DNA from: a bacterium
Lineage (GTDB): Bacteria; Gemmatimonadota; Gemmatimonadetes; Gemmatimonadales; Gemmatimonadaceae
Direction of reading: 5' to 3'
DNA: 64,000 nt
Assembly: GCA_021813725.1 (NCBI GenBank)
Contig: JAKAJN010000003.1
Coordinates: forward strand, 1 to 64,000
Shown one piece after another: positions 1 to 64,000 of this stretch (position 1 is its first letter; each line of letters begins with the position of its first letter). The notes under the pieces are model-generated. The model had not been told where the DNA came from. It saw only the letters and a list, made by a program, of their open reading frames with translations, and searched no databases. The position numbers and the translations under genes were made by a program.

Positions 1-593
1 GCCCGCTGGAACTCGGGGGCGCGCAGGATCTGCCGGAAGAACGCGTCCGTGCTCAGCAGCACGTCGTAGTCGAAGAAGATGTCGTAGATGCGCACCACGC
101 CCTGCGCCCGCAGCACCGTGTCGCTCGCGTGCGGCGTGCCGCGATGCATCGCCAGGCCAAGGCCGAAGTGCGCGTCGTGGTAGAGGTTCGCCCCGGTGCT
201 GATGATCCAGTCCACGAACCCCGCCTCGACGAGCGGGATGAGCGCGCTCATCCCCAGCCCCGCCGGCGTCAGCGCGCCGGTGAGCGTCAACCCCACGGTC
301 ACATCGCGGCGCAGCATCTTGCCGCTGAACAGGTGGCACGCCTCGCGTAGTCGCCCGCTGTTGTACGCCTGGAACGTCCCGTCGACCAGTTGCACCACCG
401 TCTCGCTGCCGTCAATGCGGCGCGGCATGATCCGCGCGCCGCGCAGCAGCGCGCGGCGCGCCCCGTTCCGCGGCGGCGCGCCCTGCGCTTCGCGGTGCTC
501 GGCGGCCTTCTTCTGCTTCGACTTGTCACCCGCGGCGTGCGCCGCGCGGCCGTGCCGGCTGGCCTTGAGGCTGCCGCGTTCCCGCTTGCCCAT
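1..593 (-). CDS. Deoxyhypusine synthase-like protein (3' end cut by window edge)
   Basis: The reading frame opens at an ATG at 593 and stays open to the left edge, so about 197 residues are visible and the C-terminus is missing. After a basic, low-complexity N-terminus (about 45 residues, many K, R, A), the sequence enters a deoxyhypusine synthase fold: [56 protein letters not shown] and [15 protein letters not shown] are characteristic of the PF01916 family, which binds NAD and spermidine. Bacteria lack eIF5A, so bacterial members are thought to act in polyamine metabolism (homospermidine or carboxyspermidine type) or are uncharacterised. The catalytic lysine region lies in the missing part. 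The next minus-strand gene upstream ends 20 bases away, so co-transcription is likely. Confidence 0.85.
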
Positions 594-613
594 GTCCGGA
601 TCGCTCGTCGTCG

Positions 614-1612
614 TTAGGTGCCGCGGTGTGCCAGGGTGGCCAGCCGCCTCGCTTCGCGTTCCATGCGTTCCACCTGCCCCTGCCATGCCGCGCGCGTGAC
701 CCCGGCCGCCTCATCCAGCTGCGCGTGCCACGCGGCCGCGATCACGTCCGCCGCTTCCTTCGGATCGTCCGTCACCACCAGCAGGTCGAGATCCCCGGGC
801 GAGATCTTCTTTTCCGTCAGCACGCGCGACTGCATCCAGCGCAGCAGGCCGGCCCAGTAGTGCCGCCCGAACAGGACCACCGGAAACTGCGAGATCTTCC
901 CGGTCTGGATCAGCGTCAACGCCTCGAAGAGTTCGTCGAGCGTCCCGAAGCCGCCGGGGAAGATAACGTAGCCGATGCTGTACTTGATGAACATCGTCTT
1001 GCGGACGAAGAAGTACCGGAACTCGATCAGCGTGTCGACGTAGGGATTCGATCCTTGCTCGAAGGGGAGTTCGATGTTGCACCCCACCGAATGGCCACCC
1101 CCCTCGCGGGCCCCCTTGTTGGCGGCTTCCATGATACCGGGGCCGGCCCCGGTGATGATGGCGAACCCCTGCTGGGCGAGCAGCGTGGCCGTCTCCACCG
1201 CCATCAGGTACTGCGGGTCGTCGGGAGCCGTGCGCGCCGAGCCGAAGAAAGCCACCCCCTTCTCGACCTTCGCGAGTTTATCGAACCCCTCGATGATCTC
1301 CCCCATGATGCGCATCACGCGCCACGGATCGGTGCGCGTGAAGTCGTCGCTCTGGCGGGGGGTGAAGCTCAGCAGCTTCTGATCTTCCGTCATCGGCGGC
1401 GTGGCGTCGCGGATGGCGTCGTCGATGGGCCGGTTGCCGTTCGTGACCGCGAGCGGCGCGCCGGGCGGCATGCGGCCGGCGGCGAGGTGCCCCACGTGCT
1501 GGCGTTCGCGCACGCCGGCGAGCGCCTCGTGCTCGGCCGTGCGGCGCAGCGAAGGGTCCATCGGCTTGCCACGGGCGCTGCGCGGTGGCTTTCTCTTCCT
1601 GGGTTTCGCCAT
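614..1612 (-). CDS. LOG-family protein (TIGR00730-type nucleotide phosphoribohydrolase)
   Basis: 332 residues. The Rossmann-like core carries the family signature PGGFGTLDE (about residue 210) and the upstream stretch [17 protein letters not shown] enzymes hydrolyse nucleoside 5'-monophosphates such as cytokinin riboside or AMP to free base and ribose 5-phosphate. This is one of the larger members: the first 90 or so residues are basic and low in complexity, and the conserved part begins near [10 protein letters not shown]. The ATG at 1612 is used; an internal ATG at 1561 is a credible alternative. It lies between plsC and the deoxyhypusine synthase-like gene on the same strand with short gaps. 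The substrate cannot be told from sequence. Confidence 0.88.
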
Positions 1613-1660
1613 GCAGTGCAGTTTACGCGCTGCCGCGACGCGCCGCGACCCGCGGCGCGC

Positions 1661-2968
1661 CTATTGCAGGCCCAGTTCGAGCAGCTCGTTCAGATGTGCT
1701 GCGATCGTGATCTGACGCTGGCGCATCCGCCCGAGCCGCCGCCGGTGCAAGTGGCGCACGAAGAAGCGGCGCACCGCCAGCCAGCCGAGCCGGCGGAACT
1801 CGGCCACCACGGCAGCGCCCGCCGCCGCGGCTGGCAGCACGACGAAGGCGACAAGCCCCCACGCCCAGCCAAGCGCCCACGCGGCGACGCCGGCGAGCAC
1901 AAGCGTCCAGATGACGCCGAGCAGCGCGACAGCCAGCACCCGGTAGGTGCTTTCGGAGTCGGGCCCCTCGCGATTGTGCTTCGCGAACCAGCGCGCGCCG
2001 GCGAGCGGTGGCCAATACGCCAATAATGCCAACGACGCGAGGGGCAACAGCGCCAGCAGCGGGAGTCGCTTGAGCGACCAGAACAGCGCGGCGGGAAGGC
2101 GCACGTCCTCCTTGAGCGCCTGCGGCGAGAGTCCCATGCGCTGCAGCATTCGCGCGTGCGCGCGAAGTTCGCGCGCCGTGGCATGCCACTCGGCGTCGCC
2201 GCGCAGTTGGAAGCGCTGCAGCACGTTGGCCGTGAGGGCGAGGCGCGACACCGTCGCCTCCGAGTCGCGCGGCGAACCGTGCTCGGCGGCCCAAATCTGC
2301 TCGGCCACGTGCACCAGCGCGGCGTCCTCCCACGAGTCGAGGTTCAGCGTCACGCGACGCATCGCACTGTCAATGCGGGTCGTCAGTTCGCGCACCGCAA
2401 ACTTCTCCTCGGCGCGCGCAGCCAGGTCGCTCCAGTCGAAAGCGTCGCCAACGACGATGCGCACCTCACTGCGCACGCTGTTTCGATCGCGAAACACCAG
2501 CCCCACGGGGATGATCGGGAATGCCCCGCCGATGCGGAGGGCCGCGCCGAGCGCAATGCGCGCCGCGCCCGTCTTCAGCGGCGACAGGCGCGAGTCGGAG
2601 TGGCTGGTCCCTTCGGGGAAGATGCCGACCGCCGCGCCGGCGGAGAGTGCCTCGTGCACGGCGACGAAGATGTCGCGGTTCTTCCCCAGCTTGCGCGGAT
2701 CGTCCTGCGCCCGGTAGACGGGGATCGATCCCACGAGTGAGATCAGCCAGCCAATCTGCGGGTGCGTGAAGAGCGTGGACTTGGCGAGAAAGCGCACCTG
2801 CCGACGCGCTGCCACCGTCACGAAGGCCGGATCCATGAGGCTGTTGCTGTGATTCGCCACCAGCAGCACAGGCCCCTCCGCCGGCACGCGCGCGCCCCCT
2901 ACCGTATAGCGGTAGTAGCCGCGCGTCGCGAGGCGCGAGATGAAGGGCATGAGTGCGGGGATCTTCAT
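1661..2968 (-). CDS. PlsC-type glycerol-3-phosphate / acylglycerol-phosphate acyltransferase
   Basis: 435 residues. Acyltransferase motifs are NHSNSLMDP (about residue 35, the H-x5-D variant) and FPEGTSHSDS (about residue 110), the substrate-binding block. Family enzymes acylate glycerol phosphate or lysophosphatidate at the inner membrane face in phospholipid synthesis. The C-terminal half has a pair of hydrophobic segments (LPLLALLPLASLALLAY and the AVALLGVIWTLVLAGV region), so the protein is probably membrane-anchored. The start is the ATG at 2968 (MKIPALMPF); the frame is open further upstream but that stretch crosses a heptamer repeat array and has no protein-like content. The leader carries no recognisable Shine-Dalgarno sequence. 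Confidence 0.86.
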   Translation of the reverse strand: MKIPALMPFISRLATRGYYRYTVGGARVPAEGPVLLVANHSNSLMDPAFVTVAARRQVRFLAKSTLFTHPQIGWLISLVGSIPVYRAQDDPRKLGKNRDIFVAVHEALSAGAAVGIFPEGTSHSDSRLSPLKTGAARIALGAALRIGGAFPIIPVGLVFRDRNSVRSEVRIVVGDAFDWSDLAARAEEKFAVRELTTRIDSAMRRVTLNLDSWEDAALVHVAEQIWAAEHGSPRDSEATVSRLALTANVLQRFQLRGDAEWHATARELRAHARMLQRMGLSPQALKEDVRLPAALFWSLKRLPLLALLPLASLALLAYWPPLAGARWFAKHNREGPDSESTYRVLAVALLGVIWTLVLAGVAAWALGWAWGLVAFVVLPAAAAGAAVVAEFRRLGWLAVRRFFVRHLHRRRLGRMRQRQITIAAHLNELLELGLQ

Positions 2969-2978
2969 GGGGGACGCA

Positions 2979-3008
2979 GACGGGAGACGGGAGACGGGAG
3001 ACGGGAGA
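2979..3008. repeat. Period-7 tandem array (GACGGGA x4)
   Basis: Four perfect copies of GACGGGA plus GA, ending 11 nt before the plsC start codon. On the coding (minus) strand it reads as TCCCGTC repeats in the 5' leader, where a ribosome-binding site would be expected. Confidence 0.95.
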
Positions 3009-3073
3009 TAACCACGGGGACGATAGAAGCGGCCAACGGCCGCTGTAAGGGTAACGAATGCAAAGCGCATCCG

Positions 3074-3108
3074 CCGTCTACCGTCCACCGTCCACCGTCT
3101 ACCGTCTT
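3074..3108. repeat. Period-7 tandem array (CCGTCNN x5)
   Basis: Five units in exact 7-nt register: CCGTCTA, CCGTCCA, CCGTCCA, CCGTCTA, CCGTCTT. It lies in the leader of the plus-strand gene starting at 3135. With the 2979-3008 array it brackets the divergent promoter region, each array presenting its pyrimidine-rich strand as mRNA sense for the gene it precedes. Confidence 0.95.
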
Positions 3109-3134
3109 CCAGCCGCCTCCCCCAACTTGTACAC

Positions 3135-3383
3135 GTGCCCTGGCTACGCCTCCTCTTGATCCTGAAACTGCGCGCGCTGATGAATCCGCGCGTTGCCGCC
3201 GACCTCACGCGCGTCTGGTGGCGGTACCGCCGTCGGCGCTGGTGGGCTCGGCCGCCGTTCATTCCGTGGCCCGACCGCGACTATCTGCGGTGGAGGATGT
3301 ACACGGCCTACGGCAGCGAGGACGCAGTGCCTCCGGTGGACGATGTGCTGCGCTACGCGCGGTGGACGCGGCATCACCCGTGA
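3135..3383 (+). CDS. Small W/R-rich protein of unknown function coupled to queG
   Basis: 82 residues from a GTG start. I do not recognise the family. The N-terminus is amphipathic or hydrophobic (PWLRLLLILKLRALMNPRV), followed by a strikingly aromatic and basic part (VWWRYRRRRWWARPP, DYLRWRMYTAYG). No cysteine or catalytic motif is evident. Its TGA stop overlaps the GTG start of queG in a GTGA arrangement, so translation is probably coupled. It is kept as real because of that overlap, its position in the leader-to-queG unit and its non-random composition. It could be a membrane-associated or nucleic-acid-binding accessory. Confidence 0.6.
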   Translation: MPWLRLLLILKLRALMNPRVAADLTRVWWRYRRRRWWARPPFIPWPDRDYLRWRMYTAYGSEDAVPPVDDVLRYARWTRHHP

Positions 3384-4336
3384 CCGTGCACGTCCCGTCG
3401 GGATTCGAAGCGCGCCTCAAGACCCACGCCCGCGACGCGGGCTTCGACCTCGCCGGAATCGCGACGCTCGGGACGCCGGACACCGTCGCGCACTTCAATG
3501 CCTGGATTGCCGCCGGCCATCACGGGGAGATGGGGTACATGGAGCGCCACGCCGAGTTGCGGCGCGACGCGCGCCGGCCCGTGGAAGGCATGCACAGCGC
3601 GCTCGTCGTCGCGCTCAACTACAGCGGCACCCAGCCCGCCGGTCCGATCGCCCGATATGCCCGCTTCACGGATTACCACCGCGTGATGTGGGACAAGCTC
3701 GACGCCATTCGCGACTGGGTGCGCAATGAGATCGGCGATGTGCAGGGCCGCTCGTTTGTGGACAGCGGCCCGGTCCTGGAGCGCGACCTCGCGCGCCGCG
3801 CCGGGCTGGGTTGGTTCGGCAAGAACACGCTACTGATCAATCCGAAGCTTGGCTCTTTTTTCTTCCTCGGCGCGCTCTTTCTCGATGTCCCGCTCGCACC
3901 GGACCAGCCCTTCGTGAGCGATCACTGCGGCACGTGCACGCGCTGCCTTGACGCGTGCCCCACGCAGGCCTTCGTCGCACCGCACGTGCTCGACGCGCGA
4001 CTCTGCATCTCGTACCTGACCATCGAGCTCAAGGGGCCCCATACGCCCGAGCAGGCGGCGATGGTGGGCAATCACCTTTTTGGCTGCGACATCTGCCAGG
4101 AGGTCTGCCCTTGGAACGAGAAGTTCTCGCGGCCGGCCTCGGAGCCGGCCTTCGCTCTCCGGCCGGAGTTGGCGACGCCCGCGTCCGCTGAGTTTGCGAC
4201 GATGGGCGATCTCGAGTTCAAACGCCGCTTCGGCGACACGCCGCTCGTGCGCGCCAAGCGCTGCGGGCTGGCACGCAACGCCATCGCCGCGCAGGTGGCA
4301 TCGCATTCGGCAACGGCCGCCGACGGACGGTCCTAA
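3380..4336 (+). CDS. queG: Epoxyqueuosine reductase
   Basis: 318 residues. QueG is a cobalamin-dependent, two [4Fe-4S] cytosolic enzyme that reduces epoxyqueuosine to queuosine at position 34 of tRNAs (Asp, Asn, His, Tyr), the last step of queuosine synthesis. Both ferredoxin-like cysteine motifs are present: CGTCTRCLDACPTQ (about residue 185) and CDICQEVCPWN (about 236). The upstream family blocks GEMGYMERH, RGLGWFGKNTLL-like (ARRAGLGWFGKNTLL) and SFFFLGALFLD are also there. It is shorter than members with a C-terminal HEAT extension. The start is the GTG at 3380 overlapping the previous stop; a GTG at 3386 is an alternative. No other queuosine gene is visible nearby. Confidence 0.93.
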   Translation: MTVHVPSGFEARLKTHARDAGFDLAGIATLGTPDTVAHFNAWIAAGHHGEMGYMERHAELRRDARRPVEGMHSALVVALNYSGTQPAGPIARYARFTDYHRVMWDKLDAIRDWVRNEIGDVQGRSFVDSGPVLERDLARRAGLGWFGKNTLLINPKLGSFFFLGALFLDVPLAPDQPFVSDHCGTCTRCLDACPTQAFVAPHVLDARLCISYLTIELKGPHTPEQAAMVGNHLFGCDICQEVCPWNEKFSRPASEPAFALRPELATPASAEFATMGDLEFKRRFGDTPLVRAKRCGLARNAIAAQVASHSATAADGRS

Positions 4337-4537
4337 CACTCCGCCGGGACGTACGTCATCCCTAGGGATCCGCGCAACCGCTGGCCAAGGGACGTCGCCC
4401 CGCACGCCTTCATGCCAAAGACCAGGGCGTTGCTGCACGATCAGGGTGCGACTCGCGGGCTACCGCACGGCGCTGTTCGACAAGTACCTCAATGGATATA
4501 GCGCGCCGAAGATCCTCCCCCCAAAGAGGCCCTGACG

Positions 4538-6007
4538 CTACCTGGTCCAGAAGAGAATCGCGCCGCAACCGGAACGCGAGCGTTGGTACTGCGGCGGCAC
4601 GGTCGCTTCGGAATACACTTCGATCGCGAAGAGCCGCGCCGTCGGCGCCCATGCGTCGAGCGCATCCACGCTCAGCTCAGGAATCAGCGCGCCGTCAAAC
4701 CAGAGCGCCGGCTCGCACCAGTTGCCGCTGATGCCGCGCATCAGCACGCGCCGGTCGCTCAGCTGATTCATCTCGGACAAGGCATTCGGGTTGGCGTCGG
4801 TCTCGAGCGTGTCATAGTCGTAACCAATGCGGAGGCCGCGCAGCTGTCGAAAGATGTCGGACGTCGCAAACGCGCCCCGTCGCGCAATCTGCTGCGCGTC
4901 CAGGTAGGTCCCCGCCCCCGAGCGGCGGCGCTCCGCAAAGCCGCTGTCGCGCCGGTCGGCGGCGCGCGCCACGACCACCCGCACGGTATCAAGCATCATC
5001 GTGGACGGCGTGAGCATCAGCGTGACTGGCGCGGCGTCGTTCACTACATCCACCGCCAGTCGCAGCGGGGCATAGCCCACCGCGCGCACCTCGAGCATCC
5101 GCGAGCCGTGCGGCGCCTCGGTCAGCGTGAAGGCACCGCGGTCATCAGTGCGCACGGGCGGGTTGTCTCCGATGCGCAGCAGCACTCCGGTCAGCGGTCG
5201 CCCGCCGTTGGCGCTGACAATCGTGCCCGACAGGCGCGCACTCCCCATGCGGGCGCGTCGGACCGACAGCGTCGAGTCCTCCGCTGCGCTGTCGTCAATC
5301 ACCACGAGGCGCGACGGCCCGATGAACAGGTCGCGTCGCAGGAACCCGCTGGCGGGCATCGGCAGTTCGAGCACATCGGTGCTGTCGCGCTCCCGCGCGG
5401 CGTGCAGGAACAGCGTGCCGCGCGCCGGCACGTCGCAGAGCGCGTACCAGCCGTTCTCCGCCGTCACTGCATCGAGGCGACCGCGGCGGCGCGTCATCGC
5501 ACCGCCTCTCCTCAGCGTCATCTCCATCCACTCGCCCGCCACCGTCGCTCCCGAAAGGGCGGTGCGCGACAGCGCGTCGCGCACCACACCCAGCACCGTG
5601 CCGCCCGTCGGCCCGTTGGCGTTCGATGCGCAGATGGCCGCGCGAAGGCGTTCGGCCGATGGGGTGCCGAGCAGCGCCTGCACCGATCGGCCGCGTCGCA
5701 CGGCAACCTGACGGAGCGGAGCTTCGATGCCGAGCGAATCAAGCACGGGATGGAAGAAGCCAATCAGGTACCGCCCGTCGGCGAGTCCCTCGAAGGCGAA
5801 ACGGCCGAGCGAATCGCTGATCACCGTGCGCGCCATCGTCGACTGCCGTCCGACCGCGACCAGTTGCACCCAGGCGCCCGCCATCGGCGCTCCCACGAGG
5901 CTGTCGTGCACCACGCCATGCACGCGCGCCGCCTGTGCGTCGCCCGGCTCCGCTCGCAAAGCCAGGAGCGCCGCCACGGCGAGGTTGAGCACCAGCATCT
6001 GGCGCAT
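4538..6007 (-). CDS. Secreted carboxypeptidase-regulatory-like / TonB plug-like protein, paralog 1
   Basis: 489 residues with a signal peptide (MRQMLVLNLAVAALLALRA). Three Ig-like carboxypeptidase regulatory domains can be made out: about 25-100 (VHGVVHDSLVGAPMAGAWVQ), about 135-215 (VLGVVRDALSRTALSGATV) and about 260-325 (LSGTIVSANGGRPLTGVLL). The C-terminal 120 residues resemble a TonB receptor plug (SDIFRQLRGLRIG, RVLMRGISGNWCEPALWFDG) and end in SGCGAILFWTR. No beta-barrel follows, although barrel receptors are normally 700-1000 residues. The neighbour at 6020 is a paralog with the same architecture. The likely location is the periplasm or outer membrane; the function is unknown. Confidence 0.75.
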   Translation of the reverse strand: MRQMLVLNLAVAALLALRAEPGDAQAARVHGVVHDSLVGAPMAGAWVQLVAVGRQSTMARTVISDSLGRFAFEGLADGRYLIGFFHPVLDSLGIEAPLRQVAVRRGRSVQALLGTPSAERLRAAICASNANGPTGGTVLGVVRDALSRTALSGATVAGEWMEMTLRRGGAMTRRRGRLDAVTAENGWYALCDVPARGTLFLHAARERDSTDVLELPMPASGFLRRDLFIGPSRLVVIDDSAAEDSTLSVRRARMGSARLSGTIVSANGGRPLTGVLLRIGDNPPVRTDDRGAFTLTEAPHGSRMLEVRAVGYAPLRLAVDVVNDAAPVTLMLTPSTMMLDTVRVVVARAADRRDSGFAERRRSGAGTYLDAQQIARRGAFATSDIFRQLRGLRIGYDYDTLETDANPNALSEMNQLSDRRVLMRGISGNWCEPALWFDGALIPELSVDALDAWAPTARLFAIEVYSEATVPPQYQRSRSGCGAILFWTR

Positions 6008-6019
6008 GGAATTGGCGCC

Positions 6020-7477
6020 TTACTTGGTCCAGATGAGAATGGTGCCGCACCCGGACAAGCCGCGCTGATATTCCGGCGGCGTGGTGGCCTCGTTGTACAG
6101 TTCAATGGCGCGGACAGATCGCAGGCTCACCATGCCATCAATCTCATCGGCGTCGAGATTCCACATATACAAGCCATCAATGTGCACCGATGGCTCGCAC
6201 CACTCGCCGAACGCGCTCCGCACATAGATGTGACGCATGCCGATGGTATCGCGCTCGAGTCGCGTGCCAGGGAGATTGCGGAAGGCATCCGACGTGAAGA
6301 GGGCACCGCGACGCTCGAGATCCTGCGCGGTCAGGTATCGGCCGAGGCCGGTTCGGCTTCGCACGTCGAAGCCGCTGCCGTGCCGGTCCGCGGCCCCCGG
6401 CGCGAGGATCTTCACCGTGTCGAGCACCGCCTGGAAGTTCGCGAGCCGCACCTGCACCGGTGGGGCGCCGTCAATGACATCCACGGCGCGACGCGTGGGA
6501 TACGAACCGACCGACCGCACCTCGAGCGTGCGGGTGCCGAGCGGCGCACCGGCCAGCGTGAAGGCACCGCGTTCGTCGGTACGCGCGGTCGGCCCATCGC
6601 TGAGGTGCACAATCGCGCCAGCGAGCGGCCGGTCGTCGGCGGCGCGGCGCACAATGCCGGTGACGCGTCCGCTTCCGGAACGCACGACGCGCGGCGGAAG
6701 CGCCAGTGAATCGGGGCGCGGGGCGGTATCGCGCACGAGGATGGACGTCGCAGCGCCGAGGTAGAGGTCGCGGCGCAGGAACCCATCGGCGGGCACGGGC
6801 GTCTCGATCAAGTCGGTGCTGTCCGCCCCTCGGCTCGCCGTGAGAAACATCGTGCCGCCCGCGGGTGCGTTGCAGAGCGCAAACCAGCCATTCGCGCCGG
6901 TGGTGACGGCCAGCCGCGGGCGACGGCGGTCAACGCCAGTTGTGAGGAATGACATCTCGAGCCACTCCCCGCTGACGGTTGCGTTGGCGGCCGGCGCGCC
7001 GCCGCGCGCCTCGCGTACCACGCCAATGACCGTCGCCCCCGAGACGACGAGTCCAGAATCCCGCGGCGAACGCACTCCGCAGATGATCGCGCGCAACGTC
7101 GCGCCCGAGGGCACCGCAAGATCGGCGCGCGTCGCGCGTCCCCGACGCACCGCCACTTCGCGCAACGGCACGTTGACACCCAGCGAGTCGAGCAGCGCGT
7201 GGAAAAAGCCGAGGCGATAGCGCCCCTCGGGAAGGTCATCGAAGGCGTAGTGTCCCGTCGAATCGGAGATCGCCGTGCGCGCCGCCGCGCCTGCGCTGTC
7301 CGAGGCGACGAGCTGCACCCACGCGCTGGCGAGCGGCGCGCGCGCCACGCTGTCGAACACGACGCCGCTGATGCGCGCTCCCGCCAGACGATCATGGGGT
7401 GCCGTCACCTGCGCCGTCGCGCTCAGCGCGACGGCGAACAGTGCGGTCGTAAGAAAGACAGCACGCGGCGCACGCAT
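6020..7477 (-). CDS. Secreted carboxypeptidase-regulatory-like / TonB plug-like protein, paralog 2
   Basis: 485 residues from the ATG at 7477, which gives a clean signal peptide (MRAPRAVFLTTALFAVALS). The architecture matches the downstream paralog: domain 1 RISGVVFDSVARAPLASAWV, domain 2 VIGVVREARGGAPAANATV, domain 3 VTGIVRRAADDRPLAGAIV, then the plug-like end with SDAFRNLPGTRLER, FGEWCEPSVHIDGLY and SGCGTILIWTK. The conserved WCEP and SGCG cysteines in both copies could form a disulfide. The ATG shares one base with the stop of the reductase gene upstream (TGATG), so the two are probably translated together. The gap to paralog 1 is only 12 bases. The function is not assigned. Confidence 0.75.
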   Translation of the reverse strand: MRAPRAVFLTTALFAVALSATAQVTAPHDRLAGARISGVVFDSVARAPLASAWVQLVASDSAGAAARTAISDSTGHYAFDDLPEGRYRLGFFHALLDSLGVNVPLREVAVRRGRATRADLAVPSGATLRAIICGVRSPRDSGLVVSGATVIGVVREARGGAPAANATVSGEWLEMSFLTTGVDRRRPRLAVTTGANGWFALCNAPAGGTMFLTASRGADSTDLIETPVPADGFLRRDLYLGAATSILVRDTAPRPDSLALPPRVVRSGSGRVTGIVRRAADDRPLAGAIVHLSDGPTARTDERGAFTLAGAPLGTRTLEVRSVGSYPTRRAVDVIDGAPPVQVRLANFQAVLDTVKILAPGAADRHGSGFDVRSRTGLGRYLTAQDLERRGALFTSDAFRNLPGTRLERDTIGMRHIYVRSAFGEWCEPSVHIDGLYMWNLDADEIDGMVSLRSVRAIELYNEATTPPEYQRGLSGCGTILIWTK

Positions 7478-8049
7478 CAGCGTCTCAGGGCCTGCATCGC
7501 CTCCGCCCATCGGTGCAGCTCATCGAGCATCCCCCGCGCCTTCTTGGCGTGCCCCTCTTCCGGCGTGAAGACACCCGCCTCGTCGACACGCTTGGCGATG
7601 TGATGGATGGATACTGCCTCCACCATCGGAACCACCTTGAATGTCGCCAGCGTCTGCCGTGTCATCTGGGCGCTGCGCAACCCGCCCGACTCGCCGCCGT
7701 AGCTGCACAGCCCCGCCGGTTTGTACGTCCATTCGTGGTAGATGCACTGCAGCGCATTCAGCAGCGATGCCGGCATCACGAAATCGTACTCGGGAAGGAC
7801 GAACACGAAGGCGTCGGCGCGCTGCACCGATGCACTCCACCGCCTCGTGTGCTCGTGCTCGTACTGGCCGAGCCGAGGGTGCGCGGCCTCGTCGAGGATC
7901 GGCAGGTTGAAGTCGGCGAGGTCAACGAGGTCCACCGCAAACTTCCCGTGCGCCTGCGCCTGCTCGAGCATCCACGCCGCCACTGCCGGCCCTTTGCGCC
8001 CGGGGCGCGTGCTGCAAATGATCACCTGAAGAAGCAATTGGTCCGTCAT
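7477..8049 (-). CDS. NADPH-dependent FMN reductase family protein
   Basis: 190 residues from the ATG at 8049 (MTDQLLLQVIICSTRPGRKG). It has a flavodoxin-like fold: the N-terminal phosphate-binding stretch STRPGRKG, the mid-protein PEYDFVMPASLLNALQC and the CSYGGESGG block are typical of the SsuE/ArsH/chromate reductase (YieF/AzoR-like) superfamily. Family members reduce FMN, quinones or azo compounds with NAD(P)H in the cytosol. It is first in a minus-strand unit with the two plug-like paralogs and is divergent from the hydrolase at 8260, separated by an AT-rich spacer. The physiological substrate cannot be inferred. Confidence 0.85.
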   Translation of the reverse strand: MTDQLLLQVIICSTRPGRKGPAVAAWMLEQAQAHGKFAVDLVDLADFNLPILDEAAHPRLGQYEHEHTRRWSASVQRADAFVFVLPEYDFVMPASLLNALQCIYHEWTYKPAGLCSYGGESGGLRSAQMTRQTLATFKVVPMVEAVSIHHIAKRVDEAGVFTPEEGHAKKARGMLDELHRWAEAMQALRR

Positions 8050-8089
8050 CGTATGCCTTCGGTCAGCCCGCACGGGCCGAGTTCCAGAG

Positions 8090-8135
8090 TTCCGACTAAA
8101 TATCTCTGTACTGAGGTATATATACTAATAGGTGC
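8090..8135. promoter_or_regulatory. AT-rich divergent promoter island
   Basis: A sharp AT-rich patch in an otherwise very GC-rich region, between the reductase (start 8049, minus) and the hydrolase (start 8260, plus). It contains the perfect palindrome GTATATATAC at 8116-8125. It probably holds promoter elements for one or both genes; the exact -35 and -10 boxes could not be assigned. Confidence 0.45.
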
Positions 8136-8259
8136 AGAGGCAAGGGTGAGGGGTGCGGGGGCCTGCTGTCCCGCGACACCTCGCGCTCACGTAGTTTTGA
8201 CGGCGAACCATGGCTGACGTTTCCACTGCCGCTCCCGTTGGCGTGCGCTCGGCATCGAG

Positions 8260-9156
8260 ATGAGCGCGCGCGACCGCTTCATCGCCTTCCGGCGATCGGC
8301 GCCGCGCGCACCGCACCTCGAAGCGGGCACCGTCGACGCGCGTGGATTGCAGTTCGCCGTCTACCGCACGCCAGCGGTACCCGACGCCACGCCACTCCTC
8401 TGCATCAACGGCGGGATGGTCTATTCGCACATCCTGCTGTGGCCGGCGCTCTCGCCGCTTGCGGCCCGGCGCCAACTCATCCTCTACGACCAGCGCGGGC
8501 GCGGCCACAGCCAGTCCCCGCCGGGGGCACGGGCAGCGCGCATCGAACACGATGCCCTCGACGTGCGTGCCCTTCGCGAATCCCTCGGCATCGCCGAGTG
8601 GGACATCCTCGGCCATTCCTGGGGCGGCGCGATCGCGATACTCGCCGCGGCTGAAGATCCCGACGGCGTGCGCAATCTCGTCCTCGTGGACGCCGTCGGC
8701 CTCACCCCTGAGTGGCTTGTGGCGCTGCACGACGCGGCGCTGACGCGCCTCACCGGCGAGACTCGGGCGCACCTCGCGTCGTACGATCCGCTCGCGCTGC
8801 ATGATCCCGAACCCGGTCGACAGGCGGAATACAATCGCGCCCTGTATCCGGCCTGGTTCCACGACGGCGAACTCGGCGCCATGTTCTCGCCGCCGCTTGC
8901 GCGCAGCGAAACAGGGGCCGCCGTCGTGGCGCGCCTTCGGCGCGAAGGCTTCGATTGGCGCGAACCCGCGTCGCGCATTCGCGCGCGCACCCTGCTGGTG
9001 CATGGTCGCTCCGACCTGATTCCCCTCGCGCAGGCCGAGCGCACGGCGACAATCATTCCCGGCGCACGGCTTCGGGTGATCCCGGACGCCGGGCACATGC
9101 CGTTCTGGGAACAGCCGGAGCTGTTCTTCACGGCCGTCGAGGAGTTTCTCGCGTGA
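8260..9156 (+). CDS. Alpha/beta hydrolase, proline iminopeptidase-like
   Basis: 298 residues, cytosolic by absence of a signal peptide. Catalytic features: nucleophile elbow GHSWGG (about residue 126), acid in HGRSDLIP (about 250) and histidine in DAGHMPFWE (about 276). The oxyanion-side block is LLCINGGMVYSH and the DQRGRGHS motif follows. The overall layout is that of the S33 proline iminopeptidase / haloalkane-type hydrolase group, but the substrate is not determinable. The stop overlaps the GTG of the zinc protease gene (GTGA), so the two are translationally coupled. Confidence 0.85.
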   Translation: MSARDRFIAFRRSAPRAPHLEAGTVDARGLQFAVYRTPAVPDATPLLCINGGMVYSHILLWPALSPLAARRQLILYDQRGRGHSQSPPGARAARIEHDALDVRALRESLGIAEWDILGHSWGGAIAILAAAEDPDGVRNLVLVDAVGLTPEWLVALHDAALTRLTGETRAHLASYDPLALHDPEPGRQAEYNRALYPAWFHDGELGAMFSPPLARSETGAAVVARLRREGFDWREPASRIRARTLLVHGRSDLIPLAQAERTATIIPGARLRVIPDAGHMPFWEQPELFFTAVEEFLA

Positions 9157-9950
9157 AGCGCCTGGTCGCGGTGCTGGCGCTGGCGGTTGCCGCGATGGCC
9201 GTGTTCATCGTCACGCAGGCACGGCGACTCCCGCCGCGCGCCGTACTGACGGTCGCCGCCACGGTGGACACAACGCTCCCTCCCGCACCGCTCGCCACGG
9301 GCGACTCGGCGTCGACAGCGGGCGCGGCCGACCTCGTCTCGGTTCGCACGTCATCGCTGCCACCGCCACGGCGCGATCTCGCCGAAATCCAGCGTCGGTT
9401 GACCGACGGCGAGTCCGGTACGTACATCCGGGAGATTCTCCTCCAGCGCGGCGACAACAACGCGCGCTGGCCCGACCGTCAACTCGAGCCGCTGCGCGTC
9501 TGGGTCCAGCCGCAAAGCGACATTGCCGACTTCGATCGGAGCTTGCCCGAACGCGTCCGCCAGGCCTTCGACCGCTGGACGCGGGCCGGCGTTCCCGTCG
9601 CCTTCACCTTCGTTGTGGATTCGGCGCGCAGTGACATCCCCGTTGTCTGGGTGGACAAGTTCGACATGGCCATCTCCGGGCGCACGCGATGGACGCACGA
9701 CCAGCATTGGTGGATCGTCGGCGCTTCCATCGAACTCGCCTTGCATCACCAGAGCGGCTCGCCACTCGGCGGCGACGCCGTCGCCGCCATTGCCCTGCAC
9801 GAAGTGGGACACGTGCTGGGGCTCGATCACACGATGGACGAGCGCAGCATCATGTGCGCGCGGGTGCGCGTGTCCGACCTGAGCCCGGCGGACGAGCACA
9901 CCGCGCAACTGGTGTACAGCATTCCGCCGGGTTCGGTGGTCAATCCGTAG
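9153..9950 (+). CDS. Matrixin-like secreted or membrane-anchored zinc metalloprotease
   Basis: 265 residues from a GTG overlapping the previous stop. The N-terminal hydrophobic segment (LVAVLALAVAAMAVFIV) is a signal peptide or anchor. The zinc site is HEVGHVLGLDH (about residue 214), the HExxHxxGxxH signature of metzincins, followed at the right distance by the Met-turn in RSIMCAR. An upstream block with RVRQAFDRWTRAG and PVVWVD matches the matrixin (M10A) N-lobe. The protease should act outside the cytoplasm. Coupling to a cytosolic hydrolase is unexpected and may only reflect tight packing. The gene converges with the TonB receptor gene, 12 bases away. Confidence 0.88.
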   Translation: MKRLVAVLALAVAAMAVFIVTQARRLPPRAVLTVAATVDTTLPPAPLATGDSASTAGAADLVSVRTSSLPPPRRDLAEIQRRLTDGESGTYIREILLQRGDNNARWPDRQLEPLRVWVQPQSDIADFDRSLPERVRQAFDRWTRAGVPVAFTFVVDSARSDIPVVWVDKFDMAISGRTRWTHDQHWWIVGASIELALHHQSGSPLGGDAVAAIALHEVGHVLGLDHTMDERSIMCARVRVSDLSPADEHTAQLVYSIPPGSVVNP

Positions 9951-9962
9951 CTCGCGCGCGAC

Positions 9963-12041
9963 CTAGCGCACGTTGAGGGAGACGCGCAGCAGCCGCGGCG
10001 CACCCGGCTGCAGATTGTTGTTGCCGTTGGCACTCGGTACGTAGCGCACGTTCGCGAGATTTTCGATGTTGGCCTGCGCCGCGAGTCGTCCGCCAAGCGA
10101 GAGGTAGAGCGCCCCGTCGAGACGCGTGAACGCTGGCAGGGTCACCTTGTTGTCCACCGCCGCGTACATCGGCGTCTGATGCACCACGCCGAATCCGACG
10201 GCAATCGGAGCGCGCACCTGGACCCGATTCCACAGGGCAACCGACCGAGCCGGCACGAGCGGCACACTGGCGCCGGCCACGGCGGCCGACGTGCGACTCA
10301 CGATGCGCGCACGCTGGGCGGTCACGGCGCCGGTCAGTTGCCAGCCCGGCATGATCTCACCCTGCGCTTCCAGCTCGACACCACGCGACTCCTGTCGCCC
10401 GGTTTGCACGATCACGCCCGGGCGCACCGGATCCGGGGCGCTGGAGCGGCTCTTCGTGAGGACATAGTACGCGGCGGAGACGCGCAGGCCGCGCGCCGAC
10501 TCCCACTTGGCACCGGCTTCCTGCGACGCAAAGCGTTCCGGACGCAGGGTGCTCGACGTCGCCGTGAGCGAGGCGAACTGGTCGCCGGCGCTCGGCAGGG
10601 CTGATGTGCCCAGGCTGCTGTAGACGGACATCGAAGGACGGGGCTTGAAGACGAGCGCGGCCCGCGGGTTGACCAGCACGTCCGTCCGCTCAAGGGTCTG
10701 CCCGTTGCGATGGTTCTGCAATGACATCGCGAACCGCTCCAGGCGAACTCCAGCCGTGGTTTGCCAGCGGCGGCCGAACTGTCCCTGGTGCTGGACATAC
10801 GCCGACGCCACGTCGGCCTGGCTGCGGTTGTCGGCGTCGGTCGGGGATTGCCGGAAGCCGACCGCGGGCGCACTGCCGTCGGTGGAGGCCGGCACGATGA
10901 CGGTCCGGTCGGCGCCGAAGTATCCCGTCTCGCGGAAGTTCGACGTCGTTTGGCGGCCGATCTCGCCTCCGACGAGCACGAGGTGCTCGATGCGGGCCGA
11001 GCGCAGGCGCCACAACACGTCGGTCTGCGAGAAGAGATTGTGGCGATCGGTGGAGTTGCGGTACGCCGAGAGTGTGAGCGAACGGCCGTCCGTGCTCATC
11101 ACGCCGGGGACGATGTTCTGGTACATCTTGTCGTACGCGGACCACGACACGACAGAGCGGACATTGACGGATGCCTGGTCGCCCCGCTCGAACTCGAGGC
11201 GGCCGTGGTCCACGACCGCGCGGGCGCGATTGACGTTGCGATCGCCGTAGAAGATCGTGGACGGCACGGGTGCCGGCCGGCCGTTGAACGAGGGCACGCC
11301 GCGGTCGACGGTGCGTCGGTCCTCGAAACGCTCGGCGCTCGCTCGCAGCATACCGCCAGCGATGACGAGCGCGCCCGTGGGGTTGACGCCGGAGCGCTCA
11401 AGGGTGATGCCGCGGAATGAGCCGGACCGTTCGCGCATCGCGTTCATCCGCGTGGCGAGGCGGGTGCCAATCGCTCCGCCCAGGTCGAGCGTGCCGCGCG
11501 CGTGGTCGTAACTGCCGCCTTCGTAAAGCATCGCGCGGTGCGCACGAAAATCCGCCTGACGCAGGACGCGATTCAGCACGCCGCCGCCACCACCACGGCC
11601 GAAGGCCAACGCATTCGGTCCGCGCAGCACCTCGACGCGATCAACGTTGTACAGGTCGCGGTAGTACTGGACGTCATCGCGCACCCCGTCAACGTAGAGG
11701 TCTGCCGTCGAGGCGATGCCACGCATCGTCGGCTGGTCGCGGTGGCCCTCGCCCTGCCCCATCGTCACCGCCGGCAGGTACTGCACGACGTCAGCCATGC
11801 TCTGCACGGCGCGGGCGTCGAGTTGCGAACGCGTCATCAGTGAGAGGGACTGCGGCAGATCGACGAGCCGTGTTGGGGTGCGCGTGGCGCTGCGAATGAC
11901 GGGAAGCACCTCGCGTACGACGGTTGTTTCGCGCACGCGAACCGTGTCGAGGCGGGAGACCGAGTCGCGCCGGGCGGCGCCCTGCGCTTCGAGTTGAACC
12001 GACAGCGCAAGCAGCGAGACAGCGAGCAGAGAGACACGCAT
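9963..12041 (-). CDS. TonB-dependent siderophore receptor
   Basis: 692 residues with signal peptide (MRVSLLAVSLLALSVQLEAQ). The plug domain is clear: SATRTPTRLVDLPQSLS, then DVVQYLPAVTMGQG, DLYVDGVRDDVQYY and VEVLRGPNALAFGRGGGGG, the FhuA/FpvA/FepA-type siderophore receptor pattern. A beta-barrel follows and ends in the aromatic LRVSLNVR strand. It imports ferric siderophores across the outer membrane using TonB-ExbBD energy; no TonB system genes are in this window. The upstream region is AT-rich and would be the place to look for a Fur box, which I could not identify with confidence. The ligand is unknown. Confidence 0.92.
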   Translation of the reverse strand: MRVSLLAVSLLALSVQLEAQGAARRDSVSRLDTVRVRETTVVREVLPVIRSATRTPTRLVDLPQSLSLMTRSQLDARAVQSMADVVQYLPAVTMGQGEGHRDQPTMRGIASTADLYVDGVRDDVQYYRDLYNVDRVEVLRGPNALAFGRGGGGGVLNRVLRQADFRAHRAMLYEGGSYDHARGTLDLGGAIGTRLATRMNAMRERSGSFRGITLERSGVNPTGALVIAGGMLRASAERFEDRRTVDRGVPSFNGRPAPVPSTIFYGDRNVNRARAVVDHGRLEFERGDQASVNVRSVVSWSAYDKMYQNIVPGVMSTDGRSLTLSAYRNSTDRHNLFSQTDVLWRLRSARIEHLVLVGGEIGRQTTSNFRETGYFGADRTVIVPASTDGSAPAVGFRQSPTDADNRSQADVASAYVQHQGQFGRRWQTTAGVRLERFAMSLQNHRNGQTLERTDVLVNPRAALVFKPRPSMSVYSSLGTSALPSAGDQFASLTATSSTLRPERFASQEAGAKWESARGLRVSAAYYVLTKSRSSAPDPVRPGVIVQTGRQESRGVELEAQGEIMPGWQLTGAVTAQRARIVSRTSAAVAGASVPLVPARSVALWNRVQVRAPIAVGFGVVHQTPMYAAVDNKVTLPAFTRLDGALYLSLGGRLAAQANIENLANVRYVPSANGNNNLQPGAPRLLRVSLNVR

Positions 12042-12135
12042 ATGGGATATATTTGGTGGGAATTCTGTGCACGGCGATGTGCAGTATGCTTAACACAGTG
12101 AAGGTTAATATACATTCGCAACTCGTAGAATTACC
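12042..12135 (-). promoter_or_regulatory. AT-rich promoter region of the siderophore receptor gene
   Basis: About 95 bases with much lower GC than surroundings, directly upstream of the receptor ATG. On the coding strand it includes TATATT-type hexamers (around 12108-12115). A promoter is likely; no convincing 19-bp Fur palindrome was found by eye. Confidence 0.4.
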
Positions 12136-12184
12136 AGGTTTTCGTAAGGTTAATGCCCACAACGAGATAAGCTGGCACCGGCGT

Positions 12185-12230
12185 GTAGACAAAGAGGACG
12201 GCCGCTCTCGCGGCCGTCCTCTTTGTCTAC
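12185..12230 (-). terminator. Perfect 21-bp stem, 4-nt loop hairpin (factor-independent terminator-like)
   Basis: Arms 12185-12205 and 12210-12230 are perfectly complementary around a TCTC loop. The arm centre is the common terminator core GGACGGCC flanked by AAAGAG / CTCTTT, so A and U runs occur on both strands. It follows the stop of the PDZ protein gene (12268, minus strand) and should end that transcript; the symmetry could make it bidirectional. Confidence 0.75.
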
Positions 12231-12267
12231 GCTGCCAGTCTGTGCGATTCCGTGCGTCAGTGCCCTA

Positions 12268-13458
12268 CTACCACCGCAACCAGACCGTGCGCGCCTTGCC
12301 CTTGCGCACCACCTTCAGCTTCAACGACCGGTCGTCGGAGTCACCGATCATCCGCTGGAGCATGCGGGCATTCAGCACCGGCCGGCCACTGGCCTCGACG
12401 ATCACGTCGCCGCCCCGCAGGCCAGCGGCGGCGGCCGGCAACTCGGGAAGAACACGCTGGACAAGGAGTCCGGCATCGGCACCGGTGATGTCCTTGAAGT
12501 CGTCGGTGAGCGTGGTCAGTTGGGCGCCGGCCACGATGCTCGAGTAGCCGGAGATGGCCACCGGTGGCGGCGCGTCAAATGTCCAGACGGCCGGTGCGGG
12601 GGGAGCCGGTGGCGCGACCGGCGCGCTCGGCGACGGGGTAGCCGGCGCGGACGGCCGGACGAACGTGAACGCCCGCCGCGATTGTGTCGCGTGCGTACCG
12701 CTGATCGCCGGACGCATGGGCGAGAAAGAGAGGTCGAGGTCCGTGCACTCGTCGCCGAAGCCCTCTGGACGCTTCTGCACCAGCACGGTGACGGTGGGCT
12801 CGCCGCCCTCTCGGGCCAAACGCACCGGCAGTTTGCGCCCGGGCACCAACAGACTCGAGAGCACGACATCGCGTCCCACCACGTCCTGACCACCCAACGC
12901 CAGAATGCGATCGCCGCGTCGCATGCCCGCGCGCTCGGCCGGTGATCCGGTCTCCACCGAGATGATCTCGGGGGGCTCCTCGAAGTGGTACACCTCCGGG
13001 CCGTTCCCCTCGCGCTTCACCGATCCCGAAATGTTGAAGGTGACGCCGAGGTATCCATCCGGGGCATGCTCGGTCGTCTTTCGGTTCGTGCAGGCGAGCT
13101 GGATCTTCGACATCAGCTGCAGGTTGCTCTGGGCGATCTTCTGCAACTGCTCCTCGAGTGCCATCCGGCGCGCCACGTTGACGGACGTCGCGCCGTATTC
13201 GCGCAGCGCCATCCCGATGCGCTCCTCCAACGCGCGCGACTTGGCGAGCGAGCGCACGAGACTGTCGAGGCCGTCGAGGACCAGCACCACCTTCATGGGG
13301 TTCGCGGAATCCACGCGCACCGTCACGGTGCGGCTGCGCGGCGGCGACGTGGATTGCTGCGCCGTTGCAACGCTCGCCGCCACGCCCACGGCGCCCAGCG
13401 CACCCAGCGCCAGCGCGGCGACTCCACTCCGTCGAATCGAACTTGGAAGAGCATTCAT
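12268..13458 (-). CDS. Secreted protein with two PDZ domains
   Basis: 396 residues from the ATG at 13458 (MNALPSSIRRSGVAALALGA), with a signal peptide ending near ATAQQ. Two PDZ domains are visible: about 145-245 (GYLGVTFNISG, VETGSPAERAGMRRGDRILAL) and about 305-396 (LLVQRVLPELPAAAAGLRGG, DVIVEASGRPVLNARMLQRM), joined by a Pro/Ala-rich linker. Before the first PDZ lies a helical, possibly coiled-coil segment (SLVRSLAKSRALEERIGMAL). No protease domain or catalytic triad is present, so it is probably a periplasmic adaptor or sensor. It is downstream of sigma and anti-sigma genes on the same strand and may take part in an envelope-stress circuit or be a target of it. Confidence 0.8.
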   Translation of the reverse strand: MNALPSSIRRSGVAALALGALGAVGVAASVATAQQSTSPPRSRTVTVRVDSANPMKVVLVLDGLDSLVRSLAKSRALEERIGMALREYGATSVNVARRMALEEQLQKIAQSNLQLMSKIQLACTNRKTTEHAPDGYLGVTFNISGSVKREGNGPEVYHFEEPPEIISVETGSPAERAGMRRGDRILALGGQDVVGRDVVLSSLLVPGRKLPVRLAREGGEPTVTVLVQKRPEGFGDECTDLDLSFSPMRPAISGTHATQSRRAFTFVRPSAPATPSPSAPVAPPAPPAPAVWTFDAPPPVAISGYSSIVAGAQLTTLTDDFKDITGADAGLLVQRVLPELPAAAAGLRGGDVIVEASGRPVLNARMLQRMIGDSDDRSLKLKVVRKGKARTVWLRW

Positions 13459-13495
13459 TGCATCAACCCTGAAAGTCCTTCTGCCATTTCTTGAC

Positions 13496-13528
13496 TGTTG
13501 TTTCTCTGTTGTTTCTCTGTTGTCGCTC
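13496..13528. repeat. Period-11 tandem array (TGTTGTTTCTC x3)
   Basis: Three 11-nt units in exact register (third copy TGTTGTCGCTC) in the gap between the anti-sigma stop and the PDZ protein start. On the transcribed strand it reads as purine-rich ACAACAGAGAA-type repeats upstream of the PDZ gene's AGAAGGA-like ribosome-binding site. Confidence 0.9.
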
Positions 13529-13532
13529 TGCT

Positions 13533-14237
13533 CTAGTATCGCTCCAGCGCCTGCTTCGCCGGCAACGCCGCCTGGTACTGCTTGAGCGTCGCCTCGCGCG
13601 CCGCCATCGCCGAGAGGTAGTACTGGTTGAGCACTGGATCCTGCGGGGCCTGATAGAGTGCGGCCCGCGTGGATGCGACGATGTTGTCGAGCGCCGTCAG
13701 TCGCGCGCGGTACGTGTTGACGTTCAATCCGATGAAGTGCGACGTGGTGTCCTGCGCCGCGAGATAGGCCGCGGCGTCGGAGTACTGCTGCTGGGCGGAG
13801 GTGAGCACCTGCATCGCCGCCTGCGGCGACTCGAATCCCGGCGCCGACGCGACGGGCGCTGCCGCGCCGCCGTTGGTACCCGACGCCACGCGCGGCAGCA
13901 GGTCGAACCGGGCGGTCAGGCGCCCCGCCAGCACGCTGCCGGCGACCAGCACCAGCCCGGCCGCGATCCGCAACATCCATTGCGCGCGCGTGGCGCGCGG
14001 CGCCGGGAGTGGCGCGGCAGAGATGATTCCTTCGGCCTTCAACATCGCCCCGAGCGAAGCCCAGTCGTTGAGCGGCGCGGTTTCGCGGGGCACCTCGCTC
14101 ATGGCGATGCGGACGAGCCGTCGGTGCGAGGCCAATTCGGCCGTGCAGGGCGCGCAGGCAGCGAGGTGCGTCGCCTCCTCGGGCGTCGCCGTCTCGTCCA
14201 CCAAGGCAGCCAGTCGTTCAGGAGAGATGTGCTGCAT
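13533..14237 (-). CDS. Anti-sigma factor with ZAS zinc finger
   Basis: 234 residues from the ATG at 14237. The N-terminus has the ZAS pattern H-x3-C-x2-C (THLAACAPC, about residue 28), which chelates zinc and clamps ECF sigma factors. One transmembrane helix follows at about 90-107 (MLRIAAGLVLVAGSVLAG). The C-terminal periplasmic part (about 130-234) is helical and Ala/Gln-rich (SAQQQYSDAAAYLAAQ), without a recognised sensor domain. The start overlaps the sigma gene end by 20 bases, the classic sigma/anti-sigma pair, so the two should be co-expressed in fixed ratio. The signal is unknown. Confidence 0.85.
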   Translation of the reverse strand: MQHISPERLAALVDETATPEEATHLAACAPCTAELASHRRLVRIAMSEVPRETAPLNDWASLGAMLKAEGIISAAPLPAPRATRAQWMLRIAAGLVLVAGSVLAGRLTARFDLLPRVASGTNGGAAAPVASAPGFESPQAAMQVLTSAQQQYSDAAAYLAAQDTTSHFIGLNVNTYRARLTALDNIVASTRAALYQAPQDPVLNQYYLSAMAAREATLKQYQAALPAKQALERY

Positions 14238-14787
14238 GTGTCGAATCCTGCGATATGGGGGCATCCACCAGGTGCCGGAGCAGCGTGCGCAGCTTCGCGC
14301 GCGCCTTGAACAGCTGCGACTTCGATCCGCCGGCCGTGATCCCGAGCTCGGCGGCGATTTCCTCGTGCGTGTACCCCTCGACGTCGTGCAGCACGAAGAC
14401 GGCACGCGCGCCGGGAGACAGTTTCTGAACGGCCTCGTCGATGGTCTGGGCGAGCAGCGACCGATCGCCCTCGTGCTCCACCGCGACCGTCTCCTCCTCG
14501 ATTTCCGTCTCTGACTTGCCGATCCGCCGCAGCGAGCGCAGCGCGTTCAGCGTGCGGTTCACCGCGATGCGATGCGCCCACGTGCCGAACTGCGCATCGC
14601 CGCGATAGGTGGGGAGCGCACGGAAGATCTGGATCCAGACTTCCTGCGCCACGTCGGCGGCCTGGTCGGGGTCGCCGACGAGACGCCGGACCACGGCGTC
14701 AATGCGCGGCGCGTATTGCACCCAAAGGGCGCGCAACGCCGCTTCGTCGCCGTGAATGGCGCGTCGGATCGTCAGCTGATCAGCCAT
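14218..14787 (-). CDS. ECF-type RNA polymerase sigma factor (sigma-70 family)
   Basis: 189 residues. Region 2 is at about 25-95 (DPDQAADVAQEVWIQIFRAL, FGTWAHRIAVNRTLNALRS). Region 4 is at about 125-178 (LSPGARAVFVLHDVEGYTHE, EIAAELGITAGGSKSQLFKA). Regions 1 and 3 are absent, as in ECF factors. It directs RNA polymerase to a small stress regulon and is held inactive by the overlapping ZAS anti-sigma. The ATG at 14787 follows an AT-containing inverted repeat (14799-14824) that may belong to its own promoter. Confidence 0.93.
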   Translation of the reverse strand: MADQLTIRRAIHGDEAALRALWVQYAPRIDAVVRRLVGDPDQAADVAQEVWIQIFRALPTYRGDAQFGTWAHRIAVNRTLNALRSLRRIGKSETEIEEETVAVEHEGDRSLLAQTIDEAVQKLSPGARAVFVLHDVEGYTHEEIAAELGITAGGSKSQLFKARAKLRTLLRHLVDAPISQDSTHAAHLS

Positions 14788-14798
14788 GAACGTTCGCT

Positions 14799-14824
14799 AA
14801 TTGGGTCACCCCGAGGTCCCAATT
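14799..14824. promoter_or_regulatory. Inverted repeat AATTGGG-N12-CCCAATT upstream of the sigma gene
   Basis: A perfect 7-bp inverted repeat 12 bases upstream of the sigma ATG, in the divergent gap with the serine hydrolase at 14916. It could be an operator or part of the autoregulated sigma promoter. No matching partner site elsewhere was found by eye. Confidence 0.3.
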
Positions 14825-14915
14825 GGTTGCCCGGGTGACTGTCCTGTCAAAGTACTCGTCTTGCGTGTACTGGGCTGGGGCGCTAGTCCTTAGCCCTTCG
14901 CGTTCACGGACCCCC

Positions 14916-16295
14916 ATGATCCTGCTCCTCGCCGCCACACTCGCACTCGGTGACACGGTCGGCCGACTTCCGGTCCGGACGCCGGAGAGCGTCGGCATGT
15001 CGCCGGACCGGCTCGAGATCATCGACCGCGTGGTGCGCGAAGGGATGCGGGCGGGTGGATATCCGGGCGCGGCGGTGGTCATCGGACGCCAGGGCGCGGC
15101 CGTCTGGCGCAAGGGTTTTGGCACGCTGGGATGGGCGTTCGAGAGCCCCGCGGTCACCGCGGACCAGACGATCTACGACCTCGCCTCGCTCACCAAGGTG
15201 GTCGCCACCACCACCGCCGCGATGATTCTCTACGACGAGGGGCGACTGCCGCTCGACGCGAAGGTGACGGACTACTTGCCGGGATTCGTCGGACGCTGGA
15301 AGGACGAGGTGACGATCCGCCACCTGCTGACGCATCGGAGCGGCCTGCCAGCCGGACGCGAGCTCTGGCGCGTGGCACGCACCCCCGACGAGGCAAAGGA
15401 ATCCGTCCTCACGACCAAGCTGCGCTACCACCCGGGGCGTGCCTACATCTACTCGGACCTTGGCGCCGACGTGCTCGGCTGGGTCGTCGAAGCCATTGCC
15501 GGGCAGCCGCTCGATGTCTTCGTGCGCAATCGCGTCTTCGATCCATTGGGGATGCACAACACGTTCTTCCTTCCACCCGACTCCGTGCGCGACCGCGTGG
15601 CGCCGACCATCGGCCAGGGGCTCGTGCACGACGAGAATGCCCAGACGCTGGGCGGGGTGGCTGGTCATGCCGGGCTGTTCTCGACGGCCGACGACCTCGC
15701 CGTCTTTGCGCAGATGATGCTCGATGGCGGCATTTATCATGGCACGCGCATCGTCAGCGACTCGACCGTCCGCCTGTTCACGCAGCGTGCGGCTGGCTCG
15801 CGCGCGCTGGGCTGGGAGATGGCCGACGGACGGCACGGCGCCGGCGAGTATCTCGGGGCGTCGGCCTACGGGCACGTCGGATTCACGGGCACGTCGCTGT
15901 GGATTGATCCGCAACGCGACATGTTTGTCATCCTGCTCACGAATCGCGTCCATTTGGCGCGCGTCCGGCGGCCGTCCACTGTGATCGCCGACATTCGCGC
16001 CGACCTCGCCGATGCCGCGGCGTTGGCGGTGACGGACGACGACTTGCGCATCACCACGATGCCGGCCTCGTTCCGCGCCGACCGCGCGGTCAACTGGAAC
16101 AAGCCGCTCCGGGTGCGCCGGTCGCGTCACAAGCGACCTCCGACGCGACCGACTGCCAGCAAGGCCAAGGTGAAGGCGCCGGCGGCTAAGGCCGCCGGGG
16201 CCTCAGCGAAGCCGCGTTCCACGACGGCCGTCAAGTCGACGAAATCGCGCCCGGCGAAAGCGGTCAAGAAGGCACCGGCAAAGCGCAAGCGCTGA
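14916..16295 (+). CDS. Class C beta-lactamase-family serine hydrolase with a basic Ala/Lys tail
   Basis: 459 residues from the ATG at 14916 (MILLLAATLALGDTVG, a short signal-like start). The beta-lactamase / DD-peptidase fold has the catalytic S91-x-x-K94 (ASLTK), YSD in place of YxN (YIYSDLGADV) and HVGFTGT as the third box. Family members hydrolyse peptidoglycan peptides, esters or beta-lactams; resistance should not be assumed. The last 70 or so residues are a highly basic Lys/Ala/Pro/Ser tail (KAPAAKAAGASAKPRS, KAVKKAPAKRKR), reminiscent of histone H1-like tails and unusual on this enzyme; it may bind the wall or polyanions, or be disordered. The frame extends upstream to 14823, but that stretch is not protein-like. 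Confidence 0.85.
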   Translation: MILLLAATLALGDTVGRLPVRTPESVGMSPDRLEIIDRVVREGMRAGGYPGAAVVIGRQGAAVWRKGFGTLGWAFESPAVTADQTIYDLASLTKVVATTTAAMILYDEGRLPLDAKVTDYLPGFVGRWKDEVTIRHLLTHRSGLPAGRELWRVARTPDEAKESVLTTKLRYHPGRAYIYSDLGADVLGWVVEAIAGQPLDVFVRNRVFDPLGMHNTFFLPPDSVRDRVAPTIGQGLVHDENAQTLGGVAGHAGLFSTADDLAVFAQMMLDGGIYHGTRIVSDSTVRLFTQRAAGSRALGWEMADGRHGAGEYLGASAYGHVGFTGTSLWIDPQRDMFVILLTNRVHLARVRRPSTVIADIRADLADAAALAVTDDDLRITTMPASFRADRAVNWNKPLRVRRSRHKRPPTRPTASKAKVKAPAAKAAGASAKPRSTTAVKSTKSRPAKAVKKAPAKRKR

Positions 16296-16358
16296 CTGGG
16301 CGCTTGAATTCCCGCCCGGCAGGTTGTCATACTGCGACATGCCCCTCGGGAGCCGCAG

Positions 16359-16721
16359 ATGACTGATCCACAGAATCCGTCCGCCACGCCATCGCCCACC
16401 GACACACCGTCCAGTGGCGCGGATGAGGTCACGGAAGACCTCGTCAAGCTCGCGCTACGCCGGGTCAAGGATCCCGAACTCAACCTCAACATCGTGGACC
16501 TTGGCTTGGTCTACGGCATTCAGGTGGAGGGCACGAGGGTGATGGTGGACATGTCGCTGACGTCACCCGCCTGCCCGTCGGGGCCGGAGTTGGTGCACGA
16601 TGCCACCACGCAGGTGCAGGCGATTCCGGGCGTGACGCACGCCGAGGTGAACATCGTCTGGTCGCCGCCGTGGACGCCGGAGCGCATCGAGCCGCGAGTG
16701 CGGGTCTATCTCGGGTTCTGA
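16359..16721 (+). CDS. SufT/MIP18-family metal-sulfur cluster assembly factor
   Basis: 120 residues. After a Ser/Thr/Pro-rich 22-residue N-terminus comes the DUF59 (MIP18) core: VKDPELNLNIVDLGLVYGIQ, then SLTSPACPSG with the single conserved cysteine, and EVNIVWSPPWTPERI near the end. This family helps mature Fe-S proteins (SufT, PaaD and eukaryotic CIA2). In many genomes sufT sits inside the suf operon; here it is about 23 kb away from it. Its 3' end runs straight into the palindromic repeat shared with the convergent RNase D gene. Confidence 0.88.
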   Translation: MTDPQNPSATPSPTDTPSSGADEVTEDLVKLALRRVKDPELNLNIVDLGLVYGIQVEGTRVMVDMSLTSPACPSGPELVHDATTQVQAIPGVTHAEVNIVWSPPWTPERIEPRVRVYLGF

Positions 16722-16933
16722 AACGGCAACTGCTCACCACGGAGGCACGGAGAACACGGAGATACACGGAGAACGGCAACGGCAAACACTTGATGGAACG
16801 ACAGTGCGCCACGCAGGCTTCAGCGTGGCACGCGCCGTTCCTCCAAGAAGTTGTAGTTCTCCGTGTATCTCCGTGTTCTCCGTGTCTCCGTGGTGCGTAG
16901 TTGTGGTGAGTAGTTGTGGTGAGCAGTTGCCGT
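16722..16933. repeat. Long inverted CACGGAG-type repeat between convergent genes
   Basis: Arms 16735-16774 and 16856-16895 match over 39 of 40 bases, built of irregular CACGGAG units (GGCACGGAG, AACACGGAG, ATACACGGAG). Outer arms 16722-16738 and 16918-16933 continue the pairing. They are interrupted on the right by two direct copies of GTAGTTGTGGTGA. The whole fills the gap between the SufT-like stop and the RNase D stop, so the RNA from either side would fold into a long stem with an 80-nt loop. It is probably a repeat element that also serves as a terminator. Confidence 0.9.
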
Positions 16934-18126
16934 CACGAATCCAAGTACGGCGAATCAGCCACCGGCTTCACCTTCTTCTTGAATCCGGCCAGCGCCTTCA
17001 CGAACGCCTCGCCCAGCTCGGCAATCTGCCAGCGCCTGAGTTCCGGGATGGACGCCAGCTCCTCCACCGACGACGGCACCAATCGCGCGACGGCCTCGAG
17101 GCGCTCGCGCGACCCGAGGACTCCCGGGTCGAGCTCGAGCCGCACGGCAGCGGCATCGCGCACCGCCTTGAGGCGGCCAACCTTGTCGTCGAACTCGGGG
17201 TCCTTCTCCCAGCGCGCCGACTTGGGGAAGCGCGGGAGCTGCGCGTCGGGCACGGCGAGCCCGCGCTCCACCGCCGCCATCACCTCGCTGGCGGCGCGCT
17301 CCACCATGCCGCGCGGCATGCCCTTGATCTTTCCGAGCGCGTCAGCGGACTTCGGCTGCAGCCGCGCAATCTCGAGCAGCACCTCGTTGGCGACAACGCG
17401 GAAGGTCGAGCGGTCGAGGGCGTGCGCCGTCGCGTCGCGCCACTGCGTCACCTCGCGCAGGACCGCCAGTTCGCGGCGCGTCAGGTCGCGCGCCCCCTTG
17501 AGACGCAGGAACGCCTGCCCCGCGTCTTCCGGTGCCCAGCGGGTGCCTTCCAGCCGGTCAAACTCCTCGCGGGCCCAGCTCCACCGCCCCTTGGCTTCCA
17601 ACTGCCGCTTCAGCTCATCGCGCAGTTGCAACAGGTGCATGGTGTCCTGCGCGGCGTAGTCGAGCATCCCCGGCGTGAGCGGTCGCATGGACCAGTCGGC
17701 GCGCTGGTGCTTCTTGTCGAGCTTCACGCCAAAGTGCTGCTCGAGCAATGCGGCCAGGCCGAACGCCTTGATGCCGAGCAATTGCGCCGCCACCCGCGTG
17801 TCGAAGATCATCCGCACGTGCCAGCCGTAGTCCTGATGGAGCAGGCGCAGGTCGTAATCGGCGTCGTGGAAGACTACCTCGACCTTGGGGTCTTCGAGCA
17901 GCGCGCCGAGGACCGCCGGTACGGCGATCGGCAGCGGATCAATGATCGCATGCTGGTCGCGCGTCGAGAGCTGCAGCAGGTAGATGCGGTCAATGAACCG
18001 ATGAAAGGAGGCGCCCTCGGTGTCGAGCGCGAGGATCGGCGTGCCGCGAATCCCCTCGAGGAACGTCCCGACGGCGTCATTCGAATCGAGGTATCGCACC
18101 GTCGGTGCTGCGCTCTTGGGATGCAC
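16933..18126 (-). CDS. rnd: Ribonuclease D
   Basis: 397 residues from a GTG at 18126. The DEDDy exonuclease motifs are complete: ALDTEG (D35, E37), FHDADYDLRLLHQ (ExoII aspartate) and DYAAQDTMHLL (ExoIII Y-x3-D). The C-terminal half carries the HRDC-type helical domains (WRDATAHALDRSTFRVVAN, SKSADALGKIKGMP-like region). RNase D trims the 3' ends of tRNA precursors and other structured RNAs in the cytosol. The open frame extends upstream to 18696, but the domain starts just after 18126. The stop lies at the outer edge of the inverted repeat shared with the SufT-like gene. Confidence 0.92.
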   Translation of the reverse strand: MHPKSAAPTVRYLDSNDAVGTFLEGIRGTPILALDTEGASFHRFIDRIYLLQLSTRDQHAIIDPLPIAVPAVLGALLEDPKVEVVFHDADYDLRLLHQDYGWHVRMIFDTRVAAQLLGIKAFGLAALLEQHFGVKLDKKHQRADWSMRPLTPGMLDYAAQDTMHLLQLRDELKRQLEAKGRWSWAREEFDRLEGTRWAPEDAGQAFLRLKGARDLTRRELAVLREVTQWRDATAHALDRSTFRVVANEVLLEIARLQPKSADALGKIKGMPRGMVERAASEVMAAVERGLAVPDAQLPRFPKSARWEKDPEFDDKVGRLKAVRDAAAVRLELDPGVLGSRERLEAVARLVPSSVEELASIPELRRWQIAELGEAFVKALAGFKKKVKPVADSPYLDS

Positions 18127-18202
18127 TCGCTTCCTTCCTCTCCGGTGTCGCGTGTGGTAGAAATGTAGCAAGGCTTCCCGTTGAACACCCGCCACCCGCG
18201 CC

Positions 18203-19456
18203 ATGCCCGCCGACTCGACGCCCCGCGTGCCTTCCGAACCCGCCGTCCCGACGCCCGACCGCACCGCACGTTCGCGCTGGGGCGGGCGGCTCACCACGGA
18301 GCACGCCGACCTGGTGCGGGCCGCGCTGATCATCGTCTTTGTCCTCGTCGGCCTGCAGTTGCTCTGGGCCGCACGCATCCTGGCGCTGACAGCGTTCCTT
18401 GGCGTGCTCTTCGGACTCGGTGCGGCCCCCGCCGTCACGCTGCTCGAGCGGCGTGGCTTCCGGCGCGGCATCGCCTCGCCACTCGTCGTCTTCGGCGTGG
18501 TTGGCATCGTCCTCGCCCTGGCGGGGTGGTCGGCACCGACGCTCATCACGCAGTCGCAGGAAATTCGCACGCGCTTTCCCGCGGCCATCGAGAAGGTGGA
18601 AACCTGGATGGCCACCAACCAGCCGCGGCTGCTCGATGCGATCGCCGGCGCTCCGGCGCCGACCGTCGACTCCGCGGGCTCGGCGGGCGCCGGCACCGTG
18701 CCGTCAGTGGACTCGCTGCAGACCGCCGCGCAGCCCGGGCACGGGCGGCTCGTCGAGGCGTTCTATAACCAGGCCGGTCGACTGAAGACCGTTGCGCTCG
18801 GCATCCTGACCTCGACGCTCGCCGTCTTCGGCGGTTTCGTCCTCGTCCTCTTCCTGGCGGTGTACGTGGCCGCCGAGCCGGATGTCTACCGGCGTGGGGC
18901 ACTGCTGCTGTTCAGCCCGCCGACCCGACGGCGCCTCGCCCCGGTGCTCGATGCCATCGCCGTGAAGCTGCGCCGCTGGCTCGGCACACAGGCCATCGCC
19001 ATGCTCGTGATCGGCACCGTGACCACAATCACGCTGATGATCATCGGCGTGCGCGCCGCGTTGCCGCTCGGCATCCTCGCCGGCATACTCGAGTTCATCC
19101 CAAACATCGGCCCGACGCTGAGCGCCATCCCGGCCATCGTCGTGGCGTTCGTGGACTCGCCGCAGAAGGCGCTGGTCGTGATGATGGCCTACTGGGGCAT
19201 TCAGTTCCTCGAGAACAACCTGCTCATCCCGTACCTGATGAAGGAGCAGCTCGACCTGCCACCAGCGCTCACCATGATGACGCAGGTCGTGATGGCCTAC
19301 GTGTTCGGGCTGATGGGGCTCTTCGTGGCGACACCACTCCTGGCGGCCATCATGGTGGCGGTACAGATGCTGCACGTGGAGCGCGAATCGGAGGAGACCC
19401 CGGCGGAGGCGACGAACGGGTCAGCCGCAGCCGCGTCGTCGGGAGCCAGCGCATGA
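18203..19456 (+). CDS. AI-2E / PerM-family membrane permease
   Basis: 417 residues, about eight membrane segments in the family order: two at about 38-90 (ALIIVFVLVGLQLLW), one at about 92-112, then a soluble stretch (about 120-185), and a cluster after residue 200 including TVTTITLMIIGVRAALPLGI and the conserved LEFIPNIGPTLSAIPAIVVA loop. The PF01594 name derives from E. coli TqsA; members also include Na+/H+ antiporters, so AI-2 export should not be assumed. The TGA overlaps the ATG of the next gene (ATGA), indicating coupling to the hydrolase. Confidence 0.88.
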   Translation: MPADSTPRVPSEPAVPTPDRTARSRWGGRLTTEHADLVRAALIIVFVLVGLQLLWAARILALTAFLGVLFGLGAAPAVTLLERRGFRRGIASPLVVFGVVGIVLALAGWSAPTLITQSQEIRTRFPAAIEKVETWMATNQPRLLDAIAGAPAPTVDSAGSAGAGTVPSVDSLQTAAQPGHGRLVEAFYNQAGRLKTVALGILTSTLAVFGGFVLVLFLAVYVAAEPDVYRRGALLLFSPPTRRRLAPVLDAIAVKLRRWLGTQAIAMLVIGTVTTITLMIIGVRAALPLGILAGILEFIPNIGPTLSAIPAIVVAFVDSPQKALVVMMAYWGIQFLENNLLIPYLMKEQLDLPPALTMMTQVVMAYVFGLMGLFVATPLLAAIMVAVQMLHVERESEETPAEATNGSAAAASSGASA

Positions 19457-20247
19457 TTGCGTACGTCGAAGGGCGCGCGATCGGATACGACGACGTTGGG
19501 TCGGGCGTACCGGTGCTCTTCCTGCACGGGTTTCCGCACAACCGCTCGCTCTGGGGGCCGCAGCTCGGCGCGCTCGCCGCCCCGGCGCGCACCATCAGCA
19601 TGGACCTGCGCGGGTTCGGTGAAAGCGCGCCGAGCGCGCCGGGAAGCGTGGATGGCTATGCCGACGACGCCGCGGCCCTCCTCTCCGAACTGGGAGTGGA
19701 TCGCGCCATCGTGGCGGGCCTGTCGATGGGCGGATACGCCACCTTCGCCTTCTGGCGCCGCCATCGCGAACGTGTGCGGGCCCTCGTCCTCTGCGACACG
19801 CGCGCGACCGCCGACAACGACACCGGTCAACAGGCACGGCGCGAGATGCAGGCCCTGGTGCAGGATCGCGGCAGCATGGCCGTGGCCAACCAGATGATCG
19901 CCGGCATGGTGGGGCGCACTACGCGGGAGAAGAACCCCGAACTCGTGGACGAACTGCATCGCATGATGTCGCTCGCCCCCACGCAGGGAATCGTCGATGC
20001 GCTCGATGCGCTGCGGACGCGCCCCGATTCCACGCCCACCCTGGCCACGATTGATGTGCCGACGCTCGTCGTCGTCGGCGACGAGGACGTGCTCACGCCG
20101 GTGAAGGACGCGCGGGCGATGCATCTCGCCATCGGTGGCAGCCGCCTCGAAGTGATCGCCAGCGCCGGACATGTCAGCAACATGGAGCGCCCGGCGGCGT
20201 TCAATCATGTCCTCAGCGAGTTCCTGTTCTCGCTCACGGCGCAGTAG
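19453..20247 (+). CDS. Alpha/beta hydrolase
   Basis: 264 residues, cytosolic. The oxyanion block is LFLHGFPHNRSLW, followed by DLRGFGES, the nucleophile elbow GLSMGG (about residue 96), the acid in VVGDEDVLTP (about 213) and the histidine in SAGHVSNMERP (about 240). It is close in layout to 3-oxoadipate enol-lactonase and related esterases, but there are no aromatic-catabolism neighbours, so a general hydrolase call is safer. It is translationally coupled to the permease gene. A six-copy heptamer array begins 27 bases after its stop. Confidence 0.85.
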   Translation: MIAYVEGRAIGYDDVGSGVPVLFLHGFPHNRSLWGPQLGALAAPARTISMDLRGFGESAPSAPGSVDGYADDAAALLSELGVDRAIVAGLSMGGYATFAFWRRHRERVRALVLCDTRATADNDTGQQARREMQALVQDRGSMAVANQMIAGMVGRTTREKNPELVDELHRMMSLAPTQGIVDALDALRTRPDSTPTLATIDVPTLVVVGDEDVLTPVKDARAMHLAIGGSRLEVIASAGHVSNMERPAAFNHVLSEFLFSLTAQ

Positions 20248-20273
20248 CACCCTGTAGATTACGCTCCAGTCGA

Positions 20274-20315
20274 CCGTCCACCATCTACCGTCCACCGTCC
20301 ACCGTCCACCGTCCA
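20274..20315. repeat. Period-7 tandem array (CCGTCCA x6)
   Basis: Six units in exact register (one is CCATCTA), ending 5 bases before the TTG start at 20321. The pyrimidine strand is mRNA sense; no Shine-Dalgarno sequence is present. Confidence 0.95.
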
Positions 20316-20320
20316 AGCAG

Positions 20321-20932
20321 TTGTCCACCATCTCTGCCGCCGAGAGCTCGACTCCGGCCCGCATCGGCGCCGTGCTGTTCCGCAATCGCGGCTGGCTGCC
20401 CGTGCCGTTTCTTGCCGTGCCCCTGCTCGCCCCAGGCGGCATCACCCGGGTCGGCGCCCTGGTCGGTGCCCTGCTGATCGTGCTCGGCGAAGCGTGGCGC
20501 CTCTGGGGCGTGGCCACCGCAGGCACCGTCACGCGACGCCGGTCGCGCAACGTCCAGAAGCTCGTGACGCACGGCCCATTCGCGCTGAGCCGCAATCCGC
20601 TCTACAACGGCAACTTCCTTATCTGGATGGGCTTCGCCGCTATCAGTGGCGTCTGGTGGTTCCTGCCCATCGCCGTCGCCCTGTTCGCCGTCGAGTACTA
20701 CTTCATCGTGTGCTACGAAGAGGGAGTGCTCGAGTCCATCTTCGGCGAGGAGTATCTCGCGTTCAAGCAGCGCACGCCGCGCTGGATTCCCACAGGCGCA
20801 TCCGGACCGGTCAACGGCGAGTTCTTCTGGGGCGAAGCGTGGAAGAGCGAGATCAGCACGTTCCTGCAGTACGCCGCCCTGCTCGTTGTGTTTGTGGCGA
20901 AGGAGAAGTACTTCCCGCGGGGGATTTTCTAG
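20321..20932 (+). CDS. Isoprenylcysteine / phospholipid methyltransferase-like membrane protein
   Basis: 203 residues. The ICMT/PEMT-type core is visible: THGPFALSRNPLYNGNFL (the SAM-binding RHPxY-like motif), a hydrophobic hairpin (WFLPIAVALFAVEYYFIV), then YEEGVLESIFGEEYLAFKQR, whose acidic and glycine residues complete the family signature. Members methylate isoprenylcysteines, phospholipids or small molecules at the membrane. The start is uncertain: the TTG at 20321 follows directly on a heptamer array without a ribosome-binding site. There are about four membrane segments. The substrate is unknown. Confidence 0.8.
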   Translation: MSTISAAESSTPARIGAVLFRNRGWLPVPFLAVPLLAPGGITRVGALVGALLIVLGEAWRLWGVATAGTVTRRRSRNVQKLVTHGPFALSRNPLYNGNFLIWMGFAAISGVWWFLPIAVALFAVEYYFIVCYEEGVLESIFGEEYLAFKQRTPRWIPTGASGPVNGEFFWGEAWKSEISTFLQYAALLVVFVAKEKYFPRGIF

Positions 20933-20963
20933 AGGAGCGCGACGGCGCTGCGGCGCGCCTTGA

Positions 20964-21227
20964 TTAGCGCGTCGGCTTCCCCGGCGGATTCTCTCCCTTG
21001 AAAACCTCGCGGTTCTTCTCGATGTACTGCTTGAGGTTCGCCGGCACGTCCTCTTCGGGGAAGATGGCCGTCACGGGGCATTCGGGCTCGCAAGCGCCGC
21101 AGTCAATGCACTCGTCCGGGTGGATGTACAGCTGGTCTGGCCCCTCGTAGATGCAGTCCACGGGGCAGACATCGACACACGCCTTGTCCTTCGTGCCGAT
21201 GCAGGCTTCGGTGATCACGTACGGCAT
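20964..21227 (-). CDS. Ferredoxin, 7Fe/8Fe bacterial type
   Basis: 87 residues from the ATG at 21227. The N-terminal cluster cysteines are C9, C17, C21 and C25 ([19 protein letters not shown]); the second site is [12 protein letters not shown]. The sequence closely follows Azotobacter ferredoxin I in its first 60 residues, including [19 protein letters not shown]. The second cysteine of the first motif (KC in FdI) is replaced by GT, as in actinobacterial and Thermus 7Fe ferredoxins, so a [3Fe-4S]/[4Fe-4S] pair is likely. It is a low-potential cytosolic electron carrier, divergent from the Mo hydroxylase genes. Confidence 0.92.
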
Positions 21228-21365
21228 GGATGCTCCTGAGGGTGGGATCGCGGCGTACACCCGGAAGATAAGCGGCGCACCAAGGTGCCTCAACCAGAGG
21301 CGTGCGGTCGTTCCCTCTGGTACGCCGTGGTAGACGGCGTCGTTCTGTCGTACTCTTAGACCACC

Positions 21366-21842
21366 ATGCGTCTCTCTGTCAACGGCTCCCCGCGCGACGT
21401 GGATCCCACGCGCGCGCCGACCCTGCTCGCCGCACTCCGCGATGAACTGGGACTCATCGGTCCCAAGCTCAGCTGCGACCACGGTGAATGCGGCGCGTGC
21501 ACGGTGCGCCTCGATGGCGAACTGGTCTACGCCTGCCTCACACTGACGGCCGCCTGCGAGGGCGCGCACGTCCAGACGGTCGAAGGGCTCTCGCCGGCGG
21601 GGACGCTGCACCCGCTTCAACAGGCCTTCATCACGCACGACGCGGCACAGTGCGGCTTCTGCACGCCGGGCCAGTTACTTGCCGCACAGGCACTGCTCGA
21701 GCGCAACCCGCACCCGACGGATGACGAAATCCGCGTGGCGATGAGCGGCAATCTGTGCCGGTGCGGCACATACCCCAAGATCATCGCCGCCATTCGCGCC
21801 GTCGCCGACGCCTCGGGCGGCGCCGCCGGAGCCCCCGCGTGA
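21366..21842 (+). CDS. Molybdenum hydroxylase small (2x[2Fe-2S]) subunit
   Basis: 158 residues, the usual length. The plant-type [2Fe-2S] site is [11 protein letters not shown] (about residue 38) with a fourth cysteine in VYACLTL. The second helical cluster site is CGFCTPG (about 98) and CRCGTYP (about 133). The subunit passes electrons from the Mo centre to the FAD subunit. There is no Tat signal, unlike E. coli PaoA, so a cytosolic complex is likely. The stop overlaps the GTG of the large-subunit gene (GTGA). The FAD subunit is not next door but at 33377. Confidence 0.94.
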
Positions 21843-24124
21843 GCGCGCCCAAGGACTCGGGGAAGCGTTTCGTTCAAACGACGGTCGAGGTGGAAGGGCG
21901 CACCGAGACGCGTGTCGTCGAACTCCCGGCGTTCGAACCGGCACCCTGGGGAGCCGACGCGCCACTCGCCATCGTCGGCACAAGTCCGCCCCGAGTCGAT
22001 GCGCGGGAGAAGGTCACGGGGCGAGCCCGCTACACGGCCGACGTCGTTCGACCCGGAATGCTGTACGCGGTAATCGTGCGCTCGCCCATCGCCAAAGGCA
22101 CGGTCACCAGCCTGGACCTGGAGATAGCGCGTGGCATGCCCGGCGTCCGCGGTGTGATGGGCCCGGGTGATGCGCCGGCGGCCACGCGTCTGTTTCGCCG
22201 CGACATCTCGTATGCGGGACAGTCCATCGCCGCAGTCTGCGCCGAGCGTCTGCTCGACGCCGAGCGCGCGGCGCGGTCGATTGCCGAGTCGCTGATCATC
22301 GCACCAGCGCCGCACGCGGTCACCGCCGAGGAAGCGCTGGCGAACGACGCGCCGCGCGTGCGGGACACCGGCAACGCCACCGAACCAGACGTCGTCACGC
22401 GCGGCGATGTCGCGCACGGCCTCACGATGGCCGATGTCACGCTGACGCGCGAATACCGCACACCAGTCGCCCTGCATTCGGCGCTCGAACCCCACGGCGC
22501 CGTCTGCGAGTGGAATGGCGACCAGCTCACGGTGTGGGAAAGCACGCAGGGCATTTTCCGCGTGCGCAGCGATGTGGCCAAGGCGCTCGGCGTTGCACAA
22601 TCGCAGGTGCGCGTCATCAAGGACTATATGGGCGGCGGTTTTGGCGCCAAGAACAGCGCGGGGGCGCACACCTACACCGCAGCGCTCTTCGCGCGCGCCC
22701 TCGGTGCCCCGGTGCGCTGCATCAACGACCGGCGTGGCGAACAGACCGACACCGGCAACCGTCCCGCGACCATTCAGAAAGTCACCATCGCCGCCACGCG
22801 CGACGGGCGACTGACCGCGCTCGCCCTCGACGCCATCATCCCGCTCGGCATCGCCGGCTGGGAGGGCGGTCCGGCACAGATTTTCCACGAGCTGTACAGC
22901 TGCCCCAACGTTCGCACGTCGGAAACGATGGTGTACATCAACGCCGGCGGGATGCAGGCATTTCGCGGGCCCGGCTACGTGGAAGGCGCGTTCGCGCTCG
23001 AAGGAGCGATGAACGCGATGGCGCGCGCTCTCCAGATGGACCCCGTCATCTTCCGGCAGAAGAATCTCGCCACGCTGGACGAACGCACCGGCCGCGCCTT
23101 CAGCGGCAACCGGCTGGGGGAATGCTACACCGAGGGCATGAAACGCTTCGGCTGGCCCTCCACTGTCCACCGTTCACCGTCCGGCGTCGCTCGCGTGAAG
23201 CGCGGCCTCGGCGTCGCCGCGCAGACCTGGCCCACCGGCGGCGGCCCGCCGTCCTACGCGAATGTGCGGATCAACAGCGACGGTTCCGTGGACGTGCTCG
23301 CCGGTACGCAGGACCTCGGCACGGGGTCGCGCACGATACTCGCGCAGATTGCCGCCGAGGCATTGGGCGCGCGACTCGACAGCGTGCGCACGGTGATCGG
23401 AGATACGGAGCGACTGCCGTACACCGGAAACTCGTGGGGGTCGATGACCACGCCCAGTGTTGGCCCCGCCGTGCGCATGGCTGCGGAGGAAGCAAAATCG
23501 CATTTGCTTGACGCCGCGGCACAGATGCTGGATGTGCCGGTCGAACGCCTCGGTGCGCGCGATTCGCAGGTGCTGTTGGACGGCGTGCCGGCCCGGTCGT
23601 TCTCCGACCTCTGTCGCGCACTCGGCAGCGTGCAGATTGTCGGACACGGCTCGCGGGGCCCCAACCCTGAACTGGCCGTCGTCACCGTGGGCGCGCAGTT
23701 CGCCGAGGTGGAAGTGGATGTCGAAACCGGCGTGGTGAAAGTGCGGCGGATCGTCGCCGTGCACGACGCCGGACGCATCATCAATCCGGCGCTCGCCGAA
23801 AGCCAGTTGCACGGCGGCATCATTCAGGGAATCGGCTACGCGTTGTTCGAAGAGCGGCACATCGATCCCGCCACCGGCATGACTCTCAACGCCAACTTGC
23901 ACGACTACAAGGTGCCGACGATGGCCGACATTCCGGCCATCGACGCGTCATTCCTGCCGGGCGCTGATCCGGCGGCCAATCACGTTGGCGCGCGCGGCAT
24001 CGCCGAACCACCCATCATTCCCACCGCGCCGGCCATCGCGGCCGCGGTCGCCGATGCGCTGGGCGTGGAGGTGTGCGCACTCCCGCTCACCCCGTGGCGC
24101 GTACTCGGCGCGCTGGCGGAATAG
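21839..24124 (+). CDS. Molybdenum hydroxylase large (molybdopterin-binding) subunit, PaoC/xanthine dehydrogenase type
   Basis: 761 residues from a GTG overlapping the small-subunit stop. Features of the aldehyde oxidase / xanthine dehydrogenase large subunit: KVTGRARYTADV near the start, GGGFGAKN (Mo-pterin loop, about residue 265), GGMQAFRGPGYVEG (about 375), AQTWPTGGG and, near the end, the catalytic glutamate in ARGIAEPPI (about 720). With the small and FAD subunits it should oxidise an aldehyde or N-heterocycle. A four-unit heptamer array (23161-23188) is part of the coding sequence and gives the extra loop STVHRSPSGV (about 441-450). A five-unit array starts 4 bases after the stop codon. 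Confidence 0.92.
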   Translation: MSAPKDSGKRFVQTTVEVEGRTETRVVELPAFEPAPWGADAPLAIVGTSPPRVDAREKVTGRARYTADVVRPGMLYAVIVRSPIAKGTVTSLDLEIARGMPGVRGVMGPGDAPAATRLFRRDISYAGQSIAAVCAERLLDAERAARSIAESLIIAPAPHAVTAEEALANDAPRVRDTGNATEPDVVTRGDVAHGLTMADVTLTREYRTPVALHSALEPHGAVCEWNGDQLTVWESTQGIFRVRSDVAKALGVAQSQVRVIKDYMGGGFGAKNSAGAHTYTAALFARALGAPVRCINDRRGEQTDTGNRPATIQKVTIAATRDGRLTALALDAIIPLGIAGWEGGPAQIFHELYSCPNVRTSETMVYINAGGMQAFRGPGYVEGAFALEGAMNAMARALQMDPVIFRQKNLATLDERTGRAFSGNRLGECYTEGMKRFGWPSTVHRSPSGVARVKRGLGVAAQTWPTGGGPPSYANVRINSDGSVDVLAGTQDLGTGSRTILAQIAAEALGARLDSVRTVIGDTERLPYTGNSWGSMTTPSVGPAVRMAAEEAKSHLLDAAAQMLDVPVERLGARDSQVLLDGVPARSFSDLCRALGSVQIVGHGSRGPNPELAVVTVGAQFAEVEVDVETGVVKVRRIVAVHDAGRIINPALAESQLHGGIIQGIGYALFEERHIDPATGMTLNANLHDYKVPTMADIPAIDASFLPGADPAANHVGARGIAEPPIIPTAPAIAAAVADALGVEVCALPLTPWRVLGALAE
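23161..23188. repeat. Period-7 array inside the Mo hydroxylase large-subunit gene
   Basis: Four heptamers in register: CACTGTC, CACCGTT, CACCGTC, CGGCGTC. They are of the same kind as the intergenic CCGTCCA arrays but lie in the reading frame without disrupting it. Confidence 0.75.
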
Positions 24125-24127
24125 TCC

Positions 24128-24162
24128 CCGTCTCCCGTCTTCCGTCTTCCGTCTCCCGTCTC
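24128..24162. repeat. Period-7 tandem array (CCGTCTN x5)
   Basis: Five units in exact register filling nearly the whole gap between the large-subunit stop (24124) and the cupin ATG (24168). The pyrimidine strand is mRNA sense and no Shine-Dalgarno sequence is present. Confidence 0.95.
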
Positions 24163-24167
24163 ATTTC

Positions 24168-24533
24168 ATGCTCCCCACCAAAGTCGTCCTCTCCGACAAG
24201 CTGTCGCAGATCAACGAGCATTGGCATCCCCGCATCGTCGGCGAACTCAATGGCCAGCATGTGAAACTCGCCAAGCTGCAGGGCGAGTTCATCTGGCATC
24301 ATCACGAGGCGGAAGATGAGCTCTTTCTGGTGCTCGAGGGTGAACTCGAGATGCAGTTTCGCGATCAGTCCGTCGTGCTGCGGCCGGGCGAATTCCTGAT
24401 CGTCCCGCGCGGCGTCGAGCATCGACCCGTTGCCGCGAAGGAAGTGTCACTCTTGCTGTTCGAGCCCGCCGGAACGCTGAACACCGGCAACGTCGGCGGC
24501 GATCGTACCGTACTGAACCCAGAGCGATTGTAG
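24168..24533 (+). CDS. Small cupin-domain protein
   Basis: 121 residues, a single cupin barrel. Motif 1 supplies metal ligands in WHHHEAEDELFLVLEG (about residues 43-58: HHH, then E). Motif 2 is PGEFLIVPRGVEHRPVA with the last histidine. Such small cupins bind Fe, Mn or Ni and may be dioxygenases, isomerases or binding proteins; the substrate is unknown. The start is the ATG at 24168, with only a heptamer array in front of it. It may be read through from the Mo hydroxylase genes. Confidence 0.88.
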   Translation: MLPTKVVLSDKLSQINEHWHPRIVGELNGQHVKLAKLQGEFIWHHHEAEDELFLVLEGELEMQFRDQSVVLRPGEFLIVPRGVEHRPVAAKEVSLLLFEPAGTLNTGNVGGDRTVLNPERL

Positions 24534-24574
24534 CGCTCCGCCGTCCTTCGTTCTCCTTTTTCCGTCCGCCTGCC

Positions 24575-26206
24575 ATGAAGCGCCTTCTCGTCCTTCTCGT
24601 CCTTCTCGTCCTTCCCGCCGCACTGGGCGCGCAGGATCTCAATGCCACCGCCGACCGGATCTTCGCGGCGTGGAACAGCACGCATACGCCGGGGTGCGCG
24701 GTGGGGGTCGCGCGTAATGGCGCGACGATCTTCGCCAAAGGATACGGCATGGCCGATCTCGAGACCGGCACGCCGATCACGCCGCTCACGATCCTCGAGA
24801 GTGGATCGGTCGCCAAGCAGTTCACCGCCACGGCGGTGCTATTGCTGGCCGGCGAGGGGAAGCTTCGGCTCGACGACGACGTGCGGAAGTACATCCCGGA
24901 GCTGCCGTCGTACGGACGTGTCATCACGATTCGTCACTTGCTCTCACACACCAGCGGACTGCGCGAGTGGAGCAATCTCGTGGCCGATCAGGGGTATCCG
25001 CGCGGCACGCGGGTGACCACGCAGGCCGACCTGCTGGCCATCATCGTTCGGCAGAAGGCACTCAACTATCCCGTCGGCGACTTCTACTCCTACACGAACT
25101 CCGGATTCGCGCTCCTGCCGACCATTGTCGAACGCGTCAGCGGCATTCCGTTCGCGCGTTTCAGCACTGAGCGCATCTTCCGGCCGGCCGGGATGACCGA
25201 CACCCGCTGGCGCGACGACTACACGGCGCTGGTGCCACGGCGAGCGCAGGCGTACTCACGCCGGGCCGACGGCTGGCATCTCGAGATGCCGTTCGAGAAC
25301 GTGCACGGTCCCGGCGGACTGCTCACCACGGTCGGCGACTGGCTCACGTGGAACAACGCGTTGAACGCGCGGGCCTTCGGCGCGGTCAGTGATTCACTGC
25401 TCAGCCGCGCCACGCTCACCAGCGGCCGGCAGATTCCGTACGCGATGGGGATGATCAACGGCACGTACCGCGGCACGCCCGAGTGGCAGCATAGCGGCAG
25501 CACGGCCGGCTACAGCACCTTCCTCGCCCGGTATCCCAATGCCGGATTGTCCATCGCCGTGATGTGCAACGCCGCGGGGGCGCCTGCCACTGCGTACGTG
25601 CGACAGCTCGCGGACGCGCTGATCCCTGACCTGGCGCCGCTTCCCACGTTCGACACCGTCACCGTCGATGCGAGCCGTCTTGCACGGTACGTCGGCGTCT
25701 ATCGCGACAATCGCACGCACGATATCTCGGAAATGTTCGTGGACCGCGGGCAGCTGCGCGTCCGCGGCGGCGCGCCGCTTCGGGCGCTGCGCGACGGCGA
25801 TTTCCTGATGGGCGCTGCCTCCCGCCTGCAGTTCGTCACCGCCGCCGATGGCACGCCGACCGGTGTGCGCATCTTCGCCCCCGATGGCGACACGCTGAGC
25901 TGGACCTTCGAGTCGGCGGGGCGCTGGCTCGCCTCCGAAACGCAGCTGCAGGCGTATGCCGGCCGCTGGTATCAACCGGAGATCGACGCCACGTGGACTG
26001 CGACCGTGCAGAAGGGGGCACTCGTGATGGAGCTCCGCCCCGGCACGCAGTTCACGCTCATCCCGGCGTACGGAGATGCCTTCGAAGCCGGCCCGTACGG
26101 CAGCATCTGGTTCACGCGCGACAAGAGCGGCGCGGTGACCGCGATGCATGTGGGGGCGGGGAGGGTGTGGGAGCTAGGGTTTGCTAGAGAGAAGAAGCAG
26201 AGATAA
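24575..26206 (+). CDS. Class C beta-lactamase-family serine hydrolase with C-terminal lipocalin-like domain
   Basis: 543 residues. The signal peptide is built on repeated CTTCTCGTC codons (LLVLLVLLVL) and ends near ALGAQ. Catalytic boxes: S-x-x-K in SGSVAKQF (about residue 87), Y-x-N in YSYTNSGFAL (about 172) and HSGSTAG (about 307). The last 170 residues, with RYVGVYRDNRTHDI and YAGRWYQPEID, resemble the DUF3471/lipocalin-like domain found after this fold in secreted esterases and D-aminopeptidases. The final residues EKKQR and the TAA stop are written by the first unit of a period-11 repeat array. Location is periplasmic or secreted; the substrate is unknown. Confidence 0.88.
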   Translation: MKRLLVLLVLLVLPAALGAQDLNATADRIFAAWNSTHTPGCAVGVARNGATIFAKGYGMADLETGTPITPLTILESGSVAKQFTATAVLLLAGEGKLRLDDDVRKYIPELPSYGRVITIRHLLSHTSGLREWSNLVADQGYPRGTRVTTQADLLAIIVRQKALNYPVGDFYSYTNSGFALLPTIVERVSGIPFARFSTERIFRPAGMTDTRWRDDYTALVPRRAQAYSRRADGWHLEMPFENVHGPGGLLTTVGDWLTWNNALNARAFGAVSDSLLSRATLTSGRQIPYAMGMINGTYRGTPEWQHSGSTAGYSTFLARYPNAGLSIAVMCNAAGAPATAYVRQLADALIPDLAPLPTFDTVTVDASRLARYVGVYRDNRTHDISEMFVDRGQLRVRGGAPLRALRDGDFLMGAASRLQFVTAADGTPTGVRIFAPDGDTLSWTFESAGRWLASETQLQAYAGRWYQPEIDATWTATVQKGALVMELRPGTQFTLIPAYGDAFEAGPYGSIWFTRDKSGAVTAMHVGAGRVWELGFAREKKQR

Positions 26207-26376
26207 AGCAGAGATAAAGCAGAGAGAAAGCAGAGAGAAAGCAGAGAGAAAGCAGAGAGAAAGCAGAGAAGAAGCAGAGAGAAAGCAGAGGCAGCGAGGG
26301 CACAGCGCCGCCACCACAGCAGATCGTCTATCTGCTTTCTCTCTGCTTCTTCTCTGCTGTCTCTCTGTCTTCTCTC
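26189..26376. repeat. Convergent pair of period-11 tandem arrays
   Basis: Left array 26189-26287: nine 11-nt units (GAGAGAAAGCA, GAGATAAAGCA, GAGAAGAAGCA). Right array 26333-26376: four units of the reverse complement (TGCTTTCTCTC type). The arms can pair with each other around a 45-nt spacer. Each array overlaps the 3' end of the gene running into it, so both encoded proteins carry an EKKQR tail from the same repeat. Confidence 0.95.
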
Positions 26377-26636
26377 TTCCTATACACCGTCGCCGTTTTC
26401 CCAATCGTCTGAATCACCTCGGCGCCGAGTGCCGCGGCGAGATCGTGCGCCGCGGCCTTGACGCTCACGCCGGCGGTGCGGTTCAGCGCGATCTTCACCA
26501 GCTCCCGCGTGCGCAGGGCGTCGTCCAGTGACTGGATGACCTGTTGTGTGACGCCGTCCTTGCCGACGTGCACCGTGGCCTGCAGTTGATTGCATTCGGC
26601 GCGCAACGCGGCGCGCGCCTTGCTGGACAGTGCCAT
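26328..26636 (-). CDS. yhbY: YhbY/CRS1-family RNA-binding protein
   Basis: 102 residues from the ATG at 26636. The CRM fold is clear: LSSKARAALRAECNQLQATV, VHVGKDGVTQQVIQSLDDAL, HELVKIAL-like (TRELVKIALNRTA) and ALGAEVIQTIGKTATVYRK, including the GKDG loop. YhbY associates with pre-50S ribosomal subunits in the cytosol. Canonical proteins end soon after the VYRK strand; here about 16 more residues (from KREDRE to the end) are encoded by the period-11 repeat, which also provides the stop. Confidence 0.9.
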   Translation of the reverse strand: MALSSKARAALRAECNQLQATVHVGKDGVTQQVIQSLDDALRTRELVKIALNRTAGVSVKAAAHDLAAALGAEVIQTIGKTATVYRKREDRETAEKKQRESR

Positions 26637-26691
26637 GAACCACTCCTCGTGCAGGTCGTGAGTCGCCGCCCTTTGTTGGGCGACGCGCCGC

Positions 26692-27357
26692 TTACCGCTG
26701 CCGGGGGACGGCGGCCGCCGCGCGCACCACGCTGTCGCGCGTCCCCGGCTGCGTGAGGAACGGGCGCGGATCAAGCGGCGGCCCATTCCACCACGTGCGG
26801 GCATCGACATACCGCATCACCTGAAAGTGGAGGTGCGGCGTGTTCTTCGGCGCGTTGCCCGTGGTGCCAACGTAGCCGATCACCTCGCCCTGCGCGACGG
26901 CCTGGCCTTCGTGAAGGCCGGCGGCGTACCCGTCGAGATGCGCATAGTAGAAGACGAAGCGCCGCTCCGGATCGGTGGCGTAGATCGTGATCCCGCCGAG
27001 TGCGTTCCTGGCGAGTCGCAGTACCGTGCCGCTGTCGGCGGCCAGCACCGGCGTGCCCCGCTTGGCCAGAATGTCCACGGCCTGGTGCGCGCGAGCCCCG
27101 CCGTCGCGGGCTTGCCAGAACGTGTCGGGCACCCGATCGGGGGTGACTCCGTCCACCGGTACCATCAGCGCGCGCGCCGTGAGGTACTCCTCATCGTCTA
27201 GGGCGAGCGGCGCAGCCGGCGGCGGCGACTCGGACGGCGGCTCCGGCAGCTCGATCTCCGGTGCGCGCACGGGCGCAACCGGCCCAAGTGGCCGAATGGC
27301 CGGGCCGCACGCGGCCGTGATGATGGCCAGCGCCGGAAGGATGGAAATGGCGCGCAT
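26692..27357 (-). CDS. M23-family peptidoglycan endopeptidase lipoprotein
   Basis: 221 residues. The N-terminus ends in a lipobox (IITAAC-G), so it is probably a lipoprotein. A Pro/Glu-rich linker (about 30-60) precedes the LytM domain. The zinc ligands are in AHQAVDILA (H-x3-D) and HLHF (last H), with YYAHLDG in between, all consistent with an active enzyme. M23 enzymes cut peptide cross-links of peptidoglycan or activate amidases. The YhbY gene follows on the same strand after 55 bases. Upstream is the divergent thioredoxin-like gene and its palindromic operator. Confidence 0.9.
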   Translation of the reverse strand: MRAISILPALAIITAACGPAIRPLGPVAPVRAPEIELPEPPSESPPPAAPLALDDEEYLTARALMVPVDGVTPDRVPDTFWQARDGGARAHQAVDILAKRGTPVLAADSGTVLRLARNALGGITIYATDPERRFVFYYAHLDGYAAGLHEGQAVAQGEVIGYVGTTGNAPKNTPHLHFQVMRYVDARTWWNGPPLDPRPFLTQPGTRDSVVRAAAAVPRQR

Positions 27358-27447
27358 GGTTCAAATGACTAACGAATTCCGGGCGGCGCCGTCACGCAGT
27401 CGGTCTCCCCTGCGGCGTCGGCACGCGGTCCCTCACCCCTTGTGCGC

Positions 27448-27467
27448 TACTATATCGCGATATAGTA
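27448..27467. promoter_or_regulatory. 20-bp perfect palindrome, candidate operator
   Basis: The sequence TACTATATCGCGATATAGTA is a perfect 20-bp palindrome, 9 bases upstream of the ATG at 27476 and in an AT-rich pocket. Its position would overlap the promoter or ribosome-binding region and block expression when bound by a dimer. PadR- and BlaI-type repressors use such sites, but no such regulator is encoded in this window. Confidence 0.6.
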
Positions 27468-27475
27468 TTATATAC

Positions 27476-28039
27476 ATGACAACGCTCTCCCCAGACTACT
27501 TCGCCGACGCGACCTCGTTTTCTGCGATGGCCGCGGCGTCGCCCGAATACGGCCCCCTCTGGACCGCCCAGCGCGAGCGCGCGGTGGTGCCGGCCGACCT
27601 GCTCGCCCGTGTGGAGGCGCTGGGCGGCCGCTGGCATCTCCTCGCCATCTCCGAAGACTGGTGCATCGACTCCCAGAGCCTCGTTCCCGTAGTCAGCGCC
27701 CTCGCTGACGCCGCCTCGAACCTCGAGCTCCGTTTGGTGAGCCGCGACGCCGAGCCCGCCCTGATGGATGCGCACCTGACCAATGGCGTCTCCCGCTCCA
27801 TTCCCGTCGTCATCGTCCTCGATGCCGACCATCAGGAGCGCGCGTGGTGGGGTTCGCGTCCGAAGGCCCTCAAGCAACTGGTGGCGAATGAGTGGAAGGC
27901 GCTCGAGAAGGCCGAGCGCAACAAGGAAGTCCGCCGCTGGTACGCGATCGACAAGGGACGCTCGACGCTCGAGGAGATCGTCGCCCTGCTCGAGCAGGCC
28001 GCGGTCAGTCAGCCGGCCAACGCCACCGCCGGCGCATAG
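27476..28039 (+). CDS. Thioredoxin-fold protein with a single active-site cysteine
   Basis: 187 residues from the ATG at 27476; the open frame continues upstream but that part is not protein-like. The core LLAISEDWCIDSQSLVPVVS places one cysteine where thioredoxins have CxxC (here C-I-D-S). It is followed by RSIPVVIVLDAD, the cis-proline strand. This is the small thioredoxin family protein pattern (PF14595-like), monothiol rather than dithiol, so it may act in glutathione or bacillithiol exchange or as a binding protein. A 20-bp palindrome just upstream suggests repression. The 3' end overlaps the convergent gene by 31 bases. Confidence 0.78.
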   Translation: MTTLSPDYFADATSFSAMAAASPEYGPLWTAQRERAVVPADLLARVEALGGRWHLLAISEDWCIDSQSLVPVVSALADAASNLELRLVSRDAEPALMDAHLTNGVSRSIPVVIVLDADHQERAWWGSRPKALKQLVANEWKALEKAERNKEVRRWYAIDKGRSTLEEIVALLEQAAVSQPANATAGA

Positions 28040-28884
28040 ACGAAGACCCGGTCGCGTCCGCGGCCGGTGATCTCGCGCACCAGCTTCGCCTCCATCACAC
28101 GCTCGACGGCCGCGCCTGCCGTGGGCGCGGTGAGCGCGAGCGAGCGGGCTGCCTCACCCACGGTAATCGCCGGCCTCCGGGCGAGCAGTTCAACCAACGC
28201 GGCAGCGGACGCGCCGCCGCGGCCGAACTCGCGACAGCGCGCCAGCGCGTGCTCGCCGGCGTCCAGATACGCGGCAACCGCACGAGAAGTCGCGCGCGCC
28301 TCGCGCGCCATCGCGTGCAGCGCACCGGCGAGATCATCCGCCGGTGGCGGCACGACGTAGACATCGCGCGTGAGTCCCGACGCGAGCGGCGCGACTGCTC
28401 GCGCAATCGATGCGCTGATCGTCCGGGCGCGACCGCACGCTCCGGCCGACAGCTCTGCCGCCACCAGCAACCCAGGCCACTGCTCCTGCTCGGCGACACT
28501 CAAGCTCGCATCGAGCAGATCGGGCAGCGGTTCCGCATCAAGTGCGACCGAGACGAATGCCTCGTCCAACGCTCCTGGGGTGAGCGCACACCCGGCGCGC
28601 ACCTTCTCGCCGACCATCTCCAGTGCCAGCGCGATCCGGCGAAGATGTGCGTCGTCCACGATGAACTCACGTGACGCCGGCGCGAACCACCAACCCAGGA
28701 GCGCAGCGAACTCTGCGGCGCCTCCCGCCTCGATTGCCTTGGCGACAGATCGCGCGGGCACTTCGGACTCGGCCGCCAAGGTTGGTGGCCGATCATTGGC
28801 GGCAGAGATAGCTTGAGCGCCTCGAAGCCGCAGCAGAACGGGTAGCCCCGTGTTGCCCGCCACCAAGGCGTCGAGGCGCACCAA
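28009..28884 (-). CDS. DUF1612/RHE_PE00001-like protein with C-terminal winged helix
   Basis: About 291 residues from a TTG at 28884 (GTG at 28881 is equivalent). The C-terminal 60 residues look like a helix-turn-helix (LLARRPAITVGEAARSLALT, then REITGRGRDRVFVYAP). The central block WPGLLVAAELSAGACGRARTI and the long helices match my recollection of the rhizobial DUF1612 / HTH_13 family; this is recognition by eye, not a search. The same frame stays open with plausible residues (GIEDAVDALVRLDALV) up to 28932, just after an AGGAG, but there only CTG could start it. Either the start is non-canonical or the 5' end has been lost. The role is probably DNA binding or regulation. Confidence 0.55.
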   Translation of the reverse strand: MVRLDALVAGNTGLPVLLRLRGAQAISAANDRPPTLAAESEVPARSVAKAIEAGGAAEFAALLGWWFAPASREFIVDDAHLRRIALALEMVGEKVRAGCALTPGALDEAFVSVALDAEPLPDLLDASLSVAEQEQWPGLLVAAELSAGACGRARTISASIARAVAPLASGLTRDVYVVPPPADDLAGALHAMAREARATSRAVAAYLDAGEHALARCREFGRGGASAAALVELLARRPAITVGEAARSLALTAPTAGAAVERVMEAKLVREITGRGRDRVFVYAPAVALAG

Positions 28885-28932
28885 AGCGTCAACGGCGTCT
28901 TCGATGCCTCGTAGTATACCGGTATCGAGCAG

Positions 28933-29024
28933 TGCGGCACTCCTGTTATTTTAGTTTCTGAACTTATTTTTGTATTTCATTTCTGGCAAGCCTGAACACA
29001 CTAGTAGTCGAAGGAACGTTATTT
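28933..29024. promoter_or_regulatory. AT-rich divergent spacer
   Basis: About 90 bases of distinctly low GC between the DUF1612-like gene (minus) and the ChaN-like gene (plus), including T-rich runs and an ACTAGT core. Likely promoter region for the ChaN-like gene. The low GC continues into its first 15 codons. Confidence 0.4.
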
Positions 29025-30044
29025 ATGTTTATAGCATCTATTTTATTTTTCTCTCTGCAAGTTCAGGCCCAGCAGACACCGCAGGGCGCGGACTCCGCCA
29101 TCGCCAGGCACGTCGCGACGGCGTCGTCCTACACTCCGCACCGCGTCTATCAGTCCGGCAAGAAGCGCTTCACCGACTTCGAGTCCGCGCTTGCCGACGC
29201 CGCCAAGTCCGACGTGGTTTTCCTCGGCGAACAGCACGACGATCCGGGGACGCACCGCCTGGAACGTGCGGCACTCGAGGGGATCGGCCGCCGGCGCGCC
29301 AAGGTCGTGCTCTCGCTCGAGATGTTCGAGCGCGACGCGCAGGGGCGACTGGACGACTATCTCGCGGGACGCATTGATGAAGCAGAGTTCCTGAAGAACG
29401 CGCGCCCGTGGCCGCGCTACACCACCGACTATCGTCCGCTCGTCGAACTCGCCAAGGCCAAGGGGTGGCCGGTGGTCGCGGGCAATGTCCCCCGCCGCCT
29501 CGCCTCGCTGGTTGGCCGAACGGGGCTCAGCGCCCTCAATTCGCTCTCGCCAGCGGATCGCAGCTTCATCGCCGCGGAGTTGAAGTGCCCGACCGACAAG
29601 TACTTCGACCGCTTCAAGACGTCGATGGGTGACATGAGCGGCCACGGCCAGGCGAAGATTTCGGCGGATTCCGCTGCGGCGATGGTAACGCGCTTCTTCG
29701 AGGCGCAGTGCGTGAAGGATGAGACGATGGCCGAGGCAATCGCGAACGCACGGACCAAGAATCCCGACGCCGTCGTCGTGCACGTGAATGGCGCCTTTCA
29801 TTCCGAGTTCGGGCAGGGAACGGTGAATCGCGTCGAGCGCCGCGCTCCCGGGGTTACGGTGCGACTGCTGGAGTTCGTCCCGGTTGTCGATCTCGACACC
29901 GTGAACGGCAAGCCGTACCGGAAGCAGGGCGATTTCATTGTCTTCACGCTCAAGCCCCCGGCTCCTCCCAAGGCGCCCGCGCCGGCTGCCGTGCCAGGTG
30001 TGCCGTCGCCCGCGACAACAGAGCCACCGCAGAACAACCACTAA
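29025..30044 (+). CDS. ChaN-family haem-binding-type protein
   Basis: 339 residues with a signal peptide (MFIASILFFSLQVQAQQ) encoded by unusually AT-rich codons. The PF04187 core begins with DVVFLGEQHDDPGTHRLE (about residue 64) and continues with VLSLEMFERDAQ and, near 245, VVHVNGAFHSEFGQGT. In Campylobacter ChaN a conserved histidine binds haem at the outer membrane; the broader family also includes proteins without haem data. There is no lipobox cysteine, so it is probably periplasmic. The tail is a Pro/Ala-rich linker. It precedes a secreted DPP-IV-type peptidase by 55 bases on the same strand. Confidence 0.83.
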   Translation: MFIASILFFSLQVQAQQTPQGADSAIARHVATASSYTPHRVYQSGKKRFTDFESALADAAKSDVVFLGEQHDDPGTHRLERAALEGIGRRRAKVVLSLEMFERDAQGRLDDYLAGRIDEAEFLKNARPWPRYTTDYRPLVELAKAKGWPVVAGNVPRRLASLVGRTGLSALNSLSPADRSFIAAELKCPTDKYFDRFKTSMGDMSGHGQAKISADSAAAMVTRFFEAQCVKDETMAEAIANARTKNPDAVVVHVNGAFHSEFGQGTVNRVERRAPGVTVRLLEFVPVVDLDTVNGKPYRKQGDFIVFTLKPPAPPKAPAPAAVPGVPSPATTEPPQNNH

Positions 30045-30099
30045 TCGCAGCGCGCCGCGCGCGCCGCACGCGACCTCACCTCCTATCGTCCAGACTTCA

Positions 30100-32184
30100 A
30101 TGAAGCGCCTCTCACGTCTTTCCGCCGTTGCGCTCGCGTTGCTGACGCTGGCCACGGCATCCCTGCAGGCGCAGGACCGGCTCCGCTCGATGCCGGGCTA
30201 CGATCGCTACACGCTGATGGCACCGAAGCTCGCCGGCGCCATCAAGTCCGGCGCCGTAACCGCGCAGTGGGCCGACGACAGCAAGGCCTTCGACTTCATA
30301 AAGGACGGGAAGCGGCTGCGCTTCGACGTAAAGTCGAAGCAGACAACCGAGGCGCCGACCGGCGCCGCGGCCACGCTGCCACTCCGCCGCATCGGTGGCC
30401 CGGCGCGTGGCCGGCAGTCCACGGAAGCGTGGACGACCGACTCGGCGTGGAAGGCGTTCTATCGCGACCGCAATCTCTTCCTCGTCCGTCGCGACGGCAC
30501 GGGTGAGAAGCAGCTCACGACCGACGGCAGCGCGACGGAGCGCATCAAGTACGGCACCGCCAGCTGGGTCTACGGCGAGGAACTCGACCAGACGACGGCG
30601 ATGTGGTGGTCGCCCGACGGAACGAAGCTCGCGTTCTATCGCTTCGACGAGAAGCCGGTGAAGGACTACTACCTGCAGACCGGCCAGACGACGGTGCAGG
30701 GCTCGCTGATGACGGAGGCGTACCCGAAGGCAGGGACGCCCAATCCGATCGTGGACCTGTTCGTCTACGATGTCGCCACCGGCGCCACGCGCCGCATTGA
30801 CACGCGCGACGGAGCGCCCTTCACCGACGCTGTCGTCGGCCATTACGTCTACGGCATCTCGTGGACCAAGGATGGCGCGGAGCTGCTCATCCATCGTGCC
30901 AATCGCCGGCAGAACATCGTGGAGCTGGCGGCGTGCAACCCGACGAGCGGCGCGTGCCGCCTCGTGGTGCGCGAGGAATGGGCGCCGAGCTGGGCCGAGA
31001 ATCATCCGACGCTGCGCTGGCTCGACGACGGCAAGCGTTTCATCTGGGAATCGGAGCGAACGGGATTCAGGAACTACTACCTCTATGACCTCAGCGGCGC
31101 ACTGCTGGCGACGCTGACGCAGCATCCGTTTGAGGTGGCCGGCGTCGTCAAGGTGGACGAGAAGGCCAAGCAGCTCTGGTACACGGCGCGCAGCGGCGAC
31201 AACTATATGAAGTTGCAGCTGCATCGCGTGGGGCTCGACGGCAAGGGCGACACGCGCCTGACCGATCCCGCCTTGAACCACACGGTCAGCGTCTCGCCCG
31301 ACGGCAAGTTCTTCACCGACGTCGCGCAGACGCACGCGGCCGCACCAGTGACGACACTGCGCGATGCGAAGGGCAAGCAGGTGGCGGTAATCGCCGAGAG
31401 TGACGTGTCGGGTCTCGCCGCCGCCGGGTTCAAGCCAGTGGAAATGTTCAGCTACACGGCGGGTGACGGCGTGTCGAAGCGCTTCGGGATGATCAATAAG
31501 CCGTCGGACTTCGACCCGTCGAAGCAGTACCCGGTGCTTTTCTCCGTCTACGACGGCCCGGCCACCAACGGCGCGCGCGAGATCTACGCGGCGCCCTCGG
31601 CGATGGCGGAATACGGGTTCATCATCGTGACGCTCGACACGCGCAGCGCCGCCGGACTCGGCAAGAAGGAACTCGACGCCATCTACCTCAAGCTGGGCCA
31701 GACCGAGATCGACGATCTCGCGGCGGCCGCGAAGTACCTTGGCACGCTGCCCTACGTGGACGCCAGGCGCATCGGCATCTTCGGCACGTCGTACGGCGGC
31801 TTCGCGTCGGCGATGGCGATCCTGCGCTTCCCCGACGTCTTTGCGGCCGCGTCGGCACAGTCGGCGGTGACGGCATGGAACCACTACGACACCATCTATA
31901 CCGAGCGGTACATGTACACGCCGCAGGAGAACGCCGACGGCTACAAGAAGGGGAGCGCGATGGAGTACGCGCGCAACCTGAAGGGGCGGTTGATGATCTA
32001 CTACGGCACCGCCGACGACAACGTGCATCCCAACAACGCGATGCAGCTCATTCGCGCGTTGCAGATGGCGGGGAAGAGCTTCGAGGTGCAGGTGGGACCC
32101 GACGCCGGGCACAGCGCGCTCAACATGCAGCGGATGATGGAGTTCTTCATCCAGAACCTGGTGATCGCGCCGGCGGGCCGCTAA
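30100..32184 (+). CDS. S9 family dipeptidyl-peptidase IV
   Basis: 694 residues from the ATG at 30100, with a signal peptide ending near SLQAQ. The N-terminal beta-propeller (DPPIV_N, about 90-430) has the family YGEELDQTTAMWWSPDG block, with the glutamate pair that binds the substrate N-terminus. The C-terminal alpha/beta domain has the nucleophile in FGTSYGGF (about residue 565), the aspartate in YYGTADDNVH (about 642) and the histidine in DAGHSALNM (about 673). It removes dipeptides with Pro or Ala in the second position, in the periplasm or outside. The stop overlaps the stop of the convergent lipoprotein gene by 4 bases. Confidence 0.92.
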   Translation: MKRLSRLSAVALALLTLATASLQAQDRLRSMPGYDRYTLMAPKLAGAIKSGAVTAQWADDSKAFDFIKDGKRLRFDVKSKQTTEAPTGAAATLPLRRIGGPARGRQSTEAWTTDSAWKAFYRDRNLFLVRRDGTGEKQLTTDGSATERIKYGTASWVYGEELDQTTAMWWSPDGTKLAFYRFDEKPVKDYYLQTGQTTVQGSLMTEAYPKAGTPNPIVDLFVYDVATGATRRIDTRDGAPFTDAVVGHYVYGISWTKDGAELLIHRANRRQNIVELAACNPTSGACRLVVREEWAPSWAENHPTLRWLDDGKRFIWESERTGFRNYYLYDLSGALLATLTQHPFEVAGVVKVDEKAKQLWYTARSGDNYMKLQLHRVGLDGKGDTRLTDPALNHTVSVSPDGKFFTDVAQTHAAAPVTTLRDAKGKQVAVIAESDVSGLAAAGFKPVEMFSYTAGDGVSKRFGMINKPSDFDPSKQYPVLFSVYDGPATNGAREIYAAPSAMAEYGFIIVTLDTRSAAGLGKKELDAIYLKLGQTEIDDLAAAAKYLGTLPYVDARRIGIFGTSYGGFASAMAILRFPDVFAAASAQSAVTAWNHYDTIYTERYMYTPQENADGYKKGSAMEYARNLKGRLMIYYGTADDNVHPNNAMQLIRALQMAGKSFEVQVGPDAGHSALNMQRMMEFFIQNLVIAPAGR

Positions 32185-33272
32185 AAGACCTCCCACGCAA
32201 AGCCCGCGGCCAGACGCTCGGCCCGGCGCTGCTTCAGGTCCACGCGAAGCAGCGCCGTCCCGCCCGCGCGCGGGGCCGTGCCGCGCACCGCCAGGTCATC
32301 GACCCCATCGCCGTCGGCATCGAACGCCGTCAGCAGGTCGTGCGCGCGAAATCGCCCGTCGTCCACGCGCAAGGTGGTGACGGCGCCCCCCGGTGTGATG
32401 AGGACGAGGCGCTCACGCACCCACTCCGCGTCGCCAGCACGCAGGCCCACCACCAGCGCTCGACGGGCAACGCCGAAGCAGCCCCGCAGTTGGCTCCACG
32501 CCAGTTTCGTGCGTCGCTGGAGGCGCTCATACGGCGCTCGTTCGAGGCGGAGCACCGCTTCGATCGAGTCGCGCACCATTCCCACCTCGGCGTCGAGCGT
32601 GCTGTCGGCTGCGCGCCGCATGGCGGTCTGCGCCCGACGCTCCACGGGCGACAGCGCCGACAGCGCGGCGCGCACCGCGCTGTCGGGCTCAGTGCGTAGG
32701 TCGCACATCGTCGGTGCGGGAGCCGTCGCGCTGTCGGCGCGCACCGCATATGCGACGAGCGGCGCCTTCCCCCGGGCGGCGCTGTCCAGCGCCGCCGAGC
32801 CGAGGACGCGCATCACGATGCGCCCGTTGTAGACCGCGAACGAATCGGCCACCGCATCCTCGGCACCCTGCGCCCACCACAGACGGAGCACGGCCCGTCG
32901 CGGTACCGGACTCAACGCCTGCGCCGCCTCGCGGAAGGCGCGCAGGCGCGCGCTGTCCTTGCGCACATCCAGATCCATCCGCCCGACATCGAGCAGCCAG
33001 ACCTTGTTGCGCACCGCGGCGACGAACGACCGCTGTTCCACCGGCGTGAACACGAGGTAGGGCGCGATGGAGTCGGCGGCGCCCGACAGGCGCGGCGCGT
33101 GCGCCGTGTCATGGACGGCGGCCATCGCCGCGGCCGAGTCGGCGGCGTGGTGCACGCTGCTGTCCGTCGCCGCCGAGCGCGCGTCGCGCACCGCGTCAGG
33201 CGCTGCCTCGGACGACGTCCGACGGCACGCCGCGAGCACAAGCAACGACGCCATCATCACGCCGCGGCGCAT
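32181..33272 (-). CDS. Lipoprotein of unknown function with Ca-binding-like loop
   Basis: 363 residues from the ATG at 33272 (MRRGVMMASLLVLAAC), giving a good lipobox (VLAAC). I do not recognise the family. After an Ala/Asp-rich linker (about 20-65) comes a mixed alpha/beta body with three sparse cysteines. Near the end FDADGDGVDDLAV looks like a D-x-D-x-D-G calcium loop of the FG-GAP/VCBS kind. The preceding charged helices have many A, R and D residues. It is probably anchored in the outer or inner membrane facing the periplasm. No operon partner on the same strand. Confidence 0.7.
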   Translation of the reverse strand: MRRGVMMASLLVLAACRRTSSEAAPDAVRDARSAATDSSVHHAADSAAAMAAVHDTAHAPRLSGAADSIAPYLVFTPVEQRSFVAAVRNKVWLLDVGRMDLDVRKDSARLRAFREAAQALSPVPRRAVLRLWWAQGAEDAVADSFAVYNGRIVMRVLGSAALDSAARGKAPLVAYAVRADSATAPAPTMCDLRTEPDSAVRAALSALSPVERRAQTAMRRAADSTLDAEVGMVRDSIEAVLRLERAPYERLQRRTKLAWSQLRGCFGVARRALVVGLRAGDAEWVRERLVLITPGGAVTTLRVDDGRFRAHDLLTAFDADGDGVDDLAVRGTAPRAGGTALLRVDLKQRRAERLAAGFAWEVF

Positions 33273-33376
33273 GGCGTCGGGGCGGTGGCGCGGTGGCGTG
33301 CCTTGGGTCAGCTTGTTCAGAGGTCGGTTGGCCACGACAAGGAAACTACGCCGCGCCCTCCAACTTTCGACACCCC

Positions 33377-34348
33377 GTGCCGCTGCAGCCGTTCATCTAT
33401 CATCCCGCCTCGGACAGCGCCGACGCCGTGCACGCCCTGCGTGCGCGGACGGCCATCGCCCTGGGCGGTGGCACGGACCTGCTGGGGGCAATGAAGGAGT
33501 CGCTGGTGCACCCGGAGACGCTCGTCGACCTGCGGCGACTCCCCGGCGCGCGCGACATCGCGCTGCACGACGACGGCTCCGCGCGCATCGGCTGTGCCGC
33601 ACGGCTCGCGGATCTTGCCGCAGACGCGGGGATCGCCACGCGATATCCGGCACTCGCCCAGGCTGCCGCGGCGGTGGGCACGCCGCAGTTGCGCACAATG
33701 GGTACGATTGGCGGCAACCTCGCGCAGCGTCCGCGCTGCTGGTATTTCCGCGGCGGGTTGCCGTGCTTCAAGAACGGCGGCACCGATTGCCTCGCGGAAA
33801 AGGGGGAGAACCACTACCACGCGCTCTTCACTGGCGGCACGTGCCACGCGGTGCACCCAAGCGACCCGCTGGTCGCGCTCACCGCCCTCGAAGCCACGGT
33901 GGAACTCACCGGCACATCGGGTGTGCGCACGCTCACGCTGTCCGCCCTGTTCGACGGCGCGTCCCAGCGCGCCACGGGCGAGACGACGCTCGCCGCTGGC
34001 GAGTTTATCAGCGCGGTATTGCTGCCGGCAACCGCGGCCGGCGGCGAGCAGTACTATGAGAAGCTGATGCAGCGCGGCGCGTGGGACTTCGCGACCGTCT
34101 CGCTCGCCGCGCACCGGCGCGCGGACGGCGCGGTGCGCATCGCGCTTGGCGGCGTGTCGCTCACACCGTATCGCGTGACGTCGTCCATCGAGGAGGACGT
34201 GGCAACCGGCGGACTCGACGACGACAGTATTGACGCACTGGCCGAGCGCGCGATGTATGACGCCAAGCCACTCGAACACAACGGCTACAAGGTGTGGCAG
34301 GCGCAGGCCCTGTTGCGGCGCGCGATGCGCCGGTTGGACCCGCGATGA
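33377..34348 (+). CDS. Molybdenum hydroxylase FAD-binding (medium) subunit, PaoB/YagS type
   Basis: 323 residues from a GTG at 33377. FAD-binding features: AIALGGGTDLLGAMKE near the start and TMGTIGGNLAQRPRC (about residue 110). The next segment holds extra cysteines (RCWYFRGGLPCFKNGGTDCL), as in E. coli PaoB/YagS, where they bind a [4Fe-4S] cluster. The C-terminal CO_deh_flav_C domain is about 210-320. It probably completes the complex whose other two subunits are at 21366-24124. Its stop overlaps the start of the MocA-like gene (ATGA). Confidence 0.9.
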   Translation: MPLQPFIYHPASDSADAVHALRARTAIALGGGTDLLGAMKESLVHPETLVDLRRLPGARDIALHDDGSARIGCAARLADLAADAGIATRYPALAQAAAAVGTPQLRTMGTIGGNLAQRPRCWYFRGGLPCFKNGGTDCLAEKGENHYHALFTGGTCHAVHPSDPLVALTALEATVELTGTSGVRTLTLSALFDGASQRATGETTLAAGEFISAVLLPATAAGGEQYYEKLMQRGAWDFATVSLAAHRRADGAVRIALGGVSLTPYRVTSSIEEDVATGGLDDDSIDALAERAMYDAKPLEHNGYKVWQAQALLRRAMRRLDPR

Positions 34349-34917
34349 GCGCCGAGAAGAAGCACCCGTTCGCGGCCATCGTCCTGGCGGCCGGTGCGGG
34401 GACGCGATTCGGCGAACCCAAGGCCGGCGCCACGCTTCCTGATGGCCGGCGATTCCTGGAGGCGGTCGTCGAGGGATGCATGACCTGCGGCGCTGATCCC
34501 GTGATCGCAGTGGTTCCTCCGGGAACGGTCGTGCCGGCCGGGGCGCGCGGCGTCGTGAATGCGAAGCCCAAGGACGAGCAGGTGACGAGCCTGCGACTCG
34601 GCCTCGCGCAACTCGCCAACACCTCGGCCGGCGGTGTGCTCGTGTGGCCGGTGGATCATCCGTTCGCGCTGGCGACGAGCGCGCTCGCGGTGGTGGACGC
34701 GGCGCGGCGCACCGGGGCACCGATCGTGGTGCCGGAGCACAACGGCAAGCGCGGCCACCCAGTCTGGTTCGCGCGCGAGACGTGGCGCGAGCTGATGACC
34801 GTGAGCGATGGTGGGGCACGCGCGGTGGTGCATGCCTACGGCACGCGCGTCGCCGCCGTGAACGTGAGCGACGCCGGCGTCCTGCGGGACGTCGATACGC
34901 GCGCCGATCTCGGCTAG
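34345..34917 (+). CDS. MobA/MocA-like molybdenum cofactor nucleotidyltransferase
   Basis: 190 residues from the ATG at 34345. The NTP-transferase signature is at the N-terminus (VLAAGAGTRFGEPKAG), with VWPVDHPFA as the metal-binding block and GHPVWFARE later. MocA attaches CMP to molybdopterin to form the MCD cofactor used by xanthine dehydrogenase-family enzymes. Translational coupling to the FAD subunit gene fits a dedicated maturation role, comparable to genes that sit beside Mo hydroxylases elsewhere. Cytosolic. CTP versus GTP preference is inferred from context only. Confidence 0.85.
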   Translation: MSAEKKHPFAAIVLAAGAGTRFGEPKAGATLPDGRRFLEAVVEGCMTCGADPVIAVVPPGTVVPAGARGVVNAKPKDEQVTSLRLGLAQLANTSAGGVLVWPVDHPFALATSALAVVDAARRTGAPIVVPEHNGKRGHPVWFARETWRELMTVSDGGARAVVHAYGTRVAAVNVSDAGVLRDVDTRADLG

Positions 34918-34944
34918 TCGTCGCGCGGCGCGTACCAATCCAGC

Positions 34945-36768
34945 TCAGCGTACCACTTGAACGTCCACGCGCGACGCCTGCGTCGGCGTGCGCCAGACGC
35001 GATGCGTCTGCGCCTTGAAGGCGCTCTCCCTCGCCTCGAAGATGTTGGGCACCCACGTCTGCGGATTGCGGTCGATGAGCGGGAACCACGTGCTCTGCAC
35101 CTGCACCATCACGCGATGCCCCTTCAGGAAGCGATAGCTCTGCGTGTGCAAGTCGATCGTCACCGCGGTGACCTGGTTCGGGACCATCGGCGTGGGCTGC
35201 TCCAGCGACTCGCGAAATCGCGACCGGAACACCTCGTTGGCCACCATCAGTTCGAAGCCGCCGAGCTTGCTGTTGGGTGCGTAGTCTTCGGGGTAGACAT
35301 CAATGAGTTTCACGATCCAGTCGGCATCCTGTCCGGTCGTTGAGACCTGCAGCTTCGCCGTGACGTCGCCGGCGAGCACGAGGTCGTTGGCGAGTGGCTC
35401 GGTAGCCCACGTGAGCACGTCCGCCCGGTCCTTCACGAACCGCTGGTCCTCGGTCAGCCACGCTGGCCAGCCGCTTCCCTTGGGAAAGTAGGTCGGTTCA
35501 ATAGGCCGATTGCGGTACGGCACCGGGTGTGCCGGGTCGGAGACGAAACTGTCGTTGCCGCGCGACGTCGGCGCATCGAATGCGAGCCGCCCGTCAGCGT
35601 GGAAGTAGAGCGACTTCGTCACCGCCTCGCGCGGCGGCCACGCGCCAAACGTCCGCCATGTGTTGCTCCCGCTTTCGAACACGGTTGCCTCGGCGGGCAC
35701 ATAGTCGCCCTTCCCCTTCAGGTACTTCGCGAAGAACGGCGCTTCGATCTTCGCGCGATACTCCACCCCCGTCGCCGCCCCGAAGTCGATCTTGCCCAGC
35801 GTGCGCCCCTCGCGGCGCCAGCCGCCGTGATTCCACGGGCCGACCACAAGGAAGTTGTTCGACTTCACGTCGTGCGTCTCGAGCGTGCGGTAGATGTGCA
35901 CGGGACCGTAGAAATCCTCCTGATCCCACCAGCCGGCGACATTGAGCGTCGGCACCGTGACGCGCGTGAGGTACGACTGCATCGCCTGCCGCTGCCAGAA
36001 TGCGTCGTAGTTCGGATGCGCCACGTAGTCGTTCCACGTGGGAATCTTCCCCTTGAGGTACTTGGCGTTGACGTTCGCGAGTGAGCCGAGCTTCAGGTAC
36101 CAGTCGAAGGTATCGTACGAATCGAAGGCAAACTGTTCGTTCTCCTTGGACGTCTCCATCATCGCGGCGTACTCGAAGCCGTAGCTCAGGCGGAACGCGC
36201 CGTTGTGGTGGAAGTCGTCGCCGATCCACATGTCGGCCGGCGACGCTTGCGGGCTGACGGCGGCGAGCGCGGGATGCGGGTCGAGCATGGCCATCGCCGT
36301 GAGCCAACCCGGATACGACACACCGAGCATCCCCACCTTGCCATTGTGGCTGGGGACGTTCTTCAGCAGCCAGTCGATGGTGTCCCACGCGTCGGTCGAT
36401 TCATCCACGCGCGGGCCTGGGCCATCCACAATGCGCGGCGGGCGCTGCATCACAAACTGTCCTTCGCTCTGGTAGCGCCCGCGGATGTCCTGCATCACGA
36501 AGATGTACTGCTCGGCCGACAGCTCCGGGTACGCCGTCGCGAGCGGGAACTGCGGTCCGGGCGCACCGTACGGCGTGCGGATGAACAGGAATGGGAGCGG
36601 TTCCTGCTGGTTGCGAGGTGCGAAGATGACGGTGCTCAGTTTCACGCCATCGCGCACCGGGATCATCACGTGCTGGTACGTGTATGCCGGAGTCGCCTGG
36701 GCCGTGAGGGACGGCACTGAGGCGATGGCGAACAGGACAACCGGGACCAGGCGCAGCGGCATTCGCAC
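34945..36768 (-). CDS. CocE/NonD-family hydrolase (X-Pro dipeptidyl-peptidase S15 type)
   Basis: 607 residues with a signal peptide (MRMPLRLVPVVLFAIAS, cleavage near TAQA). The catalytic serine is in MLGVSYPGWL (about residue 148). Family blocks IPVRDGVKLSTVIFAP, FIRTPYG and QDIRGRYQSEGQF precede it, and the aspartate/histidine region is in the lid and the NNFLVVGPWNHGGWR stretch (about 310). The C-terminal jelly-roll (about 410-600) is the PepX_C domain. Members include cocaine esterase, alpha-amino acid ester hydrolase and glutaryl-7-ACA acylase. It acts extracellularly. The natural substrate is unknown, but peptides or amino acid esters are likely. Confidence 0.9.
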   Translation of the reverse strand: MRMPLRLVPVVLFAIASVPSLTAQATPAYTYQHVMIPVRDGVKLSTVIFAPRNQQEPLPFLFIRTPYGAPGPQFPLATAYPELSAEQYIFVMQDIRGRYQSEGQFVMQRPPRIVDGPGPRVDESTDAWDTIDWLLKNVPSHNGKVGMLGVSYPGWLTAMAMLDPHPALAAVSPQASPADMWIGDDFHHNGAFRLSYGFEYAAMMETSKENEQFAFDSYDTFDWYLKLGSLANVNAKYLKGKIPTWNDYVAHPNYDAFWQRQAMQSYLTRVTVPTLNVAGWWDQEDFYGPVHIYRTLETHDVKSNNFLVVGPWNHGGWRREGRTLGKIDFGAATGVEYRAKIEAPFFAKYLKGKGDYVPAEATVFESGSNTWRTFGAWPPREAVTKSLYFHADGRLAFDAPTSRGNDSFVSDPAHPVPYRNRPIEPTYFPKGSGWPAWLTEDQRFVKDRADVLTWATEPLANDLVLAGDVTAKLQVSTTGQDADWIVKLIDVYPEDYAPNSKLGGFELMVANEVFRSRFRESLEQPTPMVPNQVTAVTIDLHTQSYRFLKGHRVMVQVQSTWFPLIDRNPQTWVPNIFEARESAFKAQTHRVWRTPTQASRVDVQVVR

Positions 36769-36963
36769 AGCGACCTCCGGAGAGAGCGTCGAGATGAGTT
36801 CGTGGAATGTACGCCGCCACGCCGTGCAGGTCTAAACCAATTGGCATGGCCCCGTGTCCAATCACTGATGTGCCACGAGCGACCCGCGTCGGGAAACCGG
36901 TACGCAGGACGCGTCGTAGTGCGCCAGTAGGCCGAGGTTTCACCCGATGAGGGGTCTGCATCC

Positions 36964-38076
36964 ATGCGTCTGCATCACGTGACCGTCTGCATTATCGCCG
37001 CCGCGCTTGTGGCGCCCGTCGCGGCACAGTCACCGGAGCGTTCGAAGCCCGTGCGCTACGTCCTCTCCATCGGTGACTACCCCAACGTCACTGGCCTGCG
37101 CATCAACTTTCGTGATCGCGCGCTCGGTGATGTGCGCGGCGCCAACGTCACCATCTGGTCGCCGTATGACGATTCGGGCGGCTCGGTGCGCGGGATTGCG
37201 CTCGGATTGCCGCTCACCGCGGCGGGCTCCATTCACGGTATCGCCACCGGCGTGTTCGGGGCCGGAGCAAGCCGCGACTTGACCGGCATCGGCATCGCAC
37301 CAGTCGGACTCGGCGCGGGTGGGCGACTGAAGGGGATCGCGATCGGGGGCGTCGGAGTCGGGGGCGGGGGCGATCTTGAAGGGCTCGCCGTCGGCACCAT
37401 CGGCGCCGGACTCGGTGGTGACGCACATGGCATCCTGCTCGGAGGCGTGGGCGCGGGCGTCGGTGGCAGTGTGCGCGGCCTCGCGCTCGGCGGCATTGGC
37501 GTCGGAGCCGGCGGACGCGTGCGTGGCATTGTCGGCGGCGGAATCGGCGCCGGAGCGGGCGGCGATCTCACGGGCGTGGCGTTCGGCGGCATCGGTGTCG
37601 GCGCCGGAGGCGATGGCCGGGGTATTCTTGCCGCGGGAGTCGGCGCGGGCGTTGGCGGCAACTTCGACGGAATCGCGTTCGGCGGTATGGGCGTGGGCGT
37701 CGGCGGACGGCTGCGCGGCCTCGCCATCGGTGGCCTTGGCGTAGGCGCCGGAAAGAGCATCGATGGCGTGGCCATCGCCGGTCTTGGCATCGGTTCACCG
37801 ACCATTCGAAAGCTCGCGATTGCGCCGGTGATTGGCGCCAACCGGATGCACGGCGTGATGCTTGCGCCAGCGCTGGCGCGCCTCGAGAAGGGCGGTCGCA
37901 TGCGTGGCGTCTCCGTGGCGACGGTCAATGACATGCGAGGCCAGCAGACCGGACTGACGATCGGCTTGATCAACTACGCGCGGGAGCTCGACGGCATGCA
38001 GATTGGCGTGATCAACATCGCACGCAATGCGAGCGTGAAGTTCCTGCCGATCGTGAACTACCACAGGGGAAGATGA
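36964..38076 (+). CDS. Secreted glycine-rich protein with 13 tandem 16-residue repeats
   Basis: 370 residues, signal peptide ending near AAQS. After a short N-terminal part (about 30-72) come 13 tandem units between residues 73 and 279, all 16 residues except the first (15). The consensus is roughly G-x-hydrophobic-x-G-(I/L/V)-x-x-(G/A)-G-(I/V/L/M)-G-(V/A)-G-x-G; examples are GRLRGLAIGGLGVGAG and GSVRGLALGGIGVGAG. The remaining 90 residues (GLTIGLINYARELDGMQIG, VINIA) resemble LA_2272-type surface-repeat proteins. The alternating Gly/hydrophobic pattern suggests a beta-roll or solenoid on the cell surface. No enzyme motif. A 13-mer DNA array begins immediately after the stop. Confidence 0.8.
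   Translation: MRLHHVTVCIIAAALVAPVAAQSPERSKPVRYVLSIGDYPNVTGLRINFRDRALGDVRGANVTIWSPYDDSGGSVRGIALGLPLTAAGSIHGIATGVFGAGASRDLTGIGIAPVGLGAGGRLKGIAIGGVGVGGGGDLEGLAVGTIGAGLGGDAHGILLGGVGAGVGGSVRGLALGGIGVGAGGRVRGIVGGGIGAGAGGDLTGVAFGGIGVGAGGDGRGILAAGVGAGVGGNFDGIAFGGMGVGVGGRLRGLAIGGLGVGAGKSIDGVAIAGLGIGSPTIRKLAIAPVIGANRMHGVMLAPALARLEKGGRMRGVSVATVNDMRGQQTGLTIGLINYARELDGMQIGVINIARNASVKFLPIVNYHRGR
37180..37800 (+). repeat. 48-nt coding repeats (13 units)
   Basis: The DNA counterpart of the 16-residue protein repeats. Units are diverged at nucleotide level, so the array is old and protein-selected rather than a fresh DNA expansion. Confidence 0.85.
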
Positions 38077-38154
38077 CGGATCGGGAACGCGGATCGTGAT
38101 CACGGATCATGATCACGGATCATGATCACGGATCATGATCACGGATCGCGATCA
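38077..38154. repeat. Period-13 GATC-rich tandem array
   Basis: Six 13-nt units in register, starting at the base after the stop codon: one degenerate, then CGGATCGTGATCA, three CGGATCATGATCA and CGGATCGCGATCA. Together with flanks it puts 12 GATC tetramers in the 99 bases from 38079 to 38177. Each unit contains TGATCA or a near-palindrome, so it can also fold. Confidence 0.95.
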
Positions 38155-38186
38155 CGGATGGGGATGCACGATGGATCCCAGACGCA

Positions 38187-38224
38187 CCAACGCCGCAGCG
38201 CTGAGTCAGCCGCTGCGGCGTTGG
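38187..38224 (-). terminator. 14-bp perfect stem-loop
   Basis: CCAACGCCGCAGCG (38187-38200) pairs perfectly with 38211-38224 around a 10-nt loop that is itself partly palindromic. It lies between the convergent repeat protein gene and the small periplasmic protein gene and probably ends one or both transcripts; there is no long U run. Confidence 0.6.
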
Positions 38225-38262
38225 CGTTCTCACCCCCACCCCTGGAGGCTTGATTGTAGTAC

Positions 38263-38763
38263 CTACTTCTTCGGCCGATGTTCCGTGACCCACTTTTGCA
38301 TCTGGGTGCGGGCCTGCTCGCGCGTGAGCTTGCCGTCCACCACTTGGGCGTGTACGGCCTGTCTCTGCGCGCGGAGCTGCTCCACGAAGGCCTTCTGTTC
38401 CGGAGTGGCGTTGGCGAGGCGCTCGGCGCGCAGTCCAGCGCGGTAACCCGCACGGACACCGGCCCTTACACCCGCCTGGACGCCGGCGCGGGCAGCGCCG
38501 CGCATCCCCGCGACACGGCCGGGTCCCAGTCCGCGGAATCCGTGCGCCTGCGCGAGGCGACGGTTCATCCGCGGCTGACCAGCGCGCTGGCCCTGCCACT
38601 GGCGCATCTGCTGTCGGTGCACAAGCCGGTTGGCTTCGATGGCGGCGAGGCGATCGAGCGCCGGGAAGGCCCCGGGCTGCAGGGCGCCAGCACCCTGCGC
38701 AAGAGCTGGAACGGCGGTCGCGGCCAACGTCGCCGCAAGACCTAGGAACTTGATGGTGCGCAT
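38263..38763 (-). CDS. Small secreted Ala/Arg-rich protein
   Basis: 166 residues from the ATG at 38763 (MRTIKFLGLAATLAATAVPA), with a clear signal peptide ending at ALAQG. The mature part is rich in A, R, Q and G. It has a short internal repeat (GVQAGVRAGVRAGYRAGLRA, about 95-115) and a charged helical end (LTREQARTQMQKWVTEHRPK). The general character recalls Spy/CpxP-like periplasmic helical proteins, but the LTxxQ motif pair is not convincingly present. Function unknown. It is divergent from sufR across a 300-base AT-rich gap. Confidence 0.65.
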   Translation of the reverse strand: MRTIKFLGLAATLAATAVPALAQGAGALQPGAFPALDRLAAIEANRLVHRQQMRQWQGQRAGQPRMNRRLAQAHGFRGLGPGRVAGMRGAARAGVQAGVRAGVRAGYRAGLRAERLANATPEQKAFVEQLRAQRQAVHAQVVDGKLTREQARTQMQKWVTEHRPKK

Positions 38764-38862
38764 CTGCGCCTCCAAATGATCTGGGGACTGAACGGTCCCG
38801 TTGCCCAGTAGACGTCAAGCGAATGGAGGCGTTAACCGGACAGTGTCCTGCAACTGAACATT

Positions 38863-39062
38863 TTGCAGTAACTAGTTATGTATAAATAGTTTACACAGCA
38901 GATGAAAACACTTGTGGTCTGACTTATGTGCTTTCCAAACCTACTCGGTGATCCTCCACCGCCTCTCGCGTCTTTAGACCGTCGCCACCAAACTGGAGCA
39001 TCACCCGTATTTCCCACACATTTTCCTTTGCAAATTGCTATAACCCGACTAGGTTTCTCGGC
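38863..39062 (+). promoter_or_regulatory. AT-rich promoter region upstream of sufR
   Basis: Low-GC 200-base spacer between the small secreted protein gene (minus) and sufR. It contains the 10-bp palindrome TAACTAGTTA (38869-38878), a TATAAA hexamer at 38881, the short inverted repeat GCAAATTGC (39030-39038) and TATAAC (39039-39044), a plausible -10 for sufR. SufR normally represses its own operon, so an operator is expected here; which palindrome it uses is not decidable by eye. Confidence 0.4.
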
Positions 39063-39763
39063 ATGGCAGCCACCTCCTTGTCTCTTGCCGGCTTCAAGGG
39101 CATCCGGTGCGATATCCTCATCGCGCTTCGGAAGGAGCAGCCGCTCACGAACCGAGTGCTCGCCACGCAGTTCGGGCTGACGGAGAATGCGCTGCGGCGG
39201 CATCTCACCGAGTTGGTCGAGGCCGGGCTCGTGGTCTACGCACGAGAGATCCGCGGGCAGGGCGCGCCGGTCTTCAGCTACTCATTGAGCGAGGCCGGCG
39301 AGGCACTTTTCCCGCGGGCCTATGTTGACCCGCTGATGGACGCGCTGGCGGCGCTGCGCGATCGCGAGGGAACCGAGGCGGTGGTGCAGCTCTTTCGCCG
39401 CCGGTGGGAAGCGCTGGCCGAGGAAGCGCGGCCACGCCTGGCTCCGCTCCCCCTTGGCGAGCGCGCGCAACTGCTGGCCGAGTTGCTCGCCGCCGAGGGG
39501 TACATGAGCGAGGCCATCGCCGGCGAGGGCGACGCGGCGACCATTCGCCATCACAACTGCGCGGTGCGCGAAATCGCGCTGCGCTTTCCCGAAGTCTGCT
39601 CCGCGGAAGCGGAGTTCATCGAGACGGTGCTCGACGCTCCCGTCGAGCGCCGCCAGCATCTGAAGGACGGCTGCCGCGCCTGCGAATACGGCGCTGTCGG
39701 GCGCGCGCCCACGCGCGCGCCGGTCACCATGTCCGTGCCTGTTTCCACCCCAGAGTCATCGCA

Positions 39764-39767
<4 letters not shown>
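39063..39767 (+). CDS. sufR: SufR-type Fe-S cluster-sensing repressor of the suf operon
   Basis: 234 residues. The N-terminal winged helix-turn-helix is at about 15-75 ([40 protein letters not shown]). The C-terminal half has the cluster-binding pattern [19 protein letters not shown] (about 160-180) followed by [11 protein letters not shown], matching the conserved cysteines of cyanobacterial and actinobacterial SufR. The [4Fe-4S]-loaded protein represses sufBCDS and releases it when clusters are lost. It is the first gene of the operon; the stop overlaps the sufB start (ATGA). Confidence 0.9.
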
Positions 39768-41197
<1,430 letters not shown>

Positions 41198-41198
41198 C

Positions 41199-41347
41199 GA
41201 CGGCAGACTGCAGACGGGAGACGGACGACGGGAGACAAGAGATCTTCTCCGATGCACCGAATCCCGCCGCTGCGCTGATCCCCCGTTCCCTGTTCCCTGT
41301 TCCACGTCCCTCGTCATCCGTCTTCCGTCATCCGTCATCCGTCATCA
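41199..41347. repeat. Two inverted period-7 arrays between sufB and sufC
   Basis: Left array 41199-41240: six units beginning GAC (GACGGCA, GACTGCA, GACGGGA, GACGGAC, GACGGGA, GACAAGA), starting one base after the sufB stop. Right array 41285-41347: nine units each beginning GT (GTTCCCT x2, GTTCCAC, GTCCCTC, GTCATCC, GTCTTCC, GTCATCC x2, GTCATCA). Both keep perfect 7-nt register. The arms are partly complementary and could fold in the mRNA. Confidence 0.95.
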
Positions 41348-41361
41348 TCGAATCGCATATC

Positions 41362-42116
<755 letters not shown>

Positions 42117-42120
<4 letters not shown>

Positions 42121-43424
42121 CCGCGCATTCGAACTACCGCGAATTGTTCGAGGCGGCAACGCACGGCGTGGCCAAGGACTGGCTGCCGTCGCTCAAGATC
42201 GCCGCCATCGAGCAGTTCGAGGCGATCGGCTTTCCGACGACGCGGGACGAGGACTGGCATTTCACGTCGGTGACGCCGATCGCGGAGCGCATCTTCCGCC
42301 CGGTGCGGTCGTCGGGCACGTCGCTCACGAGCGATGATGTGGCGCGCTTCACATACGGTCAGGAGGCCTGGCATCTGCTGGTCTTCGTGAACGGCCGGTA
42401 CGAGCCGTCACTGTCGTCGTTCGCCGAGCTCGACGCCGAGGCGCAGGTGATGACGTTCAGCGAGGCGCTCAAGGAAGCGCCGGAGCTGCTCGCCGAGCGG
42501 TTGGGCACGCTCGCGCCTTCCACGCAGGCGTTCACGGCGCTCAACACGGCCTTCATGGCCGATGGCGTTGTGATTCGCGTGCCGAAGGATGTCGTCATCG
42601 AGACGCCAATCCACATTCTGCATCTCACCGATGCGCATGCCAACGGCGCCTCGCTGCACCCGCGCACGCTGATGATCGCCGAGCGGGGCGCGCGCATGGT
42701 GCTGGTGGAGACCTTCGCGACAGTTGGCGGTGGCGCATACTTCACCAACCACGTTGCCGAGGTGGTGGTGGGCGCGCAGGCCCGCGTGGACCACTACAAG
42801 GTGCAACGCGAGGGGGGCGAGGCCTTTCACGTCGGCACGACGCAGGCCACGCAGGAGCGAGACTCGATCTACCACGCCTTCTCCTTCGCCACCGGTGCCC
42901 AGCTGTCGCGCACCAACGTCTACTCGCGGCTCCTCGGCGAGAACGCCGAAGTGCGGCTCAACGGGCTGTACGCGCTGGAGGAGGCGCAGCACGGCGACCA
43001 CCAGACCTACGTGGAGCACATCGCGCCCGCCTGCTCCAGCCGCGAAGTCTACAAGGGGATTCTCGACGGCACGTCGCACGGCGTGTTCAACGGCAAGGTC
43101 TTCGTCCATCCCGAGGCGCAGCAGACGGACGGCAAGCAGACCAACAAGGCGTTGCTGCTGAGCGAGGGCGCGCGTGTGGACACCAAGCCGCAGCTCGAGA
43201 TCTTCGCCGATGATGTGAAGTGCACGCACGGTGCGACGGTCGGCCGACTGGACGAGATGGCGCAGTTCTACATGAAGAGTCGCGGCATCGGTGCCGACCG
43301 GACCCGCGCCCTCCTCACCTATGCCTTCGCCGCCGAGGTGCTGGAACTCATCGAGCTTGAGCCGTTGAAGGCAGCGCTCGAAGGGTTGCTGTTCGAACGC
43401 TTCATCCCGCCGGAAACGGCCTGA
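42117..43424 (+). CDS. sufD: Fe-S cluster assembly protein SufD
   Basis: 435 residues from a GTG overlapping the sufC stop. The C-terminal beta-helix has SufD blocks NGLYALEEAQHGDHQTYVEH, CSSREVYKGILDG and HGATVGRLDEMAQFYMKSRG; the histidine in KCTHGATVG is the one that faces SufB at the cluster site. The N-terminal helical part includes DEDWHFTSVTPI. It partners SufB and SufC. Confidence 0.95.
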
Positions 43425-43434
43425 GGTCTTTCGC

Positions 43435-43896
43435 GTGTCCGCCGAACTTGACGAGCTGTACCAGAGCATCATCCTCGACCACAACCGCCGGCCGCGGAAC
43501 TTCCACGCGATGGACGACGCCAGCACGCACGCCGAGGGGAAGAACCCGCTCTGCGGCGACCAGCTGACGATCTGGCTGAAACTCGACGGCGACATCATCA
43601 GCGACGTCTCGTTCCAAGGGAGCGGCTGCGCCATTTCCAAGGCGAGCGCGTCGCTGATGACGGCGGCCATCAAGGGCAAGTCGCGCGCCGAGGCGGAGGA
43701 GATGTTCAGCAAGTTCCACGGCGTGGTCACCGGCGCACATCCGGAGGACGCCGAGACGCTGGGGTCGCTGAAGGCGCTCAGCGGGGTCTCGCGTTTCCCG
43801 TTGCGCGTGAAGTGCGCCTCACTCGCCTGGCATGCGATGCACGCCGCGCTGCTGCGCAATGACGCCGTGGACGCGGCGCCCGTCAGCACGGAGTAG
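43435..43896 (+). CDS. sufU: SufU-type zinc-dependent sulfurtransferase / scaffold, copy 1
   Basis: 153 residues from a GTG. The three zinc-ligand cysteines are in NPLCGDQL (about residue 40), GSGCAISKAS (about 65) and VKCASLAW (about 128), with the aspartate of CGDQL as fourth ligand. SufU accepts persulfide sulfur from SufS by zinc-ligand exchange in Gram-positive-type SUF systems. It sits between sufD and sufS, 6 bases from sufS. Confidence 0.93.
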   Translation: MSAELDELYQSIILDHNRRPRNFHAMDDASTHAEGKNPLCGDQLTIWLKLDGDIISDVSFQGSGCAISKASASLMTAAIKGKSRAEAEEMFSKFHGVVTGAHPEDAETLGSLKALSGVSRFPLRVKCASLAWHAMHAALLRNDAVDAAPVSTE

Positions 43897-43902
43897 CAGC
43901 CA

Positions 43903-45138
43903 ATGGCAGTGGCGGACACTGGACTGCGGGACCTTCGCCCCGACTTCCCGCTTCTCGCGGCGAACCCGGGGCTGGTCTATCTCGACTCCGCGGCCACCTC
44001 GCAGAAGCCGCGCGTCGTGCTCGATGCGCTGCGCGCGTACTACGAGACCGCGAATGCCAATCCGCATCGCGGCGCCTACAAGCTGAGCGGTGCCGCTACC
44101 GACGCCTATCACGGTGCGCGCCAGGCGATCGCGGAGTTCCTGGGCGCGCGCGACGCCGAGACGCTGCTGTTTACGCGCGGCACCACCGAGGCCGTGAACT
44201 TGCTTGCCACCGGGTGGGGGCAGGCGCACGTGCATCGCGGTGACCGCATTGTTGTGACGCGCCTGGAGCACCATGCCAACTTCGTCCCGTGGCAGCAGCT
44301 GGCCCGCGCGGTCGGTGCCGAGTTTCGCATCTGCGAACTCACGAAGGACGGACAGGTTGACCTCGATCAGATGCGGGCGCTGGTGACGGCGAACACCAAG
44401 CTCGTCGCATTCGGACACGTCTCAAACGCGCTCGGCACGATCAACGACGTGCGCGAGATCGTGAAGATTGCCCACGCGATCGGCGCGGTGGCGTTCTGCG
44501 ACGGCGCCCAGGGGGCGCCCCACCTGCGCGTCGGGTTCGATGCGCTTGGCGTGGACGCCTACGCCTTCAGCGGGCACAAGATGCTGGGGCCGATGGGGAT
44601 CGGCGGCGTGATCGTGCGCCGACCGGTGCTGGAGGCGATGCATCCCTACCAGTTCGGCGGCGACATGATTGAATTCGTCTTCGACGGCGACACCACGTGG
44701 AACGTGCCGCCGCACAAGTTCGAGGCCGGAACGCCGAATGTCGAAGGCGCCGTCGGACTCGCCGCCGCCGTGCGGTATCTCGACGGCGTGGGCATGGAGG
44801 CGATTCGGGCGCACGAGGTGGCCCTCACCCGCTACGCGATGAAACAGTTGGCGGAGATCGAGGACCTGCATCTGTTCGGTCCGACCGACGTGGGGACGCG
44901 GAGCGGGGTGGTGAGTTTCACCTTGGGCGACATCCACCCGCACGACGTGAGCACGATGCTGGACGTGGACGGCATCTGCGTGCGCGCCGGCCATCACTGT
45001 GCCCAGCCGCTGATGCGCGCCCTGCACCAGAGCGCGACGGTGCGGGCGAGCTTCTATGTGTACAACAGCACGTCCGACGTGGACGCGCTTGTCGCGTCGC
45101 TGCAACGGGCAGTGGCGCGCTTCCACGCGGGCGCGTGA
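43903..45138 (+). CDS. sufS: Cysteine desulfurase SufS
   Basis: 411 residues. Class II desulfurase: VYLDSAATSQKPRVVLDALR at the start, the PLP lysine in FSGHKMLGPMG (about residue 226) and the catalytic cysteine in RAGHHCAQPLM (about 366). It converts cysteine to alanine plus a protein persulfide, passed to SufU. The stop overlaps the GTG of the second sufU copy (GTGA). Confidence 0.96.
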   Translation: MAVADTGLRDLRPDFPLLAANPGLVYLDSAATSQKPRVVLDALRAYYETANANPHRGAYKLSGAATDAYHGARQAIAEFLGARDAETLLFTRGTTEAVNLLATGWGQAHVHRGDRIVVTRLEHHANFVPWQQLARAVGAEFRICELTKDGQVDLDQMRALVTANTKLVAFGHVSNALGTINDVREIVKIAHAIGAVAFCDGAQGAPHLRVGFDALGVDAYAFSGHKMLGPMGIGGVIVRRPVLEAMHPYQFGGDMIEFVFDGDTTWNVPPHKFEAGTPNVEGAVGLAAAVRYLDGVGMEAIRAHEVALTRYAMKQLAEIEDLHLFGPTDVGTRSGVVSFTLGDIHPHDVSTMLDVDGICVRAGHHCAQPLMRALHQSATVRASFYVYNSTSDVDALVASLQRAVARFHAGA

Positions 45139-45605
45139 GCGAGCCCGCGAGGCCCACGGTGACACCGCTTGAGCGCGGCGCTCGTCTGGCGGCGCTGTAT
45201 CAGGAGCGGATTCTCGACCACTACCGCCGGCCGCGGCACAAGGGCGCGCTGGAACAGGCCACGGGGTCGCACGGCGAGAAGAACCCGCTGTGCGGCGACG
45301 CCGTGTGCGTCGCGGTGCGCGTGAGCGGCGGTACCGTGCGGGACGCACGCTACACGGGCACCGGCTGCTCGATCATGCAGGCCACGGCCTCGATGCTCAT
45401 GGAACTCGTGCGCGACCGATCGTGCGCGGAGGTGGTGGCGCTCGAGCGCCGATTTGACGCGATGCTCGAGAGCGGCGTGGCCGACGACGCGCTGGGAGAA
45501 CTTGGTGCGCTCGCTGGCGTCGCCGCCTTTCCCACGCGGCACACCTGCGCACGATTGCCGTGGAAGGCGCTCTCCGGCGCCCTGGAACAGTCGAGCGGGA
45601 AGTAG
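45135..45605 (+). CDS. SufU-like protein, copy 2
   Basis: 156 residues from a GTG overlapping the sufS stop. All three ligand cysteines are kept (NPLCGDAV, GTGCSIMQATAS, RHTCARLPW), as is the YQERILDHYRRPRHKG start seen in SufU. It differs from copy 1 in the loop between the second and third cysteine and has a longer N-terminus. It may be a second sulfur acceptor or an alternative scaffold; loss of function is not indicated by any missing residue. Having two copies on either side of sufS is not the usual arrangement. Confidence 0.88.
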   Translation: MSEPARPTVTPLERGARLAALYQERILDHYRRPRHKGALEQATGSHGEKNPLCGDAVCVAVRVSGGTVRDARYTGTGCSIMQATASMLMELVRDRSCAEVVALERRFDAMLESGVADDALGELGALAGVAAFPTRHTCARLPWKALSGALEQSSGK

Positions 45606-45636
45606 CGGTAACCGGGAAACGGCGCAATTTTCAAGC

Positions 45637-47205
45637 ATGCGCCGTTTCGCTCTTGCCGCGTTTGTAGCCTTCCTCGCCGCCTGTTCCGGCGACGGACCCA
45701 CGAGTCCGGTCACGCCCACCCCCACGCCGACACCGACGCCCACGCCGACACCGACGCCCACGCCGACGCCGCCGAGTGCTGATCCGCCGGCAATCGCGCG
45801 CGAGTTTCGCGGCCTCTGGGTGGCAACCGTGGCGAATATCGACTGGCCTACCAAGACCGGCCTCAGCCAGACCGAGGCGATGGCCGAGATGCGCACGATT
45901 CTCGACAAGGCCGTCGCCTTGCGCATGAATGCGGTGATCCTGCACGTGCGCGCGTCGGGCGATGCGCTGTACCGCTCAAGTCTCGAGCCGTGGGCCAAGG
46001 CGCTGACTGGCACTCAGGGGATGGATCCCGGCTGGGATCCGCTGCAGACATGGGTGGACGAGGCGCATTTGCGCGGACTGGAACTGCACGCGTGGTTCAA
46101 TCCGTATCGCGCCGGTAACGTCAGCGACAGCACGAAGCTGGCGGCCAATCACCTGTGGAGGGTGCGGCGCGACCTCGGGCGCGTGTGGGAGGGGCAGCTC
46201 TGGTTCGACCCGGGCGAGCCAGAGGTGCGGACGTGGACACTGAACGTCATCAAGGACGTGATCACGCGCTACGACGTGGATGCGGTGCATCTCGATGATT
46301 ACTTCTATCCGTATCCGCAGGGGAGCGCGTCGGTGTTCAACGATGACTCCACGTACAACAGGTACCTCGCGGCCGGTGGCGCGGCGATGGCGCGCGCCGA
46401 CTGGCGCCGGTACAACGTGGACACGTTCATCCAGCAGCTGTACACGACCGTCCACCAGACAAAACCGACGGTGAAGGTCGGCATCTCGCCGTTCGGCATC
46501 TGGCGGCCGGGAAACCCCGCCGGGATCACGGGACTCGACGCATACAACGCCATCTACGCCGACTCGAAGAAGTGGCTGCAGAGCGGCTGGGTGGACTATT
46601 TCGCCCCGCAACTCTACTGGTCGCTCGCCAGCACCGGGCAGAACTTCACGTCGCTCCTCGACTGGTGGATTGCCTCGAACACCCAGCGACGCCACATCTG
46701 GCCGGGACTTGCCGCGTATCGCGTGGCGGATGGCGGCTTCGCCTCGGCTGCCGAGATCACGAACCAGATTGCCGTGGCGCGCTACCGCTCGGGAGCGAAT
46801 GCGGGGGGAGGAAGCGGCACCTTGCTGTACAACACCACGGCCGTGCGCACCAACGCCAAAGGCCTTGCCGACTCGCTGGCCTCGACGGGCTATCCCGGGA
46901 ACGCCGTCCCCCCCGCCTACACGTGGCTGGATAACGCGCCGCCGTCGGCACCGAGCCTCTCCGTCGCCGATCAGAACTCGACGATGCGCGTGACGATCAC
47001 GCCGAGCGGCGCGGAGACGATTCGCTGGTGGATGGTGCAGTGGCGCAACGCGACCACGTGGAATGCGCGCCTGGTTGCCGGCGCGTCGTCGGTTGCCGCC
47101 CTGGCGTACGCGACGAGCGCCGAGAAGGCCGACGTGGTGGTTGTGACGGCGTACGATGCGGCATGGAACGCGTCGCCCACCGTGACCTGGCGGGCGACGC
47201 GATAG
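45637..47205 (+). CDS. GHL10-type glycoside hydrolase-like lipoprotein (YngK/DUF187 family)
   Basis: 522 residues from the ATG at 45637. The lipobox is FLAACSG, followed by a (PT)n linker (about 25-45). The (beta/alpha)8 domain runs from about 52 to 380: EFRGLWVATVANIDWPTKTG, NAVILHVRASGDALY, ELHAWFNPYRAG, AVHLDDYFYPYP and KVGISPFGIWRPG, the hallmark blocks of the family 10 glycosylhydrolase-like group (DUF187). A C-terminal fibronectin-like domain follows (about 430-522). Family members act on peptidoglycan-derived or other glycans at the cell surface. It is not part of the suf unit, though only 31 bases downstream. Confidence 0.88.
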   Translation: MRRFALAAFVAFLAACSGDGPTSPVTPTPTPTPTPTPTPTPTPTPPSADPPAIAREFRGLWVATVANIDWPTKTGLSQTEAMAEMRTILDKAVALRMNAVILHVRASGDALYRSSLEPWAKALTGTQGMDPGWDPLQTWVDEAHLRGLELHAWFNPYRAGNVSDSTKLAANHLWRVRRDLGRVWEGQLWFDPGEPEVRTWTLNVIKDVITRYDVDAVHLDDYFYPYPQGSASVFNDDSTYNRYLAAGGAAMARADWRRYNVDTFIQQLYTTVHQTKPTVKVGISPFGIWRPGNPAGITGLDAYNAIYADSKKWLQSGWVDYFAPQLYWSLASTGQNFTSLLDWWIASNTQRRHIWPGLAAYRVADGGFASAAEITNQIAVARYRSGANAGGGSGTLLYNTTAVRTNAKGLADSLASTGYPGNAVPPAYTWLDNAPPSAPSLSVADQNSTMRVTITPSGAETIRWWMVQWRNATTWNARLVAGASSVAALAYATSAEKADVVVVTAYDAAWNASPTVTWRATR

Positions 47206-47214
47206 GACGGCGGC

Positions 47215-47241
47215 GGACGGTGACGCGTACGGTCACCGTCC
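47215..47241. terminator. 10-bp stem-loop between convergent genes
   Basis: GGACGGTGAC pairs with GTCACCGTCC around a 7-nt loop, followed on the plus strand by CGTTTCT. It sits between the GHL10 stop and the tyrosine phenol-lyase stop and can serve both. Confidence 0.6.
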
Positions 47242-47247
47242 CGTTTC

Positions 47248-48744
<1,497 letters not shown>

Positions 48745-48807
48745 CTATGGATCAGAGTTTTCACGACATCGTGTCAGGTAACGCCTGTCGTGCGACGGGC
48801 GTGGCGG

Positions 48808-49695
48808 TCAGTCGCGCGATGCGATTTGCGCGAGGAACCGCGCGATGGCGGCCTCCGTGACCCCGGCCGGCTCCGGAGCGAGCGGTCCGTGATCCGCACC
48901 GCGGAGCACGACGAACTCGTGCGGCACACCGTTGCGCTCGAGCGCATCCTGCAGTCGCTGCGCCTGCGCGAACGGCACCGTGCCGTCGCGATCGCCGTGC
49001 ACCGTCAGCACGGGAGGCAGTCCCGGACGGATCCAGGTGATGGGCGACAGCTGACGCGCACGTTCCTCTGCTCCGGGACTGTTGCCAATCCACCCGGTGG
49101 CCCATCCACGCCAGTTTGCGCCCGCCAGCAGGTCGTTGACGTCCACAATGCCCATCCGATTGATCACGCCGGCAATCGGCGGCATCGGTCCCGGGCAGTG
49201 CGCATCGAGGTCCGCAGAGGAATCGGCGAATGCGGCAAGCAGCACCAGGTGTGCGCCCGCAGATTCACCGGCCACGACGAGTCTCGACTGGTCCGCACCG
49301 TATTCGCCGGCGTGACGCGCCACCCATTTGATAGCACACCGGACGTCGCGCGCGGCGGCGGGCGCTGGCGCTTCCCTGCCGCGCCGATACTCGACGTTCG
49401 CGACGGCCCACCCGGCGCGGAGAAAGGTCGCCGCCCAGAGCAGGACGTTGTCCTTGCTGAGATCCATCCACCCGCCGCCGTGCACGAGGATCACAAGCGG
49501 CGGGTGATCCACGGAGTTGCGCGGCACATACACGTCCAGACGCTGACTGGCACTCTCCGTCTGGTAGGCGCGGTCACGCCAAACGCTGGCCGCTCCACCA
49601 AATGCGGAATCGTCGCGCGCCGTAGCTCCGCACGCTGCGAGCATCGCGAGCAGCGCCGGCGCTGCGCGTCGCGTACTCACCGCCGCCCGAGCCAT
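48808..49695 (-). CDS. BD-FAE/lipase-type alpha/beta hydrolase lipoprotein
   Basis: 295 residues from the ATG at 49695, with a lipobox (LLAMLAACG). The HGGGW oxyanion motif (about residue 78), nucleophile GESAGAH (about 153), aspartate in HGDRDGTVP (about 240) and histidine in ADHGPL (about 272) make a complete hormone-sensitive-lipase or feruloyl-esterase-type triad. Members deacylate carbohydrate esters or small acyl substrates. It overlaps the upstream GH9 gene by 19 bases on the same strand, supporting a joint role in polysaccharide breakdown. Confidence 0.85.
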   Translation of the reverse strand: MARAAVSTRRAAPALLAMLAACGATARDDSAFGGAASVWRDRAYQTESASQRLDVYVPRNSVDHPPLVILVHGGGWMDLSKDNVLLWAATFLRAGWAVANVEYRRGREAPAPAAARDVRCAIKWVARHAGEYGADQSRLVVAGESAGAHLVLLAAFADSSADLDAHCPGPMPPIAGVINRMGIVDVNDLLAGANWRGWATGWIGNSPGAEERARQLSPITWIRPGLPPVLTVHGDRDGTVPFAQAQRLQDALERNGVPHEFVVLRGADHGPLAPEPAGVTEAAIARFLAQIASRD

Positions 49696-51476
49696 GACAG
49701 CAGATATAGCACGTTCGCCGCACCATCCATGATCGGTTCGTTCGTCGAGTAATCGCCCCAATCGTCGTGGTATACGATGTGCCCTGTGTTCCACCTGGCG
49801 TACTGGTCCGGTTTGGTGAGCGCGATGCCGGCGAGGTTCTTGAAGATCGATGCGTAGACGGGTCCGTCGAGGAGACCGCCATCCAACTGGTACTTCAGCT
49901 TGACCGAGATCACGGCATGGGGATCGCGCGCAAAGTTGCCATCGGCTGGCACACCGATGACCATCGAGACACCCCACGGATTTGTCCCGAAAAGCCAGTC
50001 AATGGCTGACTGCTCGAGTGCGCGGTAGTCGTTGTCGCCGGTGATGCGCCGATAGAGCAGCGCTTGCACGGCGAGCGAGGTCATGAGGTCGTTGGAACAC
50101 CAGATGAAGGGAATGCCGACGCGGAATCCATTCTCCGCTTTCGCCGCCACCGCCTTGAGACCGGTGCGATAGTAGCCGGTGAGCGTCAGGCGTTCATTGA
50201 GCGTGCCACGCCGCGCCGCTTCGTAGTGGCCGAGGTTGTGCCACGGATACCACTGGTAGTGATTGGCCGTGTCGGCACCCATCCACGGCTTAACCTTGGC
50301 CTTGGCGGCATAGGCCATGGCCTTGCCCTGATAACGCACGTCGGCGGTAAGGGCGTAGAGCGCGGCGGCGCCGAGCTCCATGTCGTCCTCCCAGTCATCC
50401 TCTTCATAGAAGTACGCCCCGCGTCCGGGCGCGGTCTGGCAGGGTCCGGGGTACTTCTCGCCGAGCGCAAAGGCGGCAACCGCCTTGCGGTGCAGCGTGT
50501 CGGCCAGCGCGGTGTCCGACGCTTTCAACATCTGCGCGCCAAGCGCAAATGCCGCCGCGAATTTTCCGGCCGTCGAGGCGTAGCCGGTGGCGCGGTTCTG
50601 GTAGCGCAGCAGCCCCTGCGCGATACCCGTGCACGGATAGAGCGGGCGCGCTCCGCCCTTGCCCCAGCCATAGTCAGCCGAGTCGTTGGGCGGCAGGTCG
50701 AAGAACATATGGTCGCGATCGTCGCCCAGCTGGTTGAGCATCAGCGAATCGTCGGGGAACATGCGCAGCAGCCAGGCAAGGCCGTGGCGCGCTTCGTCGA
50801 GCACATCCGGTGTTCCGTTGGCGCCCGGGAGGCCGTCGGACTGGTACTCGTCGCCGAACGCCCTTGGATTGTCGCGATACGCCTGCAGCAGCTGGAACGC
50901 GGCCGTTGCCGACGTGGTGACGTATTGCAGATAGTCCGACGCATCGGCCCAGCCACCCGAGGCGGGCAGATATTCGCCGGCGCGAGTGGGGTGGTCGACG
51001 ATGATGCCGTCCTTGGTGTGTACGGAAGTATTGTAGACCGGATTGAACCCCGACCGCTGCTGCCGCAGGTAGCGCAGTGGCATCTCGGCGAGCCCGTTCC
51101 AGACGCCCGGGCCGATTCGCACGATGGGCGAGATCATAGTGCCGGCCCGGATGCGATACTGACCCGCTTCGCGCAGCGTGGAGAAATCGAGCCGGTAGGT
51201 CTGTGCGCACGGACCGAATTTGCCGCTCTCGACGGCGGGCTTGGGCCCGAGCACGCGTTTGCCCGCTTCGGTGACCACCTCGAACTGGCGGACGGCGCGC
51301 GGGGCCAGAGCGCAGACCACCGCAACCTTGGGGGCATCGGGCAGATACCCCACCTGGTTGATGCGAATGGCGTCGTCGGGTGTACCGGGCCCGGTGGGCA
51401 CTTGGGCGAGGGCCGCATGTGCGGCACCGCCCGTCAGCAGGACAGCCGCCAGAAGTCGCGATGCAGTCGGGGTCAT
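49677..51476 (-). CDS. Family 9 glycoside hydrolase with N-terminal Ig-like domain
   Basis: 599 residues from the ATG at 51476, with a signal peptide (cleavage near ALAQV). The CelD_N Ig-like domain covers about 35-120 (IRINQVGYLPDAPKVAVV). The (alpha/alpha)6 GH9 domain starts with SGGWADASDY (about 173-182, the catalytic aspartates), includes VFDLP-like and NPWGVSMV (GTNPWG, about 520) and ends with the catalytic glutamate in STNEPIMDGAANV. GH9 enzymes are mostly endo- or exo-beta-1,4-glucanases; some act on glucosamine oligomers. Secreted. It is upstream of and overlapping with an esterase gene. Confidence 0.9.
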   Translation of the reverse strand: MTPTASRLLAAVLLTGGAAHAALAQVPTGPGTPDDAIRINQVGYLPDAPKVAVVCALAPRAVRQFEVVTEAGKRVLGPKPAVESGKFGPCAQTYRLDFSTLREAGQYRIRAGTMISPIVRIGPGVWNGLAEMPLRYLRQQRSGFNPVYNTSVHTKDGIIVDHPTRAGEYLPASGGWADASDYLQYVTTSATAAFQLLQAYRDNPRAFGDEYQSDGLPGANGTPDVLDEARHGLAWLLRMFPDDSLMLNQLGDDRDHMFFDLPPNDSADYGWGKGGARPLYPCTGIAQGLLRYQNRATGYASTAGKFAAAFALGAQMLKASDTALADTLHRKAVAAFALGEKYPGPCQTAPGRGAYFYEEDDWEDDMELGAAALYALTADVRYQGKAMAYAAKAKVKPWMGADTANHYQWYPWHNLGHYEAARRGTLNERLTLTGYYRTGLKAVAAKAENGFRVGIPFIWCSNDLMTSLAVQALLYRRITGDNDYRALEQSAIDWLFGTNPWGVSMVIGVPADGNFARDPHAVISVKLKYQLDGGLLDGPVYASIFKNLAGIALTKPDQYARWNTGHIVYHDDWGDYSTNEPIMDGAANVLYLLSWLGRR

Positions 51477-51603
51477 GCTCGAAAGTACCGACGTCACGTG
51501 CGACGGGCGAGCGCGCCACGGCAACGCCGGGAGTTGTCGCGCCGCCTCTCGGTGCCGATCTTCAGGCATCGGTGTTGCCCGTCACACCCTTCCCCACCTC
51601 GCC

Positions 51604-53517
51604 ATGCGCCGCCTTCTTCTGCTCCTCGCCGCCGTCTCCGCCCTGGCCGTCACGGCCGTTCACCCGGTCACCGCCCAGCGCACCAACAAGCCCCCGTTGC
51701 ACGGCCGCCATTGGATGGCCATCACCGGCAAGCCGCTCGCGGCGACCGCGGGATCCATGATGTTCACCAAGGGCGGCAACGCGATTGACGCAGCCTGCGC
51801 GATGCTTGCCGCCGTGACGACGATGTGGGACGTGTTGAGCTGGGGCGGCGAGACGCAGGCGCTCATCTATCACCCGGGACTCAAGAAGGTCATCGGGATC
51901 AACGCACTCGGCGTGGCACCCACCGGCGCGACGGCGGAGTTCTATCGCAGCAAGGGCTATCGGTATCCGCCGGAGTATGGTCCGCTCGCCGCAGTCACGC
52001 CGGGCACGCCCGGCGGGTTGATGACGATGCTGGCGGAGTACGGCCGGCTCTCGCTCAAGGACGTGCTGGCCCCCGCCATCGAGATGGCCGACGGCTACGC
52101 CATCGAGGCGCAGACCGCCAACTCCATCGAGGCGAACAAGGCACGCATCAAGCAGTGGAAGTACTCGACCGCGGTGTACCTGCCGCACCTGGGCGAGAAG
52201 CGCGAGGCGCCGGAGGCCGGTGAGGTCTTCGTGCAGAAGGACCTCGCCGCGACGCTGCGCAAGCTGGTGGACGCCGAGCAGGCGGCGCTCAAGGCCGGCA
52301 AGAACCGCAAGGAGGCGATCTATGCGGCGTACGACCGCTTCTACAAGGGCGACATCGCGCAGGAGCTGGTGCGCGGGGTGCGGGAGGAGGGTGGCCTGTT
52401 CACCATGCAGGACCTCGCCACCTGGAAGGTGAAGGTCGAGGAGCCGCTCTCGACGAACTACAAGGGCATCGACGTCTACAAGCTGCAGCAGTGGCAGCAG
52501 GGGCCGGCGCTGCTCGAGGCGCTGAACATGCTCGAGAACGCCGACCTGAAGGGGATGGGCTACAACAGCGCGCGTTACCTGCACACGGTCTACCAGACGA
52601 TGTCCATGGCGTTTGCGGACCGTGACTTCTACTACGGCGATCCCGCGTTCGTGACGGATCAGCCGATGAAGGGGCTACTGAGCAAGGAGTACGCGAAGGC
52701 GCGCTATGCGCAGATCAACTGGCAGCGCAATGACGCCGGCATCAAGCCGGGCGATCCCTACCCATACGAAGGGCGCACCAACCCGCTGAAGGCCCGGCTC
52801 GATGCGTGGACGGTGCTTCCGGCTCCGACGAACCTGCCGCGGAGCGGGCAGCAAGATCGGGTGCCGCCTGAAGTGCAGACGGCAGACGGGGGACGGGAGA
52901 TGGGAGACGACCGCGCATTTCGCGAGGCGTTCTATGCGGGCACCACCTCAATTCAGGCTGCGGACGAGGAAGGATGGGTGATCTCCGTGACGCCGTCGGG
53001 GGGGTGGCCGCCAGCGGTCATCGCGGGTCATACCGGCGTCGGGCTGTCGCAGCGCGCGCAGAGCTTCGTGACGGACTCCGCTGACGGTCCGTTCAACGTC
53101 ATCGAGCCGGGCAAGCGGCCGCGCGTGACCCTCACGCCGACGCTCGCGATCAGAGACGGCGCACCGTACATCGCCTTCTCGGTGCAGGGCGGCGACTCCC
53201 AGGACCAGAACCTGCTGCAGTTCTTCCTGAACGTCGTCGAGTTCGGGATGACGCCTCAGGAGGCGGTGGAAGCACCGAACATCAACAGTTTCCAGATGCG
53301 CTCGTCGTTCGGCCAGCATGAGATCCGTCCCGGGCGGATGCTCGCCGCCGAGTCGTTGCCATTCTACGTGCGCAACGAGCTCCGGAAGATGGGTTATACG
53401 ATGGAGTACGAGGAGCGCACCTCGGGCCCCATCACGGCCATCCTGTTCGACCGCAAGCACAAGACCATGTGGGGTGCGGCGTCGAACCACGGCGAAGACT
53501 ACGGCATCGGGTGGTAG
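51604..53517 (+). CDS. Gamma-glutamyltransferase family protein (Ntn hydrolase)
   Basis: 637 residues from the ATG at 51604, with a signal peptide ending at VTAQR. GGT blocks: SMMFTKGGNAIDAACAMLAA, AVTPGTPGGLMTMLAEYG and KGLLSKEYAKARYA. The nucleophile threonine should be in AGTTSIQAADEEG (about residue 445), the autoprocessing site; many GGTs have TTH there. GGTs transfer gamma-glutamyl groups from glutathione or related compounds in the periplasm. Five heptamer units (52878-52912) form the coding for residues about 425-436 (TADGGREMGDDR), immediately before the cleavage site. The protein is probably still active, as the frame is intact. Confidence 0.88.
   Translation: MRRLLLLLAAVSALAVTAVHPVTAQRTNKPPLHGRHWMAITGKPLAATAGSMMFTKGGNAIDAACAMLAAVTTMWDVLSWGGETQALIYHPGLKKVIGINALGVAPTGATAEFYRSKGYRYPPEYGPLAAVTPGTPGGLMTMLAEYGRLSLKDVLAPAIEMADGYAIEAQTANSIEANKARIKQWKYSTAVYLPHLGEKREAPEAGEVFVQKDLAATLRKLVDAEQAALKAGKNRKEAIYAAYDRFYKGDIAQELVRGVREEGGLFTMQDLATWKVKVEEPLSTNYKGIDVYKLQQWQQGPALLEALNMLENADLKGMGYNSARYLHTVYQTMSMAFADRDFYYGDPAFVTDQPMKGLLSKEYAKARYAQINWQRNDAGIKPGDPYPYEGRTNPLKARLDAWTVLPAPTNLPRSGQQDRVPPEVQTADGGREMGDDRAFREAFYAGTTSIQAADEEGWVISVTPSGGWPPAVIAGHTGVGLSQRAQSFVTDSADGPFNVIEPGKRPRVTLTPTLAIRDGAPYIAFSVQGGDSQDQNLLQFFLNVVEFGMTPQEAVEAPNINSFQMRSSFGQHEIRPGRMLAAESLPFYVRNELRKMGYTMEYEERTSGPITAILFDRKHKTMWGAASNHGEDYGIGW
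52878..52912. repeat. Period-7 array inside the gamma-glutamyltransferase gene
   Basis: Five heptamers in exact register: GACGGCA, GACGGGG, GACGGGA, GATGGGA, GACGACC. They match the intergenic GACGGGA arrays and sit in frame in the linker ahead of the autocleavage threonine. Confidence 0.85.
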
Positions 53518-53519
53518 CG

Positions 53520-53813
53520 ATGTACGCCCTCGTCATCATACGGTACCGCGCGCCGATCGAGGTGATCGAGGCGCACACGGAAGAACACCGCGCCTGGCTG
53601 CGGGCACTGCAGGCCCGCGGCACGCTCCTCGCGTCGGGGCCGTTCGTGCCGCGTACGGGGGGTGCGCTGCTGCTGCGGATCCCCGATGACGGCGCCGCCG
53701 CGGCGCTCGACGCCATCCGCGACGGCGATCCGTTCCACCAGCGAGGGTTGGCAAACTACGAACTCGTGCAGTGGGCGCCCGTGATTGGACGCGAGCGATT
53801 GGACGCGCTCTAG
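53520..53813 (+). CDS. YciI-like protein
   Basis: 97 residues from the ATG at 53520, 2 bases after the gamma-glutamyltransferase stop. The ferredoxin-like YCII fold is visible in YALVIIRYRAPIEVIEAHTE, HRAWLRALQARGTLLASGPF and GDPFHQRGLANYELVQW, with the conserved histidine and the DPF motif. YciI-family proteins include muconolactone isomerase-like and dehydrochlorinase-related enzymes, mostly uncharacterised. Likely in one transcript with the gamma-glutamyltransferase. Confidence 0.82.
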   Translation: MYALVIIRYRAPIEVIEAHTEEHRAWLRALQARGTLLASGPFVPRTGGALLLRIPDDGAAAALDAIRDGDPFHQRGLANYELVQWAPVIGRERLDAL

Positions 53814-53842
53814 CGTTTGGCCGGTGCATCTGCCAATTAGGG

Positions 53843-53866
53843 GGCGGGGCGCGACCGCGCCCCGCC
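53843..53866 (+). terminator. GC-rich hairpin preceding the GT2/radical SAM operon
   Basis: GGCGGGGCGC (53843-53852) pairs perfectly with 53857-53866 around the GACC loop. It lies 29 bases after the YciI-like stop and 19 bases before the glycosyltransferase ATG. No U run follows, so it is either a terminator that relies on its stem or a structured leader of the operon. Confidence 0.45.
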
Positions 53867-53885
53867 GTGCATATCGAGGGTCGTC

Positions 53886-54875
53886 ATGACGGTTCGTGCT
53901 TCCATTGCCGCGGCGGTGACGTCGAGGACGCAGGCCTGCGCCCTCGACATCGTCGTGCCGTGCTACAATGAAGAGGCGGTGATTGAGCAGACGCATCGCC
54001 GCCTGCGCGGCGCCATGCGGGCCATCCCGGATGCGCGCGTGACGATCATCTACGTGGATGACGGGAGCAGCGACGCGACGCTGCCCCGGCTGCGCGCATT
54101 GGCCGCGGGCGATGCCGACACGCGGGTGGTGGCCCTGTCGCGCAACTTTGGCCATCAGTACGCCCTGACCGCTGGGCTGGATGCCGCCGGTGGCGATGCC
54201 GTGGTGGTGATTGACGCCGACCTGCAGGATCCACCGGAGGTGATCCCGCAGATGGTCGCCCGGTGGCGCGATGGCGCCGACGTGGTGTATGGCCTGCGCA
54301 CGTCGCGGCAGGGCGAAACGGCATTCAAGCGCGGCACGGCGCATCTGTTCTACCGACTGCTCCAGCGCTTCGGCAACGCCAAGATTCCGGCTGACGTGGG
54401 TGACTTTCGCCTCTTGGACCGGCGCGTGGTGGAGACGTTGAACGACATGCCTGAGCGCGATCGCTTCCTGCGCGGCCTCGTGGTCTGGGCGGGATTTCGC
54501 CAGGAGGCGGTGACGTACGAGCGCCAGCCGAGGGTGGCCGGCGAGACGAAGTTCCCGTTCCGTCGCATGTTCAGCTTTGCGCTCGATGGCATCTTCTCGT
54601 TCTCGACGGTGCCGCTGCGGCTGGTGTCGTACCTCGGGCTCGTCGCGTCCCTGCTCGCGCTGGTCGGCATCATCTACGCGTTCTACATCAAGCTGTTTAC
54701 GGTGGGGGTGGTCCCCGGCTGGGCGGCGCAGTGGATCGGCACGCTCTTCCTCGGCGGGGTGCAGCTGCTCTCGCTGGGCGTGATTGGCGAGTACGTCGGG
54801 CGCATCTACGGCGAAGTCAAGCGTCGGCCGCTCTACGTTGTCAAAGAGCGCGTCGGCTTCGACTCCGGGGCCTGA
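53886..54875 (+). CDS. Family 2 glycosyltransferase, dolichol-phosphate-mannose synthase / ArnC type
   Basis: 329 residues. GT-A domain: DIVVPCYNEEAVIEQTHRRL near residue 22, VDDGSSDAT (about 57) and the metal-binding VIDADLQDPPEV (about 103). It continues with YGLRTSRQGETAFKRGTAHL. Two C-terminal transmembrane helices follow (about 235-258 and 275-300). This layout transfers a sugar from a nucleotide donor to a polyprenyl phosphate at the inner membrane. It opens a compact operon ending at 61940; the next gene shares one base with its stop (TGATG). Confidence 0.9.
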   Translation: MTVRASIAAAVTSRTQACALDIVVPCYNEEAVIEQTHRRLRGAMRAIPDARVTIIYVDDGSSDATLPRLRALAAGDADTRVVALSRNFGHQYALTAGLDAAGGDAVVVIDADLQDPPEVIPQMVARWRDGADVVYGLRTSRQGETAFKRGTAHLFYRLLQRFGNAKIPADVGDFRLLDRRVVETLNDMPERDRFLRGLVVWAGFRQEAVTYERQPRVAGETKFPFRRMFSFALDGIFSFSTVPLRLVSYLGLVASLLALVGIIYAFYIKLFTVGVVPGWAAQWIGTLFLGGVQLLSLGVIGEYVGRIYGEVKRRPLYVVKERVGFDSGA

Positions 54876-56110
54876 TGTTCTCCTTCCGCACCAAGCTGCG
54901 GCTCGCGCGCGCTCTGATCGCCCGCGGCCGGCACCCGCTTTACGTGCAGTTCTACGTGACGGCACGCTGCAATCTGAGTTGCAAGCAGTGCAACATCATC
55001 TACGCCAACGCGGACGTCGGCGAGGTGTCGTTGCCGCAGGTCGAGGCGATGGCCGACAACCTAGCCGCGCTCGGCACCGGCGTCGTGCTGCTCACCGGGG
55101 GCGAGCCGTTCGTGCGCCGCGACCTCCCCGACATCATTCGTGCGTTCACGCGCCGCGGCTTGCACGTGCGCACGCAGACCAACGGAGTGGCCACGCTCGA
55201 CCAGCTGCAGCAGGCGGCGGCCGCCGGCGCACGCGACATCTCCATCTCGCTCGATTCCCTGCTCGCCGAGAAGCAGGATTTTCTGAACGGGTCACACGAC
55301 CGCAGCTGGATGCGCGCGATTGACGCGATCAGTCGGGTGACACACGCATACCCCGTCCATCGGTCGTTTGCCGCCTTCGGCACCGTGCTCTCACCGCAGA
55401 ACCTGCTCGAGATTCCCAACATCATCCGGTTTGCGACGCGCATTGGCTGGTACGTCTCGCTGGTGCCGGCCCATGTCGCTGACCCGGCGGACCCGCACAA
55501 CTTTCGCAGTTACGACCGTGAGATGCTCTTTCCGCCGGCGCTCTATCCGCTGGTGGACGACGTGCTCGCCGAATGCACCGCGCTGCAGCGGCAGGGGTTC
55601 CTCCTGTACGACTCACCCGAGTTTCTGGCAAATGTCCGGCGGTTCATCCGACGGGAGCCGGTGACGTGGCGGCGACGCAATGATGACGTCTGCGATTCGC
55701 CGGCATTGTATTTTGCCATTCGCCCGAACGGCGACCTGCAACCGTGCTGCGATCACGTGTTGCAGGAGAGCTATCCCGTCTGGCATCCCGAGTTCCCCGG
55801 CTGGTACCGGGGTCGCGAGCTGCGCGGCGCGGTGCATGACATCACCCGACGCTGCGGCGGTTGCATGTACGGCAGCTTCCCGGAGATGACAATCACGGCA
55901 CGCTATCCGCTCACCACCTTGCGGCGCACGGCCATCTTCCTGCGCCGCACCAATCGACCCAAGCCGTGGCCGCTCACGTCGGCGCAGCTGCTTGAGATCA
56001 TTGGAGAGATCAACGCCGCGCATCCGGTGGACCATTCGCGGGCAAGCACGCTGCTCGAGTCGGTGCCGCGGCACGCTGACGTCACCCGCGTCCTGCCGGT
56101 CCTCTCATGA
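54875..56110 (+). CDS. Radical SAM enzyme with C-terminal SPASM-like cysteines
   Basis: 411 residues. The radical SAM cluster motif is CNLSCKQC (C-x3-C-x2-C, about residue 30), with LLTGGEPFVRRDLPDII (GGEP, about 75) as the SAM-binding loop. The C-terminal third has further cysteines (DDVCDSP, LQPCCDHVLQ, CGGCMYGSF), which could bind one auxiliary [4Fe-4S] cluster as in SPASM/twitch enzymes. Substrate is unknown. In this operon it stands between a polyprenyl-phosphate glycosyltransferase and a methyltransferase, so modification of a lipid-linked or small-molecule sugar is plausible. Iron-sulfur dependence links it to the suf operon only in a general way. Confidence 0.88.
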   Translation: MFSFRTKLRLARALIARGRHPLYVQFYVTARCNLSCKQCNIIYANADVGEVSLPQVEAMADNLAALGTGVVLLTGGEPFVRRDLPDIIRAFTRRGLHVRTQTNGVATLDQLQQAAAAGARDISISLDSLLAEKQDFLNGSHDRSWMRAIDAISRVTHAYPVHRSFAAFGTVLSPQNLLEIPNIIRFATRIGWYVSLVPAHVADPADPHNFRSYDREMLFPPALYPLVDDVLAECTALQRQGFLLYDSPEFLANVRRFIRREPVTWRRRNDDVCDSPALYFAIRPNGDLQPCCDHVLQESYPVWHPEFPGWYRGRELRGAVHDITRRCGGCMYGSFPEMTITARYPLTTLRRTAIFLRRTNRPKPWPLTSAQLLEIIGEINAAHPVDHSRASTLLESVPRHADVTRVLPVLS

Positions 56111-56910
56111 GCGACGGCGCGCCGATGCTGCACCGCGAAGAGGCGTTTCACGATGCCTGGGCGAGCGCAGTGGACCCTTCGACGGTGCTGGTGCGCGAGT
56201 CGTTCACGCTACCGACCTGCCCGGAGAACCAGTGGATTGACACCGCACTCGGCGATCTGCGCGGCAAGACGGTGGTGGAACTCGGGGCCGGGTTGGGCGA
56301 GGCATCGGCCTGGTTTGCGATGCGCGGCGCGCGGGTAATTGCCACGGACGTGAGCGGCGGCATGCTTACGGTCGCGCGGCAGGTGGCGGCGCGTCACAGC
56401 ACCACGATCACGGCGGTGCAGATGGATGGCGCATCGCTCGCGCTGGCGAACGCGTCGGTGGATGTCGTCTATGGCGCCAATGTGCTGCACCACGTCGACC
56501 AGGCGCGATGCATCCAGGAGGTCCACCGGGTGCTGCGTCCGGGCGGAGTGGCGGCCTTCTGGGATCCGCTGCGGTACAATCCGGCGATCAACGTGTATCG
56601 GCGCATGGCGACGGCCGTGCGCACCGAGGACGAACACCCGCTCGGCGTCGCCGACCTCCGGCTGCTGCGGCGCACGTTTGGTTCGGTGAACGCGCGGTTC
56701 TTCTGGCTGGCCGCGCTCGGCGTCTTCGTCTGGTTCTTCCTCGGACGCCGCATCCATCCCAATGCCGAACGTTACTGGAAGAAGATCATCACCGATTACA
56801 AGTCGATTGCACCGCTGCATCGGGTACTGGCGACACTCGACCTGATACTGCTTCGCATTCCCGGCGTGCGGTGGTGGGCGTGGAACATCGCGGTCGTCTG
56901 CCGCAAGTAG
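56107..56910 (+). CDS. Class I SAM-dependent methyltransferase
   Basis: 267 residues, start overlapping the radical SAM stop (ATGA). Motif I is VVELGAGLGEAS (about residue 56), then IATDVSGGML, VDVVYGANVLHHV and VLRPGGVAAFWDPL, typical of the Methyltransf_11/25 group. A hydrophobic segment (FFWLAALGVFVWFFLG, about 198-213) and a second near the C-terminus suggest membrane association, which suits a lipid substrate. The substrate is unknown. Confidence 0.87.
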   Translation: MSDGAPMLHREEAFHDAWASAVDPSTVLVRESFTLPTCPENQWIDTALGDLRGKTVVELGAGLGEASAWFAMRGARVIATDVSGGMLTVARQVAARHSTTITAVQMDGASLALANASVDVVYGANVLHHVDQARCIQEVHRVLRPGGVAAFWDPLRYNPAINVYRRMATAVRTEDEHPLGVADLRLLRRTFGSVNARFFWLAALGVFVWFFLGRRIHPNAERYWKKIITDYKSIAPLHRVLATLDLILLRIPGVRWWAWNIAVVCRK

Positions 56911-56915
56911 CCGCC

Positions 56916-57278
56916 ATGCTCTACGAACGCCGTGAGTCCATCAATCCGCGCACCTTCGCCCTGCGCCATCTGCTGTTGGAGGAGTTGAAGCTTCGACTGC
57001 GACGCCTCGCGGACGATGCCGCGCGCGCACCGCTCGTGGCGCTTGCCCGGGCGCTCGATGTGACCTACGACGAGGGGCAGCGCCGGTTCATCGTGACCGG
57101 CGGCCGCGGAGTGCGCTGTGAGGTACCGCTGGCTGACGTGCAGCTGTACGCGCCGCGCCATGATGCGAGCACAGTCACATGGCAGCGGGAAGATCCGATT
57201 CTGCGCGCGAACCGCACGTTGGCCGCTGGACTCGTGGACCGGCTGTTGTCGTCGCCGACTGACAACGAGTCGTCGTGA
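56916..57278 (+). CDS. Operon-embedded protein of unknown function
   Basis: 120 residues from the ATG at 56916, 5 bases after the methyltransferase stop; its own TGA overlaps the GTG of the membrane protein gene. I do not recognise it. The first half is a charged, leucine-rich helix (LRHLLLEELKLRLRRLADDA). The second half has beta-like strands (RRFIVTGGRGVRCEVPLADV) and a WQREDPILRANRTLAAGL block. One cysteine, no signal peptide and no membrane segment. Its coupling on both sides suggests a real subunit or accessory of the pathway. Confidence 0.65.
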   Translation: MLYERRESINPRTFALRHLLLEELKLRLRRLADDAARAPLVALARALDVTYDEGQRRFIVTGGRGVRCEVPLADVQLYAPRHDASTVTWQREDPILRANRTLAAGLVDRLLSSPTDNESS

Positions 57279-59149
57279 GGCGTTTGCCGCCGTTCGTCCG
57301 GCCTCTCGCCGCAGCGACCGGTGCGACCGCGTGGCTGCTCGCCTACCGCGGCGCTCCCACCGCGTTCGACGAGTGGCTGGCCCTGCCGCTGGCGCTCGAG
57401 ACGGCGCGCCCGGGCACCTACCCGACCACCGACCTGCTGGTGCAGGGCAGCATGCAGGGTCCGTTTCATCTGTACAAGCTGGCGAGCGTGCTCTGGACGC
57501 TTGGGCTGGATGTGGACGTCGCGTGGTACGTGCTGCTTGCCCTGTCACTCGTGGCGTTCTTCGTCGCGGTATGGCGTCTGGGAGGCGCCCTCGGGCTGGG
57601 GGAGGGCGAGCGTGCACTCCTCGTGATGGCTATCGCGGTGACACCGGTGTATCGCGGCACGCTCAATTGGTCGGCCCAGCCGATGCTTTCGTTCATCACG
57701 GCATCGGTGGCGGTTCCGATTGGCGTGTGGGCCATCGCGTGGGCGATCGAGGGGCGCATACAAGCGGCATTGATTCTCGCGGCTCTTGCCTTCGACGTAC
57801 ATCCCTCCATCGGGTTGTGCGCTGGCATCGCCGTGCTCGCCCTGGCGCCGTGGCCACTGCCACTGCGCAGACTTCCCTCGCTGCTCTGGTTGCCCGCAGT
57901 GGCGGCGTTGCCGAATCTGGTCTACCTCCTCCTCCACCGTCCCGAAGCCGGCGCCGGCGCGGGCGACCGATTCTGGGAGGTGTTCCGCCTCTTTGGGTAT
58001 CATACCTTCGTGCGTGACCACTGGCGCGACGGGTATCCGTGGTTTGCGCTCGCCCTCGCCGTCGCCATTGCGGCCGCAGCGCAGCTCGACAGCGATCGCG
58101 CCCGACGCGCCCTGCGCACGCTGATCGTACTCACCTCGCTGGCCGTTGGCTGGATCGTCGTGATGAATGTGGCCCCGGTGCGGGCGCTGATGCCGCTCTA
58201 CCTGATCCGCGCGTCGCTGCTGGCGAAGCCACTTCTCATCGGGCTCGCGCTCACCGTGTTGACACGGCGTCGCTATGCCGGCCGATACGGCTTCCTGGCG
58301 CCGTGGGCCGGGGCGATCGCGGTCGCGCATCCGGATCGCCTCACTGCTGAGGCCGCATTGGCCATCGTGGTCGGGATTCTGATGCGTCCATCGTCCGATC
58401 GCCGCCTCGCGGCGCTGGGCGCCGCCAGTTGGACCTGCGGCCTGCTCTCCATCCTCGTGGTGGTCGCCCGTGACGTACCGGCGATTGACGGTTTGCTCAC
58501 GCTGACGACGCCGCTGCGTTGGACCATGTTCTTGGTCGGCATCGTAGCGGCAAGCGTGTTGCTTGTGTCGCGCATTGCCCCCACCGGCACACCGCGCGAG
58601 ACCCGACGCGGGAAGCGGCTCCCGGTCGCGGTTGCCCTTCCGGTCCTCGCCATCGCGTTCGCGAGACCGCTCGGGAAGGGGTGGCTTCCAGACTCTGCTG
58701 AAGCCATCAGCAGGCAGTTGCACCTCACACAACCGCTCCCGAAGGAGTCGGGCGCCATGGAGTGGGCGCGTCGCAAATCGCCACCCGGCAGCCTGTTTGC
58801 AATCCCCCCGGTAAATCCGGACTGGGTTCGCTTTCGACTCGCGGCTGAGCGTGGGGTGTACGCTTCAGTTCATGACATCAATCAGCTCTGGTACGTGCGC
58901 AACGACGTCTTTCCGGCCGTTGCCCGGCTGACCACGCTGGGTGTCATCGCCAAAGGACCGCACAACTTCGACGCCCGGCCGTATCTGCATCCGAGTTGTG
59001 CACGTCTGCGGCAACTCGCCCGTGATGGCGTGGACTTCTACGTCGTGCCGGCCGACGGTGCGGCGCCGAACGGCAGCATCATCAGCTATCGCGATGTCAA
59101 CTATTCCATCGTGGATGTGAAGCGAACAGCACCGTCTTGTGGCGTCTAG
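57275..59149 (+). CDS. Large multi-spanning membrane protein (GT-C-like / DUF6798-like)
   Basis: 624 residues from a GTG overlapping the previous stop. About ten to twelve hydrophobic segments cover residues 10-450. An aspartate- and tyrosine-rich loop after the first helix (AFDEWLALPLALETARPGTY) has the general look of GT-C glycosyltransferases. The last 150 residues are soluble (GAMEWARRKSPPGSLFAIPP, GVYASVHDINQLWYVRND) and recall DUF6798; that match is from memory. It could be the lipid-linked sugar transferase or flippase step of the operon. No experimentally known close relative comes to mind. Confidence 0.65.
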   Translation: MRRLPPFVRPLAAATGATAWLLAYRGAPTAFDEWLALPLALETARPGTYPTTDLLVQGSMQGPFHLYKLASVLWTLGLDVDVAWYVLLALSLVAFFVAVWRLGGALGLGEGERALLVMAIAVTPVYRGTLNWSAQPMLSFITASVAVPIGVWAIAWAIEGRIQAALILAALAFDVHPSIGLCAGIAVLALAPWPLPLRRLPSLLWLPAVAALPNLVYLLLHRPEAGAGAGDRFWEVFRLFGYHTFVRDHWRDGYPWFALALAVAIAAAAQLDSDRARRALRTLIVLTSLAVGWIVVMNVAPVRALMPLYLIRASLLAKPLLIGLALTVLTRRRYAGRYGFLAPWAGAIAVAHPDRLTAEAALAIVVGILMRPSSDRRLAALGAASWTCGLLSILVVVARDVPAIDGLLTLTTPLRWTMFLVGIVAASVLLVSRIAPTGTPRETRRGKRLPVAVALPVLAIAFARPLGKGWLPDSAEAISRQLHLTQPLPKESGAMEWARRKSPPGSLFAIPPVNPDWVRFRLAAERGVYASVHDINQLWYVRNDVFPAVARLTTLGVIAKGPHNFDARPYLHPSCARLRQLARDGVDFYVVPADGAAPNGSIISYRDVNYSIVDVKRTAPSCGV

Positions 59150-59199
59150 CGGAAGGGCGGGCAGCGCCCCGAGCCGAGCGCGCCCCGGTGTGCGCCGGT

Positions 59200-60225
59200 A
59201 TGTTTCTCCCCGGAATGGTCTCCCCCCCACGTACGGACGATGCCGCCCTGGACACCGGCGCCCGCTGCACGCTGTGCGGCGCTGACGCTGACGCGCAGGT
59301 GCCGCTGAGCCTGCGTACCAGCGGCGACCTGCTGGATCTCGGTGCATACCGCGCGGTGCTTTGCACGCACTGCCGGGTGGCGCGGACCGTGCCTGCCCCG
59401 CGTGCGGTGGCACGCACGATTGCACCCGACGTTGGCGAGGACGCGCTGCGTCCGACACAGCGTGCCCTGCTGCAACGCTTCATCCGCCAGCGCGTGGCGC
59501 GCGTGCGCCCGCTGCTCGGCGGCGGGCGCCGGCCGCGCGTCGCCGACATCGGCGGCGGCGCGTGCGCGTTCGCCAATGCGCTCGCGGCAACGGGGTGCGA
59601 GGTCGTCGTCTTTGAACCCAATCCGGCGAACGCCCGGTTTGCCGACGCCTCAGCCGGCGTGCGCTTCGTGGCGGCACCCTTCGACGAACGGGCGACCGCG
59701 GCCGCCGGAGTCGCCGACGGCATGCTGGACGGCATTACGATGTGGCACTCGCTCGAGCACGTCCCTGACGCGATGGCCACGCTCGCCCTCGCGCGCCGAC
59801 TGCTGCGACCGGGTGGCGTGCTGTACGTCTGTGTGCCAAACCTCCAATCGCTGCAGGCGGGAGTGGGAGGCACGCGCTGGTGCTACGCCGATATTCCGCA
59901 TCACGTGACGCACTTCACCATCGCAGGGCTCGACGCGGCACTGCACCGGACCGGATTCGTCACCGCCGCGCCGCGTCGCTGGAATGCGGAGTACGAGATC
60001 TTCGGCTGGTACCAGACGCTGCTGAACGTCCTCACCGGCAGCCACAATTTCTTCTACAATCGAGCGAAGAAGGGGCGCGCGGCCAATGCCGGGCCGCATC
60101 CGTCGTGGACGCGCGCGGTAACTGCGTGCGGCCCCTTGCTGTTGCCGTTCGCGCTGCTCGCGTCCTGGTCGGCGGCGGCCGTGGCGAAACCCGCGTGTGC
60201 TGAACTGCACGGGATCGCGCCATGA
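59200..60225 (+). CDS. Zinc-ribbon methyltransferase (Methyltransf_23 type)
   Basis: 341 residues from the ATG at 59200; the frame extends to 59137, overlapping the previous stop, and an ATG at 59215 is also possible. An N-terminal treble-clef or zinc ribbon (CTLCGADAD and CTHCRVART, about residues 24-70) precedes a Rossmann SAM domain (VADIGGGACAFANALAA, VVVFEPNP, ITMWHSLEHVPDAMAT, LRPGGVLYVCVPN). This domain pair is common in sugar- and polyketide-modifying C- or O-methyltransferases of cell-surface and natural-product clusters. A hydrophobic helix at about 300-320 may tether it to the membrane. The stop overlaps the next start. Confidence 0.83.
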   Translation: MFLPGMVSPPRTDDAALDTGARCTLCGADADAQVPLSLRTSGDLLDLGAYRAVLCTHCRVARTVPAPRAVARTIAPDVGEDALRPTQRALLQRFIRQRVARVRPLLGGGRRPRVADIGGGACAFANALAATGCEVVVFEPNPANARFADASAGVRFVAAPFDERATAAAGVADGMLDGITMWHSLEHVPDAMATLALARRLLRPGGVLYVCVPNLQSLQAGVGGTRWCYADIPHHVTHFTIAGLDAALHRTGFVTAAPRRWNAEYEIFGWYQTLLNVLTGSHNFFYNRAKKGRAANAGPHPSWTRAVTACGPLLLPFALLASWSAAAVAKPACAELHGIAP

Positions 60226-61940
60226 ACCGCGTCGTCATCACGGGCGCCACCGGGTTCATCGGCCGCCGGCTGATGCAGCGGCTGCTTAAGGACGGCCTGC
60301 TCGGCGAACCGGTGCATTTGGTGGCCATCGCGCGGCACCCAGAGGTGCTGTCGCATGCCGCCAGCGACCTGGTGGAGTTCCACGCGCTCGATCTCGCCAC
60401 GGCGTCCGTGGACGCCATTGCCGAGGCGTGCGGGACTGGAGCGCTCGTCTTCCATCTCGCAGCGAATGCGTCGGTCGGTTCGGGCGCCGCCGGCTACGAG
60501 AACAACGTGCAAGCGACGACGCGCCTGCTCGCGGCGTTGCAGCGCGGAGCGCCGTCACGCGTCGTCTATGCCAGTTCCATCGGCGCGGTGGATCGCATGC
60601 CCGACGACCCGTGCACGGCGCCACTTGATGAATCTGCGTCGCCACACCCGCTCACGACCTACGGAAGCGGCAAGCTCGAGGGGGAACGGCTCGTTCGCGC
60701 ATCTGGCCTTCCGTACGCCATCGTCCGCCCAACCTGGGTCTACGGCCCGAGCATGCGGCCTGACAGTCACCTGCGCGTCTTTCTCGACATGGTGCGCGCC
60801 GGAAAGCTCTCCACGCGGGTGGATTTCCCGGGGCGAGTGAGTCTCGTTCACGTGGATGACCTGTGTGCGGCACTGCTGCTCGCCGGCACCAGTGCCGAGA
60901 CCAACGGACGGACCTTCTTCGCAACCGATGGCGCACCCGTCTCGCTGGGCGAGTTGTTTCGCGACCTCGGCGAGATCACGGGGCATCGGGGCGGTGACAT
61001 CGTGTGGCCGCGCCTGGTCGCGGCGCCGGCCCGGGCGCTGCGGCGTTGGCTTCCGCTCTCGGTGCAGTGCCTCAGCTCCGATGTGCTGCTGGCCAGCGGC
61101 GATCGACTCCGCACGGTTGGCTTCGCACCCGGTGTGCCACGTCGCCGCGGTCTTATTCAACTGGCGCGCGCCACTGCGCCGGAAGGAAATCGTTGGGTGG
61201 TGACCGGCGCGGCCAGCGGCATCGGCCGCGCGCTCGCCGTGCAGTTGTACACCGCAGGGCACGACGTCGTCGCCGTGGACCGGGACGCCGAAGGCCTCAC
61301 CGCACTGGCGCAAGAATGCCCGGGGGTGCGTGCCGTCTGGGCCGACCTCGCAACGACGGACGGGCGGGCGCTTCTCGCGCAGGCCGTGGACGCCGGAGCA
61401 TTGGCCGGCCTCGTGAATTGTGCCGGCGTCGGCGCGCGCGGGGACGTCCACGAGATTTCCAGCGAGACGCAGGAGCGACTGCTCGCCGTCAACGTCGTCG
61501 CCCTCGCCGACGCTTCGGCCCGCGCGGCGCGCAAGATGGCCGCGCAACCGACGGGAGGCACGCTCGTCAACATCGCGTCGTCAGCCGCCTTTCAGCCGCT
61601 CCCGGGCATGGCAGCGTACGCGGCTTCCAAGTCGTTCGTGCTCAGTTTCAGCGAGGCAATGGCGCACGAACTTGCCAGCACCGCCGTGCGCATCATCACC
61701 GTCTGTCCGGGCGGCACGGACACCGGCTTTCAGGCGGCAAGCGGTGTGCGGCGCGTCGAGGGCGAATCGCTGATGCCCGCGCCGGCGGTGGCCGCGCTGG
61801 TGCTCTCCGCCATTCAACGCGGCCGGTCCGCCACGATCCTCGTGGGCGGGCGCACCAAGGCGATGGCGTTGCTCGCGCGAGCGCTGCCGCGCCGTCAGGT
61901 GGTCAGACTCTGGGGCCGCCTGATGCGATCGCTGAGATAG
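60222..61940 (+). CDS. Fusion of NAD-dependent sugar epimerase/dehydratase-like and classical SDR domains
   Basis: 572 residues. The N-terminal half (about 1-320) is an extended SDR: VVITGATGFIGRRLMQRL (G-x-x-G-x-x-G), HLAANASVG, a serine in VYASSIGAV and the catalytic Y-x3-K in TYGSGKLEGE. The C-terminal half (about 323-572) is a classical SDR: VVTGAASGIGRALAVQL, VNCAGVGARG, NIASSAA and YAASKSF (Y-x3-K). Both active sites look complete, so it may perform two successive redox or epimerisation steps. It is the last gene of the operon. I know no named enzyme with exactly this pairing, though polydomain SDRs occur. Confidence 0.85.
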   Translation: MNRVVITGATGFIGRRLMQRLLKDGLLGEPVHLVAIARHPEVLSHAASDLVEFHALDLATASVDAIAEACGTGALVFHLAANASVGSGAAGYENNVQATTRLLAALQRGAPSRVVYASSIGAVDRMPDDPCTAPLDESASPHPLTTYGSGKLEGERLVRASGLPYAIVRPTWVYGPSMRPDSHLRVFLDMVRAGKLSTRVDFPGRVSLVHVDDLCAALLLAGTSAETNGRTFFATDGAPVSLGELFRDLGEITGHRGGDIVWPRLVAAPARALRRWLPLSVQCLSSDVLLASGDRLRTVGFAPGVPRRRGLIQLARATAPEGNRWVVTGAASGIGRALAVQLYTAGHDVVAVDRDAEGLTALAQECPGVRAVWADLATTDGRALLAQAVDAGALAGLVNCAGVGARGDVHEISSETQERLLAVNVVALADASARAARKMAAQPTGGTLVNIASSAAFQPLPGMAAYAASKSFVLSFSEAMAHELASTAVRIITVCPGGTDTGFQAASGVRRVEGESLMPAPAVAALVLSAIQRGRSATILVGGRTKAMALLARALPRRQVVRLWGRLMRSLR

Positions 61941-61964
61941 CCGTGATACAGCGATGGTGGTGCA

Positions 61965-63044
61965 TCAGCACAGGTGCACCGCCATCGCCTTGAAGGACGC
62001 CGTCACCGGCATCCCCGCCCGGAAGGCGAACTCCTTCGCCGATCGCGTCGTCAGCGAGGAAACCAGCGGCACTCCCTCCACCTCCAGCGTCACGCGCGTC
62101 AGCGCGCCGACGGTGGCCACTTCGGTGATCAGGCCGCGGAAGCGATTGCGCGCCGACCCGGACGGCGGGTCAAGCGACAGCACGATCTCCTCGGCGCGAA
62201 TGACGGCGTATCCGGCTCCTGCCGGAAAGTCGCCGACCGTGTAGAGCGTGAGCGGACCGGTGGTGAACTCGATGGCGTGGTTGCCATGGGCGATGGGCGA
62301 CGGTTCGCCATCGAGCCAGTCTGGCGCCTGCTCGGCGAGAACCTGCACCGTCCCGGCAAGCACGTTTTCGGCGCCGAGAAATTCCGCGATGTAGGGCGAC
62401 GCCGGGCGGCGGAAGAGTTCATCGGGTGTGCCGGACTGCAGCGCGCGTCCACCATCGAGGAGAATGGCGACGTCCCCCAACAGGCCCGCCTCGGTGAAGT
62501 CGTGCGTCACCTGGAGCGTTGTGACCCCCCATGCGCGGTGCAATGCGCGCACCTCGCGCCGCACAAGCGTGCGGCGCCGCGGGTCGAGGGCGCTGAACGG
62601 TTCGTCCAGCAGCACCACCTGCGGGCGACGCGCAAACGCACGGGCCAGGGCCACCAGTTGGCGTTCGCCGCCGGATAGCGCGTGTACGGGACGGTTGGTC
62701 AGCGCATCCGCGCCGAACCGTCGCGCCACGGACTCGGCGAGTTCCGGCGTTTCAGCGCCATAGGCGATGTTGGCGGCGACGCTCAAGTGGGGAAAGAGGA
62801 AGGCGTGCTGGTACACCAGTCCCGCACCGCGCGCCTCCGGCGCTTGCCGGGTGCATTCCACGCTGTGCAGCCAGAGCGATCCGGATTCCGCCGGAATCAC
62901 ACCGGCGATCGTCTCGAGAAGTGTCGTCTTGCCCGACCCCGCCGGCCCGATGACCACGCCGTATTGGCCAGTCGGCACGGTGAAGGTCACGTCCGCCAGG
63001 CGAAAGCGTCCGCGGCGCGCGCTGAGCACGCGGCACTCGATCAT
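61965..63044 (-). CDS. wtpC: Molybdate/tungstate ABC transporter ATP-binding protein
   Basis: 359 residues from the ATG at 63044. Walker A GPAGSGKT (residues 33-40), Q-loop LVYQHAFLFPHL, signature ALSGGERQ, Walker B VVLLDEPFSALD and H-loop VTHDF. A C-terminal TOBE-like regulatory domain (about 255-359) is typical of ModC/WtpC and other importers of small oxyanions. The gene order ATPase, permease, binding protein on the minus strand and the permease type support Wtp over Pot or Cys systems. The stop converges with the SDR gene 24 bases away. Confidence 0.85.
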   Translation of the reverse strand: MIECRVLSARRGRFRLADVTFTVPTGQYGVVIGPAGSGKTTLLETIAGVIPAESGSLWLHSVECTRQAPEARGAGLVYQHAFLFPHLSVAANIAYGAETPELAESVARRFGADALTNRPVHALSGGERQLVALARAFARRPQVVLLDEPFSALDPRRRTLVRREVRALHRAWGVTTLQVTHDFTEAGLLGDVAILLDGGRALQSGTPDELFRRPASPYIAEFLGAENVLAGTVQVLAEQAPDWLDGEPSPIAHGNHAIEFTTGPLTLYTVGDFPAGAGYAVIRAEEIVLSLDPPSGSARNRFRGLITEVATVGALTRVTLEVEGVPLVSSLTTRSAKEFAFRAGMPVTASFKAMAVHLC

Positions 63045-63856
63045 GGCGCGGCCCCGTCGTCCGCACCGCGTAGCGTCCGTAGTGCCGTAAGCGGTATCAG
63101 CGCCAGCAGGGCGAGCACCGCCGCTACCGGGAGCGCTTCGCGCAGGCCAAAACTCGTCAAGCGGTCGTAGCTGAGCACGCTTGCGACCTTCGGGTTGTAG
63201 GTCAGCACCACGATGGCCCCGAATTCGCTGACCGCGCGCGCCCACATCACCACGGCCGATGCCACCAACCCACGTCGCGACAGCGGAAGCGTGACGCGCA
63301 GAAAGGCGCGCTGGGGCGTGTCGCCGAGGGTGCGTGCCACTGCCTCAAAGCGCGGATCCACCTTGGCGAATGCCTCGCGCGCGCCGCTGATGAAGAGTGG
63401 GGCCGCCACGAAGAGCATCGCAGCCACGATGCCAAGGGGCGTTCCGACCACACGTAGTCCGGCGGCCAGCAACGCACCGCCCACGGTGGACTCCCGGCCC
63501 AGCATCAGGAGCAACGCGATGCCGGCCACCGGGTGCGGGATCAGCATCGGCAAGTCGAGCATGGCGGACAGCACGGCTCGTCCGCGAAACTCCCGGCGCG
63601 CAAGCAGATACGCTAGCGGTGTGCCGCCGAGCACTCCGAACAACGTGGCCGTCGTGGCGGTGAGCGCAGTGAGGAGCAGCGCGTTGCGCAGTTCCGCGTC
63701 CCGCGAGAACTGGCGCACACCTTCGGCACCGCCGGCCCCGATCAGCTGGCCAATGGGAACGACGAGAAACAGCAGCAGGAGCGAACTCGCCAGCGCCGCG
63801 ATGACCGCAACCCACGGCTGCGATCCTCGGGTCGACCCTGTGGTCTGTCCGGTCAC
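63041..63856 (-). CDS. wtpB: Molybdate/tungstate ABC transporter permease
   Basis: 271 residues from a GTG overlapping the binding-protein stop. Six membrane segments; the cytoplasmic EAA loop is around RTLGDTPQRAFLRVTLPLS. The block RAVSEFGAIVVLTYNPKVA and LSYDRLTSFGL is the WtpB-type ending, distinct from ModB. It forms the channel for molybdate or tungstate import and overlaps the ATPase gene by 4 bases. Confidence 0.86.
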   Translation of the reverse strand: MTGQTTGSTRGSQPWVAVIAALASSLLLLFLVVPIGQLIGAGGAEGVRQFSRDAELRNALLLTALTATTATLFGVLGGTPLAYLLARREFRGRAVLSAMLDLPMLIPHPVAGIALLLMLGRESTVGGALLAAGLRVVGTPLGIVAAMLFVAAPLFISGAREAFAKVDPRFEAVARTLGDTPQRAFLRVTLPLSRRGLVASAVVMWARAVSEFGAIVVLTYNPKVASVLSYDRLTSFGLREALPVAAVLALLALIPLTALRTLRGADDGAAP

Positions 63857-64000
63857 GGCAGCAAACCCGCCGGCACGCCGGTGCCGACGACGGACGGCTT
63901 CTCGAGCGCATCGAGCCCTTCACGTCGCAGCACGCGACGGCCGTCCGCCGAGAGCAGGTAGCGAAGGAACCGCTCAGCCAGCTCGCGGTGGGGAGCAGCC
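63853..64000 (-). CDS. wtpA: Molybdate/tungstate-binding protein (C-terminal fragment, cut by window edge)
   Basis: Only the last 48 or so residues are in the window: HRELAERFLRYLLSADGRRV, then VVGTGVPAGLLP before the TGA. This matches the end of WtpA/ModA-like periplasmic binding proteins (FLRFLLSPEG, then GVPA). The start lies to the right of the window. The stop overlaps the permease GTG (GTGA), fixing the order wtpA-wtpB-wtpC. The call rests mainly on that context. Confidence 0.7.
   Translation of the reverse strand, partial: AAPHRELAERFLRYLLSADGRRVLRREGLDALEKPSVVGTGVPAGLLP

Follow-up and report, generated by a model that had tools for sequence, protein, structure and literature searches.

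Stop-anchored period-11 repeat arrays in a Gemmatimonadaceae genus: a putative shared terminator between yhbY and a serine hydrolase gene that encodes the C-terminal tail of YhbY

Two convergent arrays between a serine hydrolase gene and yhbY

The window, a stretch of 64,000 nt, is contig C172 of a metagenome assembly of 3.0 Mb in 237 contigs (G000, hereafter the window genome). Two caveats apply throughout: the repeat sequence comes from a metagenome assembly, and genes are codon-usage calls of this analysis and not published annotation. The locus consists of the following features.

24575..26206, + strand: serine hydrolase gene, beta-lactamase family PF00144 plus DUF3471 (domain matches)
26189-26203, + strand: last residues of the hydrolase, EKKQR, within the array
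26204-26206, + strand: TAA stop of the hydrolase, within the array; unit variant AGAGATAAAG
26195..26290, + strand: 5' arm with 8.7 copies of the unit AAGCAGAGAGA; rich in purines on the sense strand of the hydrolase gene
26291..26326, no strand: loop between the arms, 36 nt
26327..26377, - strand: 3' arm with 4.6 copies of the unit in inverted orientation; rich in purines on the sense strand of yhbY
26328..26636, - strand: yhbY, CRS1_YhbY (PF01985), 102 aa (domain match and orthologues)
26331..26378, - strand: YhbY tail encoded by the array, KREDRETAEKKQRESR (residues 87-102), where the family has the conserved ..NPEIxGKKGDxPPWRR
26328..26330, - strand: TAG stop of yhbY, unit variant GCAGATAG

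Both arrays that the initial annotation had seen in this gap were recovered with TRF, as 8.7 copies of AAGCAGAGAGA (94% match) at 26195-26290 and 4.6 inverted copies (77% match) at 26327-26377. Identity at a lag of 11 nt is 0.94 at 26195, and the next best value within the 64 kb is 0.53 at 13456. The two genes are convergent. The hydrolase ends in ...GFAREKKQR, and its TAA is created by a G-to-T variant of the unit AAGCAGAGAGA; an end EKKQR-stop in the array is correct, although the stop does not lie inside the first unit as proposed but spans the junction of units 1 and 2. On the other strand, the PF01985 domain covers residues 3-86 of the 102-aa YhbY, which ends in ...VYRKREDRETAEKKQRESR with the TAG at 26330-26328. 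The sense array is free of stop codons in all frames, so array-coded tails are easily made.

The predicted RNA fold of the locus has an energy of -92.7 kcal/mol (z -6.2) on one strand and -95.7 kcal/mol (z -6.35) on the other. The 28-bp helix of the fold joins the 3' arm to the inner stretch of the 5' arm, and there are outer helices besides. A search of Rfam returned nothing above the gathering score and only miRNA-like hairpins below threshold, and a known RNA family was rejected on this ground.

The conserved YhbY tail and the variable hydrolase end

YhbY ends in ...YR(Q/H)NPEI(E/K)GKKGDxPPWRR in eight of ten congeners. The remaining two are G005, in which the gene is cut by a contig end, and G006 (locus L076), in which GDPPPWRR is still readable behind a premature TAG; the latter is an independent loss of the conserved tail. 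All 28 other YhbY proteins of the family that we read carry a PPW, APW or PAW tail, which is absent from the window genome. A search for the native tail motif in the rest of the window genome's assembly gave no match, and a misassembly that moved the tail elsewhere was rejected accordingly. By this comparison, the family-conserved tail (..GxxPPWRR) is lost and 16 array-coded residues stand in its place in the window genome alone. The initial annotation was right about the number of array residues; it had called them a gain, and they are rather an exchange, 16 residues for a native tail of 17.

The same annotation held that the repeat had replaced both original 3' ends. Comparison with homologues supports this for YhbY, whose family tail ends in PPWRR and whose array tail is unique to the window genome, but not for the hydrolase. 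Congener hydrolases end variously in FTR, FQRVK, FTRAPQPTGAR, FGRKTTEKQQRDNR or FQRETTERQQRNNR, each directly before the stop, and short array-coded tails occur in three lineages (G000, EKKQR; G001, KTTEKQQRDNR; G008, ETTERQQRNNR). By this comparison, the array adds a few residues (~5 in the window genome) beyond the hydrolase domain, an extension rather than a replacement. Among the 36 array-adjoining gene ends of the window genome, YhbY is the only one with more than a few residues in an array. Array writing of C-termini is the exception; nearly all other arrays start after the stop.

Array family and unit types in the genus

The 251-nt array region gave 90 matches in ~41 clusters of the window genome's assembly, and a two-unit pattern gave 98 forward and 69 reverse matches there, with 0 for the reversed control. 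The statistics reported here come from the ~41 targeted clusters and from samples of 464 kb of G000 and 400 kb of G001. Among 298 Gemmatimonadota genomes, a CAGAG period-11 pattern of three units was abundant in the window genus only, with 0-2 matches in genomes outside it; it occurred 165 times in G000, 146 in G005, 95 in G004, 78 in G001 and 67 in G008.

Two unit types were counted separately. The AAG type, CAGAGARAAAG, had 133 matches in G000, 28 in G004 and 0 in the other nine congeneric genomes. The CAA type, CAGAGARACAA, had 79-294 matches in six congeners, 30 in G000 and 0-2 in four, counts for which the reversed control also matches arrays because the unit is nearly mirror-symmetric. 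Going by these matches, the unit type differs between species of the genus and has evidently turned over. Where arms of the window genome are mixed, the remaining CAA-type units lie nearer the gene (p = 0.014), which suggests that they are the older type and is as expected if the inner units are those renewed. Within the window, a short CAA-type period-11 array at 13495-13523, 9 nt after the stop of the gene 13533-14201 (- strand), is a remnant of the congener unit type. One locus was assembled twice, at the head of contig C9 (L009) and the tail of C217 (L042); the two copies overlap by 518 nt at 98% identity and differ by one 11-nt unit (7 vs 8). The difference may reflect a population in which the number of units varies, or it may come from the assembly.

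Arrays and hairpins at gene ends

The arrays are purine-rich on the sense strand. At 34 of the 36 array-adjoining gene ends of the window genome, the start of the array falls between -11 and +15 nt relative to the stop. A gene end counted as array-adjoining within 35 nt of an array, and what matters here is how the starts crowd around zero, not where this limit was set. In the G000 and G001 samples, arrays occurred in 8 of the 110 gaps between convergent genes, 13 of the 456 between co-directional genes and 1 of the 109 between divergent genes; the numbers are small, but the distribution fits an association with gene 3' ends. Two-arm hairpins also stand in co-directional gaps (L019, L028, L031, L034, L035, L042), and for three clusters (L022, L033, L038) the gap was called divergent. 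Single arrays often lead into a GC-rich hairpin with the last unit as the stem base (L010, L014, L020, L032, L040). At L020 (C70:22876-23503), the arms are ~500 nt apart, each beside the stop of its own convergent gene, and the left arm has its own GC-rich hairpin.

The purine arm came first in all 20 two-arm clusters, in which arm order was not a selection criterion, and in 9/9 two-arm clusters of the unbiased samples. This order gives a U/C-rich 3' side in both directions. Arms were more alike within one locus than between loci (p = 1e-4) in a test on 18 two-arm loci that had been preselected as purine-first and are not usable for arm order; a mirrored unit order between the two arms was marginal only. 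The hairpin at the distal end beat all 30 shuffles at 21 of 27 array-bearing gene ends of the window genome, with a mean stem of 20 bp vs 10 bp in shuffles. In the 10 nt past those 21 stems, 49% of letters are T; the hairpin of the window locus has no clean U-tract, and its 3' arm is U/C-rich. A clear hairpin was lacking at ~6 of the 27 ends, including the short co-directional gaps L009, L016, L029 and L030.

The window holds repeats of other kinds as well. A period 13/26 array of the unrelated unit GATCACGGATCAT at 38072-38159 overlaps the stop of a gene ending at 38076. Between convergent genes with stops at 16721 and 16933, a CACGGAGAA array and its inverse GTTCTCCGT (16738-16892) make a second array-built hairpin with a period-9 unit, followed by a period-13 array at 16890-16929. 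Arrays of the heptamer family AGACGGG/CCCGTCT follow two stops, at 24127-24162 (2 nt behind the stop at 24124) and at 41199-41236 (1 nt behind that at 41197), and an inverted pair of this family occupies the gap 2978-3107 between divergent genes. These genomes also have arrays anchored at stops with periods of 7, 10 and 13, and a tie of period 11 to the pitch of the A-form helix was dropped for this reason.

The orthologous gap in congeners

yhbY and the hydrolase gene are convergent neighbours in the congeners read, and nine of their gaps hold a hairpin with a stem of 7-16 bp. The stems differ in letters while pairing is kept (CAGAGGGCGTCGC..GCGGCGCCCTCTG, CAGAGGGTGACTCC..GGGGTCACCCTCTG and GAGAGGGTGGCACC..GGTGCCACCCTCTC), in a hand-aligned comparison of the nine cores and not of the array arms. 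Period 10-11 arms flank the hairpin in G001, G002, G004, G008, G009 and G010, and in most congeners these arms are of another unit type than that of the window. There is little or no array in the gaps of G006, G007 and the second copy of G003. The yhbY loci L073 (G009) and L074 (G003:C53) appear to be the same sequence, and a further yhbY of G003 (L079) differs from it; the G003 assembly may be contaminated. In the window genome, the GC core forms no stem and the 28-bp helix consists of array units; a degraded remnant of the congeners' GC-rich core may survive in the 36-nt loop.

A proposed shared terminator with arms grown by slippage

The tail-to-tail position, the strong hairpin on both strands and the pairing kept in congeners, together with the crowding of array starts at stops, the single arm order and the match of arms within loci, lead us to favour, with moderate confidence, the following reading: one bidirectional terminator of the intrinsic type serves both genes, its two arms are the arrays, which grew by slippage, and a deletion fused yhbY to its own arm. 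More generally, the 11-letter repeat hairpins adjoining stop codons are probably transcription terminators. The ancestral state in the genus would be a short, mostly GC-rich hairpin between yhbY and the hydrolase gene that served as a bidirectional terminator. Purine-rich units of period 10-11 with CAGAG, the same letters as at the base of the ancestral hairpin, would then have been multiplied by slippage in both arms, so that arrays begin right at stop codons. In the window genome, the unit type would have turned over from the CAA type to the AAG type, and a later deletion at this locus would have taken out the conserved tail of yhbY, probably together with half of the GC core, and so brought the gene up against its own terminator arm. 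As the sense array offers no stop in any frame, YhbY now ends in a polar tail read from the array, and TAG or TAA arises from variants of the unit. Slippage growth of the arms is supported by the 7 vs 8 units at the twice-assembled locus and by the edge position of the older units. The arrays, their hairpin potential, the pairing kept in congeners, the loss of the tail and the unit turnover between species are observed; slippage and the deletion are inferred from comparison of sequences, and termination activity and tolerance of the new YhbY tail are presumed.

Several results count against this reading: the missing clean U-tract at the window locus, the marginal mirror order, and the hairpin-less arrays and divergent-gap clusters, which do not fit a pure terminator role. 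A functionless satellite, in which neutral slippage products are tolerated just past stops and the hairpin is a by-product of two arrayed gene ends, would account for single arrays without a hairpin, for the varying number of units and for the several unrelated unit types (period 7, 10, 11 and 13) near stops; with one array per convergent gene, the two-arm structure arises automatically. We nevertheless regard it as rather unlikely, in view of the two-arm hairpins in co-directional gaps, the match of arms within loci, the congener core pairing kept through letter changes and the single arm order. The sense purine orientation, which is found even where there is no hairpin and also in short co-directional gaps, could alternatively mark an mRNA 3'-end element, bound by an RNA-binding protein or blocking 3' exonucleases, with termination elsewhere. 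A long 3'-end helix would indeed slow exonucleases, but a fixed binding site is hard to reconcile with the drift of unit letters from one close species to another, and we give this idea little credence.

Two kinds of known dispersed element were rejected. Insertion of a REP- or MITE-like mobile palindrome between the genes would explain why palindromic copies are scattered by the dozen through intergenic DNA near 3' ends, where REPs lie too (PMC3733652). It is very improbable: the REP-associated tyrosine transposase (Y1_Tnp, PF01797) has no match in the window genome (assembly 94% complete; some REP families also lack one), neither GTAG nor CGTC occurs in the unit AAGCAGAGAGA or the locus sequences examined, unit number and loop differ at every locus, and the orthologous gap is occupied in most congeners. 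Terminators recruited from a DNA uptake signal, on the model of Neisseria and Pasteurellaceae, would likewise show a short lineage-specific motif in inverted pairs in tail-to-tail gaps (PMC1852404), and the window genome has one match to the ComEC family, which is not specific to uptake-signal-type competence. Copy number decided against this reading, as 165 three-unit matches in ~40 clustered loci stand against at least 1,000 dispersed copies; the tandem arrangement and the motif difference between sister species also make it extremely unlikely. The terminator reading leaves the likeness of units across dozens of loci unaccounted for. A broader and more speculative proposal, which we regard as rather unlikely, is that these are genus-specific self-renewing terminators, whose period 10-11 arrays, at dozens of gene ends, would have grown out of the stem, stay complementary at each locus and be homogenised across the genome, with entire species changing unit type and conserved protein tails sometimes overwritten.

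Significance and comparison with known systems

At this locus, non-coding repeats at a gene end have clearly taken the place of a protein tail that is conserved in the family. With the orthologous gap available from eleven related genomes, one can ask whether tandem duplication can enlarge a terminator and how a short repeat stays uniform over dozens of loci. In annotation, protein tails of the KQRESREKAER or TTEKQQRNNR type in this group should be read with caution, as putative terminator DNA translated as protein. In the open-access literature, we found no account of stop-anchored or terminator-building tandem arrays in Gemmatimonadota.

The nearest known system is the group of uptake-signal (USS/DUS) terminators of Neisseria and Pasteurellaceae, in which a lineage-specific motif of 9-11 nt forms hairpins as inverted pairs enriched between convergent genes (PMC1852404). 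A lineage-specific short motif, inverted pairs placed tail-to-tail and one preferred configuration are common to both (PMC1852404), whereas here there are tandem arrays of 2-10 units per arm, ~40 loci instead of at least 1,000 copies, and a unit type that changes between sister species. REP/BIME elements are likewise intergenic, palindromic, repeated and mostly near gene 3' ends (PMC3733652), but they are a fixed palindrome of 20-40 bp, in contrast to the variable-number tandem arms described here, which lack the GTAG/CGTC tag in a genome without a RAYT-type transposase. Tandem arms, low copy number and unit turnover set the arrays apart from both USS/DUS and REP. The TAACTGA direct repeats of Beggiatoaceae are also short, tandem, mostly intergenic and occasionally over gene ends; they point at start codons with a period of 7, their forward unit has stops in all frames, and they form almost no inverted pairs (PMC4679880), whereas the present arrays stand at stop codons with a period of 11, are stop-free and have inverted pairs. 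Borg tandem repeats resemble them in being fast-evolving and A-biased and in creating new, probably disordered protein segments (PMC9879509). In-ORF Borg units are divisible by three (PMC9879509), unlike the 11-nt unit described here, which is confined to the C-terminus and has an inverted partner.
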